Part shown: positions 1 to 64,000 of the stretch, in pieces
Position numbering within the stretch: position 1 is the first letter of the stretch
Layout: the number at the start of each line of letters is the position of its first letter
Source of the DNA: Allacma fusca
Lineage: Eukaryota; Arthropoda; Collembola; Symphypleona; Sminthuridae
Assembly (NCBI GenBank): GCA_947179485.1
Contig: OX359247.1
Location: forward strand, 64,345,001-64,409,000
Direction of reading: 5' to 3'
DNA: 64,000 bases
Made by a program: the position numbers and the translations under genes
The notes under the pieces: model-generated
Told to the model about the DNA's origin: nothing
Databases searched by the model: none
The model's input: the letters and a program-made list of their open reading frames with translations, nothing else

Positions 1-1222
1 TTTGATTTTAGTTTCAAGTTATAGTGCATGTTTCCACCAACACATACGAAATTTTCGAATGAAGCCACATAACAATTTAGACAAATGTCAATTAATGTGG
101 TTTTTATATTAACTATTACCGTCTAATACTCTTTTGTAAATTGATGCTATATAGTGTTATTTTCCAGTAGTATGTCCAGGAATGTTCCAGATTTTCCGAA
201 TTTTCCGATGTACAGATAAGAATAGTATTTTGAGCAATTTGCAAGTTTTGATAGTAAGTTTGTCAGCTCAAAGACAGTCTGCCACCAAAGCATTACATAA
301 TCATGTTACACATGCCTTAATTAACGTTATACGTCCATTAGTATGTGTACATTCACAGTAAATAGTTCATTGATGAAAATAGTGATTTAATTGAAAATGA
401 AGGACATCTTTGTATATGTATTTACTTTTATTGTAGATAATTTGTAATATTACTACACGTATAATTAGACACAATTCGACTTTTAAAATAATTCTAGTTA
501 GTCATAGTGGTAGCAACCCTATCATTGCTTGAACCACTGATGTTTGTGAACTTAATATATGTAATTATCTACCAAAAGTAGAGACCTTCAAACCTACTTA
601 ATTTTGAACAAAGTACTCCAGTGCCCAACACATACATACATACCTACAATGCACATGCTGGTAGATGCGAAATTCGTGAACTGTACTTCCTAAATACATT
701 TACTTCCCTCCTTTTTCTTTACACCATAAAAACAGCTTCTATAAGAGTAATAATAGGACCTAAAGAATTTCATTCTGACCAAAAAATTTGTGTTATTCGT
801 GAGCCTTATATTATTATCCTTGTAATTGTACTGCCGTTATTTTTGGCAGACATGTATTTTCCCCTACTAATAAAAAATACTATGTATGTATGTGCATATG
901 TAGACTGTGCGTAAATCTTCTCTAATAAACTATCATAATAATTACTTATGTAATTATGCTCCAGGAATACAAAACATTAATGTATTTCACAAAATATTGT
1001 TATTTATTTCAAACATCTTGTTTTTTGAATACGGTTATGGTGGTGGTAGCAATAATAGCACAATTATTTATTTATTTTGTTTCACAGGTATTGGTTGCAA
1101 TAATAATTTGTTACATATAAATCTTCAATAAGGTCAACTCCAAGTTCCTTTCAAAAACACAGATGATCCCACAGTACATTGCTTCATAAAATGCTTTAAA
1201 ATTAGTACAATGCATGTGATGA
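1..1222. other. AT-rich intergenic DNA, no gene recognised
   Basis: The short open frames on the + strand between about 620 and 1130 have AT-driven composition, show no domain and have no consistent splice sites. I see no RNA gene or clear repeat before the element that starts at 1232. Confidence 0.6.
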
Positions 1223-1231
1223 CGCCCAAGT

Positions 1232-2042
1232 TAGTGGTCGGAACTATTCAATTCAATTCAAAATTTACAATTCAATCCAGTTCAAATACTGAACTGGATT
1301 ACTATTTGGGTTTCAATTCGGTTTAGTAAAAAACAATTCAATTCAATTCAGTTCACTATAATAACTGAACTGAATTGTAAACTATTTGGTTCGCCGCTCA
1401 TATTTAAATACTGCAAAGGTGGCTAGGGTGGCGCGTCAGCTAAGGCCGTCTCTCCTTACCCTTTTTATAGTATTATGTTGAGCTCATTTAAAAAATAAGA
1501 ATGCAAAATTTTGATAATTTTTGAAAAAATTAAGCTAGCAGTACTGACTGGTAAGTGTAAAAAAAATCCCATTGAAATCGGTGGAACAGTTTGTCCTTTT
1601 TGTTTTTTACGTACGAACACGCATTACAATTTCAACGAATAACGAACTCCTCCAAGAGAGTGGCCTAAAGAATGTTCACAAAATTTTGAACACAATTGGT
1701 TAGGAGGAAAACATCATGACAAACAGTCCCAAATCCCAAGCATCCACGGACAACACTATCATATAGGGGGCTGACGCCACCCTAAAAATGTTAACACATA
1801 CGTTTTAATTATGGTTACATTGACGCAAAGATGGTGCTAAACTTATCCTTGCAGTATCGGTTTTGATTCAGTCTGAAATTGTTTTGAATTGGAATTCGAA
1901 GAAAACAATTCAATTCGATTCAACAGTTGAATTGAACTATTCGGTTCAGTATACGATCGAATTGAATTGAAAAATCCCTGAATTGCACTGAACTGAATTG
2001 AATTGTAAAATTGCAATTTAAACTGAATTGGTCCGACCACTA
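1232..2042. mobile_element. 811-bp non-autonomous DNA transposon with AATTCAATTC word-array ends
   Basis: Seen directly: an 11-bp perfect terminal inverted repeat, TAGTGGTCGGA at 1232-1242 and TCCGACCACTA at 2032-2042. It is flanked by a 9-bp duplication CGCCCAAGT at 1223-1231 and 2043-2051. The flanking base also matches, so the duplication may be 8-10 bp. Inside the repeats both ends consist of degenerate copies of AATTCAATTCAG-like words in inverted orientation (about 1245-1385 and 1895-2030). No coding capacity is seen. The TAGTG start and 8-9-bp duplication fit hAT or Mutator-like elements; the superfamily is inference. Confidence 0.85.
1426..1782. mobile_element. Candidate nested TA-flanked MITE
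   Basis: Inside the 811-bp element, GGGTGGCGCGTCAGC (1426-1440) faces GCTGACGCCACCC (1770-1782) in inverted orientation with a 2-bp insertion in the left copy. TA lies on both sides (1424-1425 and 1783-1784). The internal sequence is unrelated to the word arrays around it. This fits a Tc1/mariner-type MITE inserted into the first element, but the arms are short. Confidence 0.5.
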
Positions 2043-2164
2043 CGCCCAAGTAGATGTCAAGCGGGCTTTAGTAACCGTGAGACTGGTTTAATCCCTTAAC
2101 GTATGTTAGCATGAGAACAGTAAAAAGGCGAGTTGGAGGGCAAGTTGAGAATGCCAAAAAATAC

Positions 2165-2700
2165 TTAATTCTCTCTTCTAAGTTGAAAGAGTGGATAGTC
2201 TCCGTCTGTCCGTCTCCGTGATGGTAAGATTCAAATATTCGCGCGCTCATTTCACTATATAGCAAGCCGCTCTTAGATTTCTATATAGCGAAGCAAGCCA
2301 GTGGTATATACAGCAAGCAAGAGCAAGAAGCACTGTTAAAGTAGTTAGCACAGCGAGCTGAAAAAACTCCTCTGCGACCTGCGACAGAGTTTCCGTCAAG
2401 CTCGCTCAGCTCGCTGTGCTTTTCTTTGCTTGCATGCTTACTATATAAATTTACCACCGGCTTGCTTGGCTACAGAGTGAAATCCTCTCTTCTAATTCGA
2501 GGGAGTGGTTGTGAATAGTGTCCGGTCCGCGCCAGCGTAGGTGACCGTGATGGTAAAAATCAAATATTCGGCGGCTCTATAGCGACTACCGTAGCTACAT
2601 ATATGCAGCTAGCTATTGTATACAACGATTTACTATTTAATTTACATTTGCCTTTCTGAGCCAGCAAATGCTGGCTGTGCAGTTCTCGTTTATTTTAATA
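2165..2700. repeat. Duplicated and foldback repeat segment
   Basis: Two diverged direct copies (about 2174-2256 and 2483-2585) share CTCTCTTCTAA at one end and GTGATGGTAA followed by TCAAATATTCG at the other. Between them lies an imperfect inverted repeat: about 2278-2340 pairs with about 2405-2475, sharing AAGCAAGCC and CACAGCGAGCTGA. At 2651-2686 a 36-bp segment contains the palindrome GCCAGCAAATGCTGGC; a 32/36 match in the opposite orientation lies at 44295-44330. No gene is seen, and element boundaries could not be fixed. Confidence 0.5.
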
Positions 2701-3250
2701 ACGGAAGCACAAAGAATGAGTCAGAAAACAGCTAGTTGTTGCTCCTGGAGCAGCAGAGAGAAGAGTCATTTGATCTTTTCGTCTATTTTACACTTTTGTC
2801 GTGTCAAGGGACAAGACCTTATAAGGCATTTGCATTCTCTCTAGAAATACACTTTTTTACCTACTGGAAACAAAGAATAGCTTGAGAGCGATAAATAAGA
2901 AAACTGAGGTCGGTACTCTCGGTGACATTCACATAGAATATGAAATGGTCATTTCGGCCAGTGCTCTCAATTTTACTCACTACTCGAATTTTTCATAAAA
3001 AGAATAAGTATTGAACTTACTCGTATACTCACTTCCGCGAGTTATGAGTAAGTAATTTTAAAGATGTATGATGCTTAAGTAAGTAATGAGTAAGTACGCA
3101 GACTCTAATATAATTCAAGTAATGAGTAAGTATGGGGAACTTCAACGTATCAAAAAGTATTGAGTAAGAAACCACTTCTTTACTTGAGTAGCTACCATAG
3201 AAAAAATGTTCTCCGGCAATAACAATGGCTTAATATGGCTTATGGAGGTA

Positions 3251-6200
3251 CAGTGCACTCTCGCTATAAGAGCACCGATAGAAGCACGCCAAAAGCGCTC
3301 TTATAACGGTATGCTCCTATAGAGAACATATCTCTAAATACATTAAAATACTGACTATAAATTACATAGATATACATTATTAAAAAATGGGATAAATAAG
3401 AACGTCACTGCGCAGTATATTAGATAATAAGGTAAACCAAATTTTATTTAGAAATATTATCAATTAATGTTTGTTTAGAATAAAATAATCAGTAATTTGA
3501 GCTTGCCGAAAATTCATCGCAAGGGATTTGCCTACAATATTTTCAATTGCATCCAGAGAATCCAGTAATTCAGGCTCATAGGAATCCTGGCAAACTAGCC
3601 AATGTTTAAGTTATTCCACTGAAAGCAAAGCGTCTCTGGATGTAACTTGAGGAATTACTTCTGACTCATTACTTTCTGGATCGGACTCTATATCCTCACT
3701 CTCACCATTTTCACCAAAAATACGTGAAACAATATCCTGGTCCGTTTCCATACCAGCAGTTGCGAGCTAAATGTGAAATAAATTACATATTACAAAATCA
3801 ATGCTCAAACTCTAGCACTCTAAGTTCTCAATTTTTATGAAAGGAATCAAAGCATACATCGTCATCTATAGCTTCATAGTCGGCTAATTCTTGTGGCCCG
3901 ATATTAACCCCCAAGCTGTGCATGCCTTCAAAAGCGATTTCTACTGCTGGATCCTCTACTTCAACATCTCCAGTAAACTGGGATCGCAAAGCACGCTCAA
4001 AACAATTGGAAATAGTTTGACTTGTTACCTGGAGCCATGCGGAATGTACGATTAACATTGAATCGAGTACATTTATTTTGACGGGTAAATTCCAATCCAA
4101 ACATCGAATAACTTTCTGGACCAGCTTTCTGCGATACTTCCTTTTCATTTCATTTATTATCCCCTGATCCAACGGCTGGATTACTGACGTGGCATTAGGG
4201 GGAAGATAAAGTAACTCAATGTTTGTCAACTTGACGCCTTTTGGATGTGACCCGCAGTTATCCAACAGCAAAAGGATTTTTCGCTTTTTTGCTCTCATTT
4301 GCTTATCAATTTTATTCAGCCATTCGGTAAAAATCTGAAATTAAGATCACGAGTTAAAGTAATTAAAATTGAGAGTACTTGATCTGCATAAACAATATTA
4401 AATAATTTCCCCGGTTTTCCGAATCATTTTCCCCGGATATTTAAAAATGTTATTTAGGTCAATTTATGAGGTTACATATCTCAAATAGGATTCCAAATAT
4501 AAATATTGTAAACAATTCAGTGACCCCCTTTTCAGTAAACATTTGTAAGAATTACTTTTGTCATTTTTCGTAACATATTTATATTAATTATGAAACAATC
4601 TTCAACAATTTTGAATTAGACATAAAAAAGCTATTCAAAGATTTACTTACAGACGTAACCATCCAGGCTTTCGAGTTTGCATAATAGTAAACAGGTAGCG
4701 AATCACGGGATTTGATTTTGGCAAGACACCTTGGATTTGCAAACTTCCCAATAACAAGTGGCTTCAATTTTTCAGAACCATCTTTATTACAGCACAGCAG
4801 CACTGTCAGCCTGTCTTTGCATCGCTTTCCACCACTGCATGTCTTGCCTTTAAATTCCATTGTTTTTTCCGGAAGAGCTTTAAAAAATAGGCCGGTCTCG
4901 TCAGCATTGAATATATCTTGATCCTGGTATTTTTCGGAAACCGACTTGTACACTGTATCAATCCAATTGGAAGTAACAGCCAAGTCCACCTGAGACGACT
5001 CCCCGGAGACACTTCGGAAGGAAATATTATATCGCTGCTTCCATTTTGATAGCCATCCCGAACTAGTTTTGAAGTTGTCTTTCTTCAACATCTTAGCAAA
5101 AGCGGATGCTTTTTCGAGCAAAATTGGCCCATCAATTGTAACACTACGATTTCTGAAACGACCGAGTTAAAATGGATGGTTGTTACGATTTACCTGTACC
5201 TATAGTATGTATTAAATTTATTGCTATTTAAGGTTGATAAATATACCTCTGTAATTTAAACCAGTCTAATAGTGCCAGGTCAACATCTTCAAACTGGGGC
5301 TTTCGAAGCTTTCTAGTTTTAATATTTTTGAACTTAAATTGCTCCAGTATGATTTCTCGCCTCCGCCATGTTCCTTGTATTGTCTGTCGTGGGATGTTCA
5401 GCTCGTCTGACAATTGGACCTGCGTGACTCCCTTTTGAAGGCGGTCAATTATTTTGACTTTCTCTTCAAGTGAGAGTGATTTCCGAGATTTGCTCAGCTT
5501 TTCTCCGGATTGACTCCCCATCTGAGAAATAATAAAAATTAATAAATTTCTTCAAATCATATGATTGAGTTTGTAGATCTGGAAATTCTCCCGAATTTTC
5601 CACATTTGAGTTTCAGAGCAGTGACGGGGCATTATATTATACGTAATTCAATTACATGTATCGCTTACTTTTCGGATAGTTTCCCCGAGTATTGCAGAAT
5701 AATGCAGCCAATTTAGATTTACCTAGCGTTTATCAAAATATACCATAAATGACACCGCTCTATAAATGTCTGTCTCATGACTTCTGATCCAGACATCTAA
5801 TGTCACTCACATTTTAACACAAAATTGTCAAATTAAGTAAATGCAAGTGGAATAATTATATTAAATGTAGTAGTGGTTGAAGACAAAATATTATCTGAAT
5901 AATTTGCATAGATGTGATCATTAACGTCATACTGAATAGATTGACCTGCACTACTTCAAACCAAATAAGGGACAAAGGGACAAGGCAATCGTTATCTATA
6001 CAAACGGTTAACGTCGCCAAATTATGTTTAACTGAACATGTAAAACGCACAATCACAGTAATGAAGAGTAAAAATATATATTACCGTTACAAAATTCTTA
6101 AAATATCTATTCTATCTAAATTCTATAAAATGTTCTTCCTCCAGGACTTGTCGACTTCTTGATTTCACTTATATTTACGGACCTGCTAAACAATTACTCG

Positions 6201-6630
6201 GGTCGTTCAATATTTCGTATCGTGTTGTGAGACGTTGGTCAAGTTACTCACAGTACTGTTTCTTTTCTGTATGTAGATGGAGCTTGTGCAAGGCAGACTT
6301 GCCAAGGTTATAGATGGGCATAATAACCTTTGTATCTATATGTGAGAGGTATATGCCAGTCGTCACTAACCCCAATGCATTGTGCCTACTGATGCTCACG
6401 AGGTTTTTATGCAAACGTTTCAGAAACGTTTGTGTCTGCTCGGATGCTCTTATAAAGGATTTTGTTTACAACGAGGAAGTAAAATGCCAGCTCTTACATC
6501 GAAAATGCTCTTATAAACCGTGCTCTTATATGGAACATTTACAGCCCAACAATCCTATAGGGGGGACCTGGGAGTGCTCTTATATTGAACATGCTCTTAT
6601 ACAGAGGCCTCTTATAGCGAGAGTGCACTG
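3251..6630 (-). mobile_element. Tigger/pogo DNA transposon, complete, 3.38 kb
   Basis: A perfect 22-bp terminal inverted repeat begins CAGTGCACTCTCGC at 3251-3272 and closes at 6609-6630, with a TA duplication at 3249-3250 and 6631-6632. Related CTCTTATA motifs recur just inside the right end. The element encodes one three-exon transposase on the - strand (3828-5521). TA duplication, CAGTG ends and the DDE_1/CENP-B-type protein place it in the Tigger branch of Tc1/mariner-pogo. Perfect arms and an undamaged gene suggest recent activity. Confidence 0.93.
3828..5521 (-). CDS. Tigger-type transposase (DDE_1), three exons, intact
   Basis: Exons are 5521-5247, 5152-4651 and 4334-3828; all junctions are GT-AG, phases agree, and the product is 427 aa. 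It would bind the element ends and cut and paste them in the nucleus. Residues 1-60 form a psq/CENP-B-like helix-turn-helix (SLEEKVKIIDRLQKG, then LNIPRQTIQ). A second DNA-binding part follows (GWLSKWKQRYNISFRSVSGE). The catalytic core shows three acidic motifs in order: NADETGLFF, LLLLDNCGSHPKG and QPLDQGIINEMKRKY. The C-terminus is acidic. No stop or frameshift interrupts it. It lies inside a perfect-ended element, so it is a transposon gene rather than a domesticated one. Confidence 0.9.
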
Positions 6631-6719
6631 TAGATACCACAGGCAAACAATGTTTTTTTACATTAAACGCGACGATGCAACTTGAATCGTTGACAACACT
6701 ACCGAAGATGTCAGTGACC

Positions 6720-9700
6720 CATAGATGTACATCCTCATGAGGACAGAGTGCAGCACTCGCACTCACCTCGCACTCAGTGTACTCACGAGTTTACTTTGAG
6801 GACGAGTGCATGTTATTACAACCGCGAGTACATACCACAGATAGGTTTATTAATAAGTGCGAGAACGAGAACACAATACTATAAATATATTTACTTATTT
6901 AAAAAAAATACAATACTCTGCACTCTAGTGTAACAAATGGAGCTTATTGATAGGTTTGTATATCGTTGGCTAAATTACAATAAGTACCATTTTCAAAAAA
7001 GCTAAATTTTAAAAAGTACCATATTGGCGTTTGCACTAATTCTCAAAGGTACCATTTTCATGCTTTGCGGTTAGAGTTCAAATAACTTCTGGACTTCAAA
7101 TTAAAATAGTATTTAAATTACACATGATCATGATTTCGGGAAAAAACACATGAGACTGCTAATTACTGGTGGATAGTGCATGAAGATATAAATGGAGCGT
7201 TCACCTAAAAAACAACATTGGGTAGTACGTAACAACTTGAAGTAATTCCACTTAGTGGATTGTTTTGGTAGTTTTTATTTGCAGTTATAAAAAAGTAATA
7301 AGTTATAATACATTTTAAACCCATACGAATACTTTGAGCACTATATTATACACAAACGAACATATATACACTATTTCAGTATTCGTGGCACTTAGCTTTT
7401 ATAAAAAAATAAAAACGACCCAGAAAAATACTTCTAAAAAACAGAAACTTAGTGGGGTAGATTAGAATAAAATTCTCTGCAATCACTTGGAAGGTACATT
7501 TTTAAATCCTGGAGATCGCGCCATTTTCGCTCATTGAGTTTGATTGCTTTTCCATAAATACAATCAAATGAACTCACAACTGGCAATACTTTCGCTTTCT
7601 GAGGTAATCGATCCCATTCGTCGTCGAAATGGGTTTTGAAGTATATCCAGCCCTCTGGATCATATTTCAAGGCTCGAATGTCCTTTACTTCCCGATCTCC
7701 AACTTTTGACCCTGGTCGGATGCTAGTGTATCTCTGAATAGACTTGCAGGTAAAATTTTTAAAAAAGCCATGTTGTAATTCTCTAGTTTCGTAGGGCTTC
7801 TGGGAACCCACACTTTTCCTTGCAGATTTACAAATGTGAATATAGTCACTGGGAAGACGAATGTCTACATTTTTGGACTTTCTTTCTAACTATGCACTGA
7901 ATCACATTCCATTTGTGTGTGACCCTTCTCCAAAAACGTTTGGACATTATCCTGCCAGATTCCATTGAATAATGGAGTAAAGCATTGGAGAGTGCTGCAT
8001 TTCGATTTTGATATCCACATCCATCACTGTAAATAATCACAGGAAGTGTGTCTTTCAGGTCATTCAGGTAATCAATCAAGCATGTTGCAAAAACTGAAGC
8101 ATCTAATCCGCCTTCCGTTTCGTTCCAGAAGTAACATCTGACGTCATGTGATCCGATGTCAAAGATGGTGTAATTGTAAACGTTAAGCTTAGACTTAAAA
8201 TATATACAGTTTGCGTTAAACATTGGGGCTTGCTTCACGCCTTGCAAATCCACTGTTAATACATGGTACCCATGCTTTTCGAACATCGATTTGTCAAATA
8301 ATTTTTCGGACCGAGCCCGATCTTTTTTCATTTGGTGCTTCTTGAAATCTTCAGCTGGAATTTCATTCACTTTGAATAATTCACATGTATTGCAGAGGTC
8401 TTTCTTGGGAATTGTCAAAGATAAATTTAAGCTATCAAAAGCAGATTTTAGAGATGTACAGGAGACATTGCGCTGATCTTCAGATGAGCACGTTTCTTTG
8501 TAAACTGAAAACAACTTGGCGAATGTTCCAAATACTGGTTCCAAATACAGTTTCAAACTCGAACTTCGACAATAGTGAGACTCCTGTTTCGGCAGATCAT
8601 CCAGAAATGCTTTGGCAAACATCAAGGCTTCACCGACTTGTACATTTTTGAAATAATGTTGTTTAGGGACAGGGACACCGTACTCACACACTTTACACCA
8701 ATTCTCAACCATCCTTCTCCCAATTCCAAAGGTTGACAGAAAACGTTGCCTGCAGACTCGTACACGTTTATCATCCTTTATGACAAGAAAATACTTTATA
8801 GTATTTTCCTTGATTAGATTTTCGGAGTTGGGTTTAACGACTAGTCTGACATCACACAACGATTTAATGTAAACTTTCTTCTGCCCCCAATCCATGTCAT
8901 TCCAATACGAAGTAAATAACCTGTTACGCACACTTTCAGTAACTTGGAAACATTGGATTTGTGACTTTGGAGAATTGTGGATGTTGCATTTCAATCCACA
9001 TGCACGAGCTTGCTTTGGAGGATCGTCCTGTTTAGATGACACAACCGAATCTGGAATTTGCTTTCCGCGCATTCGAAGTTCCTTCTTCTTATTACAAACC
9101 CAGGATGTGGGATCTGCTCGCTTTTTCCTTGTCTTTAGTGGTGTCTAATTAGATAGATTAAAATAATAGAGAGGCGTATAGTAATTATAAGCACTTCATA
9201 TGTTGAAAACAAGTGATAAATAATACTGTTGAGTTAAAAATTGCACCAGCTCGTTTGAAGCGGTTTCTAGAAGAGCTTCTGAATGTTTCACTGAGTTCTC
9301 AGGTCCTGTTGAAGCTGGAATATTGGCAATATAGTTAGGCTGATTTAGGTCTGAAGCAGCTAGAAATAAAAATTAAGGTTACATTAGTCAATGTTTTCTA
9401 ACTTATACATTTACGTTAATGGTTACTGCAAGCGATAAAATTAAGCAATAGAACAAATTGTATACAAACAATTATTGCAATTTTTCTTCAACTATTACCC
9501 AATCACAAAATTGGCTTAAAAATGCTAAGGTGGACAATATCACGGATGGAGACAAGTTTCGGTAATGATTTGGCAATTTTGATGATTTCACGCTCGGTTG
9601 GTACTGTTAAAAATAAAATTACAATATTATTTCCTGTCAAAACAAAATTAATAGCTATCAATTCGGATTAACTGTAGGTTAATGTTTTTTATAAAGACCA

Positions 9701-11171
9701 GTTTGTTTTAATTAAGGAGTACATTAAGAAATTGAAAGATATTTTTTCAAGACACTTGCAGTATCAGAGATATTGAAGTTTAATGATCACTTTCGTGACT
9801 ATTACTCATTTTGCCCATATTATGTGATCACTTACTATTATAAAAACTTGCTCATTGACAGCCAGCACTATTTAACTAGTATGACCCGTATCAAACTAGC
9901 TGGTCAAAATTAATTGAAAATGGAAAGTTTCTGGTTGGAATTATTAGTTACATAGGAGAGGTTACGTTTTACATCACATAACTCGGATTCTAAACGGGTA
10001 TCGTAATGTCTTTTAGATAATTTATTTACTAGTAAAACAGTGCCGTAACGGCTTACAAAATTCTGTGAATAGCTAAATTAGCTTGACAACTGCAGAAATA
10101 TTGAAAGAAAAATCTACACTAATAATAATAAATATTACCTTCATTGGCGGAAGAAGCAATGCATGTTAACTTTTCTCCTGTTTCTTCCTCATTGTGTGCT
10201 TGTAGTAAAGTCAAATTGGAGAGGCTGGGAGAATCCATGGTACTCAATACAAAACGAAATGTTGCCAAACTTTCAATGCTGTAGTGCATTAATAATATCA
10301 GTAAGTACCGAAACAACAGTATAGAAGCGAAACCAAATTTAATGCATGTACATATATGTATGACATGTGGCACGTAATGGTACCTTCTAACTGGTGAATT
10401 GTAACCGGGAAGCATATGGTACTTTTCAAAATTAAGCTCGCAGCAAAATGGTATCTTCCGTAATTTAGCCAACGATATATGGTATATACAATTTTGTACA
10501 CTTACGCAAAATAGAAACGAAACAAAATCGTTCAGTGAGTATGATTGAGAATTGCATCCGTTAATATTTCAGTTATAATAATCTTGTGTCAATCTTATGA
10601 TTTCTAAAATGAGTGAGAACAATGTAAAGCAAAAAAGTTAAAAACTATTTTTAAAATCATGGAGACTTCTTCAAATAAAAACAATCTAGGGTTAAAAGGT
10701 CTGCAATTGAAAATATTTTGTGCTACCGTGATTTTCGCACCGTTGAACTAAACCTTTATAAATAATTATTTGCAGCATTTAGCCTTTATCGTCTTCGTAG
10801 CCATTGCAAACATTTGTTATTTACTCATGTGTGTTAATCATTTCAAACTGATTATTTTCTGTTCTTAAAAATATTCCAACTTGAAAAAGCATTTGGAAAG
10901 TGATACATGTAGTTTTTTGCTTATTAACATAAAACAATTGCATGTAAAAATAAATACGAAATAAAATTATTTAAATGTATTGCAAATGGATAAGTCAGGT
11001 ATGCATACATATATACATATCAAATGCACTCATGAGTGTGATCAAATTCTAGTCTTCTGTCCTCATGAGGACAAGTGTGAGTGCAGACTAGACAATGTTT
11101 AGCATATCAGTGTGAGGATGAGCGCAGTTCATTCAATTTGTACTGAGTGCGAAAGAAAATGTGCATCTATG
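6720..11171 (-). mobile_element. 4.45-kb DNA transposon with intron-containing transposase-like gene
   Basis: CATAGATGTACAT at 6720 and, inverted at the right end near 11171, CATAGATGCACAT agree at 12 of 13 positions. They are flanked by AGTGACC at 6713-6719 and 11173-11179 (7 bp; 7 of 8 if one base is added). Both ends repeat subterminal motifs: CCTCATGAGGACA occurs near each end, and GCACTCAC or TCGCACTCAG words recur. The element carries one four-exon gene on the - strand (7449-10238). It is inserted in the 12-kb composite element. I cannot assign a superfamily; the duplication length resembles hAT. Confidence 0.8.
7449..10238 (-). pseudogene. Transposase-like protein (DUF7869-like family), four exons, frameshifted
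   Basis: Exons fit 10238-10139, 9603-9544, 9359-9247 and 9144-7449 with GT-AG sites and matching phases. The long last exon holds a Cys-rich start (CGLKCN), a segment LPKQESHYCR, and RNase H-like acidic motifs LTVDLQGVKQAP and IIYSDGCGYQNRN. It ends in FYSNLPH. The conserved stretch GHTQMECDSVHS lies near 7905 but in a different frame from the parts before and after it. One frameshift falls near 7940 and another near 7890, so this copy is dead unless the read-through differs. Proteins of this layout are widespread, poorly characterised repeat genes in invertebrates; the family name is from memory and uncertain. Confidence 0.7.
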
Positions 11172-11986
11172 GAGTGACCGTAATTTTGGTAAAAAGCATA
11201 TAAAGATCCTACTTAAATTGTATTAAAGCTAATCATGAACAGTGAAGTAACTAATTCGTGGTCTGCAAAAGAGGACAGTAATATTATTGTGGAAGAAATA
11301 GATAGGAAGCTCAAGATGTTTTGAGTGAAAACCTAGTTCAGCATCAACTGGAACTATGAAACGTCTATATTTCAAATTGATTAATATACACTAAAAAATG
11401 CGGTCAGTCCATATGCAGACTTAAATGTAAATAAACTTGGATGTACTTGATTTCATCCGGTTACCCGGAAACTATAGATTTAATTTAAGTTTGCACAGCG
11501 GGATAACTTTCCACCTGCAGTTTTTAATGCCAGCCGGAAAGTGCTTTCGTTAACATGAATTCCGGAACAAAGGAAGTACGGAATGGGTTAATCTAAGCAT
11601 AGTGTATAGATTTCAATAGTGTAGTCACTAGCATATGCAATGGTGGGACTCGCCACTTAACTTTCTCAGAGTGGCGCTGCGAGCGTTTTTCGCTAGCTTC
11701 ACAGTGATGACACATTTGAAAGCTACTAAAAACATACAAATATCAAAGTTTTTTAATGAAATTTTGGAATGTCTTGCATAGAATTCTTTATTTTTTCTCA
11801 GGTATGATTTCCAAGTATAAAAATACTTCATAAAAATATTCAGCATGAATGCATACAAATGTACATACATAAAGACTAATAGAAACTTTTGATTTTGACA
11901 CTGTTTACATTTTGTAATTGCACTGAGTATCTCACAATTCTGCGAAAATAAATGGTCATTGACGATGCAAGTTCCCGTCACAATTC

Positions 11987-12551
11987 CTAAATCTGAAAAG
12001 TAGCTCCCACGCAGATGTTCATATCATTGACTCTTTCGATTAATTTTTCCAAGTCGGTAATGGTGAGGATAATCAATCCAGAATCTTCTGTCTGTACTGT
12101 CCACACACCGGACGGGAGTTTTATAACAGAAGGGTCCGTTTTGAGTTCGCTGAATGGTGTACTCTTTAACTCCTCTTCGGATTCTATCATTTGCATTTTA
12201 ATTTCCGCGAATAACCTTTTCTTCGGGGACTTCCTTTTTCCCGGCTTGTCATAATAGGATGGCAGTTGCAGGTTTGAGAATCGAGTTGGATTTGCGTCCG
12301 GCTTCAATGTCCACCTGGATCATGATGGTAATTTCACCTTTTCAACGTTTATTTCAATAAACTCTCCACTTTTTATTATGCTGGATTTCTCGAAATGTAA
12401 ATAACAGACAGGACTTTTTGAAGTCGAAAGGAGTTTTTTTGGGGATATTTTTAAGCCATGCCAACTTATCAGCTTGTTTTGGTGCTCCGTGTGAGAGTGT
12501 TTTTGTTCTGTTATAACCCGAAGAACATCCCACAACAAAACACGACACCAT
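11987..12551 (-). pseudogene. THAP-domain protein gene, damaged
   Basis: From the ATG at 12551 the protein opens MVSCFVVGCSSGY, a THAP zinc-finger start with the first two Cys. It continues with AWLKNIPKKTPF, then VCYLHFEKSSI, which supplies the second Cys/His pair. The first and second halves lie in different frames, with a 1-nt shift at about 12413-12420. An in-frame TGA at 12320-12322 precedes a tail of about 110 residues, rich in Lys and Glu, that ends GATFQI at 11987. THAP domains bind DNA in many transposases and derived factors. This may be the DNA-binding protein of the surrounding element. Its start lies 365 bp from, and divergent to, the SAM-like gene. Confidence 0.7.
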
Positions 12552-12916
12552 TTTATTTTCTTTAAAAACTTAATTACACATTTTAATCTTAAAAACTCCA
12601 GGACTCGTAATAAAGCACATGTTGAGAACTGAAAGCCAAGCGAAAGACGCCTGAAGCGCTGTATGCGGAATGTTAAGCCAACAAGCTTCAAATTGTGCTG
12701 AGCTTATGCAGAGAGTGAGTACACTATTACAATCTATACACTATGATCTAAGTAACACATCCATGCATAAAATGATGGACCGTTAATATTTAGGCGGTTT
12801 AGCATGACAATAGAAGCCGCCATTTGTTGAGAAGTTACTCAAGTGCAGGGTAACTTAGTAGTTGTCATTTATCTGTGCTATCAAAATAACTTGAGGAATT
12901 TTCTAATCCCAATATA
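12552..12916. promoter_or_regulatory. Shared 365-bp region between divergent THAP and SAM-like genes
   Basis: The two genes of the composite element start back to back on either side of this stretch, so it must hold or overlap both promoters. I see no clear TATA box. The placement, not a motif, is the basis for the call. Confidence 0.4.
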
Positions 12917-14216
12917 ATGAGTTATACAATTGTGAATAAGATTTTGGAAGATTTGAAATTTACAGATCTCTACCAACTAAAGTTCCAAGGTAAGTACTAG
13001 TGTTGGCAGATAGTATTTAAATGATATAGGACATACATATAAACTCCACAAAAAGGTAACTATACAGACTAACTGTTATTTTAAACTGAGATGCATGTGG
13101 TTAACTTTTTGCAGATCAACATCTTTCTGACGAGGTTATGTCAATCATTTGCGACGATGAAAAATTAAAGGAAGAAATGCGACAAATCGTCCCAAGCCTT
13201 GGCCATCGCGTCAGCATTATAAATGCGTTCAAAGTCAAAACGCAGGTCACCAAGCAGGTAACTGAATGTCCATTAAAAATTGAACTAAACTGGGTATCAT
13301 TATGGACACATCTAAAACGATCACATCAAGTTAATTCCAAATGCCGTAAGTTTATTTGCCAACAACAGGAGCTGTATGTATTATTTGTTCATTTTGTGTA
13401 CAATTATTTCCTACTTCAAAAATTAGCATAACTTAATTAAATATCAATTAATTATACTTTTCTTGTACCCTTCAGATCCAATTTGATTTCAACTTATGTT
13501 ATCCACTTGTATCGGACAATCTTTCTACAAAATGGAACGAGATGGCTGTGAAGCTTTACGAATACTTTAATTCAGCAAAGAAATCTCTGCTCGTATTTGG
13601 AGTTACTGCGGATGCTACAGGTTGTATGATTTTTTGCTACTTAAGTATTGTCAATGTTATTTTAGTTGACATAATTTCTTGGACTACAACTAATGCTTTA
13701 TTTCTCTCTCAGGTTTGGATATTTCAAAGGCTGCCTTTTTATGTTAGCAGCGCTAAATCGGTCGAAAACTAAGAAAGTCACTCAGGTGGACAGCGTCAAA
13801 TCGTTTATTGAAGTAGGTAATGTGAGTATTATATTTATTCTATATGCAATTATGAATAGTTTTTGAACCTGAACAAGTTCTAAAATCCACGAATTAATTT
13901 CTTACAGCCATTGGTGGATGTCGATGCATTAGCTCATGATTGTTGCTCAAAATCTGCAAGGGTAATTTGCAAGGGTCACCTAGCAGATTTGAATCTCCAG
14001 GAATATTTTGTAATATTCGAAAACCGAGCTTTAAAAGAAGACACTTTATTGTCGGCTGTCGACCTGGCATTCAAAACTTACTACGTGTTCAACATCCCTT
14101 TTCCCCAAACCTGCGCCGGAACCTGGCAGTTTATAGATTATTACGTTTACGAAATGTGTCAGAAAGGACCATTACCCTCCATTGTGTCTGAACTTTCGGC
14201 ATTTATGACTTCTTAA
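12917..14216 (+). CDS. SAM-like domain protein carried by transposon, five exons, intact
   Basis: Exons 12917-12989, 13115-13377, 13476-13620, 13730-13821 and 13908-14216 join in frame at GT-AG sites to a 293-aa product; AATAAA follows at 14240. Residues 1-65 resemble a sterile alpha motif domain: ILEDLKFTDLYQLKF, then LSDEVMSIICDDEKL and IVPSLGHRVSIINAFK. The last exon carries a Cys/Phe-rich domain with AVDLAFKTYYVFNIPFP and WQFIDYYVYEM. That pattern occurs in 'SAM domain-containing protein 3-like' repeat genes of fish and arthropods (recalled, not searched). Its function is unknown. It sits inside the target-duplicated 12-kb element, so it is transposon cargo or transposition machinery, and all exons have stayed open while its THAP neighbour has decayed. 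Confidence 0.72.
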
Positions 14217-14940
14217 TATTTGATTCATTTTTCATTATTAATAAAAACTAACAACTGAAAACAACATTTTTCATCCTTTCAATATTCGTCATGAACGGGG
14301 CTTTTGACCTTTTTAATTAAGTATCCATGGCCACGATCGTTTCAGACCTGGAGGCATCCATAAATTCGCACATATATGAAGGTGGAGCATACCTATCTGG
14401 TATATATTCCTGCATGGATCCATACTGATTAGATAGCCTATATGTCCTTGTTTTATTCATATTACAGAAATACTCAATACTATCCCGGCTATGCAGAAAC
14501 AATCCGGGTATAACTTGTACTCATCCGGACTTATTACTGCTTGATCCGCATTGCCGGATGAAATTCATCCTGGTCATTATATGTGCTCCCTGCCTTCTTG
14601 TCCATACATACATTTTTTACCGAACATGAAGAAACTCAGCCTGGATTTTTAAGAGTGTAGGATGTGCTCGTAGAAATTTTTATCTTAAAATCTCTTAAAA
14701 CCCTGGAATAATAAATGCTCTGAATGTATGTGGATTATATTTGAAAATGAGTAATATGCAAACAAAAGTAAGTAAAGAGTAAGTAATACGCTCCGACTCG
14801 AAATTTTGAGAGAGTAATGAGTAAGTAAGATAGTTGACATGAAGCCCGTGAGTACGTAAAAAGTGAGTACTGGACAGCATGAGAGACAAAATTATGAGTA
14901 GAATAAGTAATGATGTCTAACTGAGAGCACTAATTTCGGC

Positions 14941-15189
14941 TAACATAAGTTAATGTATTAAGGAGCGTTAAAAAGCATGAATGTACTAGAAACTTCCCAC
15001 AATTTCCCATTTGAACCGCCTGGTTTGGATCCAGCTATTTGAGATGTATTTTAAATAGCACTGGATATCAGAATTTGAATTGCAATTGCCTCAAAAACTT
15101 TGAACCTCGTCTATATTCAAATCGCCAATTTCAGTGTTGGTGTTGTGAGCATAGATCTGTGAGCATGGAGCACATGGATTTGAACGGAG
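14941..15189. other. Short intergenic stretch
   Basis: Lies between the right duplication of the 12-kb element and the retrotransposon relic. No feature is recognised. Confidence 0.5.
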
Positions 15190-15358
15190 ATATTGGCTGA
15201 TAACTAGTCTAAGTTAGCTATCCCGGGAGGGAAACTATTTGCACTCTTTATTGATCTGGCCAGAGCTTTTGATTCCCTAAACCATGCTTGCAACAAGTTC
15301 GTTCAGCGAACTAGTTCCTGAACTGAACTTTTCAAGAATATTTAACATTTTGAGCGAA

Positions 15359-15862
15359 CTTGAATGAACGGAAATAAATTAATAGAATGAATGACTGAAC
15401 GTGAATTGAATTATTTTTCCCTTTGAATGAACGGAAATAAATTAATAGAATGAATGACTGAACGTGAATTGAATTATTTTTCCCTTTGAATGAACGGAAA
15501 TAAGTTAATAGAATGAATGACTGAACGTGAATTGAATTATTTTTCCCTTTGAATGAACGGAAATAAGTTAATAGAATGAATGACGGAACGTGAATTGAAT
15601 TATTTTTCCCTTTGAATGAACGGAAATAAATTAATAGAATGAATGACGGAACGTGAATTGAATTATTTTTCCCTTTGAATGAATGGAAATAAATTAATAG
15701 AATGAATGACGGAACGTGAATTGAATTATTTTTCCCTTTGAATGAATGGAAATAAATTAATAGAATGAGTGACTGAACGTGAATTGAATTATTTTTCCCT
15801 TTGAATGAATGGAAATAAATTAATAGAATGAGTGACTGAACGTGAATTGAATTTATTTTCAC
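15359..15862. repeat. Eight tandem copies of a 63-bp unit
   Basis: Eight adjacent copies of 63 bp contain ATTAATAGAATGAATGAC and GAACGTGAATTGAATTA and differ at only a few bases. Because 63 is divisible by 3, the - strand stays open for 176 codons as a 21-residue repeat. That frame has no start context or domain, and I treat it as a consequence of the array. The array lies in a wider region of GAACTGAACTTG words (15300-15360 and 16690-16870). Confidence 0.85.
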
Positions 15863-16296
15863 TTTGACTGAACTTGAATTATTAGCGATAAGTATAGCAA
15901 GGCGATGAACTGAACTTAGTTGAACTTCACGTTATTATTTAGCAAAATAATAATTAATTAACACGTTGCAAAAATGGAACTCTGTGGAACTTAAACCCAA
16001 AATTGTAGCTCAGAAAACTCCAGCGTGCTCTTATCCTTGTTAGTTCAGCAAAAGTATATATATTGAAAGTGCTACTTGTCTTAGGTAATTGCAGTTACTA
16101 CTGAACTTTGCACTGCGATGATTAACTTAATGACTGTTACTGAATTCTCATTTAAATTCGAGTAGCTAAAGGTATTGGAGATGGTGTACTGTTATTTACT
16201 TTTAATAAAGTCGATTTGATATTTGGTTTTTTAAATCGATGCATAAATAGAGCTACCTGGGGCATAAATGTGTAGGGTGTACTTTTCTGCTAGTCT

Positions 16297-16470
16297 TTAA
16301 GTACTTTTGGGAACAGGAACAGGAACATTCCTGTTCCTGCAGGAACAGGTCCAGGAACTTTGAATTGGTACCCATTTTTATGGGAACAGGATCATTGCTT
16401 TAGTTCCTAAAAAAAATGGTACAGGTACAGGAACAGGTATGGGTACCAAATTTCCGTTCCCATGGACAGC
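16297..16470. repeat. GGAACAGG word-array segment
   Basis: Degenerate copies of GGAACAGG and its complement CCTGTTCC with GGTACC/GGTACAGG variants fill about 170 bp. It looks like a word-array MITE, but I could not find a matching duplication at its borders. Confidence 0.5.
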
Positions 16471-17499
16471 ACTACATTAATGTCCCCGAAAATCCCAACT
16501 CGAAGTAATATTTGATAAAATTCTATTTTATTAAAACCAGTATTTCAAAATGGAACAGTAGCTTATATTCTTCATTTAGTTTACCTAAGAATAGAAAATA
16601 AAAGTAAACCAGACAATGAATAGAATTATTTTATACAATGCTGAAACCGGGATTCGTTCCCCCGTTTACATGTTTAAATGCAGAATTAAATAAATAGTTA
16701 TTAAAAATGAGCTGAATTGAACGAGTAATTTACGATTTAACTGAACTTGAACTGAACTGATATAATTGTAAAATAAATTTGAACTGAACTGAATGGGCGG
16801 AAAAAATACAGTGAACTTGAGTGAACGTCTTATTTGTATTTTCACAGCGAGCTGAATTGAACTGAATGTGTTTGGAATCCATGGATTATGGATTTGAACT
16901 TAAATTGAATTTTACCTCGAAGTTGTAAGCATGACCTAAACCACCTTCAGAGATTGCACGGCTGTTGGAGTTAGTGATAGATTCATCCGGGAAATTAATC
17001 AGAACGACACATTCCGCGTACTGAAATATCACAAGGTCCTTCAACGAGCTTTTTGCTGTTTGTATTTCCGAGTTGGACAGATTTTTAGATAATTATTGCG
17101 CTATAACAGTCACTAGTTGGGGATCACTCCATAAATCATTTGTTCTTCGCAGACAACGTTGCTCTTGCTCAGTCAACAACAGCTCCGCAGACAAAAATCA
17201 GTTTTTTGGGTGACTATTGTGACAAGAATTTTCTCTATAAACCTTTGCAAAACAAAAATAATTATTTTCAGGAATGGAGGTAATTATTTAAGTTCCTGAA
17301 AATTGCATTTTAAAAGAACTAATCCAAACAGTTTCGGAATACGCATACTTAGATATTCCCTTCTGCTCACACGGCAGCTGTAGATGCGCCACAAACTCCC
17401 TCAAGAGAAAATCCATGTCATAAGTTGGCCCCATTCTATATATTCTTGGGGCATCCCGAACTGACTCATGGACATCCAAAATGAAATTACTTGATACTA

Positions 17500-17950
17500 G
17501 AATAATCCCAACTCAGGGGTCGGAGTTTTGTAAATCTCCCTGGAAGATTTTTTTCATTTTCCCTGTTGGCCATAATGTCCCTGTTCGAAGCAAATTTAAA
17601 ACTCCCTGTTGACAAAATAATCTTCGTAATACAGCACAACAAATTCAAAAATCCCTGCTGAAAAAAGGTCAACAAATTTGAAAATCTTTGCTGCCAAAAA
17701 ATCATTTTAGTAAATCACATCAACAATTTCGAACTGCATTTAACGGAACATTTTAATGCCCTGTTGACACAAATCATTTTCAGAAAACACCTCAACAATT
17801 TCAAAAATCCCTGGTGACAAAAATTGTTTTCCATAAAACACCTGAACAATTTCGAAAATCCCTGGTTGCAATCCCGTTTGAAAATTTCCCTGCTGAAAAT
17901 GTTTTACCCTGGGAAGATTCTTCCCGTCTTCCCACAGAAATCCGACCCCT
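17500..17950. repeat. Degenerate TCCCTG-containing tandem repeat
   Basis: About seven diverged units of roughly 50-65 bp share AATCCCTG, TTGACAAAAAT and CACCTCAACAATTTC motifs. The segment interrupts the retrotransposon relic between its RT and C-terminal blocks. Confidence 0.55.
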
Positions 17951-18920
17951 GTCCCAACAATGACATATGCCGCTGAATTATGGTTATTGAACATACCTTC
18001 GGAAATCGAAATTATCAAAAACCAATTTTTTAAGATACTCTGGCTTCCGTGGGACACGCTGCCCAATGCACTAAGATTAATATTAGGTAGAAAGAGATCT
18101 TTATAGGGTTATAGGATTGGCACTCCGGCTTTGGTGTAAAATTCTTACCAAGCCAGAATCACGGATAGTTAAAATCTATAGCAGACTATGTAAGATAGGT
18201 AACAACAAAATAAGTCCAGCCACACCACTGTGGACTAATTTCATCCGGGTTACGTTATTCAAATGCGGGTTTGCTTCGGTATTGGAGTTTCAGTCAGCTG
18301 AGTACACGGTAGTCTTTTATAAAAATATCATGACAGTGGTCTTTAACTCAATGACAAATTAAGATCTTCAAAAAGTTGTTAACTCCTCCTGACATCCACA
18401 TTACAAGCTCTTGAAAGATCATTTATCCACTTCAATTTACCTAAGTTAACATATTCCTTTCAAATAAATCCGTCTTTTCGCAAACATTAAGTTGGACTCA
18501 AATTCCTTGTACACGATAAGAGCTAAATACAAACTCACCTCCCCAGATACATGTAACGAATGTAATCTTCAAGAACCAGATGTCTTAGTCCATTTGCTTG
18601 TAAGATGTCGTATTTTTGAAACCTCCAGAAGACTCCTTGAACTTAAATATAATATCTCTAAATTTAATAATCTCTCTTCCCTACGTCTTCTCAGAGACCC
18701 GTCGAGTGATTTTTATGTCATTCAAATTCATTTACAATTGTACAACACCAATTTATTTGTTTGATGATATGTAAGTAATTGTATAGCAATGTGATATGGA
18801 TGATATGGGAGCTGCCCTGAAAGATTCCTGAATATATTTCAATTCAATACAATACCTGTAGAAGTGATTTTTTGAAATCCGCACACATGTAATTATAAAA
18901 CCCAAAGGCGATATACCGAA

Positions 18921-21572
18921 GCTAGGGTTCCCAGACGTCCCGGAATGACAGTCGTTGTCCCGTGTCCCGGAAGGGCGTATTCCGGGACACGTAAATGTCC
19001 CGGAAACTTCGAGCTCAAAATGTTATGAAAATTATTAGTTTTTAAGATAAAAATAAAATATTTCGTTCTAGAGGAGCTCGATTCAAACGAGAGCATCATG
19101 TGCCATCTACATAAAACTAATAAAACCATAAAAATGTGATTACAAGCGTAACAAAATCGCTTCAGCATCAGGTAATAATTAAAAAGGTCTAGGTTTTACA
19201 ATTCTATATGGGAAGAGGTTGTCAATTCAAAAAATTGGTTACGTCGAAACGGCAAAGATAACCAGGCCCCTGCTAGGATTTTAGTGTGTAAAGCGACTTT
19301 CTCCGTGAAGTATGACGAATTTGGGTTTGTTAAATCTGACATGTAAAGTTCCTAAAAACCTAGAGAAAGCAGGTGCTGAAACTAAGGTTAGATTTTTTAA
19401 CCGCAGAATCTGCAGACGATTAAAAATTCAACATTTTTGCTGTTACAGTGCGAACACTCCGACCGTAAATTACGGTCGCCAAAATTATGTGTTTTAGAAA
19501 TTCCAGGAATAAAATCCATCAATTGTTGCTTCTAATTGCAAATATCACAGTATACACAACGCTGTGAAAAATGCATGCAATAAGTTATCAATGGATGTTG
19601 AAGGCTTAGCTTTAAAGGTTTTAGCGAATTTAGCTCGTCTGCGCTGAGACTAGACTCTTTAAAACAGTTATGTGAATTTGTTGATGTGGCTTTCCTTACT
19701 TCCAGCACTGGACAGATTCCTTTCTAATAGGTCAGCTTTGAAGTCATATTTTATTTTGAAGGAACAAAGTGGCTGCCCTGTTGTTAATCGCAAGGTTGTG
19801 TGTCATAACAGCAATGAAGTTGCTGCGTAAGTAGAATGCCTAACCGAATGTTACCTATATATTGTGCACATTATTTTACAATAAATGAATTCGCCCATTT
19901 TAATGTTGGAGTGTAATGATTGTACTTCTAACAAGCAGTCTTCCGATGTAAACTGCAGAACTGAATGAAAATTGGTGGAATTGTAGGCACTACTAATAGT
20001 GTTCGCACAAGCCACAAACTTCGTGCCATCTCCTCTGGATTCGGGCAGTAGGACATTTGAAAGTTTGTTTTTTTTGAAAGTTTGACAGGGGGACCCTTCC
20101 TAGCTTGAATTTTTGCATGTTAAATCCCGTAAGCGAAATCCATTTTCGCAACTCGAACAAAATCCAAACCAATGTTCAGACATGTCACTATACTATTCCT
20201 AATTATATGTACAATCAGCGCTGCAAGTACGTGTTCCGAGAGAAACTTAATGTCAACAAAACTTGTGAAGGCAGAGCTTCAAGTAGCGTTTCTATCGGTA
20301 ACAAAAAATTGAGCTCGACTCGACTCGAAACAAAAACCCGGTGTAAATTCAACTTTTTGTCTCGAACTCGGGACATTCGAGTCGGGAATTTTTTTTGTAC
20401 TCGAAGCCGAGACCGTTAAAATATGTTCTACCCGAAACCGACTCGAAGTCGAACCGAAACCAGGCACAAAATGTACGTATTTTTTTTGTGAAAGTAAAAT
20501 AATGTAGCAATCTCTGGGTTGATTTTTAATTTCCTTATACAGTCATTACGTATCACCGGCCAACTTTCCCTTTCTTCGATAAACTTGTTAGATGCCGGCT
20601 TTAACTACGAAATTAAAAGCAGTAACGTCCATACTGTATCTTCTTGAGTAGCACACATTTCGGTGTTAAAATATCGGAGCCAAACGAAAAAGCAGGCGAG
20701 ATATAGCCAGGAATTCCCAAAAATTCACGCGCCATCCTTGCACATTAGGGTACTTAGATTCGTGTACTAACAAAACTTAGGATGAGGAGTGTTATGTGTA
20801 ATTACTTGCAGCGTAAGGAGACTGTCCTTTGTTTTCTTCGATGTTTTGGACAAAAACAGCATATTTTTTATTAAATACAAGTTAGGTGGGACGAAAAGGC
20901 CAATTTTTATTGTTCAGGAAACATAAATCAATAAATCCAAAAAACGTTTTTACTTTCGAGTTTTGGTACGGACCGGTAGATTTTTCAGACTCGATCCGAT
21001 TTTTTCGCTTCGAAAACTTGATACCCGAAACCGGCTCGAAAGTAAGCAAGCGGTACCAAAATAATTTAGACTCGAACTCTACTCGAACCCGACTCGAACC
21101 CGTATACATATACGGTGGTAACATAGGTGAGGTCCTCTGCATGAACAGGAATAGTCTTAATTTTACCACGGTATAAGATAATCTTATACCGCGATTTTAC
21201 TGCCAATCGAAGGGTGACATTGTTATTATTATCTGCTTAAGAAAACTACTCGATTTTCCAAAATTTTGACGACATTAATCTCACTTCCAGCTAGCAATTA
21301 TTACTGACATCATGTTTTCATCAGCCCCCCATTCCCCCTCATCATTTTCCGTCAAATATTTTCAGCCCCCCCACCGTAGCAAGCATATGACGTAATTTAT
21401 GAACGCTCCCTTTTCATGTTGTGAATAGGTTTCTTTTTTGAACAAACCGGAAAACAAGAAAATGTTATTAGGTGCCAAAAAGCTGAAAAATACAATTAGG
21501 AATCGTGTATAAGTAAAGAAAATTTAAAATTATTTTGTCCCGGAATGACGTTTCAAAAAAGTGGGAACCCTA
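18921..21572. mobile_element. hAT-like element with TCCCGGAA ends, 2.65 kb, decayed
   Basis: TAGGGTTCCCA near 18923 faces TGGGAACCCTA ending at 21572. Next to both is ACGTCCCGGAATGAC or its near inverse, and TCCCGGAA words recur at 18935-19015. Flanks are ATACCGAA (18913-18920) and TTACCGAA (21573-21580), matching at 7 of 8. The left duplication ends 2 bp before the TAGGG, so the exact edge is uncertain. Near 19725-19810 broken + strand translation gives LKSYFILKEQSGCPVVNRK, which may be a transposase remnant. A second word-array repeat (20300-21115) appears nested within. Confidence 0.65.
20300..21115. repeat. CGACTCGAA word-array pair
   Basis: Two clusters of CTCGAACC/CGACTCGAAAC-type words (20310-20465 and 20970-21100) bracket about 500 bp of ordinary sequence, in the arrangement of a word-array element. 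Exact ends and duplications were not resolved. Confidence 0.5.
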
Positions 21573-21580
21573 TTACCGAA

Positions 21581-22189
21581 CGTTCGTTAAACAAAGTGTA
21601 GGCGGTTAAAATTTGCGAGTAAGCCCGTAAAAAGCCCGGCCAACCCGGGCTTTGGGCGGGTACGGGTAAAATTTATTACGCTTGACGGGTTACGGGCGGG
21701 TACGGTCTTTTTAATGCGGTTAAAAATACCGTGAAAAAATTCATGAGTGGTACATGCAGAATCAGGGGTTGTAAAAGTACATTGACTTGAATACATGGAA
21801 CAATTTTCAAGCATTTGTAATTTTACCTATAAAACGAAGCCTTAAAATTCAATGTCAACAAATTAAATTACATGAAATAGCCGAAAATCGCAAGTTTGGA
21901 AAACATTTAAACAAACTGGTTGACTATAGGTTTCTATAAATTATGTGAAGTGCAATGAGTGCAGAAATATATTAGCAGGCAATTACGCCAAGGAGAGACA
22001 TCAACTCTGGCCAAACATAATTGTATTTTTCCGATATCCCGTCCCGTCCCTGGCTTATGTATAACCTTCCTACAATTTCATCTTCACATATGATATTTGA
22101 AATACATTGCCGGCCAATTTTTTTGCAATGGAAATGCCTATAAGGCCTGTTGCCACAATTGATCAATTCTGGGGGTTCTAGTGGTCTTG
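21581..22189. other. Intergenic, with a GGGCGGGTACGGG patch
   Basis: At 21625-21705 there are several copies of GGGCGGGTACGGG and CCCGG-rich words. The remainder shows nothing I recognise. Confidence 0.45.
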
Positions 22190-22764
22190 CATGATACTGA
22201 TTTTATGAAACTGTTCTGGTTCAAAGCTCAGACCAGACCATAGCTCTGGTCCAGACTTTCGGACCATATTAGATCAAAGACCTTGGGTCCAGACTATGGT
22301 CAAGAAAAACCTTAAACTTAACTAAATAATCATTTTTTATGCAGTGAGGTTTCTATTTTATTGCTAAAAATAATTGTTTAACATGTTCCTTGTATTTCGT
22401 TAAATAGTTTGGATTAATTTTTTTAGGACCATGGTCCTGTGTTCTACTCTGGTCCTAATATTGGACCAATTATATCTGGTCTGGTCTAACATTTGGATCA
22501 CACCATTAAAATTTTGTACCGGACCAGACAATTTTGGGACCATTAAAATTTTGTACCGGACCAGACAATTTTGGGACCATTAAAATTTTGTACCGGACCA
22601 GACAATTTTGGGACCATTAAAATTTTGTACAGGACCAGACAATTTTGGGACCATTAAAATTTTGTACCGGATCAGACAATTTTGGGACCATTAAAATTTT
22701 GTACCGGACCAGACAATTTTGGGACCATTATGAATGGTCCGAACCAGACCATTGTCATCTCTAA
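22190..22764. repeat. GGACCAGAC word-array element with six exact 37-bp units
   Basis: The segment is dense in GGACCAGAC/CTGGTCC words. At 22502-22723 six tandem 37-bp copies, each starting ACCATTAAAATTTTGTACC, differ at only two bases. The right edge, CATCTCTAA at 22756-22764, recurs at the edge of another word array at 48561-48569. I could not find the left edge. Confidence 0.65.
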
Positions 22765-23340
22765 CAATTCCTGCTAATAAATTTTCCAATGATGTCTGTT
22801 GGAGTGAAAAATGAACAAATATTCTTACGTATGTACGACCAGCAATAATTTAGCTAACAATAAGTAATTCTGTATTGAAATGTACAAGGAAACCGGAAAG
22901 TAGCTTTTCTGTTTTTTGTATTGTCACTTGAACCAATCATTATTTTCACAACGATTATGTAATAACGTCTACTGCGTATAAATGCAAACTTTAAAATATA
23001 AAATGTATTTTAAATAAGTATTTTACAAGTTTAGAAGTTATTATTAAATAATTATGTTTATATTTTGGAGTAGTGATGGAATAATGTACTTGCCAGCGAC
23101 GTTTGTGTTGTATTTTGTAGTGTTTTTTGTATATTGTGTGTATTGGAGTGTATTTTGAAGAGCTCTGTAAATTAGAGTCTGTGTTCAAAATAAGTGTACG
23201 GGAGGGGATCCATCGTTTCCGCTCAGGTCACAGACCACAGGTCGGTGACAACTATGTTATGTATATTTGTATGTAGGAGTGTTAAAGAGACTTATTTAAT
23301 GAAATACTGGGGAACACTGTATTTGCCTTGAGCGACGAGC
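22765..23340. other. Intergenic, no gene recognised
   Basis: AT-rich DNA without a domain, RNA gene or clear repeat. Confidence 0.5.
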
Positions 23341-23348
23341 GTCTCCTC

Positions 23349-23819
23349 CAATGATGTTCGCTGGGGATACCGTCTCTCAGGACGGACGGCAAAAATCGGG
23401 ACGGGATAGGGACTTTGAGACGGATTCGGTGCTAAAAATTAAGAGAGGAGAGGGACTGAGACGGGATCGAGACGTTGACCGTAAAATACAGTAATAATAG
23501 GGACGAATACTTGGGACGTTTCGATTTAATCCAGTCACCGTCACTCTCACTATTTACTACCTCGTTCATTTACATGTGCTGTATACCATGCATATGTATA
23601 CATATGCATGGTATACGTGGTCACGTGAGATGGAGAGAGGGATAGGGATATGATAGGGATACGGACGGGACGGGGACGTTCATTAACGACGTTAGAGCTG
23701 ACTGGACGTGACTGAGACTAGATCGTCTGGTGTTCAGGACGGATTGGAGAGACGTAAGGATTTGTAACTGAGTGTTACCAGGGATATGGACGTAAATAGT
23801 AGGGATTTTCCCATCATTG
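23349..23819. mobile_element. 471-bp MITE with GGGACGG word array and perfect 8-bp duplication
   Basis: Terminal CAATGATG (23349-23356) and CATCATTG (23812-23819) are inverted. The flanks are identical, GTCTCCTC at 23341-23348 and 23820-23827. The interior is dominated by GGGACGGGATAGGGACG-like words. A palindrome around ATACCATGCATATGTATAC lies near 23585-23615. It has no coding capacity. The 8-bp duplication suggests hAT mobilisation in trans. Confidence 0.8.
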
Positions 23820-24210
23820 GTCTCCTCCCTCTATTTCTTTCCGCCTAAAATGAATGTTGCTGTTGCTGTTAAGCATGTACGCGTACCCTAATCTGTAAAT
23901 GTAAGGATGTGGAATACGAGGAGTTGCTGGCGCTATAGAGCTGAAGCTGAAAGCTGAACGGCGAACGGAAGATAAAAGAAGCGTACTTATGTATGTATAT
24001 GTGAATGCAATTCGCACGCCGCACTCGCACTCGCACTCCGCAGCTCTAGCCATATAATGAGCAATGAACTACATACATTGAGCTTGTAGAGTCAGTTTCA
24101 GTTGGTGTTTGGCATTTCTCTCCATGAATCTACTCAGACCGGTGTGGTAATATTTTACCAACTTTCAACCAAATTGCTCCTTCCAGTTTGTAATTTCAAC
24201 TGACCTTAAA

Positions 24211-27200
24211 ATGTCTACTTCAGCTCATAGTCGGAAGAAAGTTTGCTACTATTATGACAGTAAGGAATATTTTTATTTTACTCCAAGTACAAATTACTTA
24301 TACATTATACAAATGTTCACAAAATGCTACGGATTCAATTGCAAAATTTTTAACCTTTATTCATCTTGGATTAGTTTTCTTATTTATTGCAAGCAATTTT
24401 GTAAATCAGGTGTGTTGATGGGGAGCGTTTATTTATGGAAGTTGAAATAGAGCTGTAATAATTAAATTATGGTGCTAGAACCCAAAGCCTTTGTATACTA
24501 TAGCGCTGTAATAAAGCCTTGGATTCTCGACCACCGTACAATGTATGTACGAGCGTGTATTGCATTGGAACCTTTTTATCCTTAACATGGAATCTTCCAA
24601 AAAAGCTTCCATGGATTTATGAAATTTATTTTTTCACAATGTTCGTGCAGTATGAAACTTAACTTAAATATGCTTTCGCTCCAAAAACACTTGGGTTGAT
24701 GTTGATACCTGAATTGTTTTGATCATTTACAAATGATTGTAACTTTACTCTAATGATGATTTCCTGTTTGGTAGGTGACATAGGGAATTACTATTATGGA
24801 CAAGGACATCCAATGAAACCTCACCGGATCCGTATGACTCACAATTTACTTCTCAATTATGGGCTTTACCGGAAAATGGAAATCTATGTAAGTACCCTGA
24901 AACATTATTACATTAAATAACATTAATAATTTCATTATAAATAGCCAATGAGTTCTATTTTTGCACCACAAATGATCTACCACCCAGATCTGTGACACCC
25001 AAAAGTCATCCTACAATGATGAATTTGGGTAGTTGGCTGTTGGCAATAACGTTTGTATCGTTTGATACTTACGATCTTTGGTAGAAATCATTTAAAACTA
25101 GCACGAGGGATAGGGATATAGCTTTTTCAGTACTTTGAGTTGTAATTAATTTAATCGTAATTACAATGTTCCATATATTTCCAGTTTATACATGAGCAGT
25201 GTTCCTGTTGCTGCCAGTTTAATAGATTTTCCCTAATTCACGTTTGGTTTCTGATGCTTTTATAGTTTTATGTATTCTGCTTGATATTCTAGAGACCCCA
25301 TAAAGCAACTGCGGAAGAGATGACCAAGTTTCACAGCGATGATTACATTCGGTTCCTCAGAAGTATCCGACCAGATAATATGGCTGAATATAATAAACAG
25401 ATGCAGCGGTGTAAGTATTGCCGATACTCTTGGCATAAATTAGTTTCTATAGAGGTAGTGCATTGCTTATGCTTATGATAGGTCGAATTTTAAAACAGAC
25501 TTCAATTGTGTTGTTGAGCATTTTGTTCCAATGTTATTCAAACATGTAAATATGTTCAAGTATTCAAAATTGTTATCTATTGGGTGCGTTTTGTAAAAAG
25601 GTGTCACTGGAAGTTAAATAATATGTGTACAAAAGAAAGTGCATACATTTTTGTAATTTTGTATTAAATAATTACACGTTCATTATATTACAGTTAATGT
25701 TGGGGAGGACTGTCCTGTGTTTGACGGCTTGTACGAATTCTGCCAATTATCTGCTGGTGGATCAGTGGCTGGGGCAGTGAAACTCAATAAGGAAGCTGCT
25801 GACATAGCCATAAATTGGGCGGGAGGATTGCATCATGCTAAAAAATCCGAAGCATCTGGATTTTGCTACGTCAATGACATTGTTCTGGCAATTTTGGAAT
25901 TGCTCAAATATCATCTTCGAGTTTTGTACATTGATATTGACATCCATCACGGAGATGGGGTTGAAGAGGCTTTTTACACAACTGATCGGGTCATGACAGT
26001 CTCTTTCCACAAATACGGTGAATACTTTCCTGGAACTGGAGACTTGAGGGTGAGTGTATTGTATAGAAATCTTTGCAATATTCATTAGGATTTAATGGGT
26101 AAAACAAATCAGCTCGTTTTCTTTAAACATGTATTTTCAAAACAGGAACGACTGTTTTTAGAAACTTTAATTTATTGTTTTTACGTTATGAAGGATATCG
26201 GAGCTGGTAAAGGGAAGTACTATGCCGTCAACTTTCCACTTCGGGATGGTATTGACGATGAATCGTATGAATCCATATTCACACCCATCATGACGAAAGT
26301 CATGGAGACGTATCAACCAAGCGCGATTGTACTGCAGTGTGGTGCAGATTCATTAACTGGAGATCGTTTGGGCTGCTTTAACCTTACTCTCAAAGGTAAT
26401 TTTGCGTTTGCTTCATACTCTTGAATGGTTCAATAGGGTTTAGTAAGAGTTCTATTCTAATGTAAGGAAGATTTGTGCTTATTTATGGACCACAACTCTT
26501 GACGTATCGCTGATTGAGGTTTAACAGCTTTGCATTTAATGTTTAGAGCTGCTGATTGTGCGATAAGTAGTTTTTAATTTTTGCTCATCTTAATGGTTTT
26601 TTTCTCAGGTCATGCAAAATGTGTTGAATTCGTTAAAAAGTACAACTTACCATTGCTACTACTTGGTGGAGGTGGTTACACCATCAGAAATGTTGCAAGA
26701 TGCTGGACTTATGAAACTGCAGTTGCTCTCGGAGCGGATATAGCAAACGAACTCCCTTACAATGACTATTTTGAGTACTTTGGACCCGACTTCAAGCTAC
26801 ATATCAGTCCATCAAACATGTCAAACCAGAACACGACGGAATATCTTGACAAAATCAAAACTCGTCTTTTCGAGAACTTGAGAATGCTCCCCTGTGCCCC
26901 TGGTGTTCAAATGCAAGGTATTTAATTTAACAATCAATTATTTTGTACATAAGCGGTTTATTTTCATGTTTTGAGTGATGATTTCATTTGTTCTTATTTC
27001 ATCTAGCAATTCCGGAAGATGGAATCACTCCAGATGAAGCTGACGATGATACTAAAACACCGGATGAACGCATTTCTATACGAGCTTCAGACAAGCGTAT
27101 AGCAGCAGACAACGAGTTGTCTGACTCGGAGGATGAGGGCGATGGGAGGAAAGATCAAAGGTGATTTAACATTCAAATAAATTCCATTGCCGTTATTATT

Positions 27201-27589
27201 GGGGCATTTTCAAATCGAAATGGATGTATGTGCAACTTATTTATGATCATTACTTTCGTGACAGGGTATTCAAGGCCGGTCAAAATAACAGAAAGCGTCT
27301 AAAACAAGATGATGGGAGCAATGGAGGGGAAGCAAAACCCGCCGAAGCTAAGCCAGAGGCGAAGCCTAGCGACTCCAAGGTTTCCGAACCAATTCCGGTA
27401 GCTGTGTCTAAAGATCCACCACCAACTGCACCGGCTGCAAAAGTTGAAGCCCGGTCAGATTCAAGCAAATCTGATGAGAATGGTGGTAAGAGTCCGATAA
27501 ACCTGGGTGTAAAGTCACCCCAAAGAAGTTCAAGTCCTATGGAAACGGATACCGCTGCTGATACCACTCCACCATCAACAGCTACATAA
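24211..27589 (+). CDS. HDAC1: Class I histone deacetylase (HDAC1/Rpd3), eight exons
   Basis: Exons 24211-24259, 24775-24887, 25293-25410, 25694-26049, 26194-26395, 26609-26917, 27007-27160 and 27265-27589 give 541 aa with all phases consistent; AATAAA is at 27611. The enzyme removes acetyl groups from histone lysines and is the catalytic subunit of Sin3- and NuRD-type nuclear corepressor complexes. Seen: the active-site His pair in [19 protein letters not shown] at residues 140-141; zinc ligands in DIDIHHGDG (Asp176, His178); the [16 protein letters not shown] segment with the third zinc Asp; and the catalytic Tyr in [31 protein letters not shown] and HISPSNM are also typical. The tail after about residue 380 is acidic (SDSEDEGDG), then Lys/Pro/Ala-rich, and longer than in vertebrate HDAC1. 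It shows no damage. Confidence 0.96.
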
Positions 27590-30055
27590 TTTGCATAAAA
27601 TGGTATCCTAAATAAACCTCAACTTACATTACGTTGCTTGAGTTTTTTACCTATTCCCTCGTAATTATTTCTTGTTAGAGTTTCTGAAACTATGGTCTCG
27701 TATTATTATTGTGAAAATTTAGTTTTTAAGTTTAAAAAATAAAAATTATGAGCATGGACTTGTTTGTTATACGTACGTATTTTCCAACACATATGTGACA
27801 AATAATACATGTACATATATAGATCTATTTCGGACTAAGCCTTTGAAATTGTTAATTCTTCCGATTGTCATAACCTCAAGTATGTAGTTAATGTCATTTA
27901 ATTACATGCTCATGGCACATTTGAATATAATTCGTTTTTACTGAAAAAGTTTCCTGAATTGTTTATTCCCAAGTAAAATGTAATTTGTTACTATTTTAAG
28001 GTTTTTTTATTTTTATCCACGAATTCCATTCAAATGTAATTCGAACGTATGTTGACGTTTTCAGTAATATAATATATATTTCAGGGATAATAAAAGTAAT
28101 TTTAGTTACTTAAAACTCTTCAGTGAGAAAACGAAATTATTGGTGGTTTTTATTGTCAAATTATTTTCGTTAGCTCATGTAAAATATCGCGTCTCATGCA
28201 ATTAGAGGTGGAGGTTACATCAAACATAAGGTTTTAACTTAAGTGAACACGTAAAAAGCTAATTAATTAATTGCCAGATTTTCACCTTGCGCATCACTGA
28301 TCATTACGCAACAATTTTGTGAACATCAAACTCTTTTCAATACACGTTGGATTTCCCCTTTTATAAAGTCATAATTAATTAGACCTCAAATCTAAGCAAG
28401 TCAGTCAGCTTAAGCCACACCAGTCATTGTCAGGTGTAAATATGCATGGAAGCACGTCCACTACTTTCTTATCGTATAGAAGCTTCTCTTCCCAGTAGAC
28501 CCAATACATGACCAATTGCAATTTGTAATGCAATGGGGAAAAAGTGCAGCAAAAAATGTCAATCCTCGAGTCAATTGCACTTGTTCTCCAAGCCATATTT
28601 TCCACTCAGATGATCAGATGGTCGTGCATAAACTTCATACTTACGTACAACAACGCAATGTACATACATATGTAAATCTCAGTTATTATGTATATAAACC
28701 TCTTCAAATCAAATAAATCTTCCCACTGATAAACATGCATGTAATTAGTGCTTTCCTCTCTTTTGCAGAAAATCATGTCCACTAGTTTCTACAGAATTGA
28801 CATACTCAGGTTCATATGTACACAATTTAAACATAGATGTAGATAGATGCATGTCATCATTTACTTTCCATGTGCTTTCAATTCAGCAAAACTTGTGACT
28901 TTACAAACAGTGAAAGAAGTATTAAAGACAAACAATTCATATTATAACCACTTTTGTATGTTGACCAAGCGCAAGCCATGAACATAAATACTTAGAAAGA
29001 GCTGCGGTGCAAAATAGAATGTCCAATTCTTTTTGAAATTCTTTTAGTTTCATAATTAAAGCACTTTAAAGCAAAGGTCACTCATGAATAAATCCGTAAA
29101 GGTCATAGGCAATCGGAAGTGGGTAGAATAATTGCCAATAATCATTTAGATACAAAACGAAGTAAGGTCAGACGATTCTTTATTCCAAGGTGCATGAGAA
29201 AAATGGATCTATGTATGTCATTTTGCATCTCATTTATCATCTAATTGGGTACGTGAGATGAAATGGATTAGCTGATAGTAATTTTTGCACAAAGTGCGAT
29301 ATTCCCCTATTTTGTTTTCGTGTCGCAAAGAGAGAAAGAAATGTTATTTTATTTCACTGATACCTCATAGTGTTTGCTACATTACACAATAATAAAATTA
29401 GTATGTTATATTAACAATAGTTTCATGAAAATCATTTAAATAAAATAGTTATTATTCTCATCAATTTAAAAAATATTGTTTACATTTAAAAATATTAAGT
29501 AAAAGATTTCGACAGGATTCTTGGAGAACAAAAGAAAGCTAATTTTTACGTAAGTAGAAGGAGCTAGAAAATTAATTAGTCAGCAATATTACTAAAAATC
29601 AAAATGCAATGTAAAAATTAACGATGTGAACTATATTTTAAGAATTTTGCGCAGTTACTGTGTGCATAATAATATATGATTATTGTCACTTTAAAATTCT
29701 TACATGCACAAGTAGTTTTAAAAAAGGACTGGAAACAATAATTATTATTACCAGTTAAATTGCTTAATCACGCAACTATCCCTGTGGTTATTTTAAAATA
29801 TAATGTACTTACAATTATTAGTATCTACTTATATTTTCTTCAGACCATTTCATTGATCATAAGCTCAGACCATGCTTTTCGATTTCATAAGCGAACCATA
29901 TTTTTTCCTTTTAAATAAATTGGTTTGTATAGGAAAGATGTTCACGTTTGGCTGAGGTACTTTTGATGCACTTTCTTCGCTATTCTCTGCTCGGTTTAAA
30001 CTCCTCTCCCAAATACAACAGTATTCACTGAAAGTACCGGTTGATTCTTCTCTCG
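27590..30055. other. Intergenic DNA between HDAC1 and the repeat-protein gene
   Basis: It begins with the HDAC1 3' region. The rest is AT-rich with scattered short open frames but no domain, splice-consistent exons or RNA gene that I can support. Confidence 0.5.
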
Positions 30056-30063
30056 TATATAAA
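30056..30063 (+). promoter_or_regulatory. TATA box for the Gly/His-rich protein gene
   Basis: TATATAAA lies here. A start about 30 bp on would give a short 5' UTR exon of about 30087-30119, followed by a donor (AAGATAG|GTAATA). The next exon can begin after the acceptor at 30911, 31 bp before the first ATG. This is inference from spacing. Confidence 0.5.
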
Positions 30064-30552
30064 TTCAAAACACTCAAGTGAAACAATCCTCACATTATTT
30101 TCAGTGCCTCGAAAGATAGGTAATATGTTTTATTTTTGTTTCAGTCTTGATTTTCAGTGGCTTTAACTTATCAATGAGTTTATTCCTGTGAATTTTAAAA
30201 AGCTCTTCAGTCTTATTTCACCCCTGTCTTCAAGAATGGAAACAATTGTGTGATTTTTGAATGTAGCTTACATTTAAGTGCAAAGCCTAAATTGCATTCA
30301 ATTATAAAGTAAGCGCAAATTGGACGATTACTTTTGCTGTTTACTTTATTGAGCCTAATTTTGTGTTCGTGTCACATACGTAGAAACAGGTCTTGAACCG
30401 AATGACCAAAGTAAGACCTTTTTTTGTTCATCACATTGCCCTTCATCGGCTTGTTAACCATGATTTACAGAAATTTCCCTCTTGGTACGGGTCTAAACTT
30501 TCTCGTGAGTGCCTTTCTGAAAACACTAACATTAATAATATTATTAATTAAT

Positions 30553-30818
30553 GAGACTTGTAATATAATAATAATAATTCTTAATTAATGAGACTTCTAA
30601 TATAATAATAATAATTCTTAATTAATGAGACTTCTAATATAATAATAATAATTCTTAATTAATGAGACTTCTAATATAATAATAATAATTATTATTATTA
30701 TATTAGTAGTAATAATAATTAATAGTATTAATAGTATTATATTAATAGTAATAATAATTAATAGTATTAATAGTAACATAATAATAATAATAATTATTAT
30801 TATTATATTACAAGTCTC
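30553..30818. repeat. Foldback AT repeat with 27-bp perfect arms in the 5' UTR intron
   Basis: GAGACTTGTAATATAATAAT onward at 30553 is repeated in inverted orientation ending CAAGTCTC at 30818; the arms match over about 27 bp. Inside are about four tandem 38-bp units with AATTAATGAGACTTC and long runs of AAT/ATT. It may be a small foldback element expanded by slippage. Confidence 0.7.
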
Positions 30819-30942
30819 GGCATTAAAATCTCATTAAATCTGACAGAAAAGGTATTTTAAATTGCTTGAAAATAAAAGAATGTAGTCTTGCGAAATTTAT
30901 TTGTTTAATAGTTAAGGCCAAGCTAAACTCAACAATGCAAAA

Positions 30943-33900
30943 ATGACATTGGTAAGAAATATTAAGGAATTAAACAAATAATGAAAATAAAAAATTGGTT
31001 TTTACAGATATCTTCCTTAGTCCTTGCTCAAATATTTCTAGTGACTCAAGCTTGTCATAGGAAAGTGGGTAAGTAGCAGCGAAGCAACAGCTAATTCTAT
31101 ACTTTCTTTTTTAATATAAATCATTCAATTTTAAATAATTTACAGCAATCAAGGTTTTTGGCTCGAACAACATTTCTGCAATTTTTATGTACTTATAAAT
31201 GTGTCCAAATACATTAGGATTATAAACCAAAATTTTACTCATAGCCAGAAGCAATGTCTAATAAATATTTATAATTTTATTATATCTCAAAATTCTCTCA
31301 TAGACGAAATAGAATGAAAAGATTTTTCAAGATGTATATTTTAGTATATGTATAAACGTGAAGCGTAATGCAAGTGTGCAATTGCCAAAATAAAAAAAGC
31401 TACTGCATGCACTTACTAATTGAGCAATTAGACGTGATAAGAAAAGGACATGCATTTGAAAACATAATGTGGTAAAAGCCCCGGTGTTAGAATGGTACTT
31501 CAATTGAATTGAAACTAAAAGTAAAAGCATTAGGTATGTAGACTGACGGTGGTTGCCAGCTCACAAGATCGTACATTGGGTCACTTTTACAATAATGAGA
31601 CTCAATCCGGTCGACCATGTCCACAGAAATGACAATGAATAGCTACCATTCTTACTTACATAGAGCAGTAGAACGATCTTCAAATGAAGACATTATACAT
31701 AGCGAACACTTTTTTTTACCAAACGTCTTCATTTACACAATTATCATTGATTTGTGCGGAACATGTGGAGATACTAAGAGACGGAGCATTTTTCGAGTGA
31801 ATATTTTTTTTGTGATGTAGCTCAACTTCTACGTTTTGGCTAAGCGGGAGTATACTGCATCTAATCCATGTTATTTATACATACATACTTGTATTATCAA
31901 TATAAGTATGCATGTACAGTTATGAGGTGAGTGAGAAACTTTAGCATTGAAATGGTACCGAAATCGCTGTGTATACTTACGAGCTTTCAATTTTTTTGTT
32001 AAATTGCATGGATTAATCGACATTGAACGAGCGAATGTACGTAAGTATGTATTAGTTCCTATGTATTGGCTAAAGAGAGTATGAGTAGCGTATATAATTA
32101 TTTTGGTTAGACACTTATCAGCATTTTGTTTTTGGGTTTGTATTCTCTGCTCTGAACCCCTGTTGTTCCATTTATAAAGTTATGACCTAAAATATTACTG
32201 ATGTTCAAAATGCTCTCATACCGAGACTTTGTGGAAGATTTACAACATACACTATCTTTCAGGGAGTATCTTCCAAGTTGTCCTTTGATGGGAAATAATT
32301 TTGTGAAATGTAACCTTTTCACTGCAAACTCATTGCTAGTTTTGGTTTACAAAATATGGAATTGAAAGCTGTAAGCTCGTTTCTGCACGATGCTACACAG
32401 TACATGTACATACGCTCAGGAACTGTTTGAATTTAGTTTACTGAATTGAATTTTTAGCGTCTAATTACTTGTTCCTGACCAGGTAACACATTTTAACAAG
32501 GTGAGGCAAACAGAGGTTTGAACTGAATGTCTGCGTAGACATAGCTTACTGAACTGTCAACAGTGTCAAATGTAATGAGTCCGTCCATCCAGGCGGATTT
32601 AACGTTAGAATAAGCACATTGAAGGTTATTAACTGGGATGAGTAAACAATTGACAGCAAACCAATGACACTACACGAACACCCAAGCAGTGCCTGCATGT
32701 GTGCATATACATTCAACTTTTGTAATTATGTTTAATTATCTACATATGTATTTATGCTTGAACAAGAGATGAGAACACAAGAAGGAACTAATATGTGTGG
32801 ACTGCTATTTCATTTCAGCGTATCACCACTACTACAAAAAACCGACAGGTAACCCACATCTCCTTAAACACTAAACACCACAGAAATTACCAGCCACATT
32901 TAATAATGCATTACTTGTGTACAGCCGTGTAGTTTATATCTAATAGTACTATTAAAGTTCAACATGATCAACTCAATTTCATACACTAACGCACCCAACG
33001 AAACACTCCTTCCGAACCGAAACATTACTACCACGATCCTCGTAGCCCATGTGTAACCAGTAACCACGTAAAATAACAGTGCCTTTTCATTACCTCCATC
33101 AATTTCCTGTAATAATAACTTACGCCGTTTTTATCACTTTACAATTGTGCGTGTCTTCGATTGTACTTTTTATTGGAAAGTTTCCGGTTAAATCTCATGA
33201 ATATTTTTGATGTTTGATCAGATATATTAATTTTCAGGCGAGGGGCACGGAGGTCCAGGGTGGGGCTGGAATGACGGCTGGGGCTGGGGTGGAGGCGGTT
33301 ATGGTGGCGACCACGGCAAAGGAGGAGGATGGGGTTGGAATGGTTGGAAAGGAGGCGATAACGAACATAAAGGGAAGGGTACATGGATCAGTATCTACAA
33401 GGGAAAAAATAAGGGTGGAGGAGGTCATGGTGGGCAAGGATGGGAAGGTTGGGGTTGGGGAGGAGGTGGTTATGGTCATGGGAAAGGTCATGGTCACGGC
33501 GGAGGTCATGGAGGTGGATATGGCCATGAAAAGGGTCATGGTCACGGCGGAGGTCATGGAAATGAAAAGGGTCATGGTCACGGAGGAGGTCATGGAGGTG
33601 GATATGGGCATGAAAAGGGTAATGGTCACGGGGGAGGTCATGGAGGTGGGTACGGACATGAAAAGGGTCATGGTCACGGGGGAGGTCATGGAGGTGGGTA
33701 CGGACATGAAAAGGGTCATGGTCACGGGGGAGGTCATGGAGGTGGGTACGGACATGAAAAGGGTCATGGTCACGGGGGAGGTCATGGAGGTGGGTACGGA
33801 CATGAAAAGGGTCATGGTCACGGGGGAGGTCATGGAGGTGGGTACGGACATGAAAAGGGTCATGGTCACGGGGGAGGTCATGGAGGTGGGTACGGAAATG

Positions 33901-36614
33901 AAAAGGGTCATGGTCACGGGGGAGGTCATGGAGGACATGGAGGTGGGTATGGACATGAAAAGGGTCATGGTCACGGCGGAGGTCATGGAGGACATGGGGG
34001 GGGGTATGGACATGAAAAGGGTCATGGTCACGGCGGAGGTCATGGAGGACATGGAGGGGGGTATGGACATGAAAAGGGTCATGGTCACGGGGGAGGTCAT
34101 GGAGGACATGGAGGTGGGTATGGACATGAAAAGGGTCATGGTGGCGGACATGGGCATGAAAAGGGCCATGGGCATAGTAGTTATGGACACAAGGGTGGTC
34201 ACAATGTCGGGACTGTGTATTATCATGAAGAAACCTACGGACACGGAGGTCACAAAGGAGACCATGGCGGGCACGGTAATGGAGGAGTTGGGCATGCAGG
34301 ATACGGCCACGGGGGGCAGGCTGGTGGGGAACCTGTTGGTTATGGTCATGGTGGAACCGGCCATGAAGGTTACGGGCAAGGTGGGGGACACGGCCACGCA
34401 AAAGGCTATAACGCTGGTGGTCATGGAGGTCATGGTCATGTACATGAAAAGGGTGGACATAAAAAGGGACATGAGAAAGGATATGCTCATGAAAAGGGTG
34501 GCCATGGGTATGGAATGGGGAACGTTGGTGGAGGTGGACATGGAAAAGGTAACGGGCACGACGCAGGATATGGTCATGGACACGCTGTTGGTCACAGCCA
34601 TGGCAGTGGGCATGGACATTCTGGGGGTCAAGGTCACGGTCACGGCGGCCATCAAAATGCACACGGTGGATATGGACATGGAATGGAGCAGAATGGTGGT
34701 GGCCATGGCATGGCTCATGATCATGGTAATGGAGGTCATGGCAAGAAGAAAAAAGGATATCATCGTGGTAAAAAGGGCTACTACAGCTACAGTGAATCTT
34801 ATAGTTCCAAAGATCAACCTGCCGGCACTAGCCATGGCGGTCATGGACACCAACCACCCTTGCACGGCCATAACGGACAGCGTAAGAAATCCTTTTCCAC
34901 AAGTCAATAATAATAAATTATTTAATCCGTAATCCTGCCTGGTCATATAATCAATAGTAATAAGGCATAATAACACTTGATATCTTACATTAACCAAGTG
35001 ATAATGCAATAATTACTCTTATAAAGAATTGGATCGAGCTAAATTTATGTACAATGCATTTCAAAATTATTTGCCCTCTTAAGTACACAGACAATGCTAG
35101 AATAAAATCTATTGTAGAGAGTGCTCAAAAGCTTCCGCTGAATGTAAAAGCAAAAATGAACACTTGCCAAAAATTGATTGGTAGTAATTTACAGCGTTTA
35201 AAGCCAACATATTATTGTTACTATAATTTCGTGCTATAAGGAGAAAACAACAGTGATAAAGGGAATGCGCCCAAATATTTTTATCCCTACTGATAAAATG
35301 CTTTTGACGGGGACTCTCTTATCACTTATAACTAAATACTCGGTACTTCTCCTATCCGGTACCTTCATTTCGATTGTATTTGAAATCAGACTCCCAAGAA
35401 ACTTTGTAAGAACAAAAGTGAACACCTGTGATACTTTATTACATACTGTACATGAATGTACACATTTTTAAATCTTGAAAAAAAATTAGGTATTAGCAGT
35501 TGCTTTCAAAATGATTTGCATTTGCTCGGTTTTGTCTCTAACTCAGTTAGTCGACGATGTAGCAAGGAAACAGAAAGTGCGTAAAATTTCAATTAGAATC
35601 GCAAAAATAATCTCACACTGAACAACAGAGTGATCATCGCGACTGACACTGAATGAGTGGTCTATTCTAGCACATTTTGGTTTCTCCCAAATAACAAATA
35701 CTCATTGTTTAAATACCTACATATGTATGTATGCACACAAGCACAAAAACTTTAGCCATGAACTTGGATTTCGGTCAGCCTTAGTGATTGAATGTTTCGC
35801 TTACTTTAAGCACGTCCAATTGACTAGCGGGAGTCTTACCGTGTCACACCTATTTACAAGTCAAATATACATACTCAGACCGAACATGTATGCTATAACC
35901 AAGTGGTACAAAACATGTACGTGAAAACCACAGATAGGGATGTAAAGGGTACTGTATAATAAGCTTCAATTTGTAACTTCAAGCTCTCCCTTACATTTGT
36001 CAAATCTTCATTTTTTCTTCCTCACACGTTTTTGTACAACTAATAGAATAACTTAAGAGGAAATTGTTCAGAAAGTGTTGTTTCTTCAATCAACCCCTTG
36101 TAATCCTTTCAGCTGGACCGTATATACAAACATAGTAACTACAAGTACAGCTATCTGTAGTTACTCGTGCGCGAAACAAAGTGCTTTCAGAAGCACATAT
36201 GCTTATCTGTAATAATTATGCTGACCACAAAATATACATCTCAAATTTACTTTTATTTTCATTACAGCTTACGGCTACAGCGCTCCATATCCAAACACAG
36301 AGTACTCAGAGAATGTTGAGACAGTAAAGCCACCCGAGGAAATTGTTACATTCCCTTGGGAGTCCCTCAAGAGTAGCTCATCATTTGATCAGCCTCAGCA
36401 GATAATGAGCCAAGGATTGCCTTTGATTAGTAATAACCAAGGAATAACGAAGGAAGCCACGTCAAGTGCAATAATACAGCATCCCCTCGATGATACTGCA
36501 GTGCTTGAGCAAGTCTTTTCCTCAAACCTGGCACATGACACGGCGCATCCTGTTTTCTCCGACAGTCACACTAATTTCCAGTCAACTAAGGAAAAGAAAG
36601 TCAGAGGGAAATAG
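30943..36614 (+). CDS. Secreted Gly/His/Lys-rich repeat protein, five coding exons
   Basis: Exons 30943-30951, 31008-31068, 32819-32848, 33238-34881 and 36268-36614 give 696 aa in frame; AATAAA is at 37426. The first 18 or so residues form a signal peptide (MTLISSLVLAQIFLVTQA). Then come Tyr/His (AYHHYYKKP), a Trp/Gly stretch (GPGWGWNDGWGWGGGGY), about a dozen repeats of GGGYGHEKGHGHGGGH, and a less regular Gly/His/Lys domain. The last exon is non-repetitive and acidic to polar (YGYSAPYPNTEYSEN). If the donor at 34882 is skipped, translation stops at 34910 (590 aa) and AATAAA follows at 34912, so two isoforms are possible. His-rich repeats suggest metal binding or a pH-sensitive structural or cuticle matrix; I do not recognise an ortholog. 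Confidence 0.75.
33480..34140 (+). repeat. 48/57-bp coding minisatellite
   Basis: Near-identical units of 48 bp (16 codons) repeat from about 33500, changing after about 33900 to 57-bp units that add GGACATGGA. The core contains GGACATGAAAAGGGTCATGG. Nearly all changes keep the Gly/His/Lys/Glu pattern. The array leaves three reading frames open for more than 400 codons on both strands, but only the Gly/His frame joins the flanking exons. Confidence 0.85.
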
Positions 36615-37751
36615 CCATGAAGAATTTACAAGACAATAGTTACTTTGTACTTACTGTATGCTCAAAGCACGCATCTACAACAAGATATGCGTGAGCATCG
36701 CAGGGTCATTCAGTCAATATTCAAAATGCAATATGTATAACCTTTTATTTTAGTATCTTCGCTTAATTATGTATAGATACTTACCGCATATCAGTACTTT
36801 TGTATTCTAACTGTACGAAGGTAAGCATTCTTGGTCCTGTTATCAATTACTCAAAAATTATGCATCTGCTACTGCTGTGCAAATACCGTGCAAAATTATT
36901 TGAGAATGAATGTTCGTTATGTAGTTCTTAATATTTGTTTTATATGTGTAAATATACAGATAACTGTTTTTTCGTATACTTGTTCAGTTTTTTTCAGTAA
37001 TTTTAAATTTGTGAGATGGTGAGAGATTTCTCAGAGTCATGACATTTTGTCATTCGGTGATTGACGGGTGTTCCATGTCATTATTTACTTATGCTCTGCT
37101 TTGTTAGAACTTTAATCAAAAATTGTTAGTATAGTTACGCTACATACTCTATGTATGTATCTATAAGTATTTTAATTTTGTCAGTCTTCTACATTCTGTT
37201 AACCTTGTTGATATAGTACACTGATTAAGCACAATTAGCAGTTAGCATTTGCTATACAGTCTGTTTTTCGGGACGTACATTTCTGAGTGTATTACGAGGT
37301 AGTTCCTGAGGAGCTAATGATTATTATGTTTTATTTTTGTATTGTCTTGGTTAACGAGTTTTAAATGCTGAAACAATACTTTTGTCTGTACTGATTAAAA
37401 TAACTGAAAACATTCTTTTAATTCCAATAAAGCAACCAGAATATTTTTTACTTTCCTAGACGAAAACGTTTTCAAACACTGATCTTTATACTTAAGATAC
37501 TTTTTGGTTTCTTAATGGATCTGATTAATAGGTTAGACTACTCACTATACTGGCGACAGGGAAAAGAATACGAAACCAATTTAACCAATACTGATATACT
37601 GAAGGATTATTTAAAGCTAAAACTTGCTTAAATTTTAATCACTATTCCATGATTAAAGGTTAATTACCGTAAGAAGAACAACAATACTAATAACATTTTA
37701 CGGTATTCATATTATTGTTTTAATATTCTGATTGTAAGTGAGTAGAGTAAG

Positions 37752-38106
37752 ATGGGCGAAGAAGGTGATCCACCAGAAGCGAAGAACCTGAAGGGGTTGA
37801 GTAAGCATTTTAATTCCGTGACACGTCGTGGTAGGGCAAATGTAAGAAAATCAATATATCCTTTTTATGCCTTCAAAAAGCACAAATGCGTTGCTATGAT
37901 TTTATTTTTTAAATCCAGAGACATAATTGGCACACATTATTACTGCTCTTAAAACGTGCTTCCAGGTGGCGCTTTTTACCTACACTTCGGTAGCTGCCAT
38001 TGGGTTGTACTTTTACTTCAAGCCCAAATCACCCAAAGCCACTAAAGTGGATGATCCCAAGAAGTTAGCTCCTGGTACTGACTCATCATGCGGTTGTGGA
38101 AACTGA
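37752..38106 (+). CDS. ATP5MK: ATP synthase membrane subunit DAPIT-like (USMG5/ATP5MK)
   Basis: Two exons, 37752-37841 and 37966-38106, encode 76 aa in frame; AATAAA is at 38271. The family is a small single-helix subunit of mitochondrial F1Fo ATP synthase in the inner membrane that supports dimer rows. Seen: GLSKHFNSVTRRGRANV followed by one hydrophobic helix (ALFTYTSVAAIGLYFYF) and a basic stop-transfer KPKSPKATK. This matches the family layout of a KKYFN-type motif, a GR pair, a helix, then Lys-rich. The C-terminal tail is about 15-20 residues longer than in vertebrates and ends in a Cys-Gly-Cys cluster. No other family fits as well. Confidence 0.8.
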
Positions 38107-38568
38107 TAGTATAAGTTTTCGAATATTACGTAAACTGTCAGAAACAATGCAAACTTGCTATTTAACCGAATTCCATATTTGTTATCGGTGTTTTACAATG
38201 GGATAGGAAATTGTATGCACCTGATAATAGTCAGCAACGCTCTATAAAAATTAATGCAGTGTAATGATGGAATAAAGTGTAGAAAACTTCAAATGTGGCT
38301 CAACAAATACCAGGAACAGATTTAATGTATACGATTACTTAGCACATATAATTACATGTAGCAAGTCCGTTAGTTAGTATTCACCTAGCCGTATAAGACA
38401 AGCTATTAATTTTTTCACGCGTTCTGCGTTCTATCATAGAGGTAATTATCTATAGTTTAAAAAAATGAACGCTTCTTCTTGTTACGGTTGCAATGCGTTT
38501 CAAAAACAGCGATTTCAAGATTAATTACTCATATGATGTACATATAATTATGGGTCCCTGGTTCAGGT

Positions 38569-41500
38569 TTAGCGAGGCGTAAACTTTAGTTCAATTCCAT
38601 TGTGGGGCCTGACTATAAGTTCAGGCAGAGGAGTTACCTCATCTTTACTCACAACATCCACGGAGAAGTTTCTCAGTACGCTTGATAATACGATCTTCTC
38701 CTCGGTCAAAGCAAATTTCTGACCTGCAACAAAATTTTGCGTTCTGAATACTACAAAAGTGTATAAGTGAATATTAATTTAGGATTACAAGTACACGGTG
38801 TATTAAAATGTTTGTCTCTCTACTGTATCTGAACCAAAGCTTTCTAAGGCTTAGCATGCCCCGAATATAAACGTCACATGCAGAAAACGTTAAGTTTTGA
38901 TTACAATTTAAACAAAATTCAATAACGCAAGGTAGACAAAATAACAAAGTTTCGGTCATTTCGAATGTGAGACTGAAGACAAACGTTTTGAACACCGTGT
39001 GCTTTCATCGCTTTTACTACCAATGCAGTTTCTGGGACCCGCTGAAAATGGTATGTAGGCGTACGGATGTCTTCCAATGGAATTCTCAGGGAAAAATCGC
39101 GACGGTAGATATTTTTCAGGCTCTGGGTAAATTTCAGGGTTTCGGTGGGTCAACCAAGGCGAAATGAATACAGAGGCTCCAGCTGGCAGAGTTGTTTTGT
39201 CATCTGAGACAATTTAAAAGGCGACCAATATTTACTATGAATAAGAATATTAATGTTGTCAATTAGTAGAAGATAACCTCAATGAAGCTACAAAAACCTG
39301 AGTATACCGAGTTTAAAATCTTTAAGGACACTCCTCATGAAAAATGGTACACTTGGATACAAACGTAGTCCTTCCTTAATGCAGCATTCTAGAAACTTAA
39401 GTTGAGTCAGGTCTTCAGGTGTCACTGGTCTTTCTCTGTCATCTCCAAAAACTGAGTCTAACTCTTCATGGACAATAACCTGTCAGGAAAAATTGATTCA
39501 TATTAAGGTCTTCGACTTCCTTGTACAGATATACATTAATGTCATTCAGGTTTAAAATATTAAACCTGTTGCTCTGGATTTTTCGCTAGAAGATGGAGAG
39601 TCCATGTGAGAGCTGCTGCTGTTGTGTCGTGACCCTTAAATGAATTACAAAGTAACGATAGCAATGTTTTTTAAACAACATTAAATATCCTATTTATAAT
39701 TTTTATCGTTTATATTCAATCTTTATTTTTTTAGAGTAAAATGCAAATTATTACCTCAAACATGAAGGTGTCTGTTTCTTCACGAATATCTTGATCTGTC
39801 ATTTCAATTTCCCCTTGAGCCTGAATGCTGATAAGTAAATCCAAAAACGCAAACTTCTCTGAAATCCCCAACGCAAATGTTTAATATAAGCGTTGTATAA
39901 ATTATTATTATAATTATCATTATAACTGCTATTATACTAGTCAAATCTGAAGTTTTGAATTGAATACACGCAGGTTTTAAACTTCAAAATGTAATCAACT
40001 GCACGCACTTTTCGTCGAAAATGAGAACTCATCATTTTCTGGAATATTTTTCTCCAGCTCTTTAGAATTTTCCAAAAATTTTTGCTTACGTTCTTGAATT
40101 ACCTATTTAAAGTAAAATTAAATATGTTAGACACTAAAAAACGATATGCCTTATAGTAGGATAAAATGCATAGTTTAATAACTATAAAGTATAAGTTATA
40201 ACTATATAAGTATATAGGAATTCAAAATGCAAGTGTAATAATTATTTTATTGCGTGCAGGTGAAGCAATAACGTGCGAAATAGCCCAGAATTTAATAACA
40301 ATAGATTTGTGTTAATCACCTGATTAGTGAAATCATGAAGGACTTTACGATTGGCAAGTTCTCGACGACCTACAGATGATAGACTCCACATCATATTTGA
40401 ATGCAGCCAGGGGCTTGTCCATCTCAACCAAACAAATGCTGATTCTCTATTTTCAATACGAAACGATTTTGCTTTGACTTATAAAAAAGGGTATCTCGCG
40501 TTAATTCGGAAAAGTTGTATATTTTATATTTTGAATATATAATTGGCTTACTCTATAGTGGCAACTGCGTAAGGATGATCGAGGTTCCTCTGACAGCTGA
40601 GTTTTTTACCCATAGCCGTTTCTGGAATAAAATTCAATGCATTTTTTCTGCATAATTACATAATGCCAGAAATACAGTATCTATTACTTAAAATGATAAT
40701 GAAATTCCAATGTTACTTTGTAATTATTATAATTCAGCTTATTATACCGCAAATTATATCAAGAGCGCATCGAGTAAAAAGACCGTGTATCTCGCAGGCC
40801 TCATTCTTTGCTAGCTTCTCCTTGAGAATATCAACTAGGACTTTGGACTCAGTATTGAATATTTCTTGGAAGCTTTCGAGGATTTTAAAATGGAAAGCCG
40901 GTGTCAGTTGCTTTCTCCTGGTGTGCCACTTTTTGCCTGTAACGCCCATAAAATACAAGCTCACCTTAAATTTAAACTATATAACAAGGCTTATTGGATT
41001 AAAAAGAATACTAGACTGGTGTCAAACTTGCGAAAATGTTCCATATGGTCAGCATTCTAAGAAAACGTTAAAAGAAACGTAATGTAAATATAGTCCAGGT
41101 ATACATAATATTTACATACATAAGGGGGCTTCTCCTACGGGTTTCAGTATAGGGAAAAATTCGACCTCCGTAACAATCTAGCAATGTTTATCCGTAGACC
41201 TAGAGAGGGTTCACATATGTAGGATCACCTCAGTCGTAAAATCACACTATTCGTACGCGAAAACGCTACAGAAATGAAGCTAAAAAGTGACGGACGTTTC
41301 AACTTTTGCTGTGCTGTGGAAAAATGTCATTGTTCGAACGAGCCTCTGTTTCGCGTAATATTAATTTTGTCACGATGATTTTTACAGACGCGATGGAGCA
41401 AGCCTAAGTTAATTTACCCCACAAAATATGTATCATGCTTTAAGTAAGGATTTCATTCCGTAGAAAAATCCATACTAAATCCATAGAATAATAATTATTA

Positions 41501-43187
41501 TTATTCTATGGATTATTCAATTATTACGAATTATTCAAGAACTGAAAAGCAATCCACTTCGAGGATCTAGAGTTTGAAAAGGCAATTTTTCTCGTTTTCA
41601 GTATTTGGAAATCCCAAGTTTTGGGTTTCCTGCTTAAAATACCTGTACTTTAAATTTGTATATAGTGAAGTATTTGCATAGTTTTTACTGTAGGAGATTT
41701 TATCAAATTAAACAATAAAAAAATTGCAATGAAAAAGGTTTTTTAAAGGCAAAGCAGGCGTGCTCCAACGTTACATATTGTTAGTATTGAATACACGGGA
41801 ATTTAGTTGTTTGGATTTGCAATGCTCATGATTGCACTCAATTAATATCCTCAATATTTTGTGCATAAAATCTACTAGAGCAAGGTAATTAACCATGTCC
41901 TTTTCTAATGTAGTCCGATTTGTAAACTACTAATAACTTAGAATTAAAACTATTTAGAACATGCTATATTCATTATAGGCCACGGCCACAACGTTCACAA
42001 AAATTCAGAACTGCAACTTTTTAAAAGTCGATTTAACTGGTAGATGTACATACGTAAACAAAAAGCTAGCGGAGAGGACTTGGATAAAATTAACATTACT
42101 CAAAGCACTGCGTGAGCGTTTCTGTTATACATTTCAGTTACTTTGCAATTAGTTTAAGCCATCAAACGAATAGCTACAAATAATTTATGCATTAATATTA
42201 TCTTGACTGGAGAATCGTAGAGTACGGCTTCTGCTGGGACAATTTTTTGTCCCCCAGAAGACACCGCCCCTCGGGACAAAAATTAGTGTTCCGATCCCGT
42301 CCTGAAATAACAGGGACAAAATTTGGGGCACAAAATTATATCGCCCCGTTCCCAACTCGAGCACCCATTAGTTGCCTCGTTGTCCAACGTTTAACAATGG
42401 TTTTAATTATATTGAGAGAAAACTTTCGCACAGTTTGGCATTTGGTTACTACATGCATGGCAGGTCCTGTCCTTATTCTGCATATTAACCTTATTTTCCA
42501 ATTGTCTTTCGTGTTTATATTTTTATCGAAGTACATCTACGAATATATGTACACACATAATATCAACAACTTATTAAATTTTTGGGGGAAAGAGAACTAA
42601 ATATGCAATACATAAATGCTTACCACGGCTAATGAGAAGACCTGTACCCAACCAAGGTATAATTGCATCATACGCCGCTCCTTTGTCAATCAACACTGAA
42701 GATGCCAAAACTTTCTACAAGTAATTAATAATTGCATTCTGTTTACTTTTTTGCAATTACTACTACTTAACTGACAATGAGTACACTCAAACAAAGCCAG
42801 TAGACAAAATATTCAGAATTTTACCTCGACATCCTTCGGATCAGACAACAACAGTCCCCTGATGCTAGTTCCCAAAATTATCCGGAACCTACTCCCATAA
42901 ATTCGACTCCATTCCTCAATAACTTTAAAAGCACCTAATACAATCCATTGATTATGATTAATTACTATACAATTTCAGAAATCATCAACAGGATTTTCAT
43001 GTTTGAACAACTTACCGACAGGATTACGAACTTGCCATGCATTCCCCAATACCGGGTACAATGTCGGTCCTGGATAGCTCTTCAAAAATTTTAATACTTT
43101 GGATTCCGTCAGAAAAATCAGGTAGATAATTAACACTCCCAATGATAGTGCTAGTAAAGCACTGGGATTGTTATCAAAGAGCGACAT
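38569..43187 (-). CDS. Cytochrome P450, CYP4 family, 12 exons, intact
   Basis: Exons: 43187-43016, 42934-42825, 42714-42624, 40936-40748, 40621-40552, 40446-40320, 40102-40009, 39858-39755, 39634-39566, 39479-39308, 39203-39021 and 38723-38569. All phases agree and the product is 511 aa, normal for CYP4. It is a haem monooxygenase of the endoplasmic reticulum; CYP4 enzymes often omega-hydroxylate fatty acids or act on hormones and xenobiotics. Seen: an N-terminal membrane anchor ([17 protein letters not shown]), [22 protein letters not shown], the I-helix GHDTT at about 320-324, the K-helix [12 protein letters not shown] with the ExxR pair, and the haem motif [10 protein letters not shown] with Cys near 459. 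Intron 3 is long and holds repeats. Subfamily and substrate cannot be set by eye. Confidence 0.95.
41478..41514. repeat. Perfect 18-bp-arm palindrome in CYP4 intron 3
   Basis: AATCCATAGAATAATAAT is followed by one base and its exact complement, giving a hairpin of 18 bp. It could be the core of a small foldback element. No duplication is seen. Confidence 0.8.
42229..42370. repeat. GGGACAAAA word-array segment in CYP4 intron 3
   Basis: It starts with a hairpin in which CTTCTG and GGGACAA face TTGTCCC and CAGAAG, then carries GGGACAAAAATTAG, GGGACAAAATTTGGGG and similar words. It resembles the other word-array repeats; borders are not fixed. Confidence 0.5.
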
Positions 43188-44921
43188 GCTGAGAAATAAC
43201 TTACATGAACTGACAGTAGCAGTGTGCGACTAGCCACTTACAGCTAGTGAATGATATGAAATTAAATTAAATTAAACTTGCTCTTTGCCTTTGTACTTAT
43301 TCTATAATAATTATATCAATGTCAACTTGGAGTACACACCTGTCAATGTCAGGTGATTATAATAACTACTTAAGCTATCAGGATTCATTATGATCATGTG
43401 GTGCGTGAATGCAATTATAAAAAGCACTTAGATATAATTGCTCTTAAAATTGTGTTGATAACTTGTTGCGGGCTTGTAAATAATGAAAACATTTGCTGAG
43501 ATGCGTGACGAAGCTAACAAGAAGTTTAGATAGAATAAATACCATTGTTATTTACCATGTTTTTTGGGGATCCTCAAAACAACTACTGTAAGAAACTTCC
43601 CCATCAAAATTAGGTTTCAGCATTATAAAAGCATTTTAGATCAATTGACGTTCATGTAAGTACAAGATAGCAAGGTATTATCTGAAATAATTGCTTTCCT
43701 TCAAGAAATGAAAAACTCATCTCTAGTTACCACCTCTGACTTCAGTGAATTAAACTATACAGTTTAGAAGTTAGAGCCTTGTATTACAATCAGTGCTCGG
43801 GACGGGTATTACTCGGGTAAACGGGTACGGGTATGCTTATCACCCGACTACCGATTTAGTGTATCCATTCTAAATACAGATATGGGTATGAGTATGGGTA
43901 CAAGGATTTGGTTGGGCAACCACTGTACCAGAGTATTTGAGTACGATGAGAAGATGAGAACTGATACGTTTTGATGAATTTTATGCCATTATGCCGGCCG
44001 TTGGAAACTTCTATCCGTTTTGTTCAATGTTTCTGAATTAGATTAGAGAATTAGATTTGGGATCGGGTTCGAGTTCGAGTGTCTAATTAAGTTCCCAAAT
44101 GTTCCCAACCGGGAACATCTTCGTTGCCACACCATTTAAACGCTTCACGTTCACGGGAACTATACGCATCCATCTAGCGGAGAAAAAAATACAAAGCATG
44201 ACAGCTTCCTTAGTGAAAGAGTAGAGATAATAATTTTACGTACGCGGCTTGAGCCGTTTCGTATATTGTCAGTTGGAATCGCATAGTAGTGACTAGAACT
44301 GCACAGCCAGCTATTGCTGGCTTCGAAAGGCTTTATAGCTTGTTGGTTCAGTCGAATAGCACATGCTTCAGAAATTCAAGTAGAGCTATGGCAAAATAGA
44401 AGTGGAGAAAAATTCACTGGAATTTAGTACACAATTTTGCCATAATTTTGTGCAAAATTTCTTTGTATTCTTTGTAAAGTGTGTGTGACAGTTTCGTACA
44501 TGACACTCCAACTGGCACAATGGATAAAAAGTAACAAGAAATGTTCTGATGATCTGGTTGGCAAGTTGATGTGTTATGTGGTTGATATTAGGAAAACGTG
44601 GACAGGAGATATAGCTAGGTAGGTTGCAATGAACTGTAGGTAGGGCTGTTGTAATAAGAAATTGAGTGGTAAAGACCGAAAAAATGTAAAGTGAAAAGTC
44701 AAGTCGCCAAATCCCATGCAAAAACTGCAAATCATTTATGTCTATTATCAAAAATAATGTGTAAGTACACTGTACTGGGTACCATACAAAATTTCGTCCA
44801 TTATAGCCGATAAAAAAGGAAATAATAAAAAATATTATTTGTCTTTCCTACTCTTTAGAAAAGCATTAAATACTCGCAAATACCGGTTAAGCACAACTGA
44901 AATTGCAAGACATTCACTTTG
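43188..44921. other. Intergenic DNA upstream of CYP4
   Basis: Includes a GGGTACGGGTA word patch at 43795-43920 that starts CAGTGCTCGGG and stops near CACTG, without a matching duplication. It also holds the 36-bp palindromic motif at 44295-44330, a 32/36 inverse match to 2651-2686. No gene is seen. Confidence 0.5.
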
Positions 44922-47540
44922 ATTTGATTTGATTTATTTAGATTGAATTGTCAAGTCATACATCGAATTAAATCAATGATTTCTAATGACGGACAATATA
45001 TAATAATAACTAAACTATACTTACAGGAACATATAAATTCATAGTCACTGATAAAATACAAAAGTAAAGAGTATTAAATTTACGGTGAATTAATTTAGTA
45101 CATTTAGTGGATCTCTTTTTAGCAGTATCCATTTAGTCAATTCAATATAAACATTTTTATTTTCTAAGTCACGAAGAGGAGGAGGAATTTTATTCCACAA
45201 TTGTATAAACCTGAATTTATTCGACCTTTCAAACGTAACGGATTTGTGAGTTAGAGATTTCAGAGTGTTTCTGTGTAATACTTGTACAGAATTTTGCGTG
45301 TACATAAAGACTTCATTGTATTTTTTGCAGTCGTTTTTAAACTTCAGTTGGCGTCGAAGCTGTCCCATGGCGGTGAACAAGAGTCGTTCTTGAATTGAGA
45401 GTAGATTGAATTTTTCTAAAAGGAAATTTTGCATATCAGCAGAAACGAACATAGTACCTCTATGACGAGAGTTACGTTTAATACCTCTCTTTTTACAGTT
45501 TATTTTGTATAAGCATGAATAGAGGAGTTTATTTATTTTGTTTTGTAAATAGAGGTCAGAAGCATTAAAACATCCCCAAGTGGCTAGGCAATAATTTATA
45601 TTTGAGAAAAGATGGGCATGTACCAATAGTTTAAACATTTCAAAATTAGTGTAGAGCAAAAAAAGGTATTAGCTTATTTAGCAGACATATTAAAGAGGAT
45701 ACCTTTTTCCTTATATGCGTAAAATGAATTTTGAACGTGAGATTATTGTCCAAATGTATTCCAAGATACTTAAAGGAGGAAACTCGTTCAATTACATTGT
45801 CACCACATTTCATTGTTAAGTCACTAGACAGAATTGTCATTAGCTTTATGAAATACCATGAATTTTGTTTTTTCAAAGTTTATAAACAGACCATTTTCTT
45901 TACACCAGTTGTCAATTTGTAGTAAGACACTATCAGCTTTCTTTACGGCTGACTCAACAACTTTGTCATTTACATAAATGACGATATCATCAGCGAATAA
46001 CAAGCATGTACATAAAGATACAATAATAGGTAATGAGCAAACATCATTTATAAACAGAATAAATAATAATGGGCCAAGAATTGTACCTTGTGGGACACCA
46101 CAAAAGAATTTGTAAGGATTTGATAGCTTGTTACCTATCTTAATTTGATAAGATCGTTGCAATAAATAACTACACAAAAGTTTGACAATATTCGCATGTA
46201 AGTTATAAGAAAGTAACAGCTTTGTGAGTAAAGGTAAATGTCGGACAGTGTCAAATGCTTTTTTAAAATCAATAAATACAGCTACAACATGTCCCTTAGT
46301 GACGTCAATTCAAAAAACTTCCTGAGTGAGAATTTGCACTGCAGTATCACACGAACGGCCTCTTCGGAATCCGTGCTGATTATCTGCAAGCTTTTCAGAC
46401 ACTTCAGCTAATATTAGCCGTTGTAACACTCTCAAAAATTTTGCACATACAGTCGACTCTCTTTATAACGTCATCAGTAAATCTCCCAAAAAGTGACGTT
46501 ATAAGGGAACGACGTTATAGAGGCACATCATATAAATAACGGTTTAATTGCAAATTTTTCGTTTTTAGTTGAATTGGAGTCTCGTTTCATTTAAGTAGCA
46601 CATACTATATGTCTGTGTAGAATGAGAACAAACATGGTTAATATTAATAAATAAATAATAATATTTTTCGAAATTTCTCACGCCACAAACACCTCCAAAA
46701 ACAAAGGTCAGGATTGAATAACGTGTTTTCTGAATCTCAAGAAGACACTTCTCAGAACATTTGAAAAAGTTTTCAAACAGTGAAAATTGTAATTCTGTTA
46801 AAACTATGAATGTCAGTTCTTTATTGGATGCGAAAATAAATTAAAAGCTTGGAAATGTGGATTTTCGTGGATGGGTCTTAATCAATGCCGTTAACCACGC
46901 TTGCATATATTTGCAATAACACGTTCCTTCCAGTCTTTTATAACGTCGCGACATTATGTATAAGCCAATGGAATTATAGTGAAACTGAAGAATAAAATTA
47001 GTTTCAAAATTACAGCACCTGCATGTTATTTAGCTAGGTTTGACGCGTTGTAACGTCAACATGAAGTTATAAGGGTACGCTTTTCACCCTAAGGCTACAC
47101 AAAAAGCGATTTTATAAAGGAACTGACGTTATAACGAGGGACGCTATAAAGGTAGAAATTATCATATAATTTAGCTTGGGAGGAACCCAGGATGACTTTA
47201 TAGGGAGAGTGACTCTATAGGGAGAGACGCTATAAGGAGAGTCGACTGTATAGGGTAAATTACTGATAGGACGGTAATTTTTGGCGTCAGTTTTTTTACC
47301 AGATTTTTTTTACAATGGGGTTACAATGACTGATTTGAATTCAGCAGGAAAATGACCGACTCGTAAAAGCTTTGTAAAAAGTTGTGCCGCTGGGTTAGCT
47401 AGTGAAGATAAGCACATAATAAAAATAAAAGACGAAATGAAAGATTGTGATGAGCAAGTTTTTCTCTTCACACATTTTGCAGCCGAGATGATTTCCTTTG
47501 AAGTGATTTCAATCGGAACAAGGAATAAAAGCAGCCAGAT
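44922..47540 (-). mobile_element. Decayed non-LTR retrotransposon (RT gene), split by a MITE
   Basis: Reading down the - strand from about 47540: LANPAAQLFTKLL, then NYRPISNLP. These are interrupted by the insertion at 46450-47248. After it come NQHGFRRGRSCDTAVQILT, FIDFKKAFDTV, CGVPQGTILGPLLFILFIND, the catalytic LLFADDIVIYV, FKYLGIHLDNNLTF and LWNKIPPPLRDL, ending near 45090. These are reverse transcriptase blocks in correct order. Frameshifts and stops (three frames over 45090-46177) show it is dead. The 3' side ends in TTTGATTTGATTTG (44922-44935), a short-unit tail when read on the - strand. The 5' half is missing. Confidence 0.88.
46450..47248. mobile_element. 799-bp Tigger-like MITE inserted in the RT relic
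   Basis: CAGTCGACTCTC opens at 46450 and GAGAGTCGACTG closes at 47248, with TA at 46448-46449 and 47249-47250. Copies of CGTTATAA and GACGCTATAA fill both ends. The ends resemble those of the Tigger at 3251-6630 (CAGTGCACTCTC) but are a different family. It has no coding capacity. It splits the RT gene between two conserved blocks, so it inserted later. Confidence 0.85.
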
Positions 47541-47599
47541 TTGTTATATCAAGGTTTAAATTGTCACATATATCTTCCAAACTATATATAGATAATCAG

Positions 47600-47830
47600 T
47601 TAGCTTGCAATTGCACTTGCAATTGTACTTATCGGTGCAATTACATCCAAATGTTTTTGCAATTGACTTACCATCTGCAAGTAACTTATGAACTAATTGC
47701 AAGTTCAACTTCGGTTATTTGCATGATTTAATTGTCGCATTTTAGCAAGTAAAAGTTACGGCTTTACTAGTACTTGCATTATCAAGTATAATTGTAATTG
47801 CAAGTTCGGTTATTCCCAATATTTGCACCG
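47600..47830. repeat. TTGCAATTGCACTTG word-array segment
   Basis: Degenerate copies of CTTGCAATTG/TGCAATTGTACTT fill about 230 bp. It resembles the other word arrays; no duplication was found. Confidence 0.5.
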
Positions 47831-48394
47831 ACAGAAAAACTACTCAAAACCTCTCAATACAAGTAGTCTCATACATGGTGTGTGTGTGCATACGTACTAC
47901 GGTGGTGGACAACTAATAAATGGACATACGTATAAAAATTCATTACGGTTTGTCAATAGTCAATACGTGTTATGAGTTATGAATAAGTTTGTTTGTATGA
48001 GAGAACTGTGTTGTGAGATCTGCTGACCCCACTTCTACATAACTGACAATGAGGAAGATTGGTAATCGGGAATGTCCATCACACTAGGCACTGGGGCGAT
48101 GGGACGAGAACCCAAATATTTGTATAACTATGATTATTATATAGAAGTAAACATCACTATGTAAAGATACTCTGTATGTATAAGCATAGAATTGTTGCTT
48201 AGTTAGTTTTAGAACAGTAATAACAGTTCATAATATTGAATAACATTACATAATGACTGGATAACTACATAATGTGTTTGTGGTGGTAGTATCTATGAAA
48301 AAGAGCTGTCCTTGAGCATGAGTATTTTTTCCATCGTAACTAATTATCGAATGTACTACAGATACCATTGTAGGCGAGCCTCCTAATTGAATGA
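47831..48394. other. Intergenic, no gene recognised
   Basis: No domain, RNA gene or clear repeat seen. Confidence 0.45.
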
Positions 48395-48569
48395 TTGAAT
48401 TGATCGAAATGAAGGAAGGTTGAAGGAAGGATGAATTCATTTAAAAATTGAAGCTAGATTGAGGGAAGGGAAATAACGCTAGGCTTCATTCATTGGTAGG
48501 AAAAGGAAGAAATGTATTTATTTGCCTTTGAAAGCTTGAAGGAAGGCCAATTCATTTGGGCATCTCTAA
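48395..48569. repeat. GAAGGAAGG word-array segment
   Basis: GAAGGAAGG, TGAATTCATT and TTGAAGG words are repeated. The right edge CATCTCTAA (48561-48569) equals the edge of the GGACCAGAC array at 22756-22764, suggesting related mobile ends. Confidence 0.5.
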
Positions 48570-48766
48570 ATATGTTAAAAACGTGCAGTGCTTCAAGCTT
48601 TATAACGACATCCCAATATACTGACAGATACTTTGGTATCCCGTAAAAAATGGTTTTCCTACATATTCAGAAAATGTGCATTAAAAGTAAAAACAATTCT
48701 ACATGATTCAACTAACATAGATATTTTAAATAGAAAGAGAAATGTCGTGTGGATATATTTTGTAAC

Positions 48767-48772
48767 TTTATT
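48767..48772 (-). terminator. Polyadenylation signal of the glucosylceramidase gene
   Basis: TTTATT on the + strand is AATAAA on the - strand, about 90 bp after the stop codon; a second copy lies at 48775-48780. Confidence 0.55.
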
Positions 48773-48859
48773 GGTTTATTCATATTGAACACCAATGATT
48801 GATGAGAGTTGTACTTGAGACCCAAAAAAATCTCCATAGGCATTCCATTGTAAAATAAA

Positions 48860-50934
48860 TTAATAAATCAACACACTGTTGAAAGAATGGGGCTCGACGT
48901 TGACTTTAACTAATCCTCGTTGAGGATGATTGATGTTGAGCACTTGATTGTCATCATGGGAATTAATAGCAATAACAACGACGCCACCGTCAGGTCTTGA
49001 AAATGCTCCAGCATCAAATTTCTCGTTGGCCACATACTCTGGGATAGTGCGGATTCTCTTGCTCTGAGGAGGGAGAAACTTACTGAAGTGACCCATAGCG
49101 TAGTATGAAGGGTTCTTGTAGAACTCATTAGCAGCAGCATTGACAATAATTGGAGCTGACTGTCCATTGTTGGCCCAGTTAGGTCCTCCTTGCATGTCCA
49201 AAGCCAAGTTCCAGTCAGTCCACCCAACAACCCAGTGGGTAATATCTGCGATGATATCATGAGCATACATTTCGCCAATGGTCCAGCTTCCCAAAGCAAT
49301 GCGGTCGTTCTCGGGTCCGGAGTGACAGGCTTCGGTGGCAAGGATCATCTTGTCTGGGTATTTTCCATGAAGATTGTCGTAGGCTGTGACGGATGATACA
49401 TCGTTTCCATACCAGTGCACACCAGTACCTGCAATCCACCTGTTGGCTTGATTATCGGCGAAGGAAACGTCGGTCCAGCCGGGAAGGAGGTTACGGTTGT
49501 GGTCAAGAACCAAGACCTTGAAGGTTTCAGGAGTATACCCGAGTCTTTCCAGTTCAGGGGACAGATCAACTTTCACGAATTCTCTTTCAACTGCAGGGTC
49601 CATTCCGCAAGTGTTCCAGGGGAACCAGGGGTCCCAGATGGCAGGCTCGTTTTGCACAGTCATGCCCCACCATTCAATACCTTCCTTTCGGTATCCCTCG
49701 AAGAATCTAAAGTTAAATGTCAAGAAATATTGAAATCGGGAAAACGTTTCCATCACTGGTTTTCATATATGCTATTACATCGAGTTTAAATAGTGCAAAA
49801 TTATGCTATTAAGTACAGCATATTCATTTCCGATGATACAAACAAGCTAGGTCACAGATTAACAAGTTATTTTCCGATTAGGTTGTTAAGTAAAGTATGC
49901 TGAAGTATTTTTTCATTGATAAATCAAACCAGATCACAGTTATTAGGTTCATTTATCTCAACAGTTCGTGCTGGCCCTAATGTTTACTAATTAGGCCGTG
50001 TAGGGTTTCAGTTTCAGATAACACTTTTTCTATTTTTGTCTTTTCTTTTTCTGTCTTCGCGATTGAGCTATTTGTACAGACGGTTTTAAATAAAATGACA
50101 GTATTCTTACTTGGACAAGTACTTGGCATATGATTTCCAAGTACGGGATCCAGGAGCATCCCATAAAGTTGAACCGTGGTTCAGTTCCCCATTGGCTTTC
50201 ATCCATGCTGGAGGTGACCAACTTGATGCGAAGAACTTAATTGGAACAGATGTCATTTCCTTGGCCAACTTGATTTGGGGGATCTATTAAAAACATTCAT
50301 AGAATATATGTTTAGGTGAATAGTAAATCATATAATCTCCTCGATAATAATTTGCAGCTTAATTAGGGTGCTCACCAAAAAATTAAAGATTTACCTTGTA
50401 ATCAATATCTTCGCCGACGAAAGCAAAGTTGACATGGTCCCAGTCATCAGGGTGGTTATCATTGTAGGAATAACCCCTGTTGGAGAAGTCGCTACCAGAG
50501 ATGACCACACGTCCAAGAGAGTACTCAATACCATCTGGTGAGTAATACGATCTGAGGGCATCCATCTTGACCTTATCAGACAAGCTTCCCATACCTAACG
50601 TAGCGGCATCGCTGAAAGCTCCGCCAAAACCAAGAATCTCTTGGAAGGTCCAGGAAGGATCCAGGGTCATGTCCCATTGGTTGCCTGGAGGGTTGACTCC
50701 ATCGTTGAATCTCTGTTCACGGTATTCGAATCTCTTCCCGGCACGGGTACTCTCGAATATTTGTACGACTCCTTCCTGGGTTCTGTTCAAGGGACCTAAG
50801 GTGTCGCAAGAGTTCGAGTCACACACACACACAATCGAGTCATGGTTAAACTGACGGCGGTTACACGGGATGCCTGCCAGCGTCGATGACGCTAACATGC
50901 TCACCAGCACTACCGCTAATCCCAAGGACTTCAT
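48860..50934 (-). CDS. GBA: Lysosomal glucosylceramidase (GH30), three exons
   Basis: Exons 50934-50395, 50283-50111 and 49706-48860 join in frame at GT-AG sites. An upstream in-frame ATG at 50952 would add 6 residues (525 aa). I prefer 50934 because it opens the signal peptide MKSLGLAVVLVSMLASSTLA and leaves room for a 5' UTR after the TATA box at 50983-50990. The enzyme cleaves glucosylceramide to glucose and ceramide in the lysosome. Seen: Cys-rich start (CVCDSNSCD), LGFGGAFSDAA, SWSPPAWMKANGE, the acid/base Glu in GMTVQNEPAIWDPW, the nucleophile Glu in MILATEACHSG, and a beta-sandwich end with GGVVVIAINSHDD. Length and motifs match GH30 and no lesion is seen. Arthropods often have several paralogs, so exact orthology is open. 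Confidence 0.94.
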
Positions 50935-50982
50935 CGTTGGCTTGTCGAACAAATTCTAACCATGCAAACATTTTCTCCTGAA

Positions 50983-50990
50983 TTTATATA
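50983..50990 (-). promoter_or_regulatory. TATA box of the glucosylceramidase gene
   Basis: TATATAAA on the - strand, about 50 bp upstream of the ATG at 50934 and 31-38 bp upstream of the ATG at 50952. A start about 30 bp downstream would fall close to the upstream ATG, which favours the second ATG as the initiator. Confidence 0.55.
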
Positions 50991-51506
50991 AAACCTTATC
51001 TACAGTCTCTTGTTTTCAATGCACCACAAATCCATTGTATTGATGTTATGCAGACACGCAGACATTATTGATACACCCTCAAGTGATTTGATATAAAACC
51101 GTTTGGCTTGTCAATACTGACATTGAGTGATTGATTTGAGGGTAATTAGCTTCCAAAAACACTTGAGGCTTGACATCTTCAAACCGATTACTCTTCTTCA
51201 AACGACTTTCACACGCTACTAATATATACATATATTATAATTAGGCGCGTCATGAGCTTCTGTAAAAAATCGTAATTGCTAAAGATATAAGCATACTAAC
51301 AGTGATACTACTTCGTTATCGAATTTATCGCCATCGATTTCTTCTATGAAATTTGCGGTAATAATTTGTTTCGCAATTTGAACATTCATTTCTAAAATTG
51401 TGCATGGAATCAGAAACATTTGATTTATTCCGTTGACATTTGATTTCATGTATAATAATCCAGCTTACAATAAAATTATGCGCAAACGCTTATTTGCTTC
51501 GGATTT
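50991..51506. other. Intergenic, no gene recognised
   Basis: Holds presumed upstream DNA of the glucosylceramidase gene and the 3' side of the next - strand gene. Confidence 0.45.
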
Positions 51507-52512
51507 TCAATCCGTGTACAGATTTTCATTAATGCTGCAAGCTGATAGGCAAAGATCACTACAAAAATGCCCTGTTGTGAGCCAAGGAGCTCGGCGTTTG
51601 TGGTTCATGGAATCACGGTTTGTTGATTTAAGTGCTGTCGAAGTTGCTTCTTTTTCTTCGTCTTGGGAAAATGGTTGAGGTGCGGTTATCAGCCTGTCCT
51701 TAATATTGCGAGCAAATGATCTCCCGCTTATCACTGGTTTCGATTTTTCAATACCCAGTACGAAATTAGTAGCTTTTAAGCTTGGTCTTTCCTTTACAGA
51801 TTCTTTGCCTTGATTACTGGGCTTTGATAGTGAGTTTTCATGACTAGATATGATCTTAGTCCAGGCAGGCTCCGGACGTGGGAATGGTGCACGATTGTCA
51901 AGGTTTTGCTCACACATCTAATAAATTAAACGATAAATTACTTGAGTATGTACTCCCCTGTATTCAGCATTGTAAAGAAAGTAACGTCAATCTTACATTA
52001 TTAAATGCCTGAATATGGCACCGCGCAAACTCCAAATTCTCTGTGCAATTTGGGCCAAATGGAAATCTGTACACTAAAATATAAAAGATTTTATTTGTAT
52101 GCGCCCTTTACAGAGTTCACTTTTACAGAGAACACTTTTAATTCCTGGATACGTATTTACGAATAATAACCCACTTTTGGCACATTTACGGTATTCCTCC
52201 ATGAGCCTACTGAATGTGGTTGACTTTATTGGTTTCATTAAATCCCTTGCAATATTCTCTCCACGGGCTTCATTGAAAGAGTAATCATCGTTAACCTATT
52301 GATCAAAATTTAATTGTAAAATCAACTGTTTGCCATGAAAGAACTTAAAATAGACAGGTTCAAATTATTGACTTTTTCTGAGCATGCCTCCTATGCTGTT
52401 GAACCCTAACGCTAACTTTATATGAACTTACCCATCCAGCCCAGTGTAAAGCACATTTGATATAGCAGCACTGAAATATATCATTTTAGGGGTCATTACT
52501 GTCATTAGCCAT
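51507..52512 (-). CDS. Unrecognised multi-exon gene, 5' part uncertain
   Basis: Four stretches splice in frame: 52470-52432, 52295-52190, 52073-51997 and 51917-51507 (stop at 51507). All have GT-AG edges and agreeing phases, which is unlikely by chance. Pieces read CCYIKCALHWAGW, NDDYSFNEARGENIARDLMK, RFPFGPNCTENLEFARCHIQ, then a basic, disordered tail (SKPVISGRSFARNIKDRL). The first exon continues upstream in the same frame to an ATG at 52512 but meets a TAA at 52486-52488. So either an upstream exon exists or this copy has a nonsense mutation. No domain is recognised. A short soluble protein with a basic tail fits cytoskeletal or axonemal proteins, but that is a guess. Confidence 0.5.
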
Positions 52513-52714
52513 TATTCTCAATTATTTTTTAAATATATATTAAGGGTGAAGGTATTCTTTTGAGAATTCAGTGAACTAAAGAATAAAATCCCAATTTGTC
52601 AATTCATAGTTTTTTGCCATACCGTTGCAGTTTTATAGAACTGTTTTTCTTCAGCTAACTTCGAGTTTAAATACACCGAGGTTAGTCTACAAGACTCCCA
52701 TCTGTGATGTAAGG

Positions 52715-52814
52715 ATGACGAGTAATAATCAGCAAAATCCACATCCCAACATGACGTATGGCCCACGTCCCATTGGAGCCTATTGTTCCATCTCAGGTCG
52801 TAGTTCTGTGAAAG
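52715..52814 (+). CDS. Possible first exon of an ODF3/STPGR-like protein
   Basis: An ATG at 52715 opens MTSNNQQNPHPNMTYGPRP, then IGAYCSISGRSSVKG, and ends at a donor G|GTACCA at 52815. GPRP followed by an aromatic and SISGR recalls the sperm-tail Pro-Gly repeat style of outer dense fibre 3 proteins. I found no downstream exon, so it may be a solitary relic or part of a longer gene. Confidence 0.3.
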
Positions 52815-52983
52815 GTACCAACATTACAGTACTACTGTTTATACAATTTCATTAGTTTGAACCAAGCCCTTATTGTAGAGTTTTTTTTATTATTATTTTA
52901 TTTATTTGCCAATATACGATTTTGTAGAGGAATGCTACAAAACATTCGCAAATTGAATGGACATAAAAACACAATTAAAATGG

Positions 52984-53262
52984 CTACCATACCCAATCCA
53001 AACCTTGCTTCAAATTTATCGCGGAAGGAGGAACTGCATCGACGAAAGGGACAATAACTGAGTAATTTCCCCAAGTTTGTCGAATGAACGTCATGAACCA
53101 TATGAGAAGTACGGTGGGGGTTCTCTTCCCGTTCCCAAGTATCGAAAAAATTAAACCTTCCATTATGACAACTAGCAAGATGGCCTTGACAAATGAACTT
53201 CGCATTTTGATGTTTTGATATTTCATTGAATTAATGTTATTAATTCTAAAAGGATACTGCAA
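52984..53262 (-). other. Hydrophobic open frame, possible membrane-protein exon
   Basis: A 92-codon frame contains a strongly hydrophobic run (AILLVVIMEGLIFSILG) and a second (VLLIWFMTFI). It has candidate start codons and possible donors near its end, but no family match. The opposite strand is also open, so I rate it low. Confidence 0.25.
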
Positions 53263-54189
53263 ATGCTCGAAGGCTATTCATAAAAGTCGTCTATTCAAGG
53301 AATAGTAGTTTATTATTTAAGCCTCTATTATCTCAGGCTATTAGCTCCTTTCGCCGTACATATTACTATTGACGCTCAAGCAATATATGTACCTATGAAT
53401 TAATCACGAGCTAGTTCAAGCATATGTATCCATGTACGTGTGTACAAATGTTTATCGTAATAATTTAACCGTTAACTTGACGTTTGCAATCTGAAAATAT
53501 GTTTTTAAATCTCGAAATGCACATGCCAATCGATTTTCAGTGTACAAATGTATACACGGGGTTCGTATTTCTTACTATTAGTGTAGACGTCTTTTTACTA
53601 ATTTCGGATGTGTAGTTTCATACCTGTCACAATTACTATTTCTCAACATCAAATATGCTTTGGTTTACGGTGGTAATTAAACTCCAGTCTACTAATAACG
53701 CAAACTCTAAAGATAATATCGTTTCTAAATATTACCAAATTAGACTAACAAAATGTACCATAATGCTAAAATATATCATTAATTACTGTAAATGGACAGC
53801 GTTTATTTATTTACTTTTGGTATTTAACATTCTGGATAGTTATTTTATTTAAGTGCTCAGCAAAGTTTCTCATATTGAGAGTACAAATAGGCAATGTCAC
53901 ACAAGTATGCAGATACTTTCAACTGTAATATCGTGTACAACCATCCGAGGGGTTTCGAAAATATTTAATTATTGTAATTATTGCTGCAATATTGTTCGCC
54001 TTAGTTTGTTTCTCGTTCAGTTATTGTTATTTGAACAAAATAAAACAAAATTCGTTTTCGAAAAAACTAAACTAGAATAAAACAAAACAGCGATGAAAAA
54101 AACAAAACCAAAACAAACAATTTCCACCAGAGCAGACAATAACTTTCAACATAGGCTTCAGTTTTCAAAATAGTGGCGAGTGAGCTTTC
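53263..54189. other. Intergenic, AT-rich
   Basis: No gene seen. From 54030 to 54125 the sequence is rich in AACAAAACAAAA words that recur inverted near 55450-55490, possibly the edges of the repeat block between. Confidence 0.4.
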
Positions 54190-55290
54190 AAAAATTAGTA
54201 AATGTGATCAAATGACCTATTGACCTCAGCGCATTGTTACGTAGTTGGCTACATGATCTCATATGGACCGTAGTGGGTAACAAAGAGTCTCATGACCTCA
54301 TATAGACCTCAGTGGGTAACAAATAGGCTCATGATCTTAATATGACTTCGGTAGATCCCAAGTAATCTCACGATATCATATTGACGTCAGTGCGTCACAA
54401 GAGGTACCATGACCTAAGATTGACCTTAATGAGTCACGAAAAGTCCCAACACCCCAATTTGACGTAAGTGAGTAACAAATAGTCTGATCACCCCAATTTG
54501 ATCTTGGTGGGTCACAAGTATAGTTCAATTCCAGCAGTGACCTTATTGGGTCACAAATATTGGGTCACAAATATTGGGTCACAAAATAGGGGGTCACAAA
54601 TATTGGGTCACAAAATAGGGGGTCACAAATATTGGGTCACAAATATTGGGTCACAAATATTGGGTCACAAAATAGGGGGTCACAAAATATTGGGTCACAA
54701 AATAGTGGGTCACAAAATATTGGGTCACAAAATAGTGGGTCACAAAATAGTGGGTCACAAATATTGGGTCACAAAATATTGAGACACAAATAGTTCTACC
54801 ACTACAGATCGACCTTATGGGTGACGTCAAGACCCACGACCTCAGATTGGTCCCACTGGACTATGAATAATCCCGTGGCCTCAGATTCGTCCTACTTGAT
54901 TATTAATAGTCCCATGATCTCAGATATGTCCCAATTGATTATAAATAGTCCCATGAACTCAAATTTATCTCATTGAATAACAAATAGTCATTACCTCAAT
55001 TGACCTTATGGGGTCACCAGGTGTCCCAAGACATCATATTGACCTTGTTGGGTCACCAGTTGTCCCAACACATGGGTGATTGACACACTGATTGACAGTG
55101 GGTCACAAATAGTCATATTACCTTGTGTATTACCTCAGTGGCTAATAACTTTTTCCAAGACCTCAATTTGACCTCACTGGGTAATAACTTTTTCCAAGAC
55201 CTCAATTTGACCTCAGTGGGTAATAACTTTTTCCAAGACCTCAATTTGACCTCAGTGGGTCATACCTTTTCCCAAAACCTCAGAACAATC
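54190..55290. repeat. Nested satellite of GGTCACAAATA and GACCTCA words
   Basis: A long array of roughly 50-60-bp units alternates 'CATGACCTCA...TTGACCTCAGTGGGT' and 'AACAAATAGTC' motifs, each diverged. Embedded at 54536-54790 is a second array of about 15-20-bp units, TATTGGGTCACAAA, which gives one open + frame of GHKYWVTNIGSQ-like repeats. At 55130-55270 four copies of a 45-bp unit (TAATAACTTTTTCCAAGACC) are almost identical. Words AACAAAACAAA (about 54040-54125) and GTTTTGCGTTTG (about 55480) may mark opposing ends of one element. Confidence 0.75.
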
Positions 55291-56977
55291 CGTATTATTC
55301 AAAAACAGAACAAAACAAACAAAGTACAGCACTAATTGTAGTGCTGTAAGGATTCTGTAGAAAATTTAATGAAATTGTATTGAAATTCGAATCTTCAAAA
55401 CTAACAGGTGCAATAATGTGAACCAACTGAGTTTTTTTTGCCCCGTCACGTTGTACTATATTTGCTTTGTTTTGCGTTTGTTTTTAAATATATGACAAAA
55501 TTCTTAGGAATATTATGTCAAGTATTTTGTTTGTGGTTCATAAAGGCATAATTGAAAAAAGCCACATCTATTATGTATGTATGTATAAATAAGAACAAAC
55601 TGAGAAAAAGAACCATACGAGTTTTCTCAGTGGGCAGAAAAATTCTGTTTAAATCAATACGAGAGAGAAATCGATGGAATATTTAAGGCAAACATTTAGT
55701 AGTGTCACCTGCGAAGGTCGTGATATTAAATTGAATAGTTGAAGGATAAGCCACACTGAATGGATACACATGTATCATACAGTATGTATACCACGCATGT
55801 ACATATGGTATGAATCTGAAAGGACTGAGAATTTCGGTTGTGTTCGAAACTTTAGGAATTGACTTTAATGTTTTTAACATTTAAGATAAGGGAGCAGAGA
55901 GAATATATCACTACATCGACAGTTCGAGGGAGGGAAGTACTTGCCTTGAGTGCCTCTCAGCAATTTCACAATTTAACACAGATTATACACTTTTGGCCAG
56001 TCTATTAGACTAGCTAACAAAATTCACCATTTTATATTCTCACGATCATTTCAGTAATACAGTAGGTCACGTTGCGCTTGATGGTAGTGGAATGATAATT
56101 AAATGGACCAGCACTAAAGATACAGCCTTAGTTTCTTTAAATAATGTTCATCAGTGATATATATACAAATAATTTTATACATACGCAATTGTGTCTAGTT
56201 CAACCTTAATTAGGACGTGATAAGTGTGAACCCCGAATATTTTTATTTAATAAGATACTTTGCAATTGCGGTCCAACAACATATAGGAAAAACAGTAGTT
56301 TACAGTTATACACTAAGATGACTAGATCGCATCGACGAGACAATAGCCAAGAGTGAGCGGAAGGAATAATAATTATTAATACGAGTAGTTACGTATCAAA
56401 ATTATTTTTTGATAGAGATGGCTGCTTACTTAAAGACAGGTGTGTTCACACATAATTGGTGTGATTTCCTCAACAAATTAAAGGCCTAATATTTCGTAGC
56501 CAATGGATCGTTACTTATTTTAAGTAAATTAAATATCCTTAGCTTTCCCCAACTATCGATCAATGGGGTTTTCTATACAAGCGCTCCTCAACTCCCCGAA
56601 CAGGATAAATGCGTTGACGCTAAAGCTGCAATTTAGTATACTCTAACCATTTTTGCATTGCTAAATATTCGGACAGTCGCTCTCCGCCATCGGGACCTCC
56701 TTATTTTACTTTTACACTAACGCTCGTAACCCACAACAAATATCTGAATAATCTATAGTCATAAACAAGCATCCAATTTATCTTTGTCAAAGTGCAAGGT
56801 AACAATAGGTAGCATGAGAGTCACTTACATTTGCCCACAACTTAAGACTTTTTTCCAAAGATTGTCAGCACATTTTAAATAGTTCTTTAAGAAAGAAAAG
56901 TACTGAGAAAAAAATCATATTTTGTTCATCTCGTACATTTTTATAGGTAGAAAAAAGGCTGAATTTAAAAATCCTCC
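55291..56977. other. Intergenic upstream of the chemoreceptor gene
   Basis: AT-rich; no gene, RNA or further repeat recognised. Confidence 0.45.
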
Positions 56978-58483
56978 ATGTTGACAACTCAAACCTTCCG
57001 TGCTCTCAGAGTTTTCTTTTCGATGGGACGCTGGCTCACAGCTCTACCTTTTCGATGGGAGCCCTCAAGTAGGGAGCTAATTGTTACCAAGGATTCTGTT
57101 ACCTACACCTTGTATGCTACTAATGTGTACTTCATCATTTTGTCCATTCATATCGGAGATTGCTTCGTTTGGGGAGTGTTCAGCGGTCGGAATATTTCAA
57201 ATTTGAGTGTAGACGCCATTTTAATGGTCAGTTGGTTCATTTTTGGATTATGGCAAGTAAACGTCCTTTGGAGACGACACGAATTCGCCGACATTTTTAA
57301 TCAAGTTATGCGGTTCGATAAAATCAATACAAGTAAGAAAGCGTCCATTGCAAACTATCCTATTTTTATATGCAAAAGCTTGCTGTGTATGGTGGAAGAT
57401 TTTGATTGGGATGTTTGCTTGCAATTTAATTAATTATATTTGAAGTAACTTCTAGCCTTTTAGCATGTTTACACCGGGAATTGATTATCTCGGACATTGC
57501 ACTTCGGTCAAAAATAGTGAAGGTACTCGTTTACCATGGAATGACACTCTCTTTGTTTTAAAGGCTTGTACAGTAATTTGGATGATCGTATCGAAAATGC
57601 AACTATTTTTGGGAGGAAGACCGACGGATGTGATGTTCTCATTACTTGGTACAATTTCTTCGTGATCCTGTGGAGTCTGATGTGTGCCATTCTGTTCATC
57701 CAGAAACCTGATAATCCTAGATACATATTCCACAGATTTGCATTGGATAGTAGTAACGCCTACTACCCTTACTTTAGCTTCCTATGGTTCCTATGGGAAT
57801 GGTTTAATCAGTTTAGGGCTGCAATCATCTTCCATTTTTATTTGTACTTGGTTCTGGTCTACACCAATTCCACTAACTTTTGGCTCCAAAAACTTTCAAG
57901 GTAAGTTTATAAAAACAAGATGAGCTTTACAGGAAGTAAGCAGAATCAATTACTACATTTATTTAAAACAATATACATTCTATTGTTTTACTTGTACAGA
58001 CCGAATTCAAAGAAGGTAAAGCATTCACCAGTCCTGTACAAGTTAGTTGTAGCAACCAAGTCCATCCGGAACTATAAGACTCAGCAAATACTCAACGTAA
58101 AATTCAATGATTGTTGCTCCAAAGTATTTTGGCCTAGCTTCAAATTCTACAACATTTTTAATCACATATTGTCAATTTATGTAATGGTCAAATTCCATGA
58201 GCAACTACCGCGAGCCTCGTTTGCAAGCTTCCCTGTTAGTATGGTATTGTGGCTGGTGATTGAATTTGTTTTCTATCCTTTGCTGGGAAAAATCAACGAT
58301 TTGTCAATTGCCTATATTTATTCGTGGAAGTCACAGTTGGGAACGGGAGGAAGAAGGCATTTTGATGCTTTAACTCCATTAGGGGTCCGCGTCGGCTCGA
58401 GTTACACTATAAAAAAATCGACTGTTCTCACTGTCTCATTCATTATTTGCACCATGACTATGAATCTCATTGTTGGATTTTAG
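56978..58483 (+). CDS. Seven-helix chemoreceptor, gustatory-receptor-like, three exons
   Basis: Exons 56978-57332, 57564-57900 and 58000-58483 splice in frame to 391 aa, the usual size of arthropod gustatory/odorant receptors. These are ligand-gated channels in sensory neuron membranes. Hydrophobic segments: VYFIILSIHIGDCFVWGVF, ILMVSWFIFGLWQVNVLW, NFFVILWSLMCAILFI, a paired stretch around YFSFLWFLWEW and FHFYLYLVLVYT, then VSMVLWLVIEFVFYPLL and STVLTVSFIICTMTMNLIVG. The exon 3 end keeps a pattern familiar from large arthropod receptor families: a loop with PLGVRVGSSYTI before the last helix. The insect TYhhhhhQF signature is absent, so the family is inferred from layout. No lesion is seen. 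Confidence 0.62.
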
Positions 58484-58978
58484 TTTTTATTGCATTAGCT
58501 TTTTTTCCTTAGGTTACTATTTTTTTTGTAATTGCAGGAGAAAATGTTTATTGTTGTTGTGTGTTGTAATATATTAACATGCTCAATAATTTTAAATATC
58601 CTGTTTACATTATAGGCTGTATTTGCTCTAAAAGAAAATATTTCTAGGACAGCTTCTGCTAGCTTTAAATGAACTAAAAATACTATCCTTGTCATACATA
58701 AATAGGGCGTATAATAATATAACATAGTAAATCAGCATAATACTCATCAGATTGTATATTTATTTATCTGATGTCTTTTTCTGTACTACTCGCTGTTAGG
58801 TTATTTTTTGGATTATTTAAAAGGAGTTTTGTGTAATAAATACCCGTTCATTTTATTGTTTTCTGTGAATTTAGATTGAACGAATGCAGTTTTAAGTCAT
58901 AAACATTGTCATGGAAATCTAAAATTGGGGATACATGGAGGCTATCATTTCTGGAAAGGGAATTAATGAAGTCATAAT
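58484..58978. other. 3' region of the chemoreceptor and intergenic DNA
   Basis: AT-rich; no separate feature recognised. Confidence 0.45.
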
Positions 58979-60235
58979 CAGGGATGGGAAATTTACACAT
59001 ACGACCTGCTGGATTGGATTAAGGGATTGAGAGAAAAAATGCCGATTACTTGGATTGGATTAAGGGATTGAGAGAAAAAATGCCGATTACTTGGATTGGA
59101 TTAACGGATTAAATGACAAAATTCCGATCACTTGGATTGGATTAACGGATTAAAGTAAGAAACTCCGATCACTTGGATTGGATTAAGGGATTGAGGGAAA
59201 AAAATGCGATCACTTGGATTGGATTAAGGGATTGAGGGAAAAAAATGCGATCACTTGGATTGGATTAAGGGATTGAGGGAAAAAAATGCGATCACTTGGA
59301 TTGGATTAACGGATTAAAGTAAAAAATTCCGATAACTTGAATTGGATTAATGGATTGACGGGGAAATAGTTGATGAATGAAATTTCGCAGATTTACATTG
59401 GATTTCCAATAAAGATGCAGATATTAAGGAATGATGAAGAAAATCAAAAATTAAATGGAATAGCACATAGACCAATTTAATTCTTATATAAGTCCGATTA
59501 ACGGGTCAACATTTGTTAATACATACTTAGATGGTTTGTGCTATTGGCCACCATAAATTCAGTAATTCAGATTGGGATAATGCGATGACGTGAATATCCT
59601 AATAGTTGGTTAAAATTACAAAGGTCGGTAATATTTATTCGCTTCACATTTTTTGCTCGGGATTTGTTTGAGCCCAACTGTGCTGCTAATTTCCATGCGG
59701 GCTATAATACTAGTAATCAAAATATGCACATATTTGAGGCAAGCGTAAAGAGAATTTGTTACTCCCTGACAAGTAAAAAAGCTTGAGGCTTCTACTGCGT
59801 TCCCACGTTGTTTGCTAAGATTTATATTTATGCAAACCATAACGACATGATTCCTGTTTGAAAACATCCTTGGAATTGTGACATGTGAACACAGGCTACA
59901 AGTTCATTACAAAGCCGCTAGATGTTGAAAAATGTAGCAATGATATAGAAGTAGATATAATCCAATCCACACTACTGACAGCAGTGGATTTTGGGATTAG
60001 GGTTGACCAAATAATTCATTAAGTATTGGATTAGGATTGGGGATTAAATCGTTGCCATACAAATAATTGGATTTAACTAGTCGATTAAAATGAAAGCATT
60101 GAGCCGGGATTGAGGATTAAGGATTAGATCCAAGTTTCCCCAACACTTGGATTGGGATTGGGATTAATTATTTCATATAAATTTTGTAATCCGGGATTAA
60201 TTTAATCCCGGATTAATAATCCATTCCCATCCCTG
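58979..60235. mobile_element. 1257-bp hAT-like element with GGATTGGATTAAGG arrays
   Basis: CAGGGATGGGAA opens the element at 58979 and TTCCCATCCCTG closes it at 60235. Flanks are identical, GTCATAAT at 58971-58978 and 60236-60243. The left end holds about eight tandem 41-42-bp units with CACTTGGATTGGATTAA. The right end holds GGGATTGGGATTAA words, and about 600 bp of unrelated sequence lies between. No coding capacity. CAGGG ends and a perfect 8-bp duplication are typical of hAT. Confidence 0.9.
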
Positions 60236-60622
60236 GTCATAATATATGCATGTACATACACATACAGAATCTCCTCCCCCAGATCGTAAGATCCTCATTT
60301 CCGCTTTTCTTAAGTCTGTAAACAACAAACCATTCACCATAAAAATGATACATGAATTTGAGAAGAAACCTTCGCCAAAAAGTGAAATAAACCCAGGTCA
60401 AGGAGGTTGTACTGTGCTAATATCCTACAAAACCTTTTACCCATTGTTGGATTTTTACAGAAGATCAGTATAACATTTTTATCCGCAACTGCAGATTAAT
60501 GTATATCCTACGAGACATCCAGACTTTGTATGAAGCTGCCATACATTTTCAGCCAAAAACAAGTTCACTTTTATCAATGTTGAAAATTCAGAATTGTACC
60601 TTTCGAAGCTATTACCAGCCAT
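60236..60622. other. Short spacer between two hAT-like elements
   Basis: No feature recognised apart from the duplications at its edges. Confidence 0.4.
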
Positions 60623-61698
60623 CAGGCGCGTAGAAAAGGGGGGGGCAAAGGGTGCAATTGCCCCCCATTCGAAATAAAATACTCTCAAATCACTCAAAAA
60701 GTTAAAAATAAATCAGTCCATACCGATACATGCAAACCTTTTCAGTGATTTGACAGTACAACTTTTTTATTTGTAAAAAAAATCACTTCGAAACTCAACA
60801 TATGCAGTATTCTATGTAAATATCTGTGCACAAACAGCATAACATGAAGTTTGCATGTTTCGTAAATGAATGATTTATTACCCACGGCTCCTCCCGTCAT
60901 TGATTGACCCATCCATACGCACGAAAATCGTATCGCAATGTTTGTCCATTGTCCATTGCGAGAGCCAAGGATTTCTAGATCAATAAATTTCTATCGAAAT
61001 GGAAAAGCATTTCGATACGATTTTCGCGCGTATGGATGGGTCTACTTTTGACGGGAAGAAGCCGTGGGTAATAAACCATTCAATAAAGAGACGTTTTGGG
61101 TGATTCTAGAGTATATTTTTATGTGTTTATCCTTGCTTAGCTGGTGATTTTAATGCATTGCGAAATCCCGATTTCACTTTGCCCTTTTTGCCTCGTACAT
61201 TCGACTTCAACCTTCAACGGCAACAAAAGTATGGTAACAGCGGCTTTAGATATTTTCATATTAAAAGCTTTTAGCTTCTGTAACTTACATGCATCGCTTC
61301 GAGGGAATGTTTAAGCTGGATAGAATTATTAAATCAGTGAATTGTAATTAATTCTTCATTATGAAAAGGTCAAGCACGCCTGATATCCGCAGTTTCTTTT
61401 CGAAGCAAAGACGTGTGTCGCAGGAACAGTAGGTTAAGCACCAGCTGAAACGATAGAAGCGAACCCAGGTCTCGAAATTCTCCGAAATCGGATCAAGCCC
61501 AATTGAAAATCTGGTCCAAAATCATTCAAATTTGATGGAATCGTAAAACGTGGAAAATTTAAAAATCTGAAATTCAGTTTGCAAAATTTGATGCGTTTTA
61601 CATTCGTGAAGTGGATTTCCCATAGAATGTGTGATTTTACATATGTACGTTCTAATTAATGTTGCCCCCCCTTGGCATGAATCCTGGCTACGCGCCTG
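60623..61698. mobile_element. 1076-bp hAT-like element with CAGGCGCGTAG ends
   Basis: CAGGCGCGTAG (60623-60633) and CTACGCGCCTG (61688-61698) are perfect inverted repeats. The flanks are an identical 8-bp CCAGCCAT (60615-60622 and 61699-61706). Poly-G/C tracts (GGGGGGGGCAAAGGG and GCCCCCCC) lie just inside each end. No open gene is seen; a nested foldback lies at 60878-61071. Confidence 0.9.
60878..61071. mobile_element. 194-bp nested foldback MITE
   Basis: Imperfect inverted arms of about 60 bp start TTACCCACGGCT and share GACCCATCCATACGC and CGAAAATCGTATCG. They leave a loop of about 75 bp. TA lies on both sides (60876-60877 and 61072-61073), which suggests a Tc1/mariner-type MITE inserted into the hAT-like element. 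Confidence 0.75.
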
Positions 61699-62006
61699 CC
61701 AGCCATGTTAGATATACATAGGAGCGTTGGAATAAGGTTGCAGACTTTTGAATTTAATTTCATACGTAAATAAGCATTTAAAAATACGAGTAAAATTTGT
61801 ATTGTGCTCCTCATATATTTTACCTTAAGTGTTAGGAGTTTGTTTAGACTCTCCGAGGGTTAACGTGAATAGTTTTTACGAAGTTGCGCTTTTTACTGAT
61901 TCGCAAAAATTAGAATTTTCAAGTGGTGGTATTTTAAAAGCTTATTATTAAAACTTTGAAGCAATTAAACTTCTTAACACTTACAATTACCTGTCCGGCT
62001 CCGTAC

Positions 62007-62760
62007 TTAAATATTTTATTATTTTTTTATTATTTTTATTATTCTTTATTCAGGATTCGGGCTGCGCCCATATCACCCATACATATATTACTTCTTTACA
62101 ACTAATTACAAGTGAGAAGCTTATACTGGCTCTCCTCAGTCTGAATGTTTTTTGCACCGGCAATTCCATATGTACTGGGTATCGTACACGGGCCGGCGTC
62201 TCGTGCTAGCATTGTGGCCGCAGAGCAAGTGGGACATATACCCATTGTCCATTCCTCGCTAACGAGTATATCACAAGCCCTGAGCCACGCCCCTTAAAGA
62301 TAGGTTAGAGGGGAACTGTGTGTAGGAGGGGGGCAGCGAAGGGCAGATGCCACGGACGCTCTTTCACCAGATTAGGGTATGCAGATGCGATAGGCCAGAA
62401 GTATGTTAAAGAGCTCCTTGTTCAGTCATTGCTCAGCACACTCCAGCACTACCGCATCAGCACATCCAACCGGATCCAGAGTGCAACAACGCCGCCAACA
62501 CGTTTCCACACAGAAAGCTATAGTAGGAGACAGAAAATACCCAGGAAGTTATGCGGGGTGAGCTGGAGTCGAAGCCGACTCCTCTGCAACCGAGCAGACA
62601 CGCTACACCACCAAGGCGCCGGGACACCTTCGAAAATTGAATAGAAGCCCTACTACCGCCAATACAGTCTTGATTGCTGTAAAAAAGGAATGCTATCTGC
62701 TTTGGCTCCCCAGCCAGCACACTGATATCGTACTTAAATATACTACTACCCAAGAGTTAT
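62007..62760 (-). mobile_element. 3' end of a non-LTR retrotransposon (relic)
   Basis: On the - strand the sequence ends GATATGGGCGCAGCCCG, then TCCTGAATAAAGAATAAT and an AATAATAAA-rich tail (62007-62060). The same 3' motif, GATATGGGAGCTGCCCTG, followed by TCCTGAATA, ends the + strand relic at about 18795-18840. So both are 3' ends of one clade. Upstream coding is too decayed to read. The left limit of the relic is the tail; the right limit is uncertain. Confidence 0.5.
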
Positions 62761-62861
62761 GTGAAACCTGGCCCAGAAAATAATCATATCATTGCTAAAC
62801 TAATAGAAATAACAAGGACACAGCTATGCAATTTCCGGGATAAAATATGGATGCAAGTGGC

Positions 62862-63524
62862 ATACCTCGGCAAAAATTTCGAACTCGACCTCGTACTCAG
62901 TTAAACGTGTCTCTTAGCCTCGAACTCACTGAGGCACCGAACTCTAAGTAATTCTTTGCCTCGAACTCGGAGGCTCGTTTATTACCCTTTGGAACTCAGC
63001 CTCGAACTCACCTAAGCCTCAATTTCCAGTTTCGTGAAGCAAGTATACTGCCATTTAAATACATCAATTCAATTAAAAGCATTTTTTACCACGTATTTTT
63101 TTTATTTCAACTCTTCGAAATAATAATAACGGTAAAATATTATACTTTATGTATCTACAAAAATCTAACGAACATTAGTGCTTTCAGTTTTTTTCAATTT
63201 ATTTTAAGCGCTTAAACCATTATTTTGCACACGCTTCGTTGACCGAATTCGATAAGAATCAATACGCAGGTATACACAGCAATCGTTATTCCACAATATA
63301 AATATTTAAGCATAGATGGAATTAGGAGGTTGGTATTGGTGAGGTCCACATTTCGAACTCGCACTCATTCATTTGAGTTCTGCCATAAATGATTGGCTCT
63401 CACCCTCAAGTCGCGGCGGCTTTTAAAACAGCTCCGAACTCGCACTCAAAACCAGATTTTATGGAACTCGAATGTGAGCTGAGTTCGAGTTCGGAACTCA
63501 GAACTCATGAGTTCACCGAGGTAT
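62862..63524. mobile_element. 663-bp element with CGAACTC word-array ends
   Basis: ATACCTCGG (62862-62870) faces CCGAGGTAT (63516-63524). Both ends are dense in CTCGAACTC/GAGTTCGAG words (62879-63030 and 63345-63510), and the middle is AT-rich. No matching duplication is visible at the flanks, so the target duplication has decayed or the ends lie slightly outside. Confidence 0.65.
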
Positions 63525-64000
63525 AGTACTTGGAAATGTTAATGTGAGATGCGAGAGTATACTTACAATTAGTGGTCACAAAAGCCTAGACTTTTCGTAG
63601 ATTTTCGTCTGGTTATAGCGCACCTAAGAAATGACCCCTACCTGTTCCGCTGTCCAATTTTCACTTGTACACTATTTTTCAAAATCATAATTAAAACTTC
63701 AATTTTATGTAACTTGTTTTTACTGTTTAGTGCACTTTTAAAAGCCACCTTCATTTATTTTTTGATTGTTTTTAATGATAGTTTTTAAAACAATTTTTTT
63801 GCATATAATTTTAGTCGTTTGCCGTCTTGATGTTGTTTACTCACCATATGAATCACAAATTCTAGCAATAACAATATCATGCACAAGCTGCTTAGGTAAT
63901 TTATTTTTGATTCAAAACATAATTGCATTGGAATCTTCATTAGACTTCAATTTAATACAAAACATTGGAGCAACAACAACAAAAAACAGAGATTTCTAGA
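63525..64000. other. Window end, no complete feature
   Basis: A + strand open frame from 63766 runs to near the window end with a hydrophobic start and no recognised domain. It may be an exon of a gene beyond the window, but nothing supports this. Confidence 0.3.

Follow-up and report, generated by a model that had tools for sequence, protein, structure and literature searches.

A nest of transposons at a 12-kb locus of the springtail Allacma fusca, and a SAM-like gene belonging to a CACTA-like element within it

Architecture of the locus

The locus lies in a 64-kb window (64,000 nucleotides, the whole stretch of DNA that was analysed) from the genome of the springtail Allacma fusca, and the interval at 2959..14932 is a nest of transposons, not a single 12-kb transposon. 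An outer hAT-like non-autonomous element is interrupted in three places, and five insertions lie between its ends: A (3251-6630), B (6720-11171), C (6963-10475, within B), E (11389-14657) and D (11598-12745, within E). The first-pass annotation had taken the same interval for one element with two younger transposons inside, about 4.1 kb of sequence of its own and only two genes, one encoding a THAP protein and the other a SAM-like protein. That picture has to be redrawn: the residue after subtraction is about 0.86 kb, the two genes sit in separate nested repeats, and the junctions appear as empty sites in other copies. These empty sites rule out reading the 12 kb as one element and, because they are visible, no assembly join is needed to account for the interval.

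The ends of the outer element are real, as had been proposed. The 8-bp target duplication ATTTCGGC directly adjoins 2959 and 14932 (left copy 2951..2958, right copy 14933-14940) without a mismatch, and the first 11 bases of the two ends match at 10 positions (CAGTGCTCTCA/TAGTGCTCTCA); neither the element nor its duplication is assigned a strand. Matching arrays had also been described at both ends. The motif GAGTAAGTA does occur five times in the window, always on the + strand and only near the two ends (3046-3124 and 14777-14819), but the exact 12-mer GAGTAAGTAATG has no occurrence in the 64-kb window. A crude estimate from base frequencies gives a chance expectation of about 0.24 such end pairs per 64 kb at spacings up to 15 kb, so that the ends alone would be only suggestive; their reality is settled because 39 further matches to the left end were scored (80-83% identity, best 40 of 235 candidates in the genome search) and because five of the six copies fetched carry perfect 8-bp duplications of their own (L033 is the exception). 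The right end gave a similar list. Nine copies have both ends among the matches listed, with a pair spacing of 946-1139 bp.

The six fetched copies are 947-1140 bp long, their longest stop-to-stop frames reach 86-124 residues, and no hAT transposase was found between their ends. An autonomous partner was sought through a 107-aa open reading frame of these copies; among the best candidates scored there were 17 matches, that is, 16 close copies at 92-100% and one distant match over 39 residues. In the window, the element's own sequence (2959-3250, 6633-6719, 11180-11387 and 14660-14932, about 860 bp) is what remains after A, B and E are excised, and this residue aligns to four short copies (four tried out of the six fetched) at 86.4, 86.8, 91.4 and 86.0% identity. 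The flanks meet at all three junctions in these alignments; at the third they do so cleanly in L033 and L034 and with gaps in L029 and L032. The 8-bp duplications (window and five of six copies), the CAGTG-type ends, as in the hAT end consensus, and the short multicopy form resemble hAT non-autonomous (MITE-like) elements, with the difference that no hAT transposase was found between the ends of the fetched copies. Neither the THAP nor the SAM gene belongs to the outer element, which is non-autonomous; the six fetched copies are too short for either gene.

Element A (3251..6630, - strand) is a pogo/Tc5-type transposon with a TA duplication, a 24-bp perfect terminal inverted repeat and a transposase on the - strand. 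After exons were joined by hand, the transposase matched Pfam DDE_1 (6e-49) and HTH_Tnp_Tc5 (3e-15), so that A combines the DDE_1 transposase, the Tc5/CENP-B-type helix-turn-helix and the TA duplication of pogo/Tigger elements. Three other full-length copies at 98-99% identity and many short derivatives occur elsewhere in the genome. Element B (6720..11171, strand not assigned) is a CATAG-ended repeat, with ends CATAGATG and a duplication matching at 7 of 8 positions (CAGTGACC/GAGTGACC); 39 further matches to its left arm were scored, at 79-83%, and no gene belonging to B itself was recognized. The transposon C within it (6963..10475, - strand) has 66-bp inverted repeats that are 80% identical and a 4-bp duplication, TATA. 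Its coding sequence, also on the - strand, is unclassified, and the piece submitted to Pfam had no match.

The THAP sequence had been assigned to the outer element as one of its genes. It belongs instead to D (11598..12745, - strand), a separate 1,148-bp element within E, and is a gene of neither E nor the outer element. D has a terminal inverted repeat, CATAGTGTATAG, matching at 12 of 12 positions and a 7-bp duplication, ATCTAAG. It is an exact repeat unit: among the best 40 of 84 candidates (window included), 37 matches run from end to end and 13 are at 99-100% identity. Eight young copies have duplications of 7 bp (seven copies) or 8 bp (one copy). The Pfam THAP match (2e-10) was obtained only on a hand-joined frame, the frame being broken in the window copy, and no ATG-started frame across the THAP domain was found in that copy or in the eight young ones; such a frame is present in one (L045) of six older copies. 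D is like derivatives of P-type/THAP elements in its THAP remnant, its near-identical, short, high-copy form and its 7-8-bp duplications, and unlike P-type elements in that its 1,148 bp appear to hold no catalytic part of a transposase.

A CACTA-like element and its SAM-like gene

The SAM gene is owned by E, not by the outer element. E (11389..14657, + strand; 2.1 kb without D) is a CACTA/EnSpm-like internal-deletion derivative flanked by TA at 11387-11388 and 14658-14659. A genome DNA search with the SAM-gene region found 31 matches, some being pieces of one place; not counting the window, 22 were at 97-99% identity. At 18 of 20 fetched places the left part of E directly abuts the SAM part, and the THAP block is missing; the other two (L026 and L028) do not cover the insertion site of D. 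The copies listed have the termini CACTG../..GAGTG, and the window's left end is CACTA. Counting the window, 17 copies have both ends; all 17 fit a CAC..GTG-type end pattern that allowed up to one substitution on the left and two on the right, and all 17 have equal 2-bp duplications (TA in 8, CA in 5, TG in 4). Eleven copies (the window and L009-L018) differ on average by 1.1%. The similar palindromes near 11450 and 14564 were also considered as the bounds of an inner element, a reading that was set aside: the alignment was weak, and the genome copies place the ends at 11389 and 14657.

The SAM-like gene exists, on the + strand, but at less than the 293 aa first proposed, since its exon models yield 253-254 aa. 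Exons 1 (12917..12989) and 2 (13115..13257) encode the start and the remainder of a SAM-like domain, and exons 3-5 (13476-13620, about 13728-13821 and 13908-14215) the C-terminal part of what we call the second protein. The start of exon 4 was picked to keep the frame, and its acceptor is odd. A protein search with the 253-aa truncated product gave no match at E values up to 1. Under the best splice choice, 6 of the 11 copies (including the window) read to 254 aa; L016 reads to 258 aa under another choice, and four (L012, L015, L017, L018) are truncated or frame-shifted. Divergence is 1.12% in coding and 1.07% in non-coding sequence, and the SAM frame has a pN/pS of 0.62 (28 non-synonymous and 12 synonymous variants over 588 and 156 sites).

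Two of the 18 fetched places without D (L023 and L025) hold 5.7-kb copies that carry, at the point corresponding to 13361 (+ strand), about 3.55 kb absent from the window copy, with transposase sequence that E lacks. This extra sequence encodes a C2H2 transposase with 41 homologs, whose hosts include a springtail, beetles, moths, a ribbon worm and a fish. A structure model of a beetle homolog predicts a RAG1/Transib-like fold and a SAM domain with the five helices of the SAM fold, and the predicted fold of the homologs is RAG1/Transib-like; one beetle model also has a BAH-like C-terminal part. RAG1 is the enzyme that builds human antibody genes. Residues D606, D700, C720, H924, H928 and E948 (P0009 numbering) are invariant in seven aligned proteins, with C723 conserved in all of these except L023; in an alignment of 31 homologs all seven positions are invariant. 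The homologs have a D-D-E triad, and a C(2)C and an H(3-4)H motif lie between its second D and its E.

Pfam returned no family for the L023 protein and no transposase family for the L049 protein (a related springtail family, see below); seven homologs scanned against the Pfam transposase models Transposase_21 and Plavaka reached at best 0.003-0.08, under the cut-off, and one of the 41 homologs (P0023) has a precomputed PF18759 (Plavaka) assignment. For the SAM region of the springtail part, Pfam and PDB sequence searches gave nothing useful, and the SAM part of P0009 retrieved one SAM chain among PDB sequences (E 0.83).

A published account places EnSpm, Mirage, Chapaev, Transib and Plavaka in a CMCT group, with which RAG1 is listed, with CACTA/CMCT target duplications ranging from 2 to 5 bp (PMC12730594). 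The E family is like CACTA/EnSpm and CMCT elements, as described there, in its CAC..GTG-type termini and 2-bp duplications, and its homologs in their DDE residues, C(2)C and H(3)H motifs and predicted RAG1/Transib-like fold. It is unlike CMCT elements in having a SAM-like part and C2H2 fingers at the N-terminus and, in one beetle model, a BAH-like C-terminal part, and in that the springtail protein reaches no Pfam transposase model.

A SAM exon apparently common to two proteins

In L023, exons downstream of the transposase frame, taken together with the SAM exons (a 512-aa composite), have five Allacma fusca protein matches at 43-58% identity. In P0009, P0014 and P0035, parts corresponding to this second protein precede the transposase in one annotated protein. 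Sequence support is uneven: within a set of 46 proteins, the C-terminal part matched P0014 (E 1e-5) and P0035 (0.18), the middle part matched P0035 (0.02) and P0009 (0.1), and the SAM part had no BLAST match to P0009 or P0014. The correspondences therefore depend in part on the order of the segments and on inspection by eye. Most of the second protein's C-terminal part falls under pLDDT 50 in the P0014 model.

The L049 family is 54% identical in the transposase. Here SAM exon 1 (1033-1101) is followed by an 857-aa frame that leads from SAM exon 2 through the fingers and on into the transposase; downstream of this frame lie the middle and C-terminal exons. The SAM exon-2 frame is stop-free into the C2H2-transposase frame in both L023 and L049. 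These two and the window share a GT donor at one phase-0 position, and L023 and L049 also have phase-0 acceptors ahead of the middle exon. Judged from these frames and splice signals, the SAM exon is apparently common to the transposase and the second protein, in a layout repeated in the 54%-identical family. The SAM exons may then be used twice, either read through to give a SAM-C2H2-transposase or spliced to give a SAM-middle-C-terminal second protein.

Comparable layouts are known. SmTRC1 has alternative transcripts, some with the transposase domain and others lacking it, and one clone with two tandem open reading frames; in maize En/Spm as in SmTRC1, splicing can keep or remove the transposase part (PMC1636069). 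The E family shares 2-bp duplications with SmTRC1 and related animal and fungal CACTA elements and differs in its termini, which are CACTG rather than CCC; the word 'sterile' (for sterile alpha motif) does not occur in the main text of that paper (PMC1636069). As in TnpA/TnpD of maize En/Spm, one transcription unit could include or omit the transposase frame, a likeness in layout; unlike in maize, the common exon here would be a SAM-like domain.

Assembly of the nest and competing readings

The order of nesting shows how the locus was built. An old, short hAT-like non-autonomous element inserted first, making the 8-bp duplication, followed by three later entrants: the pogo-type A, the CATAG-ended B, which itself contains C, and the 2.1-kb CACTA/EnSpm-like E. 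The THAP-remnant D then entered E. Longer relatives of E contain transposase sequence that E lacks; full-length elements would move by CACTA/RAG1-like DDE cut-and-paste, leaving 2-bp duplications, and would mobilize E in trans; because the catalytic core is absent from the window copy, any movement of that copy must presumably be in trans. The 3.55-kb deletion took out the transposase and the middle part and left the SAM part and a C-terminal fragment, and the SAM protein of the window is such a deletion remnant. The earlier idea that the protein is transposition machinery was right in kind, with the correction that the machinery is that of the nested CACTA-like element, of which the window copy is a deletion derivative. 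We consider the combined account (a nest, E as a deletion derivative mobilized in trans, and doubly used SAM exons) very probable.

A single autonomous or cargo-carrying outer transposon owning both genes has in its favour that both are enclosed by genuine ends whose 8-bp duplication is perfect. Yet nine end pairs elsewhere are spaced only 0.95-1.14 kb, the six fetched copies have room for neither gene and no frame above 124 residues, each gene belongs to a separate repeat that recurs at many other sites with termini and duplications of its own, and empty sites occur at all three junctions in the four copies tried; we give this reading almost no credence. The annotation had itself named a finding that would speak against it, namely other copies of the ends lacking both genes while the genes occur elsewhere as single-copy host loci. 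Copies of the first kind exist, but elsewhere the genes belong to multicopy transposons.

For the SAM and C-terminal fragment of E, the alternative to a passenger is a kept regulator or repressor born of the internal deletion, as is the KP protein, a repressor of P elements. SAM domains can polymerize, and a truncated protein with such a domain could therefore cap or poison the complex of a transposase that carries SAM. The six copies at 254 aa (plus L016 at 258 aa), the pN/pS of 0.62 and the fact that the SAM part is the portion common to the transposase frame would fit such a role. Against it stand the equal divergence of coding and non-coding sequence, the 4 of 11 copies truncated or frame-shifted, the odd exon-4 acceptor chosen for frame, and a variant ratio (28:12) close to that of the sites (588:156), and we hold it unlikely. 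The fragment is probably a passenger, and we take the window frame as one because its coding sequence diverges like its non-coding sequence. A further alternative concerns the common exon. The SAM exons and the transposase could be separate genes, the latter starting at the C2H2 fingers; 9 of 14 aligned homologs are annotated as starting at the first finger, and in P0009, P0014 and P0035 the transposase follows the SAM protein. This reading, which is possible without being probable, has to contend with the SAM exon-2 frame being open into the fingers in both springtail families (the 857-aa frame of L049, and L023) and with P0001 (40% identical), which is annotated with pre-finger residues that resemble the SAM end by eye, a likeness that BLAST does not show.

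Returning to the common exon, we tentatively propose, as a possibility that may well fail, an animal branch of RAG1-like CACTA transposons in which an alternatively spliced SAM exon serves both a transposase, where two C2H2 fingers, a RAG1-like DDE core and a BAH-like end follow it, and a second protein, where it is followed by a middle part and a C-terminal domain. SAM-SAM association could assemble both on the ends, and internally deleted copies would emit a SAM fragment able to interfere. In the literature searched, which excluded Repbase and most subscription journals, we found no description of this design in RAG1-like animal elements, nor any that brings together THAP, a SAM domain, a DNA transposon and terminal inverted repeats; the families described here may be catalogued in Repbase.

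Conclusions

A false lead is removed, that of a transposon with THAP and SAM as its sole genes, and the case shows that nested non-autonomous elements can mimic a novel transposon. The SAM protein can be assigned to a transposase system that has a RAG1-like fold, animal homologs and a shared-exon design; this design is testable and worth testing. If it is true, a cut-and-paste transposase equipped with a BAH-like reader would point to targeting guided by chromatin.

The outer element of the nest, a hAT-like non-autonomous transposon, retains a 107-aa ORF in its copies (positions 532-855 in L029, a short copy from elsewhere in the genome), and among the matches listed this frame is stop-free in 16 close matches that are 92-100% identical. 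On the right, the nest is adjoined by a reverse-transcriptase-like fragment (FIDLARAFDSLNHA; window about 15223-15318), followed by a tandem repeat with a unit of about 63 bases by eye (about 15350-15500).

Within B, an insertion in the outer element, lies transposon C (6963-10475), whose inverted repeats measure 66 bp (80%) and whose duplication reads TATA; the coding sequence that it carries is long. The piece of this coding sequence that was searched gave no Pfam match; C is possibly Sola-like.

D (11598-12745), a THAP element that is itself non-autonomous, belongs to a family recently active in this genome: its near-identical copies are numerous, and among the 40 matches listed 13 are 99-100% identical. 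B (6720-11171) and D have CATAG termini in common and duplications of about 7 bp at both, and one transposase may serve the two.
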